DNA of 45,943 nt from Planctomycetes bacterium GWF2_41_51 (GCA_001825665.1 MHXZ01000048.1:1-45943), one strand, 5' to 3'; numbered from the stretch's first letter, positions 1 through 45,943 are shown. The notes: generated by a model from the letters alone, not told the origin. Made by a program: numbers and translations.

Positions 1-465
1 GGAATGGCTGCCGCATTTGTGCAGAATCATTTCTGGCCGAACCTCGCAGAATGGTTCCAGTTTACGTATGTTCTTGGTACCGGGCTTGCCGGTTCGCTAT
101 TAGGAACTTATTTTACCAAACCAACCGATCAAAAAACCCTTGAGAATTTCTATAAAAAAACTCGGCCTTTCGGTTTTTGGGGGCCTCTGAAAAACGTTTT
201 TGGGCCGGAATTCAGGAAATCCACTAAACGCGAACATTTTTATGATATTATTTCAATACCGTTTGCTTTGGGATGGTTTATAAGTATCCTGTTTATGCCT
301 ATGCAGGCGATGTTGAGGCAATGGAGTGCGGTAGGCTATACGAGCATTTTGTTCGTAATTTCAATAATTGGCCTTTACTTCTTCTGGTATCGTCAGCTTC
401 CGCCGGCAACTAAGAAAGAAAAAATAACAACATCGGAAAAAAATTTAAAGGAAGTCCAGGTATGA
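1..465 (+). CDS. C-terminal end of a solute:sodium symporter (SSS family), partial
   Basis: Only the last ~154 codons are inside the window; the reading frame is open to base 1, so the ATG at base 4 is probably internal. What is visible is a membrane protein tail: a hydrophobic stretch near the start, a loop with the pattern TKPTDQKTLENFYKKTRPFG, two further hydrophobic segments (IPFALGWFISILFMP and YTSILFVISIIGLYFFW), and a charged cytoplasmic end rich in Lys. The loop (T-x-P-T-D, then F-Y-x-x-x-R-P-F/G) is what I associate with the C-terminal part of Na+/sugar symporters common in planctomycetes. It overlaps the following glycosidase gene by four bases (ATGA), which argues for one operon for uptake and breakdown of a sugar. 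A different class of transporter cannot be excluded because the sodium-site helices lie outside the window. Confidence 0.65.
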   Translation, partial: GMAAAFVQNHFWPNLAEWFQFTYVLGTGLAGSLLGTYFTKPTDQKTLENFYKKTRPFGFWGPLKNVFGPEFRKSTKREHFYDIISIPFALGWFISILFMPMQAMLRQWSAVGYTSILFVISIIGLYFFWYRQLPPATKKEKITTSEKNLKEVQV

Positions 466-1805
466 AACTAAATTTCATTGCATTTTCGGCGATTATGATA
501 ATGAACTTTATCAATACAATAGCATACAGTGATGATGTTGCAAGTCACGAGCCTTTTAATATGAATCGGCAGCAGGTGATTGACGCAACCCTGAAACCTT
601 ATGACGGCACAAGCGTTAAAGGTGTTGATACTTCCACAATGACCGGCAAAGTCCTTTGCGGCTATCAGGGCTGGTTTACCTGCCCCGGTGATGGTTCTGC
701 AAGAGGCTGGTTCCATTGGGGCAAAGGCGTTTTCGAGCCGGGCAATTGCAAAATAGATATGTGGCCCGATATGTCAGAATATGAGAATGATGAACGATTC
801 CCAACTCCTTTCAAACATGCCGATGGCAGCCCTGCTTTTGTTTTTAGCTCAATGAATCCGAAAACCGTAAATCGCCATTTCAAATGGATGGCTGATTATG
901 GAATCGATGGCGCTTTCATCCAGAGATTTGGTTCTGAAATCCGCAGCGAAAGAGCACTTAATCATACCAATACTGTTCTTGGAAATTGCCGAAAGGCAGC
1001 AAACCAGAACGGAAGAGTTTATGCAGTGATGTATGATATCTCTGGTATGGAAAAAGGAGAGATTGAACGGATTATCGAAGATTGGAAAACGCTTGTTGAT
1101 AAAATGCGTTTAACAAAAGACCCCAATGACAAAGCATATATGCACCATAATGGCAAGCCGGTGGTATCCGTTTGGGGAATCGGTTTTGATGGACGCGAAT
1201 ATACGCTTCAGGAATGCGCAAAACTCGTCGATTTTTTGAAAAATGACAAAACTTACGGCGGCTGCACTGTAATGCTCGGCGTGCCGACATATTGGCGAAC
1301 ACTGCGTAACGATTCAGTAAAAGATCCATTCCTGCACGAAATCGTCCTTAAGGCTGATATTGTAAGCCCTTGGATGGTTGGCAGAATCAGAAATATGAGC
1401 GATATAAAGGAATTTGTTTATAATCGCATCTGGGTTCCGGATTTAAAATGGTGCAAAGAAAATAATAAAGAATATTTGCCTGTAGTTTTTCCGGGTTTTA
1501 GCTGGACAAATCTGACTAAAAACCCTAAAGATTTCAACAGAATACCGCGCCGTGACGGCAAATTCCTGTGGCAGCAATACCTCGAAGCCAAAAACGTTGG
1601 TGCAACGATGGTTTATCAGGCAATGTTCGACGAGGTTGACGAAGGCACCGCAATTTTCAAATGTACAAATTATCCGCCCGTAGGAGCATCAAAATTCCTC
1701 ACGTATGGAGACGATAAAGCGAGCGATTATTATCTTTGGCTGGTAGGTCAGGGCGGCAAAATGTTCCGCGGTGAAATACCAAAAGATTTCCCAAAGAGAA
1801 AATAG
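462..1805 (+). CDS. Secreted glycoside hydrolase, GH71/GH99-like
   Basis: A 447-aa protein with an N-terminal hydrophobic signal segment (FIAFSAIMIMNFINTIAYS), so it probably acts in the periplasm or outside. The early motif GKVLCGYQGWFTCPGDGS followed by WFHWG, and later acidic/aromatic segments such as GIDGAFIQRFG, VVFPGFSWTNL and MVYQAMFDEVDEGTAIF, match the proteins usually labelled glycoside hydrolase family 71/99-like (sometimes xylosidase/arabinosidase). These are TIM-barrel enzymes. The FDEVDEGT segment is a good candidate for part of the acidic active site, but I have not proved which Glu/Asp are catalytic. The start ATG overlaps the stop of the upstream symporter gene, implying translational coupling. 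The substrate cannot be told from sequence alone; an alpha-mannan or other plant/algal glycan would fit the family. Confidence 0.8.
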   Translation: MKLNFIAFSAIMIMNFINTIAYSDDVASHEPFNMNRQQVIDATLKPYDGTSVKGVDTSTMTGKVLCGYQGWFTCPGDGSARGWFHWGKGVFEPGNCKIDMWPDMSEYENDERFPTPFKHADGSPAFVFSSMNPKTVNRHFKWMADYGIDGAFIQRFGSEIRSERALNHTNTVLGNCRKAANQNGRVYAVMYDISGMEKGEIERIIEDWKTLVDKMRLTKDPNDKAYMHHNGKPVVSVWGIGFDGREYTLQECAKLVDFLKNDKTYGGCTVMLGVPTYWRTLRNDSVKDPFLHEIVLKADIVSPWMVGRIRNMSDIKEFVYNRIWVPDLKWCKENNKEYLPVVFPGFSWTNLTKNPKDFNRIPRRDGKFLWQQYLEAKNVGATMVYQAMFDEVDEGTAIFKCTNYPPVGASKFLTYGDDKASDYYLWLVGQGGKMFRGEIPKDFPKRK

Positions 1806-1873
1806 TTGATATAATCGAGTTTTAATAAATTTTCTAAATACATTAAAACAAGGATTGTTCGTCTGGAGTATTA

Positions 1874-3013
1874 ATGCCTATGCGAAATTTAGGGATGATT
1901 GTCTTAATACTTGTCTTTGCCTGTACCGCTTTTGGTGCAGAGCAGCCGCTTTTAAAGCAAAAACGTACCTGTCAGGAATGTCGCCGGCTTGCGGATAAAG
2001 GTGCTTATGAAGAAAGCATCAAAGCATATCAGGAATTTATAGACACCAATAAGGGTAGTTTCCAAATCGACGACGCTTATTTTGCGATAGCTGATATTTA
2101 CGATACAAAGCTTTTCGATTTTCAAAATGCACTCCCATGGTATGGCCAATTAATAAAGAATTATTCAGATAGTACACTCGCAGCTTTAGCCTATCAGCGA
2201 ATTAACTACATCGCGGCCTATGCGGATTATGGTTTTAAGCCGCTGGCACTCTTTGAACGCGTAAGGTCCGTCGAATATGCTCAAAAAAAAGAAATCCCGA
2301 CAGAACGCGATAAAATTCTTAATCAGGTCAGCTCACTGATAAACGAATACCCCAAAAGTAATCTGGCCCCTGTTATGCAGCATTGGCTTGCTAATCAATA
2401 CCGCCTGTTTGCACCAGACAAGGCCGTCGAAGCCTATATTATGCTTAGAAATAATTATATCGGCCATAGCGAAGCAAAGGAAACGATGCTCGAGATAGGC
2501 GAAACATATTATAATGCGGCAAGATACAAAGAATCCGTAACAGCCTTTGAGCAGGCATTAAAAGAAACACCTGAACTCACGAAAACAATTAATTCCCAAA
2601 TCAGACGTGCCCATCGAAACATTCGCAGAGATAACATCGCAAATTTAAGTATCATAATTTGCGGTATTTTATTCGCAGGCTCCCTTTTGATAAAACCCCG
2701 CTGCATCTCATTAAAGAATATCGTTCGCAGCGTTATAATCTTTGCTTTATCCGGAGTGTTGCTGTTCGCAGGCGCATGGCTCATTCGCAGCCAGTTTGAT
2801 ACATTAAATCATTTAATTTTGATTGCAACTTTATTTGCCGCATCCATCGGACTTGGCTCGTTCGTTTCAATACAAGTCGCACGAAAAATGAAAAATAGTC
2901 ATATTGCAGCGGCACTTCTCGGCTCAATGACCGGTGTAATCTTCTTATTGGCGGGAATGTATTTAACGATTTATTATGTATATGTGCATTATTTGGTAAT
3001 TTTTAAACTATAA
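1874..3013 (+). CDS. Exported TPR protein with four C-terminal membrane helices (A)
   Basis: A 379-aa protein, first gene of a compact operon; a TGGAG ribosome site precedes the ATG. A signal peptide or first helix (residues ~5-20, MIVLILVFACTAFG) is followed by tetratricopeptide-like helical repeats (for example YEESIKAYQEFID, FQNALPWYGQLIK and YKESVTAFEQALKETPE), a Cys pair CQEC near residue 35, and then four hydrophobic segments from about residue 255 to the C-terminus. It has the same plan as the gene at 5484-6746 (signal, TPR, four helices) although the sequences differ. TPRs generally bind other proteins. With the small one-helix peptide gene directly downstream, a role as a periplasm-facing chaperone or scaffold for that peptide is a fair inference. 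I do not recognise a named family. Confidence 0.75.
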   Translation: MPMRNLGMIVLILVFACTAFGAEQPLLKQKRTCQECRRLADKGAYEESIKAYQEFIDTNKGSFQIDDAYFAIADIYDTKLFDFQNALPWYGQLIKNYSDSTLAALAYQRINYIAAYADYGFKPLALFERVRSVEYAQKKEIPTERDKILNQVSSLINEYPKSNLAPVMQHWLANQYRLFAPDKAVEAYIMLRNNYIGHSEAKETMLEIGETYYNAARYKESVTAFEQALKETPELTKTINSQIRRAHRNIRRDNIANLSIIICGILFAGSLLIKPRCISLKNIVRSVIIFALSGVLLFAGAWLIRSQFDTLNHLILIATLFAASIGLGSFVSIQVARKMKNSHIAAALLGSMTGVIFLLAGMYLTIYYVYVHYLVIFKL

Positions 3014-3028
3014 ATAGAAGGCAGCCAA

Positions 3029-3229
3029 ATGAATCAGAGAGGTAAAATCTTACGCGTAAAAACTGGATATAATCCTAATTCAAGTTCCATTGGAACTCAC
3101 ATCCCCGCTTTTATCTTCTCTGCGATAGCATCAGGTGTTTTCGCTGTCATTGCCATGCAGACTCTCAATACGATTGAAACCGTTATAAGGAAAAGAAAAG
3201 ATTCTTTGACGTCAGACAAAAAAGAATGA
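3029..3229 (+). CDS. Small membrane peptide 1 with GKILRVKxGYNPNSSSxG motif (candidate modified peptide)
   Basis: A 66-aa protein, preceded by a good ribosome site (GAAGG, 7-base spacing). Residues 5-22 carry GKILRVKTGYNPNSSSIG, shared almost letter for letter with the second small protein at 5278-5487. A hydrophobic segment of ~20-25 residues follows (IPAFIFSAIASGVFAVIAM), then a short basic/acidic tail. There is no cysteine, so thioether (sactipeptide-type) crosslinks within the peptide are excluded. Two copies of a short conserved motif in one operon with a radical SAM/SPASM gene (6755-7942) suggest that the motif is either the recognition leader or the modified core of a ribosomally made, post-translationally altered peptide. 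This is inference; the other reading is a small accessory subunit of a membrane complex. The last four bases overlap the start of the next gene. Confidence 0.75.
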   Translation: MNQRGKILRVKTGYNPNSSSIGTHIPAFIFSAIASGVFAVIAMQTLNTIETVIRKRKDSLTSDKKE

Positions 3230-3741
3230 ACGTAAAAAAATGCACAGTCATAATTTTAATTTTTTCGGCTTTGTTTTTGGGCGGATGCAGAAATAAGCCT
3301 GCCATTGAGAATAATGAACCTATAGATTTCAGGCTCGATACTCTCGGCCGCGACCGCTTTTACCTTAATCAACACAGGGGAAAAAACGTTTTGCTTGTTT
3401 TCTGGTCAACATGGTGCATCCCCTGCAAATCGCAGCTTGTGGCACTGAAATCGCTCGCTTCATCGCCTGAATTTAAAGATGTTGTGTTCGCCGCCGTTTG
3501 CAATGACCCCGAAAATCTCGATGATGTGAAACGGATCGTTAAGACGCTCGATATAAATTACCTTGTTCTTCTTGACAATCAGGCACAGGTTGCCGAAAAA
3601 TTGGGAGTTAAAGCCGTACCAACTACATTTATTGTAAATGCCGATGGTAAAATTACCTTGAAAGAAGAAGGCTATGACGCCGAAACAATGAAATTGATAA
3701 CAAAACATATTTCAAACCTTGTGGTTTCAAATAAGAATTAA
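3226..3741 (+). CDS. TlpA/ResA-like thioredoxin-fold lipoprotein
   Basis: A 171-aa protein. The N-terminus is a lipoprotein signal with lipobox LGGC (Cys21), so the mature protein should be membrane-anchored on the outer face of the cytoplasmic membrane or in the outer membrane. The thioredoxin fold is shown by VLLVFWSTWCIPCK (redox pair Cys64/Cys67, CIPC), by VAEKLGVKAVPTTFIVNADGKI with the cis-proline Pro in VPTTF, and by the usual total length. Proteins of this class reduce or shuffle disulfides of exported proteins. It overlaps peptide gene 1 by four bases and is followed after one base by the phosphoesterase-thioredoxin fusion gene, so two thioredoxin modules are made from this operon. 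Because the small peptides have no Cys, its client is more likely one of the TPR proteins (which do have Cys) or the fusion protein. Confidence 0.88.
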   Translation: MNVKKCTVIILIFSALFLGGCRNKPAIENNEPIDFRLDTLGRDRFYLNQHRGKNVLLVFWSTWCIPCKSQLVALKSLASSPEFKDVVFAAVCNDPENLDDVKRIVKTLDINYLVLLDNQAQVAEKLGVKAVPTTFIVNADGKITLKEEGYDAETMKLITKHISNLVVSNKN

Positions 3742-3742
3742 T

Positions 3743-5275
3743 ATGAAGACAAAAACGCTTATAATTTTAATATCAGCAGGTTTCTGCTTTGCCGGAATAA
3801 ACGGTTTCACCGCGGGACCGTACCTTCTCGATGTAAAAACTGATTCTGTGATAGTCGCGTTTCATATAGATAAGCCTTTAAATGCAAAAGTTAAAATTTC
3901 TAATGGAAATGAATTTAAGGAATTTAGTTCCGAAACCAAAAGCAAATCGCATTTTATAAAAATTTCGAATCTCAAACCCGGCCTTTCTTATGATTATCAG
4001 GTCATTTGCGGCGATGGACAAATTCAGACCCCTGCCGATGATAAAAGTTTTCAGATTAAAACCGCTTGCAGACTTGGAGAATCTTTTTCATTCGTCGTAT
4101 ATGGCGACACTCGCCCCGGCGAAAATAAAACCAGCCGCTACCATAAGCAAATCATCGAACAGGTTATAAATCAGGAACCTTCGTTTGCACTTGTCCTTGG
4201 CGATATGGTTGATGACGGTTCAAATGAAAATTTGTGGAATGATTTCTTCGAGATTGAATCCGGTTTGCTGAGAAGAAGCGCGATTTATCCGATTCTCGGC
4301 GATAATGATTTCGCTAAAGGCAAAGGTCTATACCTTGATTATTTCCCTTCGCTTTCACCGGCTTATTACAAATTCGAATGGGGCGGAGTCCAATTCTTCG
4401 GTTTAAACGCATGGGGCACAGATGGGAACCAGAAATCCGAAGAATTCAAAGCAGACAGCCCGCAAATTAAATGGCTCGTATCCGAACTCGCAAAAAATGA
4501 AGTGCAGAGTTCACTTTTCAGAGTTGTTTTTCTGCACGACCCGATTTTTATTTCACGCGGAAGAGCTTCAGAGCTGCTCCGCAGAACGCTCGTACCGATA
4601 TTTAAAAAATATAATGTCGATGTCGTGTTCGCAAGCTGGCATTTATACGAACGCTCCATCAGCGACGAAATTAATTACATAATCACTGGCGGTGCAGGTG
4701 CGGAACTTATCTGGATGAGCAGGGACAAAAATTTCCAGTCGCTGGCCGAGGCAAGAGAATATCATTTCTGCAGAGTCGATATAAATTCCAATGCAATGAC
4801 AATAAGTGCCATTGCGGAGAACCGTACCATTCTCGACAGTATCACCCTTATCCCCCGTTCAGAGCAACTGCAAATGGCTCAAAGCATTGAAGAATCCGCA
4901 GTTCTGCTTGCAAAAGAAATACATATCTCATCAGACAACAATAATCCTTCTATCCCTTTGTATTTCTTTTCATCCGATTGCGATTTTTGTAAAGAGCTGC
5001 TTGATAATGAACTTCCGAAACTCGCCCGCGAACATAATGTTTCGCTTGAAGTTTCATATTATGAATTGGGAAATGAAGGAACTTATCAGCTATTGCAAAA
5101 TATTGAATCTAAATTCGGCAGACAGAACGTCGAAATACCTGCCATTTTCATTGGTAAATCTGTTTTAGGCGGCGAAACTGAAATTAAGAAAAACCTCCCT
5201 GCCGAGCTTATAAAATTCAGACAGGCCCCTCAAAAATATCTTGAAGAAATGATAACGCCTTTTAATGGTGAATAA
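3743..5275 (+). CDS. Purple-acid-phosphatase-like metallophosphoesterase fused to a thioredoxin/glutaredoxin domain, degenerate active site
   Basis: I place the start at the ATG at 3743 (510 aa) because it opens directly into a signal peptide (residues 1-22) and clears the upstream stop. Domains: a fibronectin-III-like N-terminal module (~25-105); a calcineurin-like phosphoesterase (~115-370) with GDTRPG at 121, GDMVDDG at 153 and His265 in LHDP; and a C-terminal thioredoxin-like module (~400-495) with CDFC (Cys413/Cys416) and a probable cis-Pro in EIPAIF. Two usual metal or catalytic motifs are altered. Where GNH[DE] is expected there is GDND (186-189), and where GHxHxYER is expected there is ASWHLYER (297-304), losing the first His. 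Activity may therefore be changed or lost. The fold call is secure; the enzyme reaction is not. It lies mid-operon between peptide genes 1 and 2. Confidence 0.82.
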   Translation: MKTKTLIILISAGFCFAGINGFTAGPYLLDVKTDSVIVAFHIDKPLNAKVKISNGNEFKEFSSETKSKSHFIKISNLKPGLSYDYQVICGDGQIQTPADDKSFQIKTACRLGESFSFVVYGDTRPGENKTSRYHKQIIEQVINQEPSFALVLGDMVDDGSNENLWNDFFEIESGLLRRSAIYPILGDNDFAKGKGLYLDYFPSLSPAYYKFEWGGVQFFGLNAWGTDGNQKSEEFKADSPQIKWLVSELAKNEVQSSLFRVVFLHDPIFISRGRASELLRRTLVPIFKKYNVDVVFASWHLYERSISDEINYIITGGAGAELIWMSRDKNFQSLAEAREYHFCRVDINSNAMTISAIAENRTILDSITLIPRSEQLQMAQSIEESAVLLAKEIHISSDNNNPSIPLYFFSSDCDFCKELLDNELPKLAREHNVSLEVSYYELGNEGTYQLLQNIESKFGRQNVEIPAIFIGKSVLGGETEIKKNLPAELIKFRQAPQKYLEEMITPFNGE

Positions 5276-5277
5276 TT

Positions 5278-5487
5278 ATGAAACAGAAAATTGAAATAAA
5301 GAAAGGCAAAATCCTGCGTGTTAAGCAGGGTTATAACCCAAATTCAAGTTCTATGGGTTCGATTGTATATATTCTGCCTGCCGCCCTGCTCGGTATAACA
5401 ACAGGATTCGGCGTAATTTCAGGCATTATACTCGCTGCCTTTATGACCGACAAAAATAAAAATGTTGAAGACAAGGAACAAAAATGA
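5278..5487 (+). CDS. Small membrane peptide 2 with GKILRVKxGYNPNSSSxG motif (candidate modified peptide)
   Basis: A 69-aa paralogue of the 66-aa peptide at 3029-3229. Residues 10-27 read GKILRVKQGYNPNSSSMG, differing from peptide 1 at only two positions, while the rest has diverged. The N-terminus is four residues longer and Lys-rich, the hydrophobic helix (IVYILPAALLGITTG and on) is followed by a charged tail (DKNKNVEDKEQK), and again there is no Cys. The strong conservation of one 18-residue block against drift elsewhere points to selection on that block, as expected for an enzyme recognition site or a modified core. The gene starts two bases after the phosphoesterase stop and overlaps the next TPR gene by four bases (ATGA), so its expression is tied to both neighbours. 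Confidence 0.75.
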   Translation: MKQKIEIKKGKILRVKQGYNPNSSSMGSIVYILPAALLGITTGFGVISGIILAAFMTDKNKNVEDKEQK

Positions 5488-6746
5488 AAAAATTGTTAAT
5501 CATTTTTGTTATATCCTTTGCTGTTACTTCGTTTGTTTACGCTGATGCCGCCAGCGACGCGAATGCATTATTTGAAAAAGGCGATTATCTTGGCGGGATG
5601 AGTATCCTGACTAAAGCCATAAATAATACTGACCCTAACCAAAGAGCCGCCGCACTTAGCACCTATGCGAAGTTTTATGAAAATCTCGTCGGAAATCACA
5701 GTTACGCATTAATGCTTTATAATGATATTTTAAAAACGAAACTTCCAGCCGACAATCCGCTGAAATTATCTGCTCAAAAGGAAATCGGCAAATTCAGAGC
5801 ATTGAAAACTCTTTACGGTTCACAGGATTTATTGCTGAAAAGACTGCGCCCTGTTGAAACAATGAAACCTGATGATATTCAGCACCAGATTGCTCAATTA
5901 CAGTCAATCATCGACAATAAACCTGACTATTATAGACTTGCGGAAGTATATTATTATCTCGGCCGTTGTTTGGTATCCAATGAAAATTATAAGCAGGCAT
6001 ATATTGCATTAAAAAAATCAATGGAATTAAAGCCCGCAATAAATTTTTATTTGCCTGTCAATGTCTTTAAAGACCAGGCTTATGCGAACTGGATTCGCGC
6101 AACAGCTAAAACAATTTCCAGATACTCCGCAGGTTTGCTTTTAGTTATCACCATAGTTGCTTTTTACTCTTCGCGCCCATGGAGATGGCTCACATTCCGC
6201 CATTTAAAAATAGGGTTTGCTCTGATTTTATCATGGCTGATAGTATTCACAGCCTTCTATATTTTATTCGGCCGCACCTGCAAAATATCTGACAAAGTAA
6301 TGGTCGATATCAGCGCACCGGTCCCCTTCTTTACAAACATCGAACCCGGTAATCCTCATTGGCAAATTGCTCAAAACCTGCTTATGTATGGTTTAACAGC
6401 AGTTATAGCCCTGTTTGTATTTTCTATCGGTACAAGCAGGTTCAAGTTCCGGTTCACGTCTATTATTTTAAATTCCGCTTACGCGTTAATCTTATTTACA
6501 ACTTTGATGGCAATCTTTTACTTGCAGCACTGCGACCAGAAAAGTATTTTTAATGCTGAAAATCCGCAGGACAAATTAACTTATGCGCAAGGCGGTAATT
6601 ACTTTGTAACTGTCGCAATGGAGCCTTATATTTTGACAAACCCGAAAGCATATCCGAACCTTGCCATTGAGAATGTCGCCGATGTCCATTTGAAAGAATG
6701 GATGAAAAAATATTGTCCATTTACAACCCAATCGGCGGCACATTAA
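5484..6746 (+). CDS. Exported TPR protein with C-terminal membrane helices (B)
   Basis: A 420-aa protein with a clear signal peptide (KKLLIIFVISFAVTSFVYA), TPR-like helical pairs (DANALFEKGDYLGGMSIL, YYRLAEVYYYLGRCLVS, YKQAYIALKKSMELKP) up to residue ~200, then four hydrophobic helices between ~210 and ~350, and a 70-residue polar C-terminus. Cys residues lie in GRTCKIS and LQHCDQK near the membrane, possible clients for the thioredoxin proteins of the operon. The plan mirrors the gene at 1874-3013, giving the operon two TPR/membrane proteins and two small peptides, as if a pair had been duplicated and diverged. It is translationally coupled to peptide gene 2 by ATGA overlap, and its stop overlaps the ribosome site of the radical SAM gene. 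Function not recognised. Confidence 0.72.
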   Translation: MKKLLIIFVISFAVTSFVYADAASDANALFEKGDYLGGMSILTKAINNTDPNQRAAALSTYAKFYENLVGNHSYALMLYNDILKTKLPADNPLKLSAQKEIGKFRALKTLYGSQDLLLKRLRPVETMKPDDIQHQIAQLQSIIDNKPDYYRLAEVYYYLGRCLVSNENYKQAYIALKKSMELKPAINFYLPVNVFKDQAYANWIRATAKTISRYSAGLLLVITIVAFYSSRPWRWLTFRHLKIGFALILSWLIVFTAFYILFGRTCKISDKVMVDISAPVPFFTNIEPGNPHWQIAQNLLMYGLTAVIALFVFSIGTSRFKFRFTSIILNSAYALILFTTLMAIFYLQHCDQKSIFNAENPQDKLTYAQGGNYFVTVAMEPYILTNPKAYPNLAIENVADVHLKEWMKKYCPFTTQSAAH

Positions 6747-6754
6747 GGAAATTA

Positions 6755-7942
6755 ATGAAAACTATAAATAATACAGAAAAAATTAATTACCGTTATGAAA
6801 ATTTTGGAGGAATCATCTCCAGCCAGAATCCGCCGTTCCTCGCGTTTGTAGATAGAAATTACATGCGTGAACTTGGATTGGACGAATCAGAAATATGGAA
6901 AACCAAAGACCAGTCCATCGGCAGATTGTCCGCACCTACCGAAGTGCATTTCGCCATAACTAATAAATGCTCTGTAGGATGTCAGCATTGCTATATGAAC
7001 GCAGGCGATGAAGACGATGGCGAACTGGACACCGAATCATTCAAGCGTGCACTGGATGTTTTGGCGGAAATGAAGGTCTTTCATATCGCTCTTGGCGGTG
7101 GAGAGGCTCTTGAACGTGATGATTTATTCGAAGTCGCTCTGTATGCAAGAACCAAAAATCTCGTACCAAATCTCACTACTTCGGGCGCAAAAATTACTCC
7201 CGAATTAGCTGAAAAAATGAAAATTTTTGGTCAGGTAAATATTTCTCTCGATGGCATCGGCCAAAACTATAGCGTTTTCAGAGGCAAAGATATGTTTTCT
7301 ATCGCTGACAATGCGATAACCTGCCTTATCAAGGCCGGCGTGCCGACTGGAATAAATTGCGTTGTAGGCCAAACCAATTTTGAAGGTATCGCAGAGCTTT
7401 TTGAATATGCCTCCAAAAAGGGAATCAATGAAATAGAATTTCTAAGATTGAAACCATCCGGCCGCGGAATGGAAAATTATCTCCATCAGCGTACAACATA
7501 TCAGCAGAACATATCATTAGCGCCCACGTTAGCCGAACTTTCGGCCAAATTTAATATAACGGCTAAAATCGATTGCTCGTTTGTTCCCATGTTCTGCTAT
7601 CACAATCCTCCTATGGAAATGCTCGAATCGATTGCGACTTACGGCTGCGAAGCGGGTAATGTACTGCTGGGAATCAGAAGCAACGGCCTTGTCAGCGGCT
7701 GTTCGTTCCTGAAAAGTCCAGGAATGTCCGTCTTCGAGCTTGCGTCGGATTTAAAGCATGAAGGCTCTTTCGATAAAATATCAAATTGGCTCAAAAACGC
7801 ACCGGAACCCTGCAATTCATGCCAATATCTGAATCTTTGCAAAGGTGGCTGCCACGCGGTTTCTCAGCATCTTACAGAAAATTTCAGTAGTCCGGACCCT
7901 GACTGCCCCAAAGTTGTGGAATATAACAAAAAGAAAGAATAA
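6755..7942 (+). CDS. Radical SAM/SPASM protein, candidate peptide-modifying enzyme
   Basis: I choose the ATG at 6755 (395 aa) because an AAGGA ribosome site sits just upstream, overlapping the stop of the TPR gene; an in-frame ATG at 6698 would lie inside that gene. The radical SAM cluster motif is C72-x3-C76-x2-C79 in NKCSVGCQHCYMNAG, followed by the GGGEAL motif at ~114. The C-terminus is a SPASM domain: GCEAGN, GCSFL, then C353-x2-C356-x5-C362-x3-C366 and a final Cys384, enough for auxiliary iron-sulfur clusters. Residues ~10-45 (YRYENFGGI, then FLAFVDRNY) resemble the short N-terminal segment many peptide maturases carry, but I cannot claim a recognition domain. SPASM enzymes typically modify peptides or proteins (thioethers, C-C links, epimers, formylglycine). 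The twin Cys-free peptides in the same operon are the obvious candidate substrates. Confidence 0.9.
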   Translation: MKTINNTEKINYRYENFGGIISSQNPPFLAFVDRNYMRELGLDESEIWKTKDQSIGRLSAPTEVHFAITNKCSVGCQHCYMNAGDEDDGELDTESFKRALDVLAEMKVFHIALGGGEALERDDLFEVALYARTKNLVPNLTTSGAKITPELAEKMKIFGQVNISLDGIGQNYSVFRGKDMFSIADNAITCLIKAGVPTGINCVVGQTNFEGIAELFEYASKKGINEIEFLRLKPSGRGMENYLHQRTTYQQNISLAPTLAELSAKFNITAKIDCSFVPMFCYHNPPMEMLESIATYGCEAGNVLLGIRSNGLVSGCSFLKSPGMSVFELASDLKHEGSFDKISNWLKNAPEPCNSCQYLNLCKGGCHAVSQHLTENFSSPDPDCPKVVEYNKKKE

Positions 7943-8569
7943 ATGAATAAGTCCGCTAAAAAATTTAATAAACTCGGAGTTTTTTTTACACTTATTGTAA
8001 CAATCGGCTTTCTCTTTTGCGCATTAGCATGGAATAATCTTTGGAAACCGCCTGACACTGCTTCCGCCAAAGACATCCGGAAAAATATTCAGAATACATT
8101 TTTAAATTTACAGACCATTTCCCTCGCTCAAACTGAATATAAAAAAACTGATTGGGACAACGATGGCAAAAATTTATATGCAAAATATTATATTCATCTT
8201 TGGACTTCTGTTAGCACAACAAGCGAACCGATAAAGGTCAAACTTATCCCTAAAAAGCTCGCCTTTGCCATTGAAGCTGCAAGAGCGATTGACGGTTATT
8301 ATTTTATTGATTTACATGATACGCGACTTGCCGACAATCAATTGCAGCCGCTTGATTATGAAAAGCAGTGGGCAATTCTCGCAATGCCGCCAAATGAAAG
8401 CCAAAATCAAGTTTTATATTTTCTTGCTGACAATTCCGGAAACATTTTCGTTCAGCTTTCTAAATACATTTCACCTGAATATATTGAAAGTCCCATCGCT
8501 AATGGCTGGACCAAAATCGAAACGATTCAGCAATTAAATGATTTTCTAAATAGTTCACTCCAAAAATAA
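7943..8569 (+). CDS. Membrane-anchored unknown protein, DUF2950-like in pattern
   Basis: A 208-aa protein whose ATG directly follows the stop of the radical SAM gene, so it is the last gene of the operon. One N-terminal hydrophobic helix (VFFTLIVTIGFLFCALAW) anchors a soluble domain that should face the periplasm. The order of short motifs, TEYKKTDWDNDGKNLYA, later AIEAARAIDGYYFIDL, then WAILAMPP and YFLADNSGNIFVQL, resembles the family often called DUF2950 or pilin-like proteins of planctomycetes. In those, a DxDxDG-like segment is followed by GYYF and an A-x-P...F-x-x-x-x-x-G-x-I-x end. The match is by eye and weak. No catalytic residues are evident. Its role in the operon is unknown; by position it may belong to the complex that holds or displays the small peptides. 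Confidence 0.7.
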   Translation: MNKSAKKFNKLGVFFTLIVTIGFLFCALAWNNLWKPPDTASAKDIRKNIQNTFLNLQTISLAQTEYKKTDWDNDGKNLYAKYYIHLWTSVSTTSEPIKVKLIPKKLAFAIEAARAIDGYYFIDLHDTRLADNQLQPLDYEKQWAILAMPPNESQNQVLYFLADNSGNIFVQLSKYISPEYIESPIANGWTKIETIQQLNDFLNSSLQK

Positions 8570-8659
8570 TAGCATCATTAGCCTAAACTCTTAATTGTTT
8601 GACGTATAATGTCGCAGCCTTCCATACGGCATCTTTGCTGATTTATTTATATATAATTG

Positions 8660-8687
8660 TTGATAGACAAAACAAATTATGTATAAT
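8660..8687 (+). promoter_or_regulatory. Candidate sigma-70-type promoter for the LacI-family gene
   Basis: TTGATA at 8660-8665 and a perfect TATAAT at 8682-8687 are separated by 16 bases, in the AT-rich 254-base gap between the operon end and the regulator gene. Transcription from here would give a leader of about 130 bases. No clear operator palindrome for autoregulation was seen. Assignment rests on consensus match alone. Confidence 0.5.
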
Positions 8688-8823
8688 TAAAGGCGTATCT
8701 GTGGTTAGACTCGCTGTATCTTCAATCTCAATTTTTTAATCCGCAAATATTACTATTGCAGAATTTGAATGAAATGCGCTGTGTTGAAGCGAATCAATTA
8801 GCTATATTATTAAGGATTACAGT

Positions 8824-9861
8824 ATGGCCGTTACATTAAAGGAGATTGCAAAAGAGGCCGGTGTTTCGCCGAGTACCGCCTCCCATGCTATACGAGGGAT
8901 ACATCCCGGAAAACGGGCATTGTCCGAAAAAACAATTCAAAAGGTTCGTGAAGTTGCTGAAAAATTGGGTTACAGACCAAATCTTCTTGCCGCCGGACTT
9001 GCCAGCAATAAAACTTTTACAATTGGGGTACTCGTTGCCGCTTTGAGAGGAAATTTTTACGAACGAATTCTCGAAGGCGTTACTGAAGTGATACATCCAA
9101 ATTTTACTCCCCTGCTTGCGATTCATAATTTTCAGCCGGACCGGGAAAGAAAAGAAATTGAAGTATTTATCGGAAAGCATGTCGATGGAATAATCGCGGC
9201 TTATTCAGGAAAGCCGGAAAATCTTGCTATTTACAATGAACTTCGGGACATCCATAAAATCCCGCTCGTACTTGTTGACCGCGGTATCCCGAACTTTGCA
9301 AATCACGTCGTTCGCAGTGACCATTATCTTTCGACATATCTTGCTGTCCGTGAATTGGAAAAACTCGGACACAAAAATATTATTTTCGCGCTCACCGACA
9401 GAGAAACTGAAAGCACCAAAATGCTCATTGATGGCTATAATGGCGCTATATCTGAAATGGGGCTCAAAGCATCATCTGATATTTTCTACAAAAAAATTCC
9501 GTCATTGTCTACAACTGAAATGAAAAGTTTCGCCCAGAACATTATCGATTATATCAGTTCCCGAAAACCCCGGACAACTGCGCTGCTGCTTCAGACAGAC
9601 TGGCTCGCGTATGAAGTTCTGGCAGTTTGTCAGGACAGAGGCATTAAAGTACCGCAAGACCTTTCCATAATGGGCATAGAAGACAGCGACCCAAGTTCAT
9701 TGCCCTGCATCAGTCTCAGTACTGTAAGCGTGGAGCCTAATGAAATCGGAAGACGTGCGGCCGATTTGCTCATTAAAATTATAAATGATGAGAAAACGGA
9801 CGACCGGCTGTTGCTTATCAAACCATCTGTGATTCTTCGCAAAACCACAAGACAATTATAG
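8824..9861 (+). CDS. LacI-family transcriptional regulator
   Basis: A 345-aa protein of normal LacI/GalR length. Residues 1-60 form the helix-turn-helix and hinge: VTLKEIAKEAGVSPSTASHAI, then LGYRPNLLAAGLAS. The rest is the periplasmic-binding-protein-like effector domain (FTIGVLVAALRGNFYERILEGV, VDGIIAAYSG, IPLVLVDRG, a substrate-side ...YNGAISEMG, and the closing segment DLSIMGIEDSD...LSTVSVEPNEIGRRAADLLI). Such proteins bind palindromic operators and respond to a sugar or sugar-derived ligand. It follows the peptide/radical SAM operon on the same strand but is separated by 254 bases with its own likely promoter. Its target could be that operon, the sugar-use genes at the start of the window, or something elsewhere; the sequence does not decide. 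Confidence 0.93.
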   Translation: MAVTLKEIAKEAGVSPSTASHAIRGIHPGKRALSEKTIQKVREVAEKLGYRPNLLAAGLASNKTFTIGVLVAALRGNFYERILEGVTEVIHPNFTPLLAIHNFQPDRERKEIEVFIGKHVDGIIAAYSGKPENLAIYNELRDIHKIPLVLVDRGIPNFANHVVRSDHYLSTYLAVRELEKLGHKNIIFALTDRETESTKMLIDGYNGAISEMGLKASSDIFYKKIPSLSTTEMKSFAQNIIDYISSRKPRTTALLLQTDWLAYEVLAVCQDRGIKVPQDLSIMGIEDSDPSSLPCISLSTVSVEPNEIGRRAADLLIKIINDEKTDDRLLLIKPSVILRKTTRQL

Positions 9862-9913
9862 CATATCCTTTTGGTTTGCGGCATTTCAGACGCCAGGTTA
9901 ATCGTGGTTTGAA

Positions 9914-11206
9914 TTATTTCGTGATTCGTTTTGTCAACTCAACAAGCTGTGCCTGAATTTTATTGTCGGATTGTTCCAGTTCCGCAATTTTCCCGCAGGC
10001 GTGCATTACTGTTGTGTGATCGCGCCCGCCGAGATGTCCCCCGATTTCCTCGAGACTGTGGCTTGTTAAACTCCTCGCAAGATACATGCAAACCTGCCGC
10101 GGCATCGTAATGCTCTGGCTGCGCTTTTTGCTCTGTAAATCTGCCGGCCGAACATCATAATAAGCTGTTACTGCTTTGATGATGTCTGTAATTGTGATGT
10201 TTCTGTCGTTTGTTTCTTTATCGCCAAGCGCAATTCGCGCAAATTCTTTTGTGATTTCCTGTTCGCCGCCGCCGACAAGAGCGTACAGCGTTGTCAAAGC
10301 GCCCTCAATTTCACGGATATTCGCTTTTACCTTCGATGCGATATATTCCGCTGCATCATCGGTAATTTTCATTCCGCGCAGTTTCGCTTTTTTCTGTACT
10401 ATCGCGATTCTCGTTTCGTGAGTCGGCGGGTCAATTCTTGCTACAAGGCCGCATTTGAATCTGCTTGTCAGTCTTTCCGGAAGTGTCGGTATCTCACCAG
10501 GCGGAGCATCGGCGCTTAATACGATTTGACTGCGGTTTCCGTAGAGAGCATTGAACGTATGAAAAAATTCTTCCTGGCTTTGGTCGCGCTCGCGCAGAAA
10601 CTGAACATCGTCTATCACAAGCAAATCAACCGTCCTGAATTGATTCTTAAATTGCGGCAGCGTTCCCGCTTCGATTGCGTTGATGAACCGATTGACGAAC
10701 TCATCACAGCTTATGAATTGAATCTTCGCGTTTGGTTTGCTCAATTGCGTCTCTCGGCATATCGCGTGCAGCAGGTGTGTCTTGCCAAGCCCGACCGTGC
10801 CGTAAATGAAAAGCGGATTATATGTTTTGCCCGGCGAATTGCTCACCGCAACGCAGCTTGCGTGCGCCAGACGATTGCAAGGACCCACAACAAAATTATC
10901 GAACGTATAATCCGGATGAAGTTTCAGCGGAATTGCAGAACGGCCTGTCTGTTCGTTTTTATTTTCGCTCTCAAACTTTATCGATACAAGATGACCCGTG
11001 ATTTGCTGCGCTGCCAGCGTAAAACTGCTGACACAGACATCCTGCAGAAAGCTTGCGCTTTGATTATCAGGACAGGCTATTTCGAGCTGTCCGCCGTTGA
11101 AGTTTTTATATTTTAATGTATTAAACCAGCTTCTGCTGTTCACTGGGTCGAGTACCTTGACCCGTTCAATTATCGCTTCAAATATTTCACTTGAGTTTTT
11201 CGCCAA
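9914..11206 (-). CDS. dnaA: Chromosomal replication initiator protein DnaA
   Basis: A 430-aa DnaA. Domain I is at ~1-85, there is a very short linker, and the AAA+ domain starts near residue 95 with Walker A GTVGLGKT (136-143; Thr where many have Gly), Walker B LLVIDDVQFL and sensor segments. The C-terminal DNA-binding domain carries the signature RDHTTVMHACGKI. It binds DnaA boxes and melts the origin as an ATP complex. The start is TTG at 11206: a GAGGAAG ribosome site lies 4-7 bases upstream on the minus strand and no ATG fits the domain I start. There is no dnaN or other origin cluster beside it, and no row of DnaA boxes. One box with a single mismatch (TTAACCACA, 11247-11255) lies just upstream and might serve autoregulation. 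It is convergent with the LacI-family gene. Confidence 0.96.
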   Translation of the reverse strand: MAKNSSEIFEAIIERVKVLDPVNSRSWFNTLKYKNFNGGQLEIACPDNQSASFLQDVCVSSFTLAAQQITGHLVSIKFESENKNEQTGRSAIPLKLHPDYTFDNFVVGPCNRLAHASCVAVSNSPGKTYNPLFIYGTVGLGKTHLLHAICRETQLSKPNAKIQFISCDEFVNRFINAIEAGTLPQFKNQFRTVDLLVIDDVQFLRERDQSQEEFFHTFNALYGNRSQIVLSADAPPGEIPTLPERLTSRFKCGLVARIDPPTHETRIAIVQKKAKLRGMKITDDAAEYIASKVKANIREIEGALTTLYALVGGGEQEITKEFARIALGDKETNDRNITITDIIKAVTAYYDVRPADLQSKKRSQSITMPRQVCMYLARSLTSHSLEEIGGHLGGRDHTTVMHACGKIAELEQSDNKIQAQLVELTKRITK

Positions 11207-11391
11207 TTCGCTTCCTCACTGTATATTTAAAAAAATCACGTCAAATTTAACCACAAAGACGGATTTTTTATCATTTGAATTATTTTAATAGCCTGACGTG
11301 CCATCCATGACGGCATAAAAATACTGCTAAAACCCGATTTTGTCAAAACAAAAATGATTTTAGCTTACCGGAGAATACTTTGAACTTTTAG

Positions 11392-11718
11392 TTATATCGG
11401 GCTTATTGTTTGTCCTTCTGTCCTTGCAGTTTCAATTATGGCACTCGATGTATCGTTTTGCCATTGTTGTCTGCCGCAGGCGATAGGTTCAATTCTGCTG
11501 TCAACTCTTGCTGCTATCTGCCAAAGTTTTTTCACCTGCGCTCTGGTAACGCCGATATCAAAATCGGTTGATACCACAATTAAGTCTATATCGCTCAACT
11601 CGTTAGCACAACCTGTTGCGTATGATCCGAAGACCACGCCGAAGTTTATGTTCAGCCCGGATTCTGAAAGTTTGGCCAAATATTTTTTTACACCATTTAT
11701 AATTGCCGGCTGTACCAT
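11392..11718 (-). CDS. MNT-type nucleotidyltransferase (partner of HEPN protein)
   Basis: A 108-aa minimal nucleotidyltransferase of the DNA polymerase beta fold. The diagnostic motif is GSYATGCANELSDIDLIVV (G-S-x10-D-x-D), with metal ligands in DID. Small proteins of this kind act as antitoxins to HEPN-domain toxins, in the best-studied cases by adding AMP groups to a Tyr of the toxin. The gene overlaps the end of the upstream HEPN gene by 22 bases, on the same strand, which is the standard order for a HEPN-MNT pair. Product lengths fit the family. It ends 186 bases upstream of the dnaA start, with which it is co-oriented. Confidence 0.87.
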   Translation of the reverse strand: MVQPAIINGVKKYLAKLSESGLNINFGVVFGSYATGCANELSDIDLIVVSTDFDIGVTRAQVKKLWQIAARVDSRIEPIACGRQQWQNDTSSAIIETARTEGQTISPI

Positions 11719-12077
11719 TCCAAAACCTCTTTAGTATTTTTTAAATATTCCTTTGCTTCCTGATTCGAAATTTCAGGCAAGCTGGGAACCGGATATCTGC
11801 CTTCAAGGTTGAACTGATTCATTTCCGCAAGAAAATCAATATTCTCTTCTGAAAGCTCCAAACCAGCTATTTCTGACAATCTAACAAGATTGTGCAATTT
11901 AGGTGCAATTTTCCCTGTGTTTTTGCATACGTGAGCTTTTAGGATTTTTTCAAGAGACAAATGTGCGAAAAAAAGCCCGTGACGAACTTTATTACCGGTT
12001 ACTAATTGTTCGGCTGCCTGCCAGTCTTCCGCTGCGCCGCTTTTCCAGTATTTAATTTGTTCAAGAATATCAACCAT
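11697..12077 (-). CDS. HEPN-domain protein (partner of nucleotidyltransferase)
   Basis: A 126-aa all-helical protein of the PF05168-type HEPN family, shown by EDWQAAEQLV, GLFFAHLSLEKILKAHV (the helix with the Lys of EKxLKA), LHNLVRL and the late EGRYPVP. HEPN proteins are often RNases. I do not see a convincing R-x4-6-H catalytic motif in the expected late position, so this one may be inactive as an RNase or act through another residue. It is first in the pair and reads into the nucleotidyltransferase gene with overlap, supporting a toxin-antitoxin or nucleotide-transfer role. The AAGG-containing ribosome site before its ATG is good. Confidence 0.85.
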   Translation of the reverse strand: MVDILEQIKYWKSGAAEDWQAAEQLVTGNKVRHGLFFAHLSLEKILKAHVCKNTGKIAPKLHNLVRLSEIAGLELSEENIDFLAEMNQFNLEGRYPVPSLPEISNQEAKEYLKNTKEVLEWYSRQL

Positions 12078-12237
12078 TTTACCGACCTTTTGAAACTATA
12101 TCTTAAGTCAAATTCATTTTTCCTGCAATGATAAAATACTGCATCGAAATAGTCTTGCTTTTGCATTTTGATATTTTATTTTTATGTAAATTTGGTAAAA
12201 TAGCGGTTTTAACGTCAACTGTTACTTTGGAGTTTCT

Positions 12238-13161
12238 ATGGGAATTTTTACTAAAACTCTCGACTACTTAAAAGGCCACCTCGGCAAGACGCGAGATAAG
12301 ATTAAATCTTCGCTGCAGAGCATTTTAACCTTTGGCCGGGATATCGATGATGAGCTTCTTGAACAGCTTGAAGAAACTCTCGTTAGTGACGACATCGGCG
12401 TCGAAACAACTGAAAAACTCATCGCCGACCTGCGAGAAGCTTATAAAAATAAGAAGATACAGAAGACCGAAGACATTATTCCTTTCCTGAAAGAGCACAT
12501 AAAAAGCTATTGGCCCCGGCAGGACAGCAAATTAAATATTTCTCCATCCAAACCGACGGTAATTCTCATTGCCGGCGTCAACGGCAGCGGCAAAACAACC
12601 AGCATCGCAAAGCTGGCGTATATGCTCAGTCGAAACAAAGAAAAGGTTATTGTCGCCGCATGTGATACTTTCCGCGCCGCGGCAGTCGAGCAGCTCACCA
12701 TCTGGTCGGAGAGAATCGGCGTTGAAATTGTCAAGCACGCCCAGAATTCCGACCCCGCCGCAGTTGCCTACGATGCCTGCGCAGCCGCACTTGCCCGCAA
12801 AGCAGATTATCTAATTCTCGATACCGCTGGAAGACTGCACACCCAGAAAAATTTAATGAAGGAACTCGAAAAAATTCGCGACGTCGTTGTAAAACAGATT
12901 CCATCCGCGCCGCATGAAGTTTTGCTTGTGCTCGATGCGACAACAGGCCAGAACGCAATCGCACAAGCCAAGATGTTCACACAGTCAGTAAACGTCTCCG
13001 GCATTTTCCTTGCCAAACTTGATGGCACCGCGCGAGGCGGCATCGTCATCGCGATTAAAGACCAGCTAAATATCCCGGTCAAATTTATCGGACTTGGCGA
13101 ACAGCCAGACGATATTGCGGAATTCGACCCTGCTACATTTGTAGATGCGCTGTTCAATTAG
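12238..13161 (+). CDS. ftsY: Signal recognition particle receptor FtsY
   Basis: A 307-aa SRP GTPase. The N-terminal helical N domain (~1-95: LKGHLGKTRDKIKSSL, DELLEQLEETLVSDDIGVETT) is followed by the G domain with P-loop GVNGSGKTTSIAKLA, the DTFRAAAVEQL motif, LDTAGR, the AKLDGTARGG segment and GLGEQPDDIAEFDP at the end, all typical of FtsY rather than Ffh, which would have an M domain after this point. The acidic A domain of E. coli FtsY is missing, as in many bacteria. It docks ribosome-SRP complexes at the membrane for co-translational insertion. A TTGGAG ribosome site precedes the ATG. Confidence 0.96.
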   Translation: MGIFTKTLDYLKGHLGKTRDKIKSSLQSILTFGRDIDDELLEQLEETLVSDDIGVETTEKLIADLREAYKNKKIQKTEDIIPFLKEHIKSYWPRQDSKLNISPSKPTVILIAGVNGSGKTTSIAKLAYMLSRNKEKVIVAACDTFRAAAVEQLTIWSERIGVEIVKHAQNSDPAAVAYDACAAALARKADYLILDTAGRLHTQKNLMKELEKIRDVVVKQIPSAPHEVLLVLDATTGQNAIAQAKMFTQSVNVSGIFLAKLDGTARGGIVIAIKDQLNIPVKFIGLGEQPDDIAEFDPATFVDALFN

Positions 13162-13214
13162 ATTTTATAAAGTATGGTATTTTGCCAAACCAGATAATTG
13201 AAGGATGAATGTAA

Positions 13215-13445
13215 GTGACAAAATTTGTTTGTACATTTATTTTAATTTTCTTTGCGAAATTGGATGCAACGTATTCAGATGTGAACATTGCGCAAGCGGA
13301 AAAATTTCCTGAAAAAAAAGAAATCGGGGATGCTAATCAAAACGACCCTATTTATCAGTACGAACTTGGTGCGAAGTATTACTATGGCAAAGAAGTCCGG
13401 CAGGATTATAATGAAGCATTTAAATGGTTCCTTAAATCAGCATAA
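13215..13445 (+). CDS. N-terminal fragment of the Sel1-repeat protein
   Basis: This is the 76-codon piece ahead of the in-frame TAA. It starts with a hydrophobic export-type segment (KFVCTFILIFFAKLDATYS) and holds the first half of a Sel1 repeat (YQYELGAKYYYGKEV, YNEAFKWFLKSA). The start is the ATG-equivalent GTG at 13215, behind a weak AAGGA site. If the stop is real this would be a short secreted peptide with no complete repeat and probably no function of its own. Confidence 0.5.
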   Translation: MTKFVCTFILIFFAKLDATYSDVNIAQAEKFPEKKEIGDANQNDPIYQYELGAKYYYGKEVRQDYNEAFKWFLKSA

Positions 13446-13658
13446 CAGGGAGATTCTGATGCGCAATTTAATTTGGGAGTAATGTATGCCGAGGGTCATG
13501 GAACGATAAAGAATTATACCAAAGCCATAAAGTGGTATAAAAAATCCGCGCAACAGGGAGATTCTGATGCGCAATTTAATTTGGGAGTAATGTATGCCGA
13601 GGGTCGTGGAACAACAAAAAATTATACTCAGGCCGTAAAGTGGTATAAAAAATCCGCG
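13443..13658 (+). repeat. Two near-identical 108-bp tandem units in the Sel1 gene
   Basis: Units 13443-13550 and 13551-13658 each encode one 36-residue Sel1 repeat. Their first ~54 bases are identical except for the first base (T against C), the change that creates the stop codon in unit 1. A third, more diverged unit begins at 13659. The similarity suggests a recent unit duplication. Confidence 0.85.
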
Positions 13659-14426
13659 CAACAGGGTAATTCGGATGCACAAAGCAATCTTGGCATAATG
13701 TACGTTTACGGTCATGGAGTCCCGCAGGATTATAATGAAGCATTCAAATGGTTCAGTAGATCAGCCAAACAGGGCGATTTTACAGCGATGTCTAATCTGG
13801 GGGTGGCATACCAAAATGGTCAGGGAGTAGCAAAAGATCCAAATAAAGCGCTCGAGTTACTTCAAAAATCCGCAGACGCAGGCGATGTTGTTGGAATGAG
13901 CAATTTAGGGATGAATTATAAATATGGTCACGGTGTCCGACAGGATTATGAGAAAGCATTAAAATGGCTTACCAAAGCCGGTTTGCAGGGTGATTCAGAT
14001 GCACAATACGTTTTGGGCACTATGTACTACGAAGGTAAAGGAGTTGAGCGGAATTATCAAAAGGCTGCTGAATGGTTCATTAAATCCGCCGAGCAGGGAG
14101 ACATAGATTCACAATTCAATCTCGGCACAATGTATTATGAAGGCCAAGGAGTCGAGAAAGATTACTTTAAAGCATTAACCTTGTTCACTAAACCTGCCTA
14201 TCAATCAAATGCAAATGCACAGATTAATCTCGGTTTAATGTATGCTAAGGGCAAAGGAGTTCATAAAGATAACATTGAAGCGTATAAATGGTTTTTGCTA
14301 GCAGAAATGAATGGAAAGGATGCTTCCGCTTATAAAAAATTACTTGAAATGGTTTTGAAACCGGCTGAAATTAAGAAAGCACAAACAAGAGCAAAAACTT
14401 TTCTTCAAAATGAAAAGAAACAATAG
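13473..14426 (+). CDS. Sel1-repeat protein, downstream part
   Basis: This is the 317-codon remainder, in phase with the fragment above. Coordinates begin at a TTG; an ATG follows at 13482, but neither has a convincing ribosome site, as expected if translation once came from upstream. It contains about eight Sel1 repeats (for example AQFNLGVMYAEGRG, AQSNLGIMYVYGHG, SQFNLGTMYYEGQG) ending in an AYKWFLLAEMNG cap and a charged tail. Without the signal peptide of the first part the product would stay in the cytoplasm. Confidence 0.6.
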   Translation: MGVMYAEGHGTIKNYTKAIKWYKKSAQQGDSDAQFNLGVMYAEGRGTTKNYTQAVKWYKKSAQQGNSDAQSNLGIMYVYGHGVPQDYNEAFKWFSRSAKQGDFTAMSNLGVAYQNGQGVAKDPNKALELLQKSADAGDVVGMSNLGMNYKYGHGVRQDYEKALKWLTKAGLQGDSDAQYVLGTMYYEGKGVERNYQKAAEWFIKSAEQGDIDSQFNLGTMYYEGQGVEKDYFKALTLFTKPAYQSNANAQINLGLMYAKGKGVHKDNIEAYKWFLLAEMNGKDASAYKKLLEMVLKPAEIKKAQTRAKTFLQNEKKQ

Positions 14427-14602
14427 CAGCTCAAAAGTCCAAATGGCTTCGCTCGAAATGACAAAAAATCTCAGTAAATCAGGCATACAAAGGAGTAAGA
14501 GCATAAGTGCCTTATCAGCACTGAAAGGCGGTTAGAAATCAGCATTTTTTTTAATGTAACTACTTCAAATACAAGATCTTATCATTATTTATGACCTTTT
14601 TT

Positions 14603-14631
14603 TTGCTTTTTCGAGATTTATTTGCTATAAT
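14603..14631 (+). promoter_or_regulatory. Strong-looking sigma-70-type promoter of the small unit
   Basis: TTGCTT at 14603-14608 and TATAAT at 14626-14631 stand 17 bases apart, the ideal spacing. Transcription would begin near 14638, about 48 bases before the small ORF. This is among the best promoter matches seen in the window. Confidence 0.6.
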
Positions 14632-14685
14632 GCACTCACAATTGATGTTTGATAATTGATATTTGATTATTGGGGATTGATAAAG

Positions 14686-14790
14686 ATGGCAAAAATCAGA
14701 AGTTTTTATTACACAATTTGGCTTCCGTTTACTTTCAATAAGAGACGCATTCTGTTGCTTGCCGTCGCCAGTTATATTGCTTTATGTTAA
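14686..14790 (+). CDS. Possible 34-aa membrane microprotein or leader peptide
   Basis: The ATG at 14686 follows GGGGA at 14672-14676 (9-base spacing) and opens 34 codons ending in TAA. The product starts MAKIRSFYYTIWLPFTFNKR, then has one short hydrophobic stretch (ILLLAVASYIALC). It sits between a good promoter and a good terminator, so the RNA is very likely made; whether the peptide matters is unknown. It could be a single-helix microprotein, a leader peptide controlling the downstream terminator ahead of hldD, or an incidental ORF in a small RNA. Confidence 0.4.
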   Translation: MAKIRSFYYTIWLPFTFNKRRILLLAVASYIALC

Positions 14791-14827
14791 TTCGCGCAGT
14801 TTGCGCCCGGTGATAAAAACCTCCTTA

Positions 14828-14856
14828 GCCGACTTCAAACAGTCGGCCTTTTTTTT
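14828..14856 (+). terminator. Intrinsic terminator of the small unit upstream of hldD
   Basis: Six-pair stem GCCGAC/GTCGGC (14828-14833 with 14842-14847), an eight-base loop, then C and eight T. A second small hairpin (GCGCA/TGCGC) lies about 30 bases upstream. It ends the small RNA and could also act as an attenuator for hldD, 95 bases downstream. Confidence 0.8.
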
Positions 14857-14951
14857 GCGCAAATCTTTCAATTGACAATCATCTGTTTTTTTCATACCTT
14901 TAACTGATCATTTTAATCAGTGTAATCAGCGATTATTTATAGGTTCCATTT

Positions 14952-15920
14952 ATGATTATAGTTACCGGCGGAAGTGGTTTTATTGGTTCGGCTGTCGTGG
15001 CCGCACTAAATGCAAAAGGCGTAAAGGATATTCTCATCGTCGATATTCTCGGCAAAGATGAGAAATGGAAGAATCTTCGCAATTTGGCTTATACAGATTA
15101 TCTCGAATCGGACAATTTCCATGAGATTATCACAGCCGATAAATTTTTCCTGCCTGTCGAAGCGGTCTTTCATCTCGGCGCATGTTCATCGACAACCGAA
15201 CTTGATGCTTCATATTTAATTCGGAATAATTTCGAATATTCAAAAACTCTTGCGAATTTCGCTCTCGAAAAAAAGGCAAGATTTATTTACGCTTCCAGCG
15301 CAGCGACCTATGGCGATGGCGAAAAAGGTTTTTGTGATGATGAAGCGATGCTTTCGCAGTTACAGCCTTTGAATATGTATGGTTATTCAAAACAGATGTT
15401 CGACCTTTGGGCACAGAACAACGGAATGGCAAAAAAAATCGTCGGTCTCAAATACTTCAACGTCTTCGGCCCCAACGAATACCACAAGGCCGATATGCGA
15501 AGTTTCGTAATAAAAGGTTTTCAGCAAATCAAGCAGACCGGCAAAGTGAAACTTTTCAAATCCTACAATCCGCAATACAAGGACGGCTGCCAGATGCGCG
15601 ATTTTCTCTATGTCAAGGATGCAGTCGAAATGACGCTGTTCTTTCTTGATGCAAAAAAATCAAATGGCATTTTCAACGTCGGCTCCGGCCGCGCACGCAC
15701 TTGGCTCGATCTGACCAACGCTTTATTTGCTGCGATGAAAAGGCTTCCAAATATTGAGTACACGGATATGCCCGATGTTCTTCGCGATAAGTACCAGTAT
15801 TTCACGCAAGCCGACATCGGCAAGATTCGCGGCGCAGGCTACAAAAAAGAAATCACCTCTCTCGAAGATGCCGTAAAAGATTACGTGCAGAATTATTTAA
15901 TGACTGAAAAATATTTATAA
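14952..15920 (+). CDS. hldD: ADP-L-glycero-D-manno-heptose 6-epimerase
   Basis: A 322-aa short-chain dehydrogenase-type sugar epimerase. The NADP-binding motif GGSGFIGSAVV is at residue ~6. The segment HLGACSSTTELD is characteristic of the heptose epimerases (HldD/RfaD), the catalytic Tyr-x3-Lys is in MYGYSKQMFD, and KYFNVFGPNEYHK closes the active site region. The enzyme converts ADP-D-glycero-D-manno-heptose to the L-glycero form, the last step in making the heptose of the LPS inner core, so its presence suggests an outer membrane with heptose-containing LPS. Length is as expected (E. coli 310). It is followed after 52 bases by a Nudix gene. Confidence 0.95.
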   Translation: MIIVTGGSGFIGSAVVAALNAKGVKDILIVDILGKDEKWKNLRNLAYTDYLESDNFHEIITADKFFLPVEAVFHLGACSSTTELDASYLIRNNFEYSKTLANFALEKKARFIYASSAATYGDGEKGFCDDEAMLSQLQPLNMYGYSKQMFDLWAQNNGMAKKIVGLKYFNVFGPNEYHKADMRSFVIKGFQQIKQTGKVKLFKSYNPQYKDGCQMRDFLYVKDAVEMTLFFLDAKKSNGIFNVGSGRARTWLDLTNALFAAMKRLPNIEYTDMPDVLRDKYQYFTQADIGKIRGAGYKKEITSLEDAVKDYVQNYLMTEKYL

Positions 15921-15972
15921 AATAGCCCGGCCGCAGGCCGTTCCTCAATTTTAAATTTTAAATTGGTCAATT

Positions 15973-16440
15973 ATGCCTCAAAAATCTGCTGGATTACTGA
16001 TATATCGTTTTTGTGAATCTCGCATTGAAGTTTTATTAATTCATCCCGGCGGCCCCTTCTGGAAAAACAAAGATGCCGCTTCATGGTCGATTCCAAAAGG
16101 TTTATATTTGGACAATGAACATCCCCTCGACGCCGCAAAAAGAGAATTCACCGAAGAGACAGGCTTAATTCCTCCAAAGAACGGTTATATCGAACTGACC
16201 CCTCAAAAGCAGCCCAGCGGGAAAATTGTTACCGCATATTGTGCACCCGGCGACTATGATGCCTCGAAAATTACCAGCAACACTTTCGAAATCGAATGGC
16301 CGCCGAAATCAGGCAAAAAGCAAACTTTCCCAGAAGCCGACCGCGCTGCATGGTTCGATTTGAAAGAAGCCAAAAAGAAAATCCTCAAAGGCCAGATCCC
16401 TTTTCTCGACGAACTGCAGCAATTATTAAAACCTAAATAA
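15973..16440 (+). CDS. Nudix hydrolase
   Basis: A 155-aa protein with a complete Nudix box, G-x5-E-x7-R-E-x-x-E-E-x-G-L, reading from GLYLDNEHPLDAAKRE through FTEETGL. The beginning (SAGLLIYRF, VLLIHPGGPFW, WSIPKGL) matches the group that removes bulky or damaged NTPs or diadenosine polyphosphates (the NTP pyrophosphohydrolase/Ap4A-like group often seen next to unrelated genes). The exact substrate is not clear. A five-pair hairpin (15928-15940) lies between hldD and this gene but lacks a T run, so read-through from hldD is likely. Confidence 0.92.
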   Translation: MPQKSAGLLIYRFCESRIEVLLIHPGGPFWKNKDAASWSIPKGLYLDNEHPLDAAKREFTEETGLIPPKNGYIELTPQKQPSGKIVTAYCAPGDYDASKITSNTFEIEWPPKSGKKQTFPEADRAAWFDLKEAKKKILKGQIPFLDELQQLLKPK

Positions 16441-16626
16441 CCTATTTACCCAAATCAAATTCCCGAAGCAATTTATATAATCGGTTCCAAGCAATTTAGA
16501 AAGTAGATTAAGGGTTTTCCCTTACACAAAGCTCGGCAAATTACCGTATAGTTGAACGACTTTTTATTATCTAAGTTAAAATAATATCATAAAGAAGTAA
16601 ATATTTTTTGCTGAATTGGAGCAAAG

Positions 16627-19017
16627 ATGAAAACAAATATCGAAAAGAAAAACAAAAAACAGACGCGGGTTTCACCTCACAATGAGCAAAAACAAACCTC
16701 ACAGTATGCAAGGAGTCTTCTTGAAGCAAGTCTCGACCCTTTGGTAACTATCAATCCCCAAGGCAAGATTACCGACGTTAATGAAGCTACCATAAAAGTG
16801 ACAGGTGTCAGCCGCGAAAAACTTATCGGCACAGATTTTTCAAACTATTTCACAGAACCTTCCAATGCTCGGGAAGGTTATCTCCAGGTTTTCGCAAAAG
16901 GCTCAGTCACCGATTATCCATTAACAATCCGCCGCAAAGACGGCAAGCTCACGAATGTACTTTACAACGCCTCTGTTTACCGTGATGTGGAGGGCAATGT
17001 ACTTGGCGTTTTCGCCGCCGCTCGCGATATTACCGCACAGCAGCAGACCTCTCAATATGCAAGAAGTCTTATAGAAGCGTCTCTTGACCCATTAGTTACT
17101 ATTAGCCCCCAAGGCAAGATTACCGACGTCAATGAAGCTACTATAAAGGTTACAGGTGTCAGCCGCGACAAGCTTATAGGCACGGACTTTTCAAATTATT
17201 TCACAGAACCCGAAGAAGCTCGCGAAGGTTATCAGCAGGTTTTCGCAAAGGGTTCGGTAACCGATTACCCCCTGACTATTCGGCATAGAAATGGTCGTCT
17301 TACGGACGTTCTGTATAACGCCTCTGTTTACCGTGACGTGCAGGGTAACGTTCTTGGCGTATTTGCCGCCGCAAGAGACGTAACGGAACAACGCCAGGCG
17401 TCCCAGTATGCAAGAAGCTTGATTGAGGCGTCGCTTGACCCATTGGTAACTATCAGCCCTGAAGGAAAGATTACCGACGTCAATCAAGCGACCATATCTG
17501 TAACGGGTATCGCCCGCGATAAGCTTATCGGGACAGATTTTTCAAATTATTTTACTGAACCAGAAAAAGCACGCGAAGGTTATCAGCAGGTTTTCGCAAA
17601 AGGCTCGGTTACAGATTATCCGCTTACGATTCGGCACAAAGATGGAAAATTGGTGGATGTGCTTTACAACGCTTCTGTTTACAAAGATGTCAATGGAAAG
17701 GTGCTTGGCGTCTTTGCCGCTGCCCGCGATGTAACGGAATCAAAGGGCGTTATGCGGGAGTTTGCTGAAACTAAAAACTTTTTGAACAATATTCTGCAAA
17801 GCTCGACAAAGTATTCTATTATCGGAAAAGATCTCGATCATAAAATCCTGTCCTGGAACGAAGGCGCCCAGAGAAACTACGGCTATACAGCGGAAGAAAT
17901 TATTGGCCAGGATTCAAGTGTCCTTCATACCCCGGAAGATGTAAAGTCAGGAATCGTTGATGAAATGCTGACGACTGCTTACGAAAAAGGTTTAGCCGAA
18001 GGCGAGTATATGCGTGTCAGGAAAGACGGCAGCCGTTTCATAGCCAGCGTTGTCGTAACACGGCGAAACGATGCTTCAGGTCATCCAATCGGCTTTCTTC
18101 TTATGAGCAATGATATTTCGGAAAAGAAGCAGGCTGAAGAACAGCTCAAACAGGCATCACAATACGCCAGAAGTTTGATTGAATCGTCTCTCGACCCGCT
18201 GGTTACAATCAGCGCCGACGGTAAAATTACTGACGTAAATGAGGCCACAGCAAAAGTTACAGGCGTATCGAGAGAGCAGCTTATCGGGACAGACTTTTCA
18301 AATTATTTTACCGAGCCTGAAAAAGCAAGAGAAGGTTATCAGCAGGTTTTCGCGAAAGGTTTTGTCACCGATTATCCTTTAACTATCCGTCATCGCAACG
18401 GCAAATTGACCGATGTGCTTTATAATGCAAGTGTTTATAAAGATACACGCGGAAACGTTATTGGCGTATTCGCCGCCGCTCGTGACGTGACAGTGCAGAA
18501 GCAGACATCTCAATATGCCCGAAGCTTAATCGAATCATCTCTTGACCCCCTTGTAACTATTAGCGCAGATGGAAAAATCAATGACGTTAACGAAGCGACG
18601 ATAAAAGTTACTGGCGTATCGAGAGAACAGCTGATCGGAACGGACTTTTCAAACTATTTCACCGAACCCGAAAAAGCACGTGAAGGTTATCAGCAGGTAT
18701 TTGCCAAGGGATATGTCATTGACTATCCCCTGACAATTCGGCATCGTGACGGCAGACTGACGGATGTGCTTTATAACGCAAGCGTATATAAAGATACGCG
18801 AGGAAACGTTATCGGTGTATTTGCCGCGGCTCGTGACGTTACAGCAAGGAAAAAGGTCGAAGAAGAGCTTGCAGACCAGCGGCGCAGAGAATTGGAACGA
18901 CTTGTGGAGCTTGAAAAATTTCAGAAACTGACAGTGGGACGCGAGCTTAAAATGGTTGAATTGAAAAAGGAAATAGACATGCTCAAGCGAGAAACAGAAG
19001 AGCTTAAGAGGAAGTAA
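16627..19017 (+). CDS. Multi-PAS sensor protein with coiled-coil end, no kinase domain
   Basis: A 796-aa cytoplasmic protein made of six PAS domains: three tandem copies of one type (~23-373), one unrelated PAS (~374-505, KYSIIGKDLDHKILSWNEGA), two more copies of the first type (~509-742), then a Lys/Glu-rich coiled coil. Each type-one copy is about 117 residues and retains SLDPLVTI...GKITDVNEAT...GTDFSNYFTEP...DYPLTIR...VLYNASVY...GVFAAARD. There is no transmembrane segment and no catalytic domain. The histidine kinase gene starts 18 bases downstream and the two probably form a split sensor kinase joined through coiled coils. The 186-base upstream gap holds a six-pair palindrome (TAAGGG/CCCTTA, 16509-16524) near an ACCGTATA element, a possible control site. 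Confidence 0.9.
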   Translation: MKTNIEKKNKKQTRVSPHNEQKQTSQYARSLLEASLDPLVTINPQGKITDVNEATIKVTGVSREKLIGTDFSNYFTEPSNAREGYLQVFAKGSVTDYPLTIRRKDGKLTNVLYNASVYRDVEGNVLGVFAAARDITAQQQTSQYARSLIEASLDPLVTISPQGKITDVNEATIKVTGVSRDKLIGTDFSNYFTEPEEAREGYQQVFAKGSVTDYPLTIRHRNGRLTDVLYNASVYRDVQGNVLGVFAAARDVTEQRQASQYARSLIEASLDPLVTISPEGKITDVNQATISVTGIARDKLIGTDFSNYFTEPEKAREGYQQVFAKGSVTDYPLTIRHKDGKLVDVLYNASVYKDVNGKVLGVFAAARDVTESKGVMREFAETKNFLNNILQSSTKYSIIGKDLDHKILSWNEGAQRNYGYTAEEIIGQDSSVLHTPEDVKSGIVDEMLTTAYEKGLAEGEYMRVRKDGSRFIASVVVTRRNDASGHPIGFLLMSNDISEKKQAEEQLKQASQYARSLIESSLDPLVTISADGKITDVNEATAKVTGVSREQLIGTDFSNYFTEPEKAREGYQQVFAKGFVTDYPLTIRHRNGKLTDVLYNASVYKDTRGNVIGVFAAARDVTVQKQTSQYARSLIESSLDPLVTISADGKINDVNEATIKVTGVSREQLIGTDFSNYFTEPEKAREGYQQVFAKGYVIDYPLTIRHRDGRLTDVLYNASVYKDTRGNVIGVFAAARDVTARKKVEEELADQRRRELERLVELEKFQKLTVGRELKMVELKKEIDMLKRETEELKRK
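16693..18852 (+). repeat. Five 351-bp direct repeats, each encoding one PAS domain
   Basis: Copies lie at 16693-17043, 17044-17394, 17395-17745, 18151-18501 and 18502-18852, each exactly 117 codons; the 405-base gap after the third encodes an unrelated PAS. Protein identity between copies is high, while many third positions differ, so the copies are not brand-new duplicates but are kept alike by selection or occasional conversion. Confidence 0.9.
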
Positions 19018-19035
19018 AGGTTAAAGAACGTAACA

Positions 19036-20070
19036 ATGCCTAATGGAAAACAAGATATTACTGATTCAAAAGGCTCCAGCGACCGTTTTACGGCCCTTGA
19101 AGAGACCCAGCGGGCGACGTTGAATATACTCGAAGACTTCGATGAGGAAAAGGCCAAGCTGAAGAGCTTGCAGCAGGCGACAATGAACCTGCTGGAGGAT
19201 ATGAACGAGGAACGCAACAATTTTCAGTTGATTCAAAAGGCGACGATTAATCTCCTTGAGGATATGAACGAGGAGCGTAACAAATCAGCCGAGACACAAA
19301 ATGCGCTGATGAACATCCTTGATGATATTGAAGTCGAACGAACCAAGGCTGAGCAGGCGAATAAACAGCTTGAAGCTACAAATAAAGAACTTGAGTCGTT
19401 TTCATATTCAGTTTCGCACGACCTTCGAGCGCCGCTGCGTGCTATTAGTGGTTTCGCAGAGGCCGTTTCGGAAGACTACGCAGACAAGCTCGACGATAAC
19501 GGCAAACGTTACCTTGAACTTATAGCTGATAACGCCAACAAGATGGGACAGCTTATCGACGATTTGCTTTCTTTTTCAAGGCTCGGCCGGCAGGAAATCA
19601 TCAAATCCCAAATCGATATGAAACGTCTTGCGAATTCTGTGTTTGAAGAGTTGATGCAGCAAACAGATGGGCGTAAAATCAAATTCATTATTACTGATAT
19701 TCAGCCGGTTTTTGGCGATAAATCTATGATACAGCAGGTATTAATCAATCTGCTCTCAAATGCTGTTAAATTCACAAGTAATAGAAAAGAAGCTGTTATA
19801 GAATTTGGATCAATATCCGGGTCCTGCAGCACCACATACTATGTTAAAGATAACGGAGTCGGCTTTGATATGCGTTATGTCGATAAACTTTTCGGGGTAT
19901 TCCAGAGGCTTCACGCTCTTACAGAATTCGAAGGCACAGGCGTAGGTCTTGCACTTGTTTCAAGGATTATTTCGCGTCATGGCGGACGTGTCTGGGCACA
20001 AGGGAAAATTAACGAAGGCGCGACTTTTTATTTTGAATTGCCGAAGGGAGAAATTAAGGATGAACGTTAA
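19036..20070 (+). CDS. Histidine kinase with repeated coiled-coil N-terminus
   Basis: A 344-aa cytoplasmic kinase. Residues ~24-108 are four 21-residue (three-heptad) coiled-coil repeats with the core LNLLEDMNEER. These connect to the DHp domain with phospho-acceptor His128 in SYSVSHDLRAPLRAISGF, and the HATPase domain follows (N box LINLLSNAVKFT, G1 YYVKDNGVGFDM, G2 EGTGVGLALVSRII). The kinase type (SVSHDLRAPLRAI) is that of phytochrome-like and other planctomycete/cyanobacterial kinases. No sensor domain is present, so input probably comes from the PAS-repeat protein encoded just upstream, through matching coiled coils. Its stop lies inside the response regulator gene (11-base overlap). Confidence 0.93.
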   Translation: MPNGKQDITDSKGSSDRFTALEETQRATLNILEDFDEEKAKLKSLQQATMNLLEDMNEERNNFQLIQKATINLLEDMNEERNKSAETQNALMNILDDIEVERTKAEQANKQLEATNKELESFSYSVSHDLRAPLRAISGFAEAVSEDYADKLDDNGKRYLELIADNANKMGQLIDDLLSFSRLGRQEIIKSQIDMKRLANSVFEELMQQTDGRKIKFIITDIQPVFGDKSMIQQVLINLLSNAVKFTSNRKEAVIEFGSISGSCSTTYYVKDNGVGFDMRYVDKLFGVFQRLHALTEFEGTGVGLALVSRIISRHGGRVWAQGKINEGATFYFELPKGEIKDER

Positions 20071-20494
20071 CCCTGAATTGGAAATTGTAATAGTGGAAGA
20101 TAATCCAAATGACGCGGAACTTCTTATGCGGATTTTTAAGAAGCATAATATGGTTAATAATATTGTGCTCCTGAAAGATGGAGAAGAAGCGATGGATTAT
20201 TTCTTTGGTGAAAATGGTGCCGTACAGGTAAAACCGAGAGTAGTCATACTCGATTTAAAACTTCCGAAAGTCAATGGCATTGAAATCCTGCGCAAATTCA
20301 AATCCGACCAAAGGACAAAAGAAACGCCTGTTGTTATTTTGACTTCCTCAAGAGAAGAAAAAGACCTTAAGGATGCATATAGTGCCGGAGTTAACAGCTA
20401 TGTGATAAAACCTATTAAATTTGCTGATTTTGCCAAAGTTGTGTCAGATTTACAGTTATATTGGATGCTTATGAATAAACCTCCTGTTCGATGA
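20060..20494 (+). CDS. Single-domain response regulator (Rcp1-like)
   Basis: A 144-aa receiver domain only. I take the ATG at 20060, which has an AAGGA site and begins right before the acidic pocket (IVIVEDNPNDAELL, Glu13/Asp14). The phospho-acceptor is Asp65 in VVILDLKLPKVNG, with Thr95 and Lys117 (VIKPIKF) completing the switch. The long loop with AMDYFFG places it with the Rcp1-type regulators that partner phytochrome-like kinases. There is no output domain, so it passes the phosphate on or acts by binding. It overlaps the kinase gene in front and the next kinase gene behind (four bases), so these must be co-expressed. Confidence 0.94.
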   Translation: MNVNPELEIVIVEDNPNDAELLMRIFKKHNMVNNIVLLKDGEEAMDYFFGENGAVQVKPRVVILDLKLPKVNGIEILRKFKSDQRTKETPVVILTSSREEKDLKDAYSAGVNSYVIKPIKFADFAKVVSDLQLYWMLMNKPPVR

Positions 20495-21969
20495 ATAAAA
20501 CAATCAAAATTCTGATTCTGGATGACAATGTTTCTGACGCTGAATTGATGAAACGTCGGCTCCGCAAAGACGGACTTGATTTTATATCTTTAGCCGTTCA
20601 GGATGAGCAGGCATATATCGACGCTTTAAAAGAATTTTCTCCTCACATTATCCTTTCGGATTATTCTCTGCCTCACTTTGACGGACTTGCGGCTCTTAAT
20701 TTGGCAAGAAAAATTTTTCCTGACATCCCGTTTATAATAGTTTCTGGAGCTATTGGTGAAGAATTCGCCGTCGAAATACTAAAAGCAGGTGCCACCGATT
20801 ATGTCCTGAAAGATCGGTTATCGCGCCTCAAGCCCGCAATCACAAGGGCTTGGGAAGAATCGAAAACTTTAAGAGAAAAAAAACGGGCAGAAAAGTTGCT
20901 TGAACACACCGCAAAAAAATATTCTGCGATGTTGGAAAGAATTCAATCAGGTTATTGGCTTTTAGATTTGCAGGGAAATCTCCTCGAGGTTAACAATGCT
21001 TATTGCAAAATGAGTGGATACACCAGCCGGGAATTATTAAAAATGAAAATTACTGATTTGGAATGCAGCGAGAATACCCGGGAAGTTTTCGATCATATTA
21101 AGCTGATACGTCAAAAAGGCTCCGACCAGTTCGAAAGTCGGCATCGGAGAAAAGACGGCTCTGTTTTCGATGTTGAAATATATTCTGCTTTTTTGGATGT
21201 TGATGAAGAAAGAATAGCTGTTTTATTAAGAGACATTACTGCACGCAAAGAATACGAATCAAGTTTAAAACAGCTTGCAGATGATCTGAAACGCTCGAAT
21301 AAGGACCTTGAACAATTTGCCTATATCGCCAGTCACGACTTGAGGGAACCCCTTCGCGCTGTCAGCGGCTTTGTGGGGCTTCTTAGCCAAAAATATAAGG
21401 ACAAGCTTGACCGCCAGGCTATGGAATACATTGACTTTGCCTCCAAAAGTGTCATACGGATGGATGAGCTGCTTTCTGGTTTGCTCGAGTACTCGCGCGT
21501 TCATACAGGCAGCCGCATTGTAACAATTGTTTCCGCTCAGGATGCTCTGAACGCCGCTATTGCTAATCTGCATAGAAGTATAGGTGAATCGAAAGCCGTC
21601 ATTACCTCCGATAAACTCCCGGATGTCAGGTTTGATGAAAAACAGCTTACACACATCTTCCAGAACCTGCTGCATAATGCTATAAAATTCAAAAGTGAAC
21701 GCGATTTGCAGGTGCACATCGGCTGCGAGCAGCAGAATGATGGCTGGCTCTTTTCAGTTAAAGATAATGGCATCGGCATCGAAAAACCGTCTTACGATCG
21801 TATTTTCAAAATCTTTCAGCGGATACAACCCCTTGACAAATATCCCGGTCATGGAATAGGTCTTTCAATTTGCAAAAAAATTATCGAACGCCACAGCGGC
21901 AAAATCTGGGTAGAATCCGTACCCGGAGTTGGTTCAACTTTTTTCTTTACCATTCCCCATTTAGCTTAG
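20491..21969 (+). CDS. Receiver-PAS-histidine kinase hybrid
   Basis: A 492-aa protein. The N-terminal receiver domain (Asp57 in IILSDYSLPHFDG, Lys in YVLKDRL) is followed by a coiled linker, a PAS domain (~145-255: SGYWLLDLQGNLLEVNNAYC...RRKDGSVFDVEIYSA...RDITARKEYE), a DHp domain with His282 in AYIASHDLREPLRAVSGFVG, and an HATPase domain (LLHNAIKFKSE, VKDNGIGIE, GHGIGLSICKKII). A receiver placed in front of a kinase lets an upstream kinase, probably the one encoded at 19036-20070, control this one, giving a phosphorelay kinase1 - Rcp-like regulator - kinase2. No DNA-binding output is encoded in the cluster. The start overlaps the previous gene's stop. Confidence 0.94.
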   Translation: MNKTIKILILDDNVSDAELMKRRLRKDGLDFISLAVQDEQAYIDALKEFSPHIILSDYSLPHFDGLAALNLARKIFPDIPFIIVSGAIGEEFAVEILKAGATDYVLKDRLSRLKPAITRAWEESKTLREKKRAEKLLEHTAKKYSAMLERIQSGYWLLDLQGNLLEVNNAYCKMSGYTSRELLKMKITDLECSENTREVFDHIKLIRQKGSDQFESRHRRKDGSVFDVEIYSAFLDVDEERIAVLLRDITARKEYESSLKQLADDLKRSNKDLEQFAYIASHDLREPLRAVSGFVGLLSQKYKDKLDRQAMEYIDFASKSVIRMDELLSGLLEYSRVHTGSRIVTIVSAQDALNAAIANLHRSIGESKAVITSDKLPDVRFDEKQLTHIFQNLLHNAIKFKSERDLQVHIGCEQQNDGWLFSVKDNGIGIEKPSYDRIFKIFQRIQPLDKYPGHGIGLSICKKIIERHSGKIWVESVPGVGSTFFFTIPHLA

Positions 21970-22027
21970 TCCAATTTTTTTATCAAACTCAATGACAAAA
22001 TCCTAAAATTAACGTACAATAGAGGTT

Positions 22028-23839
22028 ATGTCTAAATCGCTGAATAATTTGTTTCTGCCCGCAACCGCCGAAGATATGCACGCACGAGGCTGGTCGCAGC
22101 CCGATGTTATTCTCGTCACAGGCGATGCGTATGTTGACCATCCCTCTTTCGGCATAGCTCTTATCGGCCGATGGCTCGAAAAGCACGGCTTTAAGGTCGC
22201 CATTCTCGCCCAGCCCGATTGGCGAAGCGCAGATTCTTTCCGCATTTTTGGCCCTCCTCGACTTTTCTGGGGCATAACTTCCGGCTCGATAGATTCAAGA
22301 TTAAATAATTACACTTCTCTCGGCCACAAACGCAGAGAAGACGTTTATTCTCCCGGCGGCCGCTTAGGTCTTCGTCCCGACAAACCTCTGCTCGTTTATG
22401 CCGCCCGCGCAAGAGAAGCGTTCAAAAATATCCCCGTTATCCTCGGCGGCCTCGAAGCAAGTCTAAAGCGTCTCGTCCATTTTGATTACATCGAAAATCA
22501 GCTCAAACGCAGCGTCCTCATCGATGCCAAAGCCGATATGCTCGTCCACGGCATGGGTGAGCTTGCGACTCTCGAAATCGCAAAGAGACTCGCCTCCGGC
22601 CAATCGATTCGCGAACTTACAAACATCCCCGGCACTGCATATCCTGCTTTCAAGGGTGTACCCATTCCCGCCGATGCAGTTGAATTACCGTCTCTCGACC
22701 AGCAAATTCAAAATCCCGAACTGGTTATGGATGCGCATTTAAAATACCAATCGTCCTTAAGCCCCCAACTTCATGTTGGGGGTTCCGTCATACAAAAACA
22801 CGATGGCGCTCCCTCAATCGTTGTTATGCCCCCCGCCGCGCCTCTTGACGAAAAAACAATGGATGAAATCTATGCGATGCCGTTCACCAAACGTTCGCAC
22901 CCGATGTACGACAAACTCGGCGGCGTCCCCGCGCTCGAACCAATTCAATGTTCCATAACAACCCACCGCGGCTGCTTCGGCGGCTGTTCATTCTGCTCGC
23001 TCTATTTCCATCAGGGAAAACAAATCTCCAGCCGCTCAATCGATTCCATTCTCGATGAAGCAAAAAAACTCACCACCGAAAAGTTCTTCCGCGGCACAAT
23101 CTCCGACATCGGCGGCCCAACCGCAAATATGTATGGCATGACTTGTACCAGCGACAAATCATGCTCGCGTAATAGCTGCCTTTTCCCGACACCGTGCAAA
23201 TTTTTGAACGCAGATTATTCCAGGCTTTTAAAATTGATGAATGAAATTTTGAAATTTGCGACTGCCGACAAAAAGAAAATCAACGTTTACGTCGCTTCCG
23301 GCATCCGCCACGACCTCGCCCTTCTCAGCGATGATTATATAAATCTGCTGGTTCGTTACTTCGTCGGCGGCCACTTAAAAGTTGCGCCCGAACATTCCTG
23401 CCCAGAAGTTTTAAAATTAATGGGCAAACCTCCTATCGAGCTTCTCGAAAAATTTGAGGAAAAATTCAAAGCCGCTTCCCGCAAAGCCGGCAAAGAGCAA
23501 TACCTCGTTCCATATTTCATAAGTTCCCACCCCGGCTGCACCACTGACGATGCGACAAATTTAATGGAATATTTAATAAACAAAAATTGGCGTCTCGAAC
23601 AGGTTCAGGATTTCACCCCCGTCCCGCTGACGCTCTCAACCGCTATGTACGTCTCGCAAAGAGATGCGAAAGGCAAAAACATTTTCGTCCCCAAAGGCCA
23701 TAGCGACAAAAAATTGCAGTTAGCTCTCTTGCAGTACAGCCGTCCCGAATTTCAGAAAATGCTGATGAATTTCCTCTCCTCCAAAGGCCGCAAAGATTTA
23801 ATCGCAAAATTAAAATCCCGCCCGCATTTCAGAAATTAA
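22028..23839 (+). CDS. ygiQ: YgiQ-family radical SAM protein
   Basis: A 603-aa protein with the unusual long N-terminal domain of the family (FLPATAEDMHARGWSQPDVILVTGDAYVDHPSFG, LFWGITSGSIDSRLNNYTS, ILGGLEASLKRLVHFDYI). The radical SAM cluster Cys are in GCFGGCSFCSLYFHQG (C-x3-C-x2-C), followed by EDF-like and VPYFISSHPGC segments. The reaction is not established for the family. Around residues 243-255 an insert (SSLSPQLHVGGS) that I do not expect from other members is encoded by a near-perfect DNA palindrome (22761-22783), while DAHLKYQ before and VIQKHDG after read normally. The frame stays open, so the gene is probably functional. It is the second radical SAM gene of the window but is unrelated to the SPASM one. 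Confidence 0.93.
   Translation: MSKSLNNLFLPATAEDMHARGWSQPDVILVTGDAYVDHPSFGIALIGRWLEKHGFKVAILAQPDWRSADSFRIFGPPRLFWGITSGSIDSRLNNYTSLGHKRREDVYSPGGRLGLRPDKPLLVYAARAREAFKNIPVILGGLEASLKRLVHFDYIENQLKRSVLIDAKADMLVHGMGELATLEIAKRLASGQSIRELTNIPGTAYPAFKGVPIPADAVELPSLDQQIQNPELVMDAHLKYQSSLSPQLHVGGSVIQKHDGAPSIVVMPPAAPLDEKTMDEIYAMPFTKRSHPMYDKLGGVPALEPIQCSITTHRGCFGGCSFCSLYFHQGKQISSRSIDSILDEAKKLTTEKFFRGTISDIGGPTANMYGMTCTSDKSCSRNSCLFPTPCKFLNADYSRLLKLMNEILKFATADKKKINVYVASGIRHDLALLSDDYINLLVRYFVGGHLKVAPEHSCPEVLKLMGKPPIELLEKFEEKFKAASRKAGKEQYLVPYFISSHPGCTTDDATNLMEYLINKNWRLEQVQDFTPVPLTLSTAMYVSQRDAKGKNIFVPKGHSDKKLQLALLQYSRPEFQKMLMNFLSSKGRKDLIAKLKSRPHFRN
22761..22783 (+). repeat. Palindromic element inside the ygiQ reading frame
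   Basis: Perfect eight-pair stem CCCCCAAC/GTTGGGGG (22762-22769 with 22775-22782) around a five-base loop TTCAT, with a G-T pair extending it. It adds about twelve residues to the protein without breaking the frame. It looks like a dispersed palindrome (REP or RPE type) captured in a gene. Confidence 0.8.
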
Positions 23840-23973
23840 TACGTTCATCATTTTCCTTAGTCTTATTAAGTTTTTTCCTTATTGCCCGCATACTCTTCCG
23901 CAGGTAAATTTAACGGAATATAGTAATGAAATGTTTGTTTAACTGAAAATCTGAAATTTCGAAGGAGATTAAA

Positions 23974-24906
23974 ATGGCAGAGTATCAGGGTCCCACCGTG
24001 TACGAAAGGTGCGAAGAGAAAAGAAGAATTGGCTGGGGCGCGATCATCGCAGGCGTCGTCCTCGCTATCGTAATTCAGTTTATGCTTTCCATTCTCGGAG
24101 CCGCAATCGGCTTAACCGCCATCGAGCCTCGCAGCGATGATAATCCCGCAGGCGCGATAATGACTGGCGCCATGATTTGGTGGCTTATTTCAAGCTTCAT
24201 CTCTTTGTTTATCGGAGCCTGGACTGCCGCGAAAATGAGCGGTGTATGGTCTCGCTGCAATGGCGCTCTTCACGGCCTGGTAACATGGGCGGTTACTGTC
24301 ATACTTACATTGCTCTTCCTAACCTCCGCAATTGGAAACGTAATTGGCGGCGCCCTTAATGTTTTTGGAAAAGGCGTTTCCGCTGTTAGTGCCGTCGTCG
24401 GAAAGGTCGCGCCCGAAGTCGCAGAAAAAGCTGGCCAGTTGATTCCAGGTGACGCTTTAGGAAATGTTGAGCAGGAAGTAAAACAAATTATTCAGCAGGC
24501 TGACACTAACGATGCCCAGCAGGTTTTGCAGGATGTTATGCAGCCGCTGACTTCGCTTCTGCGAAAAGGTGCAGATGCCTCCGATGCAGATAAAAAGGCC
24601 GTTGCGGATGTCCTCGTCGAAGAAGCAAATATGACTCCTGCCGAAGCGCAGCGAACCGTAGATAAATGGCTCCAAAATTATGAGCAGGCAACTCAGAAAA
24701 TAAAAGAAACTGCCAAAGATGTAAGAGAGCAAGCTGCCGAAACTGCCGAACAAGTTGCCAGCAAAGCGGTCGATATCGCAACTCCTGCCGCGTGGTGGAC
24801 CTTCTTTATGCTCCTTCTCGGCGCCATCGTAGCAGCAATCGGCGGATGTGTTGGAACCCAGCATGATCATGCAGTTCGCATGGAAAAAACTAAAACTACA
24901 ACATAA
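23974..24906 (+). CDS. Membrane protein with alanine/glutamine-rich coiled region, function unknown
   Basis: A 310-aa protein preceded by an ideal AAGGAG site. Hydrophobic helices occur at ~20-47 (WGAIIAGVVLAIVIQFMLSIL), ~62-85 (MTGAMIWWLISSFISLFIGAW) and ~100-125 (GLVTWAVTVILTLLFLTSAI), and a last one near residues 270-290 (WWTFFMLLLGAIVAAIGGCVG). Between helices 3 and 4 is a ~140-residue soluble part, rich in Ala/Glu/Gln with KETAKDVREQAAETAEQVASKA, that is likely helical or coiled coil. The helix pattern WGAIIAGV...AWTAAKMSG resembles proteins annotated PhnA-like or YrzE-like membrane proteins; that name carries no proven function. It shares a bidirectional terminator with the convergent gene that follows. 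Confidence 0.7.
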   Translation: MAEYQGPTVYERCEEKRRIGWGAIIAGVVLAIVIQFMLSILGAAIGLTAIEPRSDDNPAGAIMTGAMIWWLISSFISLFIGAWTAAKMSGVWSRCNGALHGLVTWAVTVILTLLFLTSAIGNVIGGALNVFGKGVSAVSAVVGKVAPEVAEKAGQLIPGDALGNVEQEVKQIIQQADTNDAQQVLQDVMQPLTSLLRKGADASDADKKAVADVLVEEANMTPAEAQRTVDKWLQNYEQATQKIKETAKDVREQAAETAEQVASKAVDIATPAAWWTFFMLLLGAIVAAIGGCVGTQHDHAVRMEKTKTTT

Positions 24907-24923
24907 GTAATTGATGTCTCGTT

Positions 24924-24957
24924 AAAACCCCGACATTGCTCCGTGTCGGGGTTTTTT
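24924..24957. terminator. Bidirectional intrinsic terminator
   Basis: Stem of twelve pairs AAAACCCCGACA/TGTCGGGGTTTT (24924-24935 with 24944-24955), loop TTGCTCCG, with T-runs on both strands. It serves the plus-strand membrane protein gene and, from the other side, the minus-strand gene whose stop lies at 24956. Confidence 0.9.
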
Positions 24958-26110
24958 ATTTGTATATTCTATAAACAACTCCCGCTTTATCATCCGATAC
25001 AAGCATCGACCCATCCGACATAATCGCAACATCCACAGGCCTTCCCCACGCCTTGCCGTCCTGCAGCCAACCCTCCGCAAAAACTTGATAGTTCTCCGCC
25101 TTGCCGTTTCTCATCGTAACTATCATCACGCGATACCCAATCGGCTCACTCCTGTTCCAACTCCCATGCTCGGCTATAAAAATCTGTCCCTTATACTCAT
25201 CTCCGAACATCTCTCCGATATAAAATTTCATCCCAAGCGCCGCGGTATGCGGTGCAAGTTCAATCTCCGGCTTGACATAATCATTGCAGTCTTTGCCTTC
25301 TCCAAACTCCGGATCCAAAATCAAAAACCCGTGACAATATGGAAATCCGAAATGCAGCCCCGCCTTCGCCGCCTTGCAAAGCTCATCCGGCGGAACATCA
25401 TCGCCCATCCAGTCCCTTCCGTTCTCCGTAAACCATAATTCTTTCGTTTCAGGATGCCAGTCGAACCCGACAGTATTGCGAATCCCTCTTGCAAAAATCT
25501 CGCGCCCCGTCCCATCCGCGTTCATCCTCGTTATTGTTCCATAAATTTCATCTTTCGATTTGCATATATTACACGGCACACCCACCGGCACATAAAGCTT
25601 CCCATCCGGCCCGAACGCGATATATTTCCATCCGTGATGTTCATCTTTCGGATAGCTGTCATTAATAACTTTCGGTTTTATCTTTTTGGAATCTGTATCT
25701 TGGTTATTGGTTATTTCATCGATGTCTATTCGTGTATCAATATCGTCGTATCGCAAAATTCTGCTTATCTCCGCGACATATAAACTGCCGTTCAAAAGCG
25801 CAACTCCATTCGGCTGGTTCAGCCCCGAAGCTATTATTTTTACTTCCTCTGCTTTTTTATCATTGTCTTTATCGATAAGTGCGTAAACATTTCCCGCATC
25901 TCTCGACCCGACAAAAACAATACCTGATGAACTGACTGCCATCGACCGTGCATCGGGAACATTATCCGCATAAATTTCAATTTTAAATCCCGCCGGCAAT
26001 TTTATCAAATTTCGATTCAGTGCCTCCCTCGCCGTCTCCGCTCGACATACATTTGCCAGCAGTGCAATAACAGCCATAATTATTATCTGCTTCTTTGCCA
26101 TTGTTTTCAT
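24956..26110 (-). CDS. Periplasmic sorbosone dehydrogenase-like (six-bladed propeller) protein
   Basis: A 384-aa protein with a signal peptide (KKQIIIMAVIALLANVCRA; the second Met at codon 4 is an equally good start). The mature part is a PQQ-type glucose/sorbosone dehydrogenase propeller: LPAGFKIEIYADNVPDARSM, VGSRDAGNVYAL, GLNQPNGVALLNGSLYVAE, HHGWKYIAFGPDGKLYVPVG, RGIRNTVGFDWHPETKELWFTENGRD, and the closing IAEHGSWNRSEPIGYRV. These match the L-sorbosone dehydrogenase group, which oxidises sugars or aldoses in the periplasm or simply binds them. Whether this protein uses PQQ cannot be told by eye. It is monocistronic, with a downstream terminator shared with the convergent neighbour. Confidence 0.9.
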   Translation of the reverse strand: MKTMAKKQIIIMAVIALLANVCRAETAREALNRNLIKLPAGFKIEIYADNVPDARSMAVSSSGIVFVGSRDAGNVYALIDKDNDKKAEEVKIIASGLNQPNGVALLNGSLYVAEISRILRYDDIDTRIDIDEITNNQDTDSKKIKPKVINDSYPKDEHHGWKYIAFGPDGKLYVPVGVPCNICKSKDEIYGTITRMNADGTGREIFARGIRNTVGFDWHPETKELWFTENGRDWMGDDVPPDELCKAAKAGLHFGFPYCHGFLILDPEFGEGKDCNDYVKPEIELAPHTAALGMKFYIGEMFGDEYKGQIFIAEHGSWNRSEPIGYRVMIVTMRNGKAENYQVFAEGWLQDGKAWGRPVDVAIMSDGSMLVSDDKAGVVYRIYK

Positions 26111-26135
26111 TGTAAATTTTCAATCTCCCGCAGGG

Positions 26136-26165
26136 ATGCCTTCCCGTCTTCGACGGGATCGGCAT
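26136..26165. repeat. REP-like double palindrome
   Basis: An inner stem TCCCGTC/GACGGGA (26142-26148 with 26152-26158, loop TTC) is enclosed by an outer pair ATGCC/GGCAT (26136-26140 with 26161-26165). It lies upstream of the minus-strand propeller gene and has the look of a dispersed extragenic palindrome. Confidence 0.65.
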
Positions 26166-26348
26166 TCATTATTCAATCTTCAATTTTGTAGCCTTTCCCA
26201 TTTAACCCCGGGACCTGTGCCGGGAAAAATAAAAACTTTCCGCACTTGCCTGCCCCGTTGGATAAATTAACTTTATCAATAATTGATCGTTCTATCCCTA
26301 ACTATCTTTTATGCCGTCATAACGATTGTCAGTTCTATCCAACTGGGG

Positions 26349-26392
26349 TCACACCTTTCTCACTTTCACACCTGTTATCACTTTTCACACCT
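26349..26392. repeat. Three TCACACCT direct repeats
   Basis: TCACACCT occurs at 26349-26356, 26366-26373 and 26385-26392, starts 17 and 19 bases apart, within similar flanks (CTTTNNCAC, TTATCA). This spacing puts them on about one helix face, as for iterons or operator arrays, but only three copies are present. Confidence 0.5.
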
Positions 26393-26594
26393 TTATCATA
26401 AATAAGCGTTTTCCTCATTTTCAGTAATCTAATTATTGTATTATTATTGATTTTTTCACTTTTCCCGCTATAATTTCACTTGTTTCCTTTGAGGAGCAAC
26501 AACGGACTGGTTAAATAAGTACTCGCTGCTGGAAATTAAATGATTTGTTACCATCTATTTATTTTGAAATTTGTTTTATTTGGTAAATAAAAAC

Positions 26595-27677
26595 ATGCAG
26601 GAAAAAAAAGGATTTCCAACAAAAGAAAAGGCAATAGAGGCTTGGCAAACTTGGAAAGGCCATTATTGCGATTTGGATCCATGTTTGTTTCGTGAAATTA
26701 ATTCTAAAATTGATTGGGATTATTTCAAGAAATTAGATTTAAAAACAATTTCTATAAAAGACAAAGAAGCCTTTGAGTCTTCTTTGCAAATGTTAACTAA
26801 TGATTCTCTTGTCGTTCCTTGGCCCAAACTAACACATATGCAACTCAAATTAATTAAAGACAAACATTTAGATATTAAGGAAATCTATGCTTTGAGATTA
26901 AGATGGATACATTTGTTTCCTAATATTGAAAGATATAGATTCATTATTTATCATTTCTTAAAAAATAACGAAATTGAAAATGCTATTTTGAATGACCTCC
27001 TTCTTAATGAATGGAATCCTATCCTAGAAAAAGTAGATTTACCAATCTTTAAAGAAAATGATTTAAGGGGCATAAATCTGAGCGGATTTGAAGTAGATGC
27101 TGAAGAGTTTTCAGGAATTCAACTTCGCAATGTTGATTTAAGCTTTTCAGAATTAAGTGTTTCAAGATTCCAAGGTGCTAATTTTTACGGCTCGAAATTC
27201 TTTGGTTCTAATGCATGGCAAATTAACTTATCATACTCTATTTGTTGCAATTCAGTTTTCGAAAGTTCAATGTTTTGTCAATCAAAGTTTTACGCTACAG
27301 ATTTTTCAAATTCGAAACTAGATAAAGCAAATTTCTGTGGAGGAAAATTTGATGGAGCCAATTTAAATGATTGTTCAGCAAAAGGAACTTTTTTGAAAAA
27401 TGCCTCATTTGACACGTTAGAGACATACAAAGATGGGATTAAATCTTCTCGAGAAATCCAAATAAATAACCTCGAATTTAACAAAGATACCAACTTCGAG
27501 GGTGTAAAATTAAATGCTACAGATAAAAATATCGAACCGGAGTTAAAGGATTTTATTCATTTACAAAACTCTCCAAAGTTAAAAAAATCCTTCTTTAAGA
27601 GAATATTAAACTGTATAGAAATGAAGCCAGGTGTGTGCGGAATTTCTTTTGATATGAAAAGATTGTTTGATAAATGA
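26595..27677 (+). CDS. Pentapeptide-repeat protein
   Basis: I start at the ATG at 26595 (360 aa) rather than the TTG at 26571. The N-terminal ~160 residues are helical and unfamiliar (KAIEAWQTWKGHYCDLDPCLF, LKLIKDKHLDIKEIYALRL). From about residue 160 to 270 the sequence turns into five-residue repeats of the A/x-D/N-L/F-x-x type (LRGINLSGFE, LRNVDLSFSEL, FQGANFYGSKF, LDKANFCGGKF, FDGANLNDCSAKG), forming a right-handed beta-helix of about 20 coils or fewer. Some relatives mimic DNA and protect gyrase; most have no known role. The gene is distinctly AT-rich and sits at the start of an accessory region, suggesting transfer. A short charged C-terminus follows the repeats. Confidence 0.85.
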   Translation: MQEKKGFPTKEKAIEAWQTWKGHYCDLDPCLFREINSKIDWDYFKKLDLKTISIKDKEAFESSLQMLTNDSLVVPWPKLTHMQLKLIKDKHLDIKEIYALRLRWIHLFPNIERYRFIIYHFLKNNEIENAILNDLLLNEWNPILEKVDLPIFKENDLRGINLSGFEVDAEEFSGIQLRNVDLSFSELSVSRFQGANFYGSKFFGSNAWQINLSYSICCNSVFESSMFCQSKFYATDFSNSKLDKANFCGGKFDGANLNDCSAKGTFLKNASFDTLETYKDGIKSSREIQINNLEFNKDTNFEGVKLNATDKNIEPELKDFIHLQNSPKLKKSFFKRILNCIEMKPGVCGISFDMKRLFDK

Positions 27678-27750
27678 ATAAATTAGAGTAAATCGAATAA
27701 ATGACAGTCACCTTATTTTTGTTTTTATATTTGTTGACATCTGATTTAAT

Positions 27751-28593
27751 ATGAATGATCAAAACAGATCGCAAAAACTGAAAGAACTATTACCTATGCA
27801 TCCACCCCAAAAGTATAAGCCTATTGGTGTTTGCATCTATTGTGGAAATACAACCAATTTAAGCGATGAACACATTATCCCTCTTGGACTAGGTGGTCGA
27901 ATGGAGCTTCCAAAAGCGAGCTGCAGTGTGTGTTCTGAGAAAACTAGTTTCTTTGAAATGATTTGTTTGCGAACTATGTATGGACCGCTACGTCAATTAT
28001 ATGGTCTGCCAAGTCGCAGAAAGAAAAAACTACCAAAAAAGTTACCCCTTAAAGTTAAGTACAAGTCTACAGATGATTGGACTGAGGTTCTTGTGGATCA
28101 GGTTGATTACCCGTTTTTGTTAACTTTTCCATATTTTTCTATGCCAAATTTGATCACTGGTAAGCAAACTTTATACCGAAAAGGAGCCGCAACAAATAAA
28201 CTGTGGATAAGAGGTGCCTCTGCATATGAAAATTTCTTTGACCATTTGCAGAGACTAACTTTGGAATTACAAGTACACTCTATTATGCCCGAGGCAAAAG
28301 CACAAGTGCAAGAATTTTGCCAATTGCTTGCCAAAATCGGTCATTCTTTCGCTGTAGCAGAGTTAGGATACGGCAATTTCAAACCTCTATTACTTGGCCT
28401 TATCGTTGATAAAGAGTTGTCAAATTGTGCGAACTTTATAGGCAGCCTAGATATAGATGAAAAGGCATCAAGAAATATTCACGAGCTATCTATATATGAA
28501 GATCATCAAAGAAATTATATTATTGTTCGTATGCGTTTTCTTGCGATATTAGGCACACCAACTTACCACGTTGTAGTAGGTCAGAAAAATTAG
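27751..28593 (+). CDS. HNH-type zinc protein, putative endonuclease
   Basis: A 280-aa protein. Residues 28-61 hold C-I-Y-C-G, then LSDEHIIPLGLGG and CSVC, so Cys28/Cys31/Cys58/Cys61 should bind a structural zinc around the E-H-I-I-P motif (His41), the typical signature of HNH/McrA-like endonuclease domains. The remaining ~210 residues (RRKKKLPKKLPLKVKYKS, then a mostly hydrophobic/mixed domain) are not recognised. Only the first His of an HNH motif is plain, so catalysis is uncertain. Codon use is AT-rich like its neighbour, 73 bases upstream. Standalone proteins with this arrangement turn up in defence-rich or mobile regions; a role in cutting foreign DNA is possible but unproved. Confidence 0.78.
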   Translation: MNDQNRSQKLKELLPMHPPQKYKPIGVCIYCGNTTNLSDEHIIPLGLGGRMELPKASCSVCSEKTSFFEMICLRTMYGPLRQLYGLPSRRKKKLPKKLPLKVKYKSTDDWTEVLVDQVDYPFLLTFPYFSMPNLITGKQTLYRKGAATNKLWIRGASAYENFFDHLQRLTLELQVHSIMPEAKAQVQEFCQLLAKIGHSFAVAELGYGNFKPLLLGLIVDKELSNCANFIGSLDIDEKASRNIHELSIYEDHQRNYIIVRMRFLAILGTPTYHVVVGQKN

Positions 28594-28996
28594 AAACACC
28601 TGAAGATAATGAAAAGTAAACTGGAGCGAAAAAATAAATTAAAAAAATCCTTGAAATTAAACACAGCCGCTTAAAGCATATTCGTGTAGTATTCGTGTCG
28701 GAGCAAAGCGTTGGAGCCGCGCGGAAACCTCGAATCTTTTAAATTTTGTTGGAGCGCAGCGAAAACCCATAAGCGAAGCGGAAACTTGAAAGCAAAAATC
28801 AGAGAGGGTTAACTCGATGGCTTTGTTGAAAATAAATTTTTTGTTTATTCGTGTTAATTCGTGGTTAATTAAAATCCGTGTAAATCCTGCCGAAGGCATC
28901 CCTTTGGGAGTGAAAGGAGTTTACCCCGTAAGATGCGCAGAGTTGTTCATTCGGCTATCTTATCGGGGCGGTTCGCAATTAGTACCTGAACTGTCT

Positions 28997-29202
28997 CAAT
29001 TTGCGTCAAAAGTAGATTATTGTCTCCCCAGAATCTCTATAAAAAAGCATCAATTTTGATATCATAATCTTAGCATTTTTATTAATTTTTCACCAAAATC
29101 GAAGCTATTTTATGCAAAATTCTTCATTTTTTTGAAATTCGATGCAATTGCTTGTTTTTCAAGCAGTTGTGTTTTGCGATTCGTTCATAAGTCCTTTATT
29201 TA
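28997..29202 (+). repeat. Left copy of a 206-bp inverted repeat flanking valS
   Basis: This segment is the reverse complement of 32832-33037 with about six mismatches and no gaps in 206 bases by hand alignment; weaker similarity extends outward to ~28970 here and ~33063 there. It is AT-rich, has no ORF of interest and no obvious terminal inverted repeats of its own. With its partner it encloses 3.6 kb holding valS and a DUF151 gene. Confidence 0.92.
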
Positions 29203-29359
29203 CGTTATTACAGTATTGACATATCGTCAATTTCTTACCCCTTATTTTCAACGCAAAAATCAGGTTTTTGGTAATTCCGCGCAAGTCGAAGCGGAGCGGA
29301 AAATCGCCAAAAGGATTAACCTCAAATGTAAGACGTTTATTTCAATTGCTCCCCCGCTT

Positions 29360-29388
29360 TTTATTTGTTAAAATAAAATGTTTATAAT
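29360..29388 (+). promoter_or_regulatory. Candidate promoter for valS
   Basis: A perfect TATAAT at 29383-29388 lies 34 bases before the valS ATG. A weak -35 (TTTATT, 29360-29365) is 17 bases upstream. It lies inside the segment bounded by the inverted repeats, so an inversion of that segment would not separate valS from it. No T-box is visible. Confidence 0.4.
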
Positions 29389-29421
29389 TTAATTTGCTAA
29401 CTTAATATATGGACGTAACTT

Positions 29422-32139
29422 ATGGCCGAAGAATTATCAAAGACTTATGAACCAAAAGAGATAGAAAAAAGTTCCGACCAGCTTTGGAGCAAGGGCAACT
29501 ACTTTCACACCGAGCCGCCCGCCAAAGGCGGCCGTAACTCGCAGCCTTATACTATAGTTATACCTCCGCCAAACGTTACCGGCGCCCTCCACATGGGCCA
29601 CGCGATAGACAATACAATCCAGGATGTTTTGATTCGTTTCAAGCGTATGCAGGGCTTTAACACCTTATGGATGCCCGGCACAGACCACGCCGGCATCGCA
29701 ACGCAATCCGTTGTGGAGAAAAGCCTTAAGGCGCAGACCGGCCAGACCCGCCACGATGTCGGCAGGGAAAAACTCATTGAAATGATTTGGCAGTGGAAGG
29801 AGCAATACGGCAACAGGATTCTTGAGCAATTAAAAAGAATCGGAGCCAGTTGCGATTGGCAGCGAACCCGTTTTACCCTCGATGATATGTGCGCAAAAGC
29901 CGTTCGCCACACGTTTGTAAATCTTTTCAAAAAAGGCTTAATCTATAGAGGCAAACGACTTGTGAACTGGGACTCCATTTTACAAACCGCCGTTGCCGAT
30001 GATGAAGTGGTTCACAAAACCGTGCAAGGCAATTTCTGGTACATCAAATATCCGCTCGCCGATGGCAGCGGATTCGTAACTATAGCAACCACAAGGCCGG
30101 AAACGATGTTAGGCGATACCGCTGTAGCCGTTAACCCGAAAGATAATAGGGCTAAAAACCTTATCGGTAAACAGTTAGAACTCCCATTGACCGGAAGACA
30201 AATTCCGATTATCTCTGATGATTATGTAAAACTTGGCGAAGGCACAGGCTTTTTGAAAGTAACGCCCGCGCACGACCCGAACGACTATGAAATTGGCCTC
30301 CGTCATAAGTTAAGTATGATCAATATCTTAACGCCGGACGGCAAAATAAATGAAAACGGCGGAAAGTACGCCGGCATGGACAGATATGCCGCGCGAAAGG
30401 CGATTGTCACTGATTTGGAAGCTCAGGGATTACTCGAAAAAATCGAGCCTCGCGAGCATGAAGTCGGCCATTCCGACCGCAGCGGCGACATAATTGAGCC
30501 GTATTTGTCTGACCAGTGGTTTGTAAAAGTTGGGCCGTTAGCGAAAAGAGCCATTGAGGCGGTAGAAACTGGCAAGGTGAAATTCCATCCTGCCCGTTAC
30601 GCAAAAACTTATCTTGACTGGCTTTACGGCATTCGCGACTGGTGCATAAGCAGACAGCTTTGGTGGGGTCATCGGATCCCGATTTGGTATTGCCAGAGTT
30701 GCGGCGAGGTACTGACCGGGATTGAAGACCCGGTGGAATGTGAGAAATGCAAATCAAAAGATTTGCATCAAGACCCGGATGTTCTTGATACATGGTTTTC
30801 ATCGGCACTTTGGCCTCATAGTACGCTCGGCTGGCCGGAGCAAACCGAAGAATTAAAATTCTATTATCCGACGAATACGCTGGTTACAGCGCGTGATATT
30901 ATTACGCTATGGGTTTCGCGTATGATTATGATGGGTCTTGAAAATATGGCGCAAGTTCCGTTTACCGATGTTTTCATCCATCCCACTATTTTAGATGGAA
31001 ATGGCGAACGAATGAGTAAAAGCAAAGGCAATGGAATCGACCCGCTCGATATTATCGAAACTTATGGCGCTGATGCGATGAGATTCAGCTTGTGCCAGAT
31101 GACAACGGAAAGTCAGGATCTGAAATTGCCTGTTATCAAAGACGAACAAGGCAAGAATTTAAGTGAGAAATTCGATATCGGTCGAAATTTCTGCAATAAA
31201 CTTTGGAACGCTTCGCGATTTGCGATGATGAATCTTGACGGCATCAACTATGATGCGTTCGATTCAAGTAAATTAACCATTACAGATAAATGGATTCTCT
31301 CGCGGCTTGCTCAAACTGTAAAAGAAGTTTCAGCAATGCTGGATAAATTCCAGATAAGCGAATCGCTGATGTCTATTTACCGATTCTTCTGGAATGATTT
31401 GTGCGACTGGTATCTCGAATGGATCAAGCCGAGAATTAAAGATGCAAATCAAAAAGATGTTCCGCAAAATGTACTTGCGTTCGTGCTGGATTATACATTG
31501 AGATTGCTGCATCCGTTTGTTCCGTTTATCACAGAAGGCATATACCAAAAGCTTAATGAAATTGCACCGAAACGAGGCGTTGAAAAAAACAATAACCAAG
31601 ATGCGAAAGCCAATGCTGAAGCGTTGATCATCGCAGAATGGCCTAAAGAACTGGATAAATTCATAGATACAAAAATCGAAGATAAAATTAATTTTGTGCA
31701 GGATATCGTTCGGGCAATACGTGAAATAAGAAATAAATATACCGTTCCACCCGGCAAAAAACTGACCGCATCGGCAAACGCACCTGCTGATGTTTCAAAG
31801 ATCCTCAGCGATAACGCTGATTTAATCTGTGACAGAGCGGCACTTGATAAATTCACCGTTTCGCCGAATGAAGCTAAGCCTGAAACGGCAGCGGCTGCTG
31901 TTGTCGGGCAGGTTCAGGTTTTCGTCGAAGGAATCATTGATGCTGAAGCGGAAATAAAAAGACTTGAAAAACAAAAGAACGAATTGCTTGCCGGTGTAAA
32001 AGGCAACGAATCGAAACTTTCAAATGAAAACTTTGTCAGCAGAGCAAAACCGGAAGTTATCGAACAAACGATGCAAAGATTAGCTGAACTTAAAGAACAA
32101 CTGGCGGCAGTAGAGAAAAATCTTTCGGAATTGAAGTGA
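29422..32139 (+). CDS. valS: Valyl-tRNA synthetase
   Basis: A 905-aa class I synthetase of normal bacterial length. The HIGH motif is in PPPNVTGALHMGHA, the editing domain follows (TTRPETMLGDTAVAVNP, GTGFLKVTPAHDPNDYE), then WCISRQLWWGHRIPIWYC with a zinc-type Cys set (CQSCG, CEKC), and the KMSKS loop is ERMSKSKGNG. An anticodon-binding helical domain and the C-terminal coiled-coil tRNA-binding arm (INAEAEIKRLEKQKN-like, from residue ~830) complete it. It charges tRNA-Val and hydrolyses mischarged Thr. The gene is essential in nearly all bacteria, so its location between inverted repeats in an otherwise accessory region is notable. Confidence 0.97.
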   Translation: MAEELSKTYEPKEIEKSSDQLWSKGNYFHTEPPAKGGRNSQPYTIVIPPPNVTGALHMGHAIDNTIQDVLIRFKRMQGFNTLWMPGTDHAGIATQSVVEKSLKAQTGQTRHDVGREKLIEMIWQWKEQYGNRILEQLKRIGASCDWQRTRFTLDDMCAKAVRHTFVNLFKKGLIYRGKRLVNWDSILQTAVADDEVVHKTVQGNFWYIKYPLADGSGFVTIATTRPETMLGDTAVAVNPKDNRAKNLIGKQLELPLTGRQIPIISDDYVKLGEGTGFLKVTPAHDPNDYEIGLRHKLSMINILTPDGKINENGGKYAGMDRYAARKAIVTDLEAQGLLEKIEPREHEVGHSDRSGDIIEPYLSDQWFVKVGPLAKRAIEAVETGKVKFHPARYAKTYLDWLYGIRDWCISRQLWWGHRIPIWYCQSCGEVLTGIEDPVECEKCKSKDLHQDPDVLDTWFSSALWPHSTLGWPEQTEELKFYYPTNTLVTARDIITLWVSRMIMMGLENMAQVPFTDVFIHPTILDGNGERMSKSKGNGIDPLDIIETYGADAMRFSLCQMTTESQDLKLPVIKDEQGKNLSEKFDIGRNFCNKLWNASRFAMMNLDGINYDAFDSSKLTITDKWILSRLAQTVKEVSAMLDKFQISESLMSIYRFFWNDLCDWYLEWIKPRIKDANQKDVPQNVLAFVLDYTLRLLHPFVPFITEGIYQKLNEIAPKRGVEKNNNQDAKANAEALIIAEWPKELDKFIDTKIEDKINFVQDIVRAIREIRNKYTVPPGKKLTASANAPADVSKILSDNADLICDRAALDKFTVSPNEAKPETAAAAVVGQVQVFVEGIIDAEAEIKRLEKQKNELLAGVKGNESKLSNENFVSRAKPEVIEQTMQRLAELKEQLAAVEKNLSELK

Positions 32140-32197
32140 AGCCACCCCACGCTTTCGCGGGGGCAGGCGCCGAATACAGAGCTCACAGAGATTTGAT

Positions 32198-32587
32198 ATG
32201 AACGTAGAAGTAGAATTATCACGAATAATAATTGATGAAGCGAGCGACCAGCAGGTAATCGTTCTGAAAGAAAAGAACGGCCAGCGAAATCTGCCAATCG
32301 TAATCGGCATCGTAGAAATTATGGCGATTGAACGCAGGCTTAAAAAGATGGTAACGCTGCGGCCTTTGACGCACGATTTATTAAACAGCGTTATAGAATC
32401 GCTCGGAGCACATATCGAGAAAGTCGTTGTAAACGATATTCAAAATCATACCTATTACGCAACAATACATCTCAGCGTTGATGGAAAGAAAGTTGAGATA
32501 GATTCACGGCCGAGCGACGCAATCGCTTTGGCTGTGGCATCGCCAATCCCGCTTTTTGTAGCGGAACATGTGTTTGCAAACGGATAA
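32198..32587 (+). CDS. Bifunctional nuclease-like protein (DUF151/BFN)
   Basis: A 129-aa protein with the DUF151 pattern: VELSRIIIDEASDQQVIVLKE near the start, LPIVIGIVEIMAIERRL (normally G-x-x-E-A-x-A-I), RPLTHDLLNSVIESLGAHIEKVVVND, TYYATIHL and the signature RPSDAIALAVASPIPLFVAEHV at the end. Family members cut DNA and RNA in plants, and a thermophile member has a determined structure; the bacterial function is unclear. It starts 58 bases after valS on the same strand. A seven-pair hairpin with one mismatch, CCCACGC/GCGGGGG (32146-32163), lies between, so the two may be partly separate units. Confidence 0.93.
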   Translation: MNVEVELSRIIIDEASDQQVIVLKEKNGQRNLPIVIGIVEIMAIERRLKKMVTLRPLTHDLLNSVIESLGAHIEKVVVNDIQNHTYYATIHLSVDGKKVEIDSRPSDAIALAVASPIPLFVAEHVFANG

Positions 32588-32831
32588 CAAAACGGAGAAC
32601 GGTTGCGCGGCTCGTTTCGTTTATCGTTTTTAGGTTGCGTTTCAATTAACATAAATCTCTAATTTAGCAGGCACGAAAAATAAGGACTTATGGCAAAAGC
32701 GCCCCCTCTAAAATTTTCTATTAATTCGGGTTTCTATTCATTTCAGCGCAAGTTTTTGTCCTCGTTTTTGGGCTAAAAACAAGGTTTTTATCTCAAAAAA
32801 ATGCCGCTTCTTTCCGCTTCCATTTTCTACA

Positions 32832-33037
32832 TAAATAAAGGACTTATGAACGAATCGCAAAACACAACTTCTTGAAAAACAAGCAATTGCATCGAATTTA
32901 AAGAAAATGAAGAATTTTGCATAAAATAGCTTCGATTTTGGTGAAAAATTAATAAAAATGCTAAGATTTTGGTATCAAAATTGATGCTTTTTTATAGAGA
33001 TTCAGGGGAGACAATAATCTACTTTTGACGCAAATTG
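32832..33037 (-). repeat. Right copy of the 206-bp inverted repeat flanking valS
   Basis: Reverse complement of 28997-29202 with about six mismatches and no gaps. It contains the word AAATAAAGGACTTATG at its left edge, which recurs (one A fewer) 150 bases upstream. Like the left copy it has no ORF; both copies are best seen as one dispersed element inserted twice in opposite orientations. Confidence 0.92.
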
Positions 33038-33385
33038 GCAGTTTCAGAGAATAATTGCGAACCACAGATTTAGGAATTACACCGATTAAATTTTCACCAC
33101 GAAGAACCACGAAGTTTTTTTCACTCATTCGTTACGGTAACTGAAATAAGACCGCGAATGAACACGAATAAACAAAAAATTTACTTTCAACAAAATCACA
33201 CTGAGATATTTTTAAGGCATCTCGATAAAATCGAAATTAGCCACAGAGTTATTTGCTTCAACTAAGCAGTTCTGCGGAACAGCTTAAATTCAGATTAATC
33301 AACCTGCTCTATAAGCGAGCTTGCTCCGCAGTTTTCAAATCTGTTTTTTTTTGAACCGGGCAAAAAAGTTGAAGCAATAATTAAC

Positions 33386-33412
33386 GATGCCCAAGCAGGA
33401 CTTGAACCCGGG
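33386..33412 (-). other. Remnant of a tRNA 3' end
   Basis: On the minus strand this reads CCGGGTTCAAGTCCTGCTTG and on to GGGCATC, the shape of a T-arm (loop TTCAAGT, partly paired stem) plus the start of an acceptor 3' strand. No anticodon or D arm precedes it (the sequence beyond is unrelated), so it is a fragment of about 27 bases, the kind left by a tRNA-targeting integrative element. Identity of the tRNA is not clear. Confidence 0.45.
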
Positions 33413-33906
33413 TTTATTGTCTGACTTTTCTATAGCTTTGCGAAGTCGCCTTAAAGCAATAAGAATTCCCAAAATCCAATAACTCAAGCGAAGAATTAAT
33501 TTTATTGAAATAGAGTGAAAAGAAGATATAATTTGTTCAGCATCAGTGATAGTCAATGGAACAGTCAAAGTTAGCAGGAAGAAAAATCAATAGGAAAAAC
33601 TAAAAAGTTAAAGTTTAAAGTGCAAAGCCAAAGTTTGAAAATTAAAACTGAACAGTAAAATTCATCGAGGCGGATCATGGATGGAAAGAAAATATTTCTG
33701 GGAGTGATGTTTATAATTAAAGTGAAAAGTTAAGAGTGAAAAGTGAATAGTTAAGGAAACCGCCGAGCGGAAAATAATCTTTTATGCTGTTTGGGATTCA
33801 GTGGATTTGGCGAGCGAGGAAAGTAAACGAATAAGGTAAATAAAGGACACTAGGAAAAGAAAGTAAAAAAGTTCAGAGAAAATTATTTTTCATTAGGAAT
33901 AGATAT

Positions 33907-34854
33907 ATGGCTATCCCACGAGTTTTTGTTGCATCCACATGTTATGATTTAAAATATATAAGAGGCAATCTACAATATTTTATCCGTGGTCTCGGATTTG
34001 ATCCTATTTTAAGTGAAGAGGGAGACATTTTTTATGATCCTTCAAAACACACTCACGATTCATGTGTAACCGAAGTATCCAATTGCCAATTATTTGTATT
34101 AATAATAGGTGGACGATTTGGTGGTGAATTTCGAGACACAACAAAATCTATTACAAATGCTGAATATGTAGAAGCCATAAATCACAAGATTCCAGTTTTT
34201 ACTCTTGTTGAACAGGCTGTTTATGCAGAACACCATGTTTATAATGAAAATAAAAATAATAAAGCTATTGACGGTGCAAAGATATTATATCCAGCCGTAG
34301 ATAGCACAAAAATTTTCGACTTTATCGATGAAGTGCGTAAGGCTTCTTATAATAATGCGTTGCATCCATTTCAAGATTTCTCAGATATCGAAGGTTATTT
34401 AAAGAAGCAATGGGCTGGTTTAATGTTTTCTTTCTTAGCTGATACCAATGAAAGAGAACGCTTGATCGATACATTGTCAATGCTTAAAGATATGAACGAA
34501 CGAATCGAAATGTTATCAAATCAAATATTGCAATCAATTGGAACCGAACACGCAAAAATTACAATCGAACTATATGATGAAATGATGACTTGGGAGTGTG
34601 TACGAGATTTATCGTGGTGGGGATTAAAACCCACTCCAAAAATTATTCTTCAAAATGATACATTTGTGGAATGCGCAAAATCCCTCGGGAAACAATTTGA
34701 AATATTCGACCACCATGAATATGAAATTTCAAACTCGGATATTTCAAAATCACGGTTACAATCTAACACTCAGCGATATAAGATAATGAAACAGAATATG
34801 TTTAATATTTTGAAAAACCATGGGATTACAGTTGCAAAATATCTTTCTGAATAA
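33907..34854 (+). CDS. DUF4062-domain protein
   Basis: A 315-aa protein. The first ~110 residues are a DUF4062 domain, related in fold to TIR/SEFIR domains: RVFVASTCYDLKYIRGNLQYF, then DSCVTEVSNCQLFVLIIGGRFGGEF and SITNAEYVEAINHKIPVFTLVE. Such domains usually head large NTPase or signalling proteins, some in anti-phage defence. Here no ATPase domain follows, only a ~200-residue helical C-terminus (EVRKASYNNALHPFQDF, TLSMLKDMNERIEMLSNQIL coiled coil, then an unfamiliar end). The neighbouring gene, 86 bases downstream, encodes a zinc-ribbon protein with a hydrophobic segment; a two-gene sensor/effector pair is a possible reading. Both genes are very AT-rich compared with flanking housekeeping genes, which argues for transfer. 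Confidence 0.8.
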   Translation: MAIPRVFVASTCYDLKYIRGNLQYFIRGLGFDPILSEEGDIFYDPSKHTHDSCVTEVSNCQLFVLIIGGRFGGEFRDTTKSITNAEYVEAINHKIPVFTLVEQAVYAEHHVYNENKNNKAIDGAKILYPAVDSTKIFDFIDEVRKASYNNALHPFQDFSDIEGYLKKQWAGLMFSFLADTNERERLIDTLSMLKDMNERIEMLSNQILQSIGTEHAKITIELYDEMMTWECVRDLSWWGLKPTPKIILQNDTFVECAKSLGKQFEIFDHHEYEISNSDISKSRLQSNTQRYKIMKQNMFNILKNHGITVAKYLSE

Positions 34855-34940
34855 AAATAATTTTAAATAAATTAGTTTAAGGAAAGGAAGTGGAAAGAGA
34901 AAATAAGAAATTTAATTTGAAAGACTTTAAAGGAAAAAAT

Positions 34941-35546
34941 ATGCATAAAAAACTTTGTTTATGCTTTTCGTGTGCCAGTGTTTTTGAAGAACAACATCAA
35001 TGCCCTGAATGCGGATGGCAAATTGAACCTGAACAATATGAAAGAATTTATAATTATGCAAAAGCCGCAGTATATTACGGCATTTATTATAGAAAAGCAT
35101 ATGAAAGCCAGCTTGCCAAAAGCAAACAAATCAATATACATTATGCATTAGTCGATCCATCAGAAGTCGCTAGTTTTATAGGAGTTTGTGCTGTTTCTGG
35201 TATAATTGGGCAGATATCATACAATCTGATTCAAAAAGCTTTTCATAAAATCATAAAATCTATGAAAGGGAAAGAAATTGAACACGATTACGACACAAAA
35301 GAAATTAACATTTATATAGAAAATATAAATTGTTTTTGCAAAAATTTTGAAGGTATCGATCCTGAAATTAAAAATCTAATTAAAGATGAAATGATAGGTT
35401 GGGCAGCCACTGAATTGTTTATGGAAGAATTGGAAAAAGATCCCAAAATAAAAGGCAAACTAGAAGAGTCAGAGAAAAAGAGCTACAAGATAATACGTGA
35501 GATTCCTAGACCGGAAGATTTTGAGAAATTTTGGAACTCGCTATAG
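34941..35546 (+). CDS. Zinc-ribbon protein with hydrophobic segment, unknown
   Basis: I prefer the ATG at 34941 (201 aa; AAGGA 6 bases upstream), since the protein then begins just ahead of the zinc ribbon. A GTG at 34890, also with a good ribosome site, would add 17 Lys-rich residues. The ribbon is CFSC...CPEC (Cys8/Cys11 and Cys21/Cys24). A hydrophobic stretch near residues 82-97 (VASFIGVCAVSGIIGQ) could cross or dip into a membrane and is followed by the basic KAFHKIIKSMKGK; the C-terminal ~80 residues are charged and helical. I do not recognise a family. Its location right after the DUF4062 gene and its AT-rich codons suggest the two moved together. Confidence 0.6.
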   Translation: MHKKLCLCFSCASVFEEQHQCPECGWQIEPEQYERIYNYAKAAVYYGIYYRKAYESQLAKSKQINIHYALVDPSEVASFIGVCAVSGIIGQISYNLIQKAFHKIIKSMKGKEIEHDYDTKEINIYIENINCFCKNFEGIDPEIKNLIKDEMIGWAATELFMEELEKDPKIKGKLEESEKKSYKIIREIPRPEDFEKFWNSL

Positions 35547-35654
35547 ATACGGAAATGACCAATATCGGACGACGAGATTGCCACGACCATCGAATTTAAA
35601 ATTTGAAATTTGAGATTTCAGAAAAACGCGGATTTTCAATCGAGTCGGGAATGA

Positions 35655-35676
35655 CCCTGTCATAGTGATGACAGGG
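35655..35676. repeat. Extragenic palindrome A
   Basis: Perfect nine-pair stem CCCTGTCAT/ATGACAGGG with loop AGTG, in the 289-base gap between the zinc-ribbon gene and lspA. First of three different palindromes within 120 bases. Confidence 0.8.
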
Positions 35677-35691
35677 CTAACCAAAATGTGG

Positions 35692-35711
35692 ATTCCCATT
35701 TTCATGGGAAT
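35692..35711. repeat. Extragenic palindrome B
   Basis: Perfect eight-pair stem ATTCCCAT/ATGGGAAT with loop TTTC. Its wider form (GGATTCCCATTTTCATGGGA, then ATGACA) is of the kind found dispersed in many bacterial genomes. Confidence 0.8.
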
Positions 35712-35747
35712 GACAATGTTAATGCACAATGTAATTGAAAGATTGAG

Positions 35748-35775
35748 ATTGCCACGTCGCTGCGCTCCTCGCAAT
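35748..35775. repeat. Extragenic palindrome C (ATTGCCACGTCGCTGCGC type)
   Basis: ATTGC (35748-35752) pairs with GCAAT (35771-35775) around GTCGCTGCGCTCCTC. The same layout, with a different centre, recurs at 37650-37698, and a truncated start (GAGATTGCCACGACC) is at 35569. These are members of one dispersed family and may stop transcription at the 3' end of lspA. Confidence 0.75.
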
Positions 35776-35835
35776 GACCCCGCTATCCTACTTCACCAAG
35801 GCTACGAAGGACAGGCAAGCCCGGGGATTAATAAA

Positions 35836-36366
35836 TTATTCGGATGATTTTGGATTGGGAGAAAAGAGCGTTGATAATATTAAAAGTCCAACCGCGATTG
35901 TGAGCAGGGAATCGGCGATGTTGAATGCTGGGAAGTGCCAATCATTGTAATAAAAGTCCAAAAAGTCACGCACGCTGCCTTCGTTGAAAATTCTATCATA
36001 TAAATTGCCGGTGATGCCGGCGGCGAACATTCCTAACGCCACTACCGTTATCAACTGGTGATTCCGGCCGAAAAGAAAAATGCCGAAAACTATAATCAAC
36101 GCAATAATCGAAATTACAACCAGCGAAACAGTTTTGTTTGCGGCAATGCCCCAAGCGGCGCCGCGGTTCTCCACCATTACCAATTCAAAAAAACCATCTA
36201 TCACAGAATAAAAATTGGGCACACGATTTGACAGCCAATTGAAAATTACAGACTTGGTTATTAAATCAGCAACCAGACCAATAATAAATAATGGCCAAAA
36301 AATAAGATGAGCAGTTTGCACACTGACAGGTTTGAGACACAGATTTACACGGTTTTTTTCAGACAC
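35836..36366 (-). CDS. lspA: Lipoprotein signal peptidase
   Basis: A 176-aa membrane protease with four hydrophobic helices. Conserved motifs: LVADLITKS (Asp34), VENRGAAWGI, GITGNLYDRI with catalytic Asp124, and VRDFLDFYYNDWHFPAFNIADS with catalytic Asp152. It cleaves the signal peptide from prolipoproteins, needed for lipoproteins such as the one at 36398-37435 encoded just upstream and the thioredoxin lipoprotein at 3226. The start is uncertain. The GTG at 36366 has no ribosome site, and the first ~12 codons lie in a dispersed repeat (ACACAGATTTACAC, 36337-36350); a GTG at codon 16 is an alternative. It follows the TPR gene by 31 bases on the same strand. Confidence 0.93.
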   Translation of the reverse strand: MSEKNRVNLCLKPVSVQTAHLIFWPLFIIGLVADLITKSVIFNWLSNRVPNFYSVIDGFFELVMVENRGAAWGIAANKTVSLVVISIIALIIVFGIFLFGRNHQLITVVALGMFAAGITGNLYDRIFNEGSVRDFLDFYYNDWHFPAFNIADSLLTIAVGLLILSTLFSPNPKSSE

Positions 36367-36386
36367 GGATTAACACAGATTTACAC
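36337..36386. repeat. Two 14-bp direct repeats of a dispersed family at the lspA start
   Basis: ACACAGATTTACAC occurs at 36337-36350 and 36373-36386, 36 bases apart. Related words (CGTGTAAATCC, ACACGAATTAACAC) recur at ~28870, ~33085-33180 and 44271-44295. The first copy lies within the annotated start of lspA. Confidence 0.65.
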
Positions 36387-36397
36387 TGTTGTTAAAA

Positions 36398-37435
36398 TTA
36401 TTTTACGTATTTGCGATATAACTTCAGGAGGTTATCCTGTGAAGGATTCAAATCGAGGGATTTGCTCCAATGGTTCAGGGCCTGCTGCTTGAGGTCGTTG
36501 GAATCGGGAGTATCGAAACTTTTCTGGATGCGGTACTTCATCATATAAGCAACGCCGATGCCTTTTTGAGCACGCCAATCATCGGGACTTAACGTAACGG
36601 CCTTTTCGTAACTGTCAACGGCAAGGTCAATCTCGCGAAGTTTCAAATAAACATAGCCGAGGTGTCTGTATGCCAAAACATTTGACGGCTGAATCGCGAC
36701 TACTGATTCGAGGGTTGTGCGGGCATCTTCGAGCCGGCCGGCCTGTAAATATGCTGCGCCGAGTGAAAACAGAGTATTGGGGTCATTGCCGTTAAGCTCT
36801 ACGGCTTTTTTGTATGACTCGATAGCCATTTCGGTATCTTTGCGGGCGGTATAGATATCGCCCATAAGTTTTTCAACGTCGCTGTCTGTGGGGTCGAGGT
36901 CTTTTGCGGTTTTGCCGAACTCGAGAGCGGATTCGAAATCGCCGATTTTATAATATGATTCGGCGGCATTGCAGAGAGCGGAAGTATTCTGGGGGTCGAG
37001 TGAGCAGGCGCGGGCATAGGCTTTGGCGGCAGAGTTGTAATCGTCCATTAAACGAAACGCCCTGCCGAGGTTGCAGAAATCATCGAATGACCATGGGTTT
37101 AATTCTGTTGCTTTTGAATAGGCCTGGGCACTTTCGTTGAATCTGCCCTGCTGGAGGTAAATATTTCCCATAAGGGAATAAGCGAGTGCGAAATCGGGTT
37201 TCTGCTGCACGGCGAGATTGAGTTTTTCAATTGCCTGGTTTGGCTCGTTGGTTTCATTTAAGGTAATCGCATCGACGTAAAGACTGACGGATGGATCCTT
37301 TTTGACGGCTTTAGCTGATTTGGCGGCTTTTGGAGCCTTCTGGGTTTTGACAGATTCCTCGCAGCCTGCAAAAATAAAAACGCTTATCAGTAAAAAAAAC
37401 AGCCGAAAAACATTGCCCCTGAGCTTTTCAGACAT
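36398..37435 (-). CDS. TPR lipoprotein
   Basis: A 345-aa protein with lipoprotein signal FLLISVFIFAGC (lipobox FAGC), a Lys/Ala-rich spacer (KTQKAPKAAKSAKAVKK) and then eight or so regular 34-residue tetratricopeptide repeats (for example ALAYSLMGNIYLQQGRFNES, AKAYARACSLDPQNTSALC, NDPNTLFSLGAAYLQAGRLE, NVLAYRHLGYVYLKLREID). TPR lipoproteins at the outer membrane serve as scaffolds, for pilus, secretion or cell-wall complexes; there is nothing to choose among these. It is transcribed with lspA, whose product would process its signal peptide. Confidence 0.9.
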   Translation of the reverse strand: MSEKLRGNVFRLFFLLISVFIFAGCEESVKTQKAPKAAKSAKAVKKDPSVSLYVDAITLNETNEPNQAIEKLNLAVQQKPDFALAYSLMGNIYLQQGRFNESAQAYSKATELNPWSFDDFCNLGRAFRLMDDYNSAAKAYARACSLDPQNTSALCNAAESYYKIGDFESALEFGKTAKDLDPTDSDVEKLMGDIYTARKDTEMAIESYKKAVELNGNDPNTLFSLGAAYLQAGRLEDARTTLESVVAIQPSNVLAYRHLGYVYLKLREIDLAVDSYEKAVTLSPDDWRAQKGIGVAYMMKYRIQKSFDTPDSNDLKQQALNHWSKSLDLNPSQDNLLKLYRKYVK

Positions 37436-37742
37436 TGAATAATCCTTTCATTAACACAATATCGCATCCAGAATATAAACCTCGGACGATTATACCAAAG
37501 TAAGCATTGGTGTCAAAAGGTTTTAAGAAAAATATGATTATATAATGTTACTTCAAGAGAGGCAAAGTTGTTCTTGCAAAAATGAGGATTTAGGAATATA
37601 AATAGTCTCTATTAAATAGTTGCGGCAACTCGAAATATGTGAAATTGAGATTGCTTCGTCGTCCTGCTTCGCTAAAGCTATGCAGGACTCCTCGCAATGA
37701 CAACGGCCGCACCAAAGGCAAAATTTACCTTCAAGGAATGAA
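37436..37742. other. Divergent gap between the TPR lipoprotein and proS genes
   Basis: This 307-base divergent region must contain promoters for both sides, but I see none of good consensus. It holds a stem-loop repeat (listed) and otherwise AT-rich sequence. Confidence 0.45.
37650..37698. repeat. Extragenic palindrome C, second copy, with extra stem
   Basis: ATTGC (37650-37654) pairs with GCAAT (37694-37698), and an inner seven-pair stem GTCCTGC/GCAGGAC (37661-37667 with 37682-37688) surrounds TTCGCTAAAGCTAT. Same family as 35748-35775 but with an enlarged centre. It sits ~45 bases before proS, so it could fold in the proS leader. Confidence 0.75.
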
Positions 37743-39473
37743 ATGAGATACAGCAAGACATTAATACCAACGGTCAAAGAAGTGCCTGCCGATGCGGAGA
37801 TTCCGAGCCATCAGTTGATGCTGCGGGCGGGATTGATGAGAAAAGTAGCGAGCGGAACTTATACATATCTGCCAATCGGGTGGCGGATATTGATGAAGAT
37901 AATGAATATTGTGCGGTCGGAAATGAATAAAAGCGGCGCACAGGAGATGCTTATGCCTTCGGTGCAGCCGATGGAACTTTGGCAGCAGACGGGAAGGAAT
38001 GTCGATTACGGGCCGACGATGGCGCATTTTACGGACAGGCACGGGCGGGAGAATGTCTTGGCCCCTACCGCTGAAGAGGTTGTAACGAGTATCGCGGCGG
38101 GTGAGATAAATTCTTACAAACAAATGCCGATGAATCTGTATCAAATCAGCTTCAAATTCAGGGATGAGTTTCGGCCGAGGTTCGGCGTGCTGCGGTCGCG
38201 CGAATTTATTATGAAGGATGCGTACAGTTTTCATGCGGATGAGAAGAGCCTGGATGAAACTTATAAAGTAATGTACGAAACTTATAAAAAGATTTTCAGC
38301 AGGTGCGGACTGAAGTACGCGATTGTCGAAGCGGAGTCGGGCGAGATGGGAGGCAGCGGGTCTCATCAGTTTACGATACCGTGCGAATCGGGCGAGGATG
38401 TTATCGTGCAGACTGAAGATGGGGCATACGCGGCGAATATCGAAAAGGCACCGGTCGATGCACTGCCTGCGGCGGCACAAGGGAAAGTTTATAAATCTAT
38501 AGAGGAAGTGCATACGCCTAATCAGAAGACGATTGGCGAGGTTTGTGAATTTTTGAAGACGGATGCAAAATCGCTGATTAAATCGCTGGTTTATAAATCG
38601 GGTACGGATATTATTTTGGCACTTGTGCGAGGTGATTTTGAAATTAATCCTGAGAAATTACGCAGCGCGGTCGGCAAATCGATTGAGCTTGCGGATGAAA
38701 ATACAATTAGGACGCTGACGGGAGCGGAAGTTGGATTTGCGGGGCCTGTCGGGCTGACGCAAAAAATTAATAAACTGGTTATTGATCATTCTGTGCTGAC
38801 GATTGAGGCGGGAATAACGGGCGCGAACAAGACTGATTATCATATTAAGAATGTCGTGCCGGGCAGAGATTTTCCGATTGAAGGGAAGAATATTGTTGTT
38901 GGCGATGTGCGGAACGCTGTCGAAAGCGATACGTACCAAGGGAAGAAACTGGTATTCAAACGCGGTATCGAAGTCGGACAGGTTTTTAAACTTGGGACGA
39001 AGTACAGCGGAAAACTTGGAGCTAAATTCCTTGATAAAGACGGGACAGAAAAATTATGCATAATGGGATGCTACGGAATAGGGATAAACAGAATAGCGGC
39101 ATCGGCGATTGAGACGATGTATGATAAAGACGGGATTGTATGGCCGATTAATATCGCACCGTTTGAGGTGATAATTGTGCCGGCGGGAAATTCCGAGCAG
39201 ATTATTGCTGCGAGTGAAAGCATTTATAAAGAATTGACTGATGCCGGAGTTGAAGTGCTGCTTGATGACAGAGATGAACGAGGCGGAGTGAAATTCAAGG
39301 ATGCAGATTTGATAGGGATACCGATTCGCATAACCGTTGGCGCAAAATCGCTGGCGGAAGGAAACGCGGAAATAAAAGTTCGCAGAGAAAGCGAAGTCAC
39401 AAAAGTATCTCTGGCAGAGATAAAAGCAAACATTTTGAGGATTATCGACAAGCTGAAAAATGAGAGTGTTTAG
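37743..39473 (+). CDS. proS: Prolyl-tRNA synthetase
   Basis: A 576-aa class II synthetase of the bacterial type. Motif 1 region: SHQLMLRAGLMRKVASGTYTYLPIGWR; motif 2: FRDEFRPRFGVLRSREFIMKDAYSFH; an inserted editing (INS) domain with the segment VCEFLKTDAKSLIKSLVY and later DRDERGGVKFKDADLIGIPIRI; motif 3: GCYGIGINRIAASAIE. The anticodon-binding domain ends the chain. It attaches Pro to tRNA-Pro and clears mischarged Ala. An AAGGA site precedes the ATG. It leads a run of genes (Bro-N, DUF4416, transferase, O-antigen ligase) in one direction with gaps of 0-12 bases, so they are probably one transcript. Confidence 0.97.
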   Translation: MRYSKTLIPTVKEVPADAEIPSHQLMLRAGLMRKVASGTYTYLPIGWRILMKIMNIVRSEMNKSGAQEMLMPSVQPMELWQQTGRNVDYGPTMAHFTDRHGRENVLAPTAEEVVTSIAAGEINSYKQMPMNLYQISFKFRDEFRPRFGVLRSREFIMKDAYSFHADEKSLDETYKVMYETYKKIFSRCGLKYAIVEAESGEMGGSGSHQFTIPCESGEDVIVQTEDGAYAANIEKAPVDALPAAAQGKVYKSIEEVHTPNQKTIGEVCEFLKTDAKSLIKSLVYKSGTDIILALVRGDFEINPEKLRSAVGKSIELADENTIRTLTGAEVGFAGPVGLTQKINKLVIDHSVLTIEAGITGANKTDYHIKNVVPGRDFPIEGKNIVVGDVRNAVESDTYQGKKLVFKRGIEVGQVFKLGTKYSGKLGAKFLDKDGTEKLCIMGCYGIGINRIAASAIETMYDKDGIVWPINIAPFEVIIVPAGNSEQIIAASESIYKELTDAGVEVLLDDRDERGGVKFKDADLIGIPIRITVGAKSLAEGNAEIKVRRESEVTKVSLAEIKANILRIIDKLKNESV

Positions 39474-39484
39474 CAGGAGAAACT

Positions 39485-40336
39485 ATGGAGACGAAAATTG
39501 CGGTATTTAAGGGGAAGGAGGTACGGAAAACGATTCATAATAATGAATGGTGGTTTTCTGTTACCGACGTTATCGAGGCATTGACCGGAACCGGCAGATC
39601 TCGAAAATACTGGAATGATTTGAAAAAAAAGCTGATAAAAGAGGGGTATTTTGAAGTGTCCGAAAAAATCGGACAGTTGAAATTAGAGGCACCTGACGGA
39701 AAGCTGCGACTTACCGATTGTGCCAACACGGAAACGGTTTTCAGGATAATTCAGACTATCCCTTCGCCCAAGGCTGAGCCGTTTAAGAGATGGCTGGCAA
39801 AAGTTGGCTATGAACGGGTGCAGGAGATAGAAAATCCTGAACTTGCGACGCAAAGAACAAAAGCATTGTACAAGGCAAAAGGATATACCGATGCGTGGAT
39901 AGAGAAAAGGATGCGCGGAATAGCTGTTCGTGAAGAACTTACGGATGAATGGAAGAAACGCGGAGTCAATTCCGAGCCGGAGTATTCAATATTGACGGCG
40001 GAAATATCCAAAGCAACATTCGGTCTTACGCCGACGGAATATAAAAACCTTAAAGGATTGAAACGCGAGAACCTGCGGGATCATATGAACGACCTTGAAT
40101 GGATTTTTTCAATGCTCGGCGAAGCGGCAACAACGGAAATCGCACGAAATAACGATGTTCAGGGATTTACGGAAAATAAAGACGCCGCTCAGCAAGGCGG
40201 GCAGGTAGCGGGTCTGGCAAGGAAAAATCTCGAATCAAAAACCGGTAAAAGAATTGTCTCGAGTGAAAATTATCTGCTTGAGCCGCAGAATAAAAAAATG
40301 ATTAATGGCAAAACTTCGGTCAAATCAATAAAATAA
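39485..40336 (+). CDS. Bro-N domain protein (antirepressor/DinD-like)
   Basis: A 283-aa protein. Residues 1-115 are a Bro-N domain: AVFKGKEVRKTIHNNEWWFSV, TDVIEAL, YWNDLKKKLIKEG, LRLTDCANTETVFRIIQTIP, FKRWLAKVGYERVQEIENPE. The C-terminal half, ending GGQVAGLARKNLESKTGKRI and VSSENYL, resembles the DinD-like members rather than phage antirepressors. Bro-N proteins bind DNA; DinD inhibits RecA in E. coli. This one sits exactly between proS (12-base gap) and a DUF4416 gene (no gap), without flanking repeats or phage genes. It is therefore a stable passenger or has been recruited into the operon. Function here is unknown. Confidence 0.88.
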   Translation: METKIAVFKGKEVRKTIHNNEWWFSVTDVIEALTGTGRSRKYWNDLKKKLIKEGYFEVSEKIGQLKLEAPDGKLRLTDCANTETVFRIIQTIPSPKAEPFKRWLAKVGYERVQEIENPELATQRTKALYKAKGYTDAWIEKRMRGIAVREELTDEWKKRGVNSEPEYSILTAEISKATFGLTPTEYKNLKGLKRENLRDHMNDLEWIFSMLGEAATTEIARNNDVQGFTENKDAAQQGGQVAGLARKNLESKTGKRIVSSENYLLEPQNKKMINGKTSVKSIK

Positions 40337-40873
40337 ATGTGGACGCTAAAAAAACCTGAGCCGGTAAAGCTGATTATCGGGATACTTGCGGCGAACGAAA
40401 CAGCGTTGAACGCCGCGATTGATATGATTAAGGATAAATTCGGCGAGTGCGACCTTGAAAGCGAGACGTGGGCTTTCACGCAGACGGAATATTATGCCAA
40501 AGAGACGGGCAGCGAAATATTAAAAAAGTTCATAACGGTTAAGAAGCTGATAACGCCGGACAAACTTGCGGCGATAAAACTCAAGACCAATAAGATGGAA
40601 GAAAAACTGGCGCGGATGCCGGGGATTGGTTTCAGCAGGCCTGTGAATCTTGACCCGGGCTATATTGAGCCATCGAAGCTGGTGCTTGCGAGTACGAAGA
40701 ATTTTTCGCACCGGATTTATATCGGCAAAAAGATTTGGGCCGAAGTAACGCTCGTTTACAATAAAGGCAGATGGGTATTTTTTGAATATACTTTTCCTGA
40801 TCACAGGGAAGAACGGTATCATGGTTTTTTCAGTAAGGTTCGTGAAAAGCTTGTTGAACAGATAAGGCAGTAA
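40337..40873 (+). CDS. DUF4416-family protein
   Basis: A 178-aa protein matching the DUF4416 pattern: an N-terminal PVKLIIGILAANETALNAAI, mid-chain FTQTEYYAKETGSEI and KKFITVKKLITPDKL, LDPGYIEPSKLVLASTKNFSHRIYIG, and the closing WVFFEYTFPDHREERYHGFF. The family is common in planctomycetes, delta-proteobacteria and thermophiles, often near ribosome or tRNA genes, and has no proven function. Its ATG directly follows the stop of the Bro-N gene and it ends four bases before the transferase gene, so it belongs to the operon. Confidence 0.9.
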   Translation: MWTLKKPEPVKLIIGILAANETALNAAIDMIKDKFGECDLESETWAFTQTEYYAKETGSEILKKFITVKKLITPDKLAAIKLKTNKMEEKLARMPGIGFSRPVNLDPGYIEPSKLVLASTKNFSHRIYIGKKIWAEVTLVYNKGRWVFFEYTFPDHREERYHGFFSKVREKLVEQIRQ

Positions 40874-40877
40874 AATT

Positions 40878-41993
40878 ATGGCAGAATCATTAGCTGTATT
40901 TTGTGTACTATGCTTTTTGGCGACGTTCAGTTTATCAACGCTGCTGACAATCACATCCAAGCGAATCGCAGTCAGAACGGGACTGCTGGCACATCCGAAA
41001 GATAACCGTTTTCATAAGCGAGTGGTGCCGATGGGCGGCGGGATCGCGATATTCTTCACGATTTTTCTGCTGTGCATGGCGGCGATAGTTTTTATTAAAA
41101 TACTGGTTTATGACGGGACGACGAGCCTGTTCGGGCGGGATTTCGAACTTTATATCGAAGGATTCGCGGGCAGAATTAATGAACTATTAATTATCTTAGG
41201 ATGTGCGGCGATAATGTTCGTGCTTGGGTTATGGGATGATTTCAGAAATCTTAAACCATTTCGAAAACTTGCGGTTGAATTTGCGGCGGCTTTTATCGCG
41301 GCATACGCGGCGGATGTCAGAGTCGAATTTTTTATCGAAAACAAAATATACGCTTCGGTATTGAGCAGCTTCTGGATAGTGCTGATTATCAACGTTTTCA
41401 ACTTTCTGGATAATATGGACGGCGCGAGTGCGGGTATCGCAACGATTGTTTCACTGATAATTTTTATCATTGCGACATTGTCGCAGCAGGCGTTTGTGGC
41501 GGGGTTTTCGATGATGCTTGCCGGAACGCTGACAGGATTTCTAATTTTTAATTTTTACCCGGCATCGATTTTTATGGGGGACGCAGGGTCGCTTGTTGTC
41601 GGATTTTTCGTCGGCGCACTGACATTAAAGACGACATACTACCAGGAAGCGGAAGATATTCGGTGGTATATCATTTTGATACCGCTTGTGATACTTGCAA
41701 TTCCTTTATACGATTTTATAAGCGTAACGGCACTTCGGCTGCACCAGGGGAAAAGTCCATTTGTCGGGGATACGCAGCATTTTTCGCACAGGCTGAAAAA
41801 ACGCGGACTTAACGAAGTTCAGGCGGTTTTGATGCTGTATCTTGCAACGATAACGACGGGGCTTGGCGCGGTAGTGCTGAAGGAATCAAACTGGCCTTAC
41901 GGGCTGCTCGTATTTTTACAGACAATTATGGTTCTTGCAATCATCGCAGTTCTGGAATCAACAGGTAATAATGAAAAAAAACATCCAAATTAA
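40878..41993 (+). CDS. Undecaprenyl-phosphate sugar-1-phosphate transferase (WecA/MraY superfamily)
   Basis: A 371-aa protein with about ten membrane helices. Diagnostic loops: HPKDNRFHKRVVPMGGGIAI, LGLWDDFRNLKP, INVFNFLDNMDGASAGI (the N-x-x-N-x-x-D-G-x-D-x-L relative), FMGDAGSLVVGFF and SPFVGDTQHFSHRLKKRG, with the conserved Asp/His residues in place. These put it in the WecA/TagO/MraY superfamily, which starts a lipid-linked glycan by moving GlcNAc-1-P (or a relative) onto undecaprenyl phosphate. WecA-like is likelier than MraY because of the HRLKKRG end and the O-antigen-ligase-like gene that follows. The latter overlaps it by 23 bases, coupling their translation. Confidence 0.93.
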   Translation: MAESLAVFCVLCFLATFSLSTLLTITSKRIAVRTGLLAHPKDNRFHKRVVPMGGGIAIFFTIFLLCMAAIVFIKILVYDGTTSLFGRDFELYIEGFAGRINELLIILGCAAIMFVLGLWDDFRNLKPFRKLAVEFAAAFIAAYAADVRVEFFIENKIYASVLSSFWIVLIINVFNFLDNMDGASAGIATIVSLIIFIIATLSQQAFVAGFSMMLAGTLTGFLIFNFYPASIFMGDAGSLVVGFFVGALTLKTTYYQEAEDIRWYIILIPLVILAIPLYDFISVTALRLHQGKSPFVGDTQHFSHRLKKRGLNEVQAVLMLYLATITTGLGAVVLKESNWPYGLLVFLQTIMVLAIIAVLESTGNNEKKHPN

Positions 41994-44223
41994 AAAATCA
42001 GCATCACAAATATTTTTCGTTATATTTCTCTGTATTATCGCATTTCGATTAAGTTTTACGGAAAATGTCTCAATCGAATCGTTCAGCCTGATGGGGATTT
42101 TTTTCGACAACTTATTAAGCATATCCATTTCGAGCATTCTGATCCTGGCGTCAGCGGTGTGGATGGTGATTATCTGCCGAAGCGGGAAATACCAATATAA
42201 ATATACAGGATTTGAAATCGGTGCATTTTTGTTTTTTATCGCCGCAGTTATAAGCACAATTTTCGCTTCCAATAAAAGAGCTTCAATGAACGACGCATTG
42301 ACGATTGCAGCGGCAATTGTTTCGGCGATTACGATTGTTCAGCTTTTGGACAGCGAAATAAAAAAGAAAGCGCTTGTATTTTTTGTTATTGCGATGGCGG
42401 CAGTAAACGTTTATCAATGCACTGACCAGTTTTTCAGCGGCAATAAAATGATGATTGAGCAATATAATGCCAATCCGCAGGAGCAACTTAGAACGCTTGG
42501 TATCGAGCCGGGGTCGTTTCAGCAGATGCTTTACGAACACAGGCTTCAGTCAAAAGACGTTAAAGGATTTTTCGCAACGAGCAACAGCGCTGGATGCTTT
42601 TTTAATCTTGCGATTTTTTCAGCGATAGCTGTTTTTGGGTCGGGCTTGAAACGATTCCGCGAAAAACCATTGAACAGTGTAATTCTGCCGATTGTAATCT
42701 TGCTGATACTTTTTGCGGGACTTTTACTGACTGCCAGCAAGGGCGCGTTTGTATCGTTTTTTGCCGCGAGTTTCGTTCTTATGATGATTTACGCTTTTCA
42801 TAAGTTTTTCATCAAGTTCCGATTCGCTATTATTTGCCTTGCCGGTGCGGGTTTTCTGGCAATGATTTTTGTTATGATTTCTTACGGGCTGAAACATGAT
42901 ACTCTGCCGGGCGGCAATTCTATGCTCGTACGATGGGAATACTGGACGGCATCGGCGGAAATGATCGCTGATAATTTCTTTACGGGCATTGGCGGAAATA
43001 ATTTCGGAACATATTACACGCATTATAAAATACCGCAGGCACTTGAAACGGTTCGCGACCCTCACTGCTTTATATTGACGATTTTCAGCACATACGGCAT
43101 TGTTGGTCTGGCGGGTTTTTGCACGTGTTTGTTTTTGCCGATTTACAGGTCAATGAAAAATCCGACTGGCCTGCTGAGTCCAGAAGGCGGGAATATTTCA
43201 TCAGCGATGAAATTGTACGGAATCGCAGCGGTATGGATTTTGCTTTTTCTGCGGCCATTGGCTATCAGGAGTGAACTTGGCGGAAGGTTCGATGTGGCTG
43301 TTTATATAATCGCGATTATGTACGCGGCACCTGTGTTTGTTTTCGGAACAACATTGTGGCTTTGCACCCGGAGCAAAAAATGCTACGAAGATTTTCCTAT
43401 TCGAACTGCGCCTCTGCTTTGCGGGGTCTTCGCAGTACTATTGCATAACCTGATTGATTTCGGAATTTTCGAGCCGGGGATATTGACAGCGACTTTTGCA
43501 ATAACAGCTTTGGGTGTTTCACAAAATCGCAATTCGCAAATCATCGAAATGAAAAAGCCGTTGATGTATTTTTCTATTATACTAACTGTTGCAATTGCGG
43601 TTATAATTTTATGGCTCTTTATAATACCTGTGGGTAAAACAGCCATGAAAGTTGAAGCGGCGAAAGGTCTTTCATCCTATGGCTATTATGATAAAGCAGC
43701 AAATATACTTAATTCTGCCGAGAGGGATGACAAATTCGACCCAAATCCGGCTGCGCTGAACGGGTTAATTAAAACATATAACTATCGTGTCAATCCATCG
43801 GAAAACAAAGATAAATTATTAGAAGCAGAAAAGTCGATACAAATCGCAATCGCTCGCGACCCGGCAGATTTTAAAAATTATGAAAATGCTTCTGAAGTTT
43901 ATCAATTGCTTGCGGAATCCAATCCCAATGAACGATTGAAATGGTTCAAAAACGCTTACGATTCGCTGCATCATGCAATTGAACGATACCCATCATCGGC
44001 AGAACTGCATTTAAAGACCGCAACAATTGCGCAGCAATTAGATAAAATTGATGATGCGATTGAACATTACACTCAAACAATTGCGATTGAAGACGCGTAT
44101 AGAGAAGAATTCAAGATTATGTACCCCGGAAAAGATGTTTTCAGCAGGGTTGGTGAGGTAAATTACAGATTTGCCAAATTGAGACTTGAACAGTTGAAAC
44201 AGGAAAAAGATGCTAATAGATGA
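41971..44223 (+). CDS. O-antigen ligase/polymerase-like membrane protein with C-terminal TPRs
   Basis: I take the ATG at 41971 (750 aa); the earlier ATG at 41935 is inside the upstream gene. About twelve helices in residues 15-575 contain the Wzy_C/O-antigen-ligase loop (FTGIGGNNFGTYYTHYKIPQ, then VRDPHCFILTIFSTYGIVGL) and LTASKGAFVSFF. From ~590 on there is a soluble part with TPR-type helices (AKGLSSYGYYDKAANILNSAERD, AEKSIQIAIARDPADF, AELHLKTATIAQQLDKIDD). Such proteins join or polymerise glycan chains on the periplasmic side. With the WecA-like transferase upstream it suggests a short glycan-assembly unit; without more genes the product cannot be named. The 23-base overlap with the previous gene is firm. 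Confidence 0.88.
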   Translation: MKKNIQIKKSASQIFFVIFLCIIAFRLSFTENVSIESFSLMGIFFDNLLSISISSILILASAVWMVIICRSGKYQYKYTGFEIGAFLFFIAAVISTIFASNKRASMNDALTIAAAIVSAITIVQLLDSEIKKKALVFFVIAMAAVNVYQCTDQFFSGNKMMIEQYNANPQEQLRTLGIEPGSFQQMLYEHRLQSKDVKGFFATSNSAGCFFNLAIFSAIAVFGSGLKRFREKPLNSVILPIVILLILFAGLLLTASKGAFVSFFAASFVLMMIYAFHKFFIKFRFAIICLAGAGFLAMIFVMISYGLKHDTLPGGNSMLVRWEYWTASAEMIADNFFTGIGGNNFGTYYTHYKIPQALETVRDPHCFILTIFSTYGIVGLAGFCTCLFLPIYRSMKNPTGLLSPEGGNISSAMKLYGIAAVWILLFLRPLAIRSELGGRFDVAVYIIAIMYAAPVFVFGTTLWLCTRSKKCYEDFPIRTAPLLCGVFAVLLHNLIDFGIFEPGILTATFAITALGVSQNRNSQIIEMKKPLMYFSIILTVAIAVIILWLFIIPVGKTAMKVEAAKGLSSYGYYDKAANILNSAERDDKFDPNPAALNGLIKTYNYRVNPSENKDKLLEAEKSIQIAIARDPADFKNYENASEVYQLLAESNPNERLKWFKNAYDSLHHAIERYPSSAELHLKTATIAQQLDKIDDAIEHYTQTIAIEDAYREEFKIMYPGKDVFSRVGEVNYRFAKLRLEQLKQEKDANR

Positions 44224-44480
44224 AAAACAGCGACAGAGTAACCTGGCGGGAATAGCCACAACAAAAGGAAACCACGAATGAACACGAATTAACACATATT
44301 TTAAAGGTTGCGTCTAAACGGTTGCGGTTGCCCTGATGAGATAGCAACGGCATCTCACAGGGTAAACTAAGGCTCGTTTCGGTTGCGGCAAACGTTAATC
44401 GTAGTCCAATACGTAACCAAAGGACGATAAACGAAAAGCTTATTGTAGTAGTACAGAGAATAAAAAATGGGAGTAATATT
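44224..44480. other. 257-base gap with dispersed repeats
   Basis: Contains CCACGAATGAACACGAAT (and on to TTAACAC, 44271-44295), a member of the dispersed ACACGAATTAACAC family, and 44300-44440 with several words shared with 32590-32650 (AGGTTGCGT, GGCTCGTTTCG, CGATAAACGAAA). No promoter of clear consensus seen; the downstream gene has GGGAG at 44469-44473 as ribosome site. Confidence 0.5.
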
Positions 44481-45943
44481 ATGAAAATATCGGCAGCAAT
44501 TTTAATACTGCTAATTTCCGCTATGATTTGCACCGCAATGCCGGATACTAATAAATCCGTAGTAATGATACAAATTGTAAAGCAGCCATACGATTATACA
44601 ACGCCATGGAAACAAACTTCCATTTCGCAGGGAGTCGGTTCGGGATTTATAATCGAGGGCAACAGGATTCTTACAAACGCACATAACATTTCAGACAGCA
44701 GATATATAATTGTCAAAAAAGAAAATTTCGCGAAAAAATATATAGCTACGGTCGAGTTCGTCGGGCATGACTGCGATTTGGCACTTTTGAAAGTATCGGA
44801 CGAGAGTTTTTTTGAAGGTACAGAGCCGCTGAATATCGGGGAACTGCCGCAAGTAAACAGTGTTGTGGAAACTTACGGTTTTCCGATGGGCGGCACGCAT
44901 ATAAGCGTAACAAAAGGAATTGTATCGCGTATTCAAACGGATGTATATATTCACAGCGGAGCAGATTCACATCTTGTAATTCAATCAGACGCGGCAATTA
45001 ACCCCGGCAACAGCGGCGGGCCGGTTATTTACGACGGCAATGTCATAGGAGTGGCATTTCAGGGATTAAGGCAGGCAGACAACATAGGCTATATGATTCC
45101 TACAACCATAATCAAACATTTTCTGGCAGATGTAAACGACGGCAGCTACGATGGATTCGGTTCGCTCGGTGTAAATATTTTTGACGGTCTGCACAATGAC
45201 AGCTACAAAGAATATCTCAAACTGCCCGCGGAAACGGAAGGAGTAATCGTAACTTCTGTTCTGATGAACAGTTCGGCCGAAAAGGTTTTGCAAAAGAACG
45301 ACTGCATCACAAAAATTGACGGATACGATATCGACAATGACGGAATGATAAATATTTACGAACAAAAATATTCGCTGTCCGAAGCTGTAGAAGCGAAACA
45401 AATCGGCGAGAAAGTTGATATCATTTTCTGGCGAGATGGAAAACAGCAAAATGCTGAACTTGTGATTCAGCTTAACCGGCCTGTGTTCGAATTCGCACGT
45501 CTTTATGACGAACAGCCGCCATATATTTGTTTCTCTGGATTGACCTTCGTAACCGCAAGCAGAAATTTTCTTGAAACATGGGGCCGGGAATGGCTTAACG
45601 ATATACCGCACGTATTACGATATTTGCTTAGTGATTCACAAAATCTCAACAAAGACCCGCTCAGGAAAGAATATGTTATACTTTCTGAAATACTGCCTGA
45701 CCAGATTAATGTCTATGATAATGAATTTTTGAATAAACCAATCGAAAGCATAAACAATAAGCCGGTGAGAAGCGTTGAAGACCTGCGGAAGGCGTTTCAA
45801 AACAAAGATGCTGAATTTTATATACTTAAGTTTATGAATTCTGAAATCCCCCTGCTGCTGGACTCACAAGAGGCACATATACGAAATGACGCTATATTGA
45901 AAAAATATAACGTGTCTGCGTGGACTTATCCTGAGGAACAATT
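44481..45943 (+). CDS. Secreted trypsin-like serine protease with PDZ domain (HtrA/Deg-like), cut by window end
   Basis: The frame opens at 44481 (ATG, GGGAG site) and stays open for 487 codons to the end. A signal peptide (KISAAILILLISAMICTA) leads to a protease domain with the catalytic triad visible: His in ILTNAHNISDS, Asp in GHDCDLALLKV, Ser in AINPGNSGGPVIYDG, and VGSGFIIEGNRILTN at the start of the domain. A PDZ-like region follows (LGVNIFDGLHN, GVIVTSVLMNSSAEKVLQKNDCITKIDGYDI), then a less familiar end with PVRSVEDLRKAF that may be a second PDZ domain, of the type seen in Deg9-like proteases. It should act in the periplasm on misfolded or regulatory proteins. The end is outside the window. 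Confidence 0.9.
   Translation, partial: MKISAAILILLISAMICTAMPDTNKSVVMIQIVKQPYDYTTPWKQTSISQGVGSGFIIEGNRILTNAHNISDSRYIIVKKENFAKKYIATVEFVGHDCDLALLKVSDESFFEGTEPLNIGELPQVNSVVETYGFPMGGTHISVTKGIVSRIQTDVYIHSGADSHLVIQSDAAINPGNSGGPVIYDGNVIGVAFQGLRQADNIGYMIPTTIIKHFLADVNDGSYDGFGSLGVNIFDGLHNDSYKEYLKLPAETEGVIVTSVLMNSSAEKVLQKNDCITKIDGYDIDNDGMINIYEQKYSLSEAVEAKQIGEKVDIIFWRDGKQQNAELVIQLNRPVFEFARLYDEQPPYICFSGLTFVTASRNFLETWGREWLNDIPHVLRYLLSDSQNLNKDPLRKEYVILSEILPDQINVYDNEFLNKPIESINNKPVRSVEDLRKAFQNKDAEFYILKFMNSEIPLLLDSQEAHIRNDAILKKYNVSAWTYPEEQ

Follow-up and report, generated by a model that had tools for sequence, protein, structure and literature searches.

A tandem gene cassette linking a separate clade of radical SAM/SPASM enzymes with small membrane peptides, a putative modification system of the bacterial envelope

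A radical SAM/SPASM enzyme and two small membrane peptides that share one nearly identical sequence block are encoded together in a cassette of Planctomycetes bacterium GWF2_41_51, and the same pairing of peptide and enzyme recurs in several distant phyla. The cassette occupies positions 1874-8569 of the 45,943-nucleotide stretch of DNA that was analysed (MHXZ01000048.1, hereafter the window) and is real and probably undescribed. Our preferred reading, held at slightly better than even confidence, is that the SPASM enzyme modifies the tails of the peptides, which then stay in place as subunits of an envelope module. If it is true, the system combines an uncatalogued peptide family with a new SPASM clade and a likely target motif that carries a natural Ser-to-Cys switch, and radical SAM chemistry maintains the membrane subunits of a rare, widely scattered envelope module. 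The combination of G-x-x-P/A-N-S/C-S peptides with a radical SAM enzyme suggests a new way to modify small membrane proteins chemically.

The cassette and its membrane peptides

Eight genes lie in tandem on one strand (Table 1), with intergenic distances of +15, -4, +1, +2, -4, +8 and 0 bases. The enzyme start was set at the ATG at position 6755, since the orthologues start with MKYRYENFGG; an alternative upstream ATG at 6698 would overlap the preceding gene. The packing of the eight genes, the two cysteine-free peptides with an 18-residue block and a helix, and the SPASM enzyme with a full Cys set, all claimed in a preliminary description of this DNA, were confirmed in the sequence. Its account of the other members as envelope proteins was equally correct (TPR repeats with helices in two of them, a TlpA-type lipoprotein, a Metallophos-glutaredoxin-like protein and a one-helix protein).

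Table 1. Genes of the cassette, with positions counted from the first nucleotide of the window
Gene	Position	Strand	Features
TPR1	1874..3013	+	Signal peptide, conserved CxxC (RTCQECRRLAD), TPR repeats, C-terminal membrane helices
pepA	3029..3229	+	66 aa, type-A membrane peptide, GKILRVKTGYNPNSSSIG then one hydrophobic helix, basic tail
TlpA/ResA-type thioredoxin lipoprotein	3226..3741	+	Assigned from NCBIfam/Pfam
MPtrx	3743..5275	+	Calcineurin-like phosphoesterase (Metallophos); C-terminal glutaredoxin-like region (SDCDFC), weak match
pepB	5278..5487	+	69 aa, type-B membrane peptide, GKILRVKQGYNPNSSSMG then hydrophobic helix, PAALLG..FG pattern
TPR2	5484..6746	+	TPR-like region (weak), then membrane helices
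Radical SAM/SPASM enzyme	6755..7942	+	Seven-Cys SPASM; N-terminal RxExFGG motif; own clade
oneTM	7943..8569	+	One membrane helix and DUF2950-like (possibly pilin-like) domain

The common block of PepA and PepB, GKILRVKxGYNPNSSSxG, is identical in 16 of its 18 residues, neither peptide has a cysteine, and after the block the two sequences part into different hydrophobic helices. These two paralogue types recur in other genomes, type A with the pattern ..VGSxIPAFL and type B with ..MGSIVFALPAAL; the block is common to both, whereas the helices differ between the types and are conserved within each. The C-terminal tails vary freely in length and charge, while the block is almost invariant across phyla. 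It was found in 45 peptides on contigs of several phyla, a count made with a search pattern that preset several motif positions, although every locus from the profile search did contain the motif. The motif common to all 45 is G-x-x-[P/A]-N-[S/C]-S-[S/A]-x-G, with the N, the second S and both G invariant. Chance does not account for this recurrence: at one invariant Ser both Ser codon boxes are used, and selection therefore acts on the protein. In Myxococcota the motif is loosened to G-x-x-[P/A]-N-[S/C]-S and the Tyr is not conserved.

The first Ser of NSSS is Ser in 35 peptides and Cys in 10, all ten of the latter from Myxococcota. It had been argued from the two peptides in the window that the lack of Cys rules out thioethers; for the family as a whole this argument fails with these ten peptides. 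The weights within the list of possible targets proposed at the same time also shift: Tyr-type options lose weight, with Tyr present in only 30 of the 45 peptides and Pro not invariant either, while Asn and Ser stay candidates. Searches of Pfam and NCBIfam gave no credible family and no score above a cut-off for 21 peptides, nor for four Myxococcota peptides, and neither GYNPNSSS nor NPNSSS was found as a string in the literature searched.

Distribution and partner genes

With a two-row profile the peptide was detected in 6 of the 397 class genomes searched, and the enzyme profile (E <= 1e-60) detected the enzyme clade in exactly the same six. Scanning 84,980 species genomes for the peptide yielded 13 loci, from Planctomycetota, Delongbacteria, 'Deltaproteobacteria', Desulfobacteraceae, Aminicenantes, Myxococcota and one record titled Proteobacteria. 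With genomes treated as independent, though kinship exists among them, 33 peptide genomes were counted (Planctomycetota, Delongbacteria, Desulfobacterota-type, Aminicenantes and Myxococcota), and 30 of them have the enzyme, usually adjacent. The three exceptions are G405, whose contig ends at pepB and whose genome was left out of the enzyme search, and G998 and G949, where no enzyme was present on the contig sequence read near the peptide. Sampling of further phyla showed the peptide to be rare in those of G401, G403 and G409 (three draws with genomes in common) and in that of G402, where the centre genome alone matched, but 19 of 209 genomes have a match in the phylum to which the Myxococcota locus belongs. 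Judged from sequence, the gene set is an uncatalogued, real system across several distant phyla. A third copy in a deltaproteobacterium (L054), located beside SynChlorMet ScmE/ScmF genes, was excluded as a probable mis-assembly. Viral contigs scanned with the enzyme and peptide alignments contained no relatives; tblastn against plasmids returned only distant SPASM enzymes with up to about 30% identity, which served as tree references.

The commonest gene order of the core loci is TPR1, LipoX, pepA, TlpA, MPtrx, pepB, TPR2, enzyme and oneTM, with exceptions and truncated contigs. In these loci TPR1 starts with a purple-acid-phosphatase-N-like domain, and MPtrx ends with a CcdA/DsbD-like membrane domain, the latter a reading based on the sequence itself and on weak similarity to an ArsG transporter. 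In comparison, the window copy of TPR1 is without this extra N-terminal domain and its MPtrx does not run on into the membrane domain. Moreover, LipoX was not found in the window genome by the same search that matched two order relatives, nor was the CcdA-like domain, in a search without positive control whose outcome agrees with the contiguous gene order. Without LipoX and both extra domains, the window copy is thus a reduced version of the nine-gene cassette that is usually found. Seven of ten oneTM orthologues match DUF2950 (Pfam PF11453) at E <= 1, the best at 4.8e-15; one of those shown exceeds the gathering score, and the window copy itself has no match in NCBIfam or Pfam. By these profile matches the oneTM orthologues are assigned to the DUF2950 group. 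Pilins were the top hits of a fold search, though short of significance (best E 0.07), and oneTM could tentatively be called pilin-like.

One Myxococcota locus (L135) contains TPR1, TlpA, MPtrx, peptide and enzyme, whereas at most others only the peptide and the enzyme are retained, in some cases along with a neighbouring TPR or phosphoesterase gene. The distance from the peptide match to the start of the enzyme profile match is about 160 bp or less in most Myxococcota loci. Because the two are adjacent in most of these loci, often without the thioredoxin genes, peptide and enzyme make up the minimal unit.

The SPASM enzyme

The radical SAM cysteines of the window enzyme are arranged as CX3CX2C (C72/76/79), and the SPASM cysteines as C298-X12-G311-X4-C316 followed by CX2CX5CX3C (C353/356/362/366) and C384, which fits the SPASM signature CX9-15GX4C...CX2CX5CX3C...C. 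All seven SPASM cysteines are present without variation in 27 or 28 of 28 aligned enzymes (one row is truncated). The Pfam Radical_SAM match is 57.6 bits. Twelve aligned orthologues, the window's included, are 56-70% identical to the window enzyme; identity falls to 33-44% in the Myxococcota relatives, which retain the radical SAM cysteines and all seven SPASM cysteines. Asp273-Cys274 is invariant even when these relatives are included, and Arg13-x-Glu15-x-x-Gly18 is nearly so.

In a tree with long branches and an unresolved deep order, the enzyme belongs to a clade of its own (support 100/100); AhbC, AhbD and NirJ group together on a 99/98 branch without it, and MftC and PqqE each form a separate 100/100 clade. 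No curated NCBIfam cut-off was reached, the best score being that of the MftC model mycofact_rSAM (TIGR03962) with 149.8 bits against a cut-off of 265, and four relatives of the enzyme also scored below every NCBIfam equivalog cut-off shown. PADLOC returned only a generic viperin similarity (50.7 bits). The nine known partner enzymes of Cys-type peptides fall into a single clade (SH-aLRT 93) embedded among those of Ser-type peptides, so that a single Ser-to-Cys change suffices.

Among solved structures, PqqE, SkfB and SuiB are nearest in sequence, and SkfB, SuiB, PqqE and anSME are nearest in fold, the latter four all being peptide or protein modifiers. The structure model has a moderate mean pLDDT of 72.7, with values under 50 for residues 1-61. 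The conserved N-terminus resembles MftB, the peptide chaperone in mycofactocin synthesis, in 25 columns (24.9% probability, P 8e-4) in a region where the model is unreliable. No complete RiPP recognition domain was detected in the enzyme, and the likeness amounts to a hint that falls short of such a domain.

These results support the earlier view that the peptide and the radical SAM gene belong together, which the shared occurrence in the class and the 30 of 33 peptide genomes bear out. Two patterns named beforehand as speaking against it did not appear: the peptides are not widespread without a nearby radical SAM gene, nor does the enzyme group with a known non-peptide enzyme. That the combination is not a named system holds as well, with enzyme and peptides below all NCBIfam cut-offs and the peptides without a Pfam family.

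Proposed modification, alternatives and relation to known systems

According to the proposal, the radical SAM/SPASM enzyme would modify the N-terminal, presumably cytosolic tail of the two single-helix membrane peptides. Since radical SAM clusters require reducing conditions and no signal peptide is evident in the enzyme, we infer that the block is cytosolic. The enzyme probably grips the h-L-x-h-[K/R] strand (GKILRVK) of the peptide and would act within the motif, likeliest at the alternating Ser/Cys or at the neighbouring Asn and Ser. The alternating position seems the best target candidate, and the exchange of Ser and Cys there points to a part for its side-chain oxygen or sulfur. The chemistry might be a (thio)ether-type crosslink or an oxidation; other radical SAM enzymes form ether or thioether links (PMC9062424, PMC9055067). 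The modified peptides would remain membrane subunits of an envelope module together with the TPR membrane proteins, the TlpA lipoprotein, the phosphoesterase/glutaredoxin(/CcdA) protein and the DUF2950 protein, and this module may also move thiol electrons through its TlpA, glutaredoxin-like and CcdA-like parts. A more specific version, in which N-[S/C]-S of two membrane-anchored subunits of an envelope redox/phosphoesterase module carries an enzyme-installed, built-in cofactor or crosslink in several phyla, is put forward only tentatively. If the proposal is true, the Ser-to-Cys switch allows oxygen and sulfur chemistry to be compared at the same position within one enzyme family.

Rather than the target, the conserved block could be the leader. 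The peptides would then be conventional RiPP precursors with the hydrophobic C-terminus as core, and the product would be cut and then released or inserted into the membrane. As in RiPP systems, a putative precursor peptide is genetically linked to the enzyme (the same 6 of 397 and 30 of 33 genomes). The preliminary description had spoken of the usual RiPP layout, and this stands insofar as small paralogous peptides adjoin a SPASM enzyme; moreover, the conserved N-terminus and variable C-terminus follow a leader/core pattern, and the h-L-x-h-[K/R] stretch resembles a recognition strand. However, the layout departs from the usual one in that the block lies N-terminal of a helix and that no protease or exporter for leader removal and export was recognised among the scanned proteins of the core loci, though such genes could lie elsewhere. 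A block near invariant across phyla next to tails free in length and charge also fits poorly with a leader and core. The helices are conserved per paralogue type, as for subunits, and this together with the missing protease and exporter favours a membrane-anchored subunit over a secreted RiPP. We therefore consider the conventional RiPP unlikely.

Less probable still is that the substrate of the enzyme is something else, be it a small molecule, a heme-like cofactor or a different protein of the cassette, and that the peptides are unmodified subunits of the same complex. SPASM enzymes also act on hemes (AhbD, NirJ), and the fold alone is therefore no proof of a peptide substrate; indeed, heme-synthesis SPASM enzymes score next in NCBIfam (NirJ1, 121.5 bits), and the co-conserved genes encode envelope proteins. 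Against this stand the separation of the clade from the AhbC/AhbD/NirJ branch, the minimal Myxococcota loci with little beyond peptide and enzyme, and the enzyme subclades, which track whether the peptide is of the Ser or the Cys type, a match that common descent might produce as well.

The preferred proposal of peptide modification has a variant modelled on the sulfatase maturase anSME, which oxidises Ser or Cys to formylglycine (PMC5682303); the Ser/Cys of N-[S/C]-S would then become a reactive aldehyde on the membrane peptide. The exchange of Ser and Cys at one motif position matches what is tolerated in the reaction of anSME (PMC5682303), anSME ranks among the nearest folds, and the spacing of its C317/320/326/330/348 equals that of C353/356/362/366/384 here (+3, +6, +4, +18) (PMC5682303). 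Yet anSME has an eighth SPASM cysteine, Cys261, which the characterised peptide cross-linking SPASM enzymes are without (PMC5491770); the window enzyme has seven in total and Leu304 at this position, which places it with the seven-Cys peptide modifiers and argues mildly against formylglycine. The sulfatase maturase model gave one relative 46.7 bits against a family cut-off of 349, and the proposed target is not a sulfatase. The variant appears quite improbable.

Among the named systems, MftC with MftA/MftB comes closest by NCBIfam score and has in common with the present enzyme the seven-Cys SPASM domain and a short adjoining precursor, and the start of MftB resembles the N-terminal RxExFG motif of the window enzyme. 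The enzyme nevertheless stays below the MftC cut-off in a separate clade, mycofactocin genes are absent from the cassette, and the peptide is a membrane peptide without the conserved C-terminal Val-Tyr. PqqE of the PQQ pathway likewise combines a seven-Cys SPASM domain with a short peptide substrate, but the window enzyme reaches only 78 bits against a cut-off of 381 and belongs to another clade, and there is no PqqA- or PqqD-like protein in the cassette. The GeoRSP system (TIGR04303), a peptide-linked SPASM family, gave the fourth best score, with 115 bits against a 400-bit cut-off; unlike in that system, there is no second SPASM-only protein here and the peptide is different. QhpD, the maturase of quinohemoprotein amine dehydrogenase (TIGR03906), is a SPASM enzyme that modifies a small protein subunit instead of making a free peptide; its score was weak and confined to divergent relatives (about 30-42 bits, with a cut-off of 453), and its substrate and partners are other ones. 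The sactipeptide and streptide maturases SkfB and SuiB have the closest solved folds without sharing a sequence family with the window enzyme, whose peptides are mostly Cys-free and membrane-anchored, with no evident released core; in principle, however, the Cys-type members of the new family could make thioethers.

Reduced cassette and its neighbours

Over 1874-5275, the window cassette is devoid of the cassette protein LipoX, the N-terminal domain of TPR1 and the membrane domain of the phosphoesterase MPtrx, whereas its relatives have all three; a search for LipoX elsewhere in the window's genome did not find it. A GH99-like glycoside hydrolase gene lies directly upstream, and no such match was recorded at the related loci. 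A DnaA-like ORF follows about 1.3 kb downstream, beyond which two adjoining small genes, judged by eye, possibly represent an MNT/HEPN toxin-antitoxin pair.

Myxococcota loci

Near two of the Myxococcota peptides (L134 and L149), no enzyme was recognisable within the contig sequence read. Most Myxococcota loci with Cys at the first Ser position of the peptide motif, and one with Ser, are accompanied by a second small membrane protein of about 140 aa, which has no Pfam match. The pattern of its conserved histidines (HGH, HP and KEH) might point to a site for metal or heme.

Features in the window and at Myxococcota loci
Feature	Locus	Coordinates	Strand	Remarks
GH99-like glycoside hydrolase gene	window	462-1805		Pfam 36.4 bits
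DnaA-like ORF	window	9914-11206	minus	TTG start; sequence judged by eye
Nucleotidyltransferase-like (GSYATGCANELSDIDL) and HEPN-type protein-like genes	window	11392-12077	minus	by eye only
Peptide	L134	8517-8636		
Peptide	L149	9418-9561		
Region with second small membrane protein	L144	7019-7789		
Same	L146	10814-11584		
Same	L151	1580-2341		
Same	L136	6455-7213		
Same	L147	1502-2584		
Same	L141	10191-11429		
Same	L143	8630-9091		
Same	L149	9311-10081		

Deltaproteobacterial fragment

At the deltaproteobacterial locus L054 (4544-11670), a peptide/TlpA/MPtrx fragment is flanked by inverted copies of the SynChlorMet radical SAM genes ScmE/ScmF. Since a LipoX tail is fused to ScmF and N-runs are close by, this arrangement looks like a mis-assembly.
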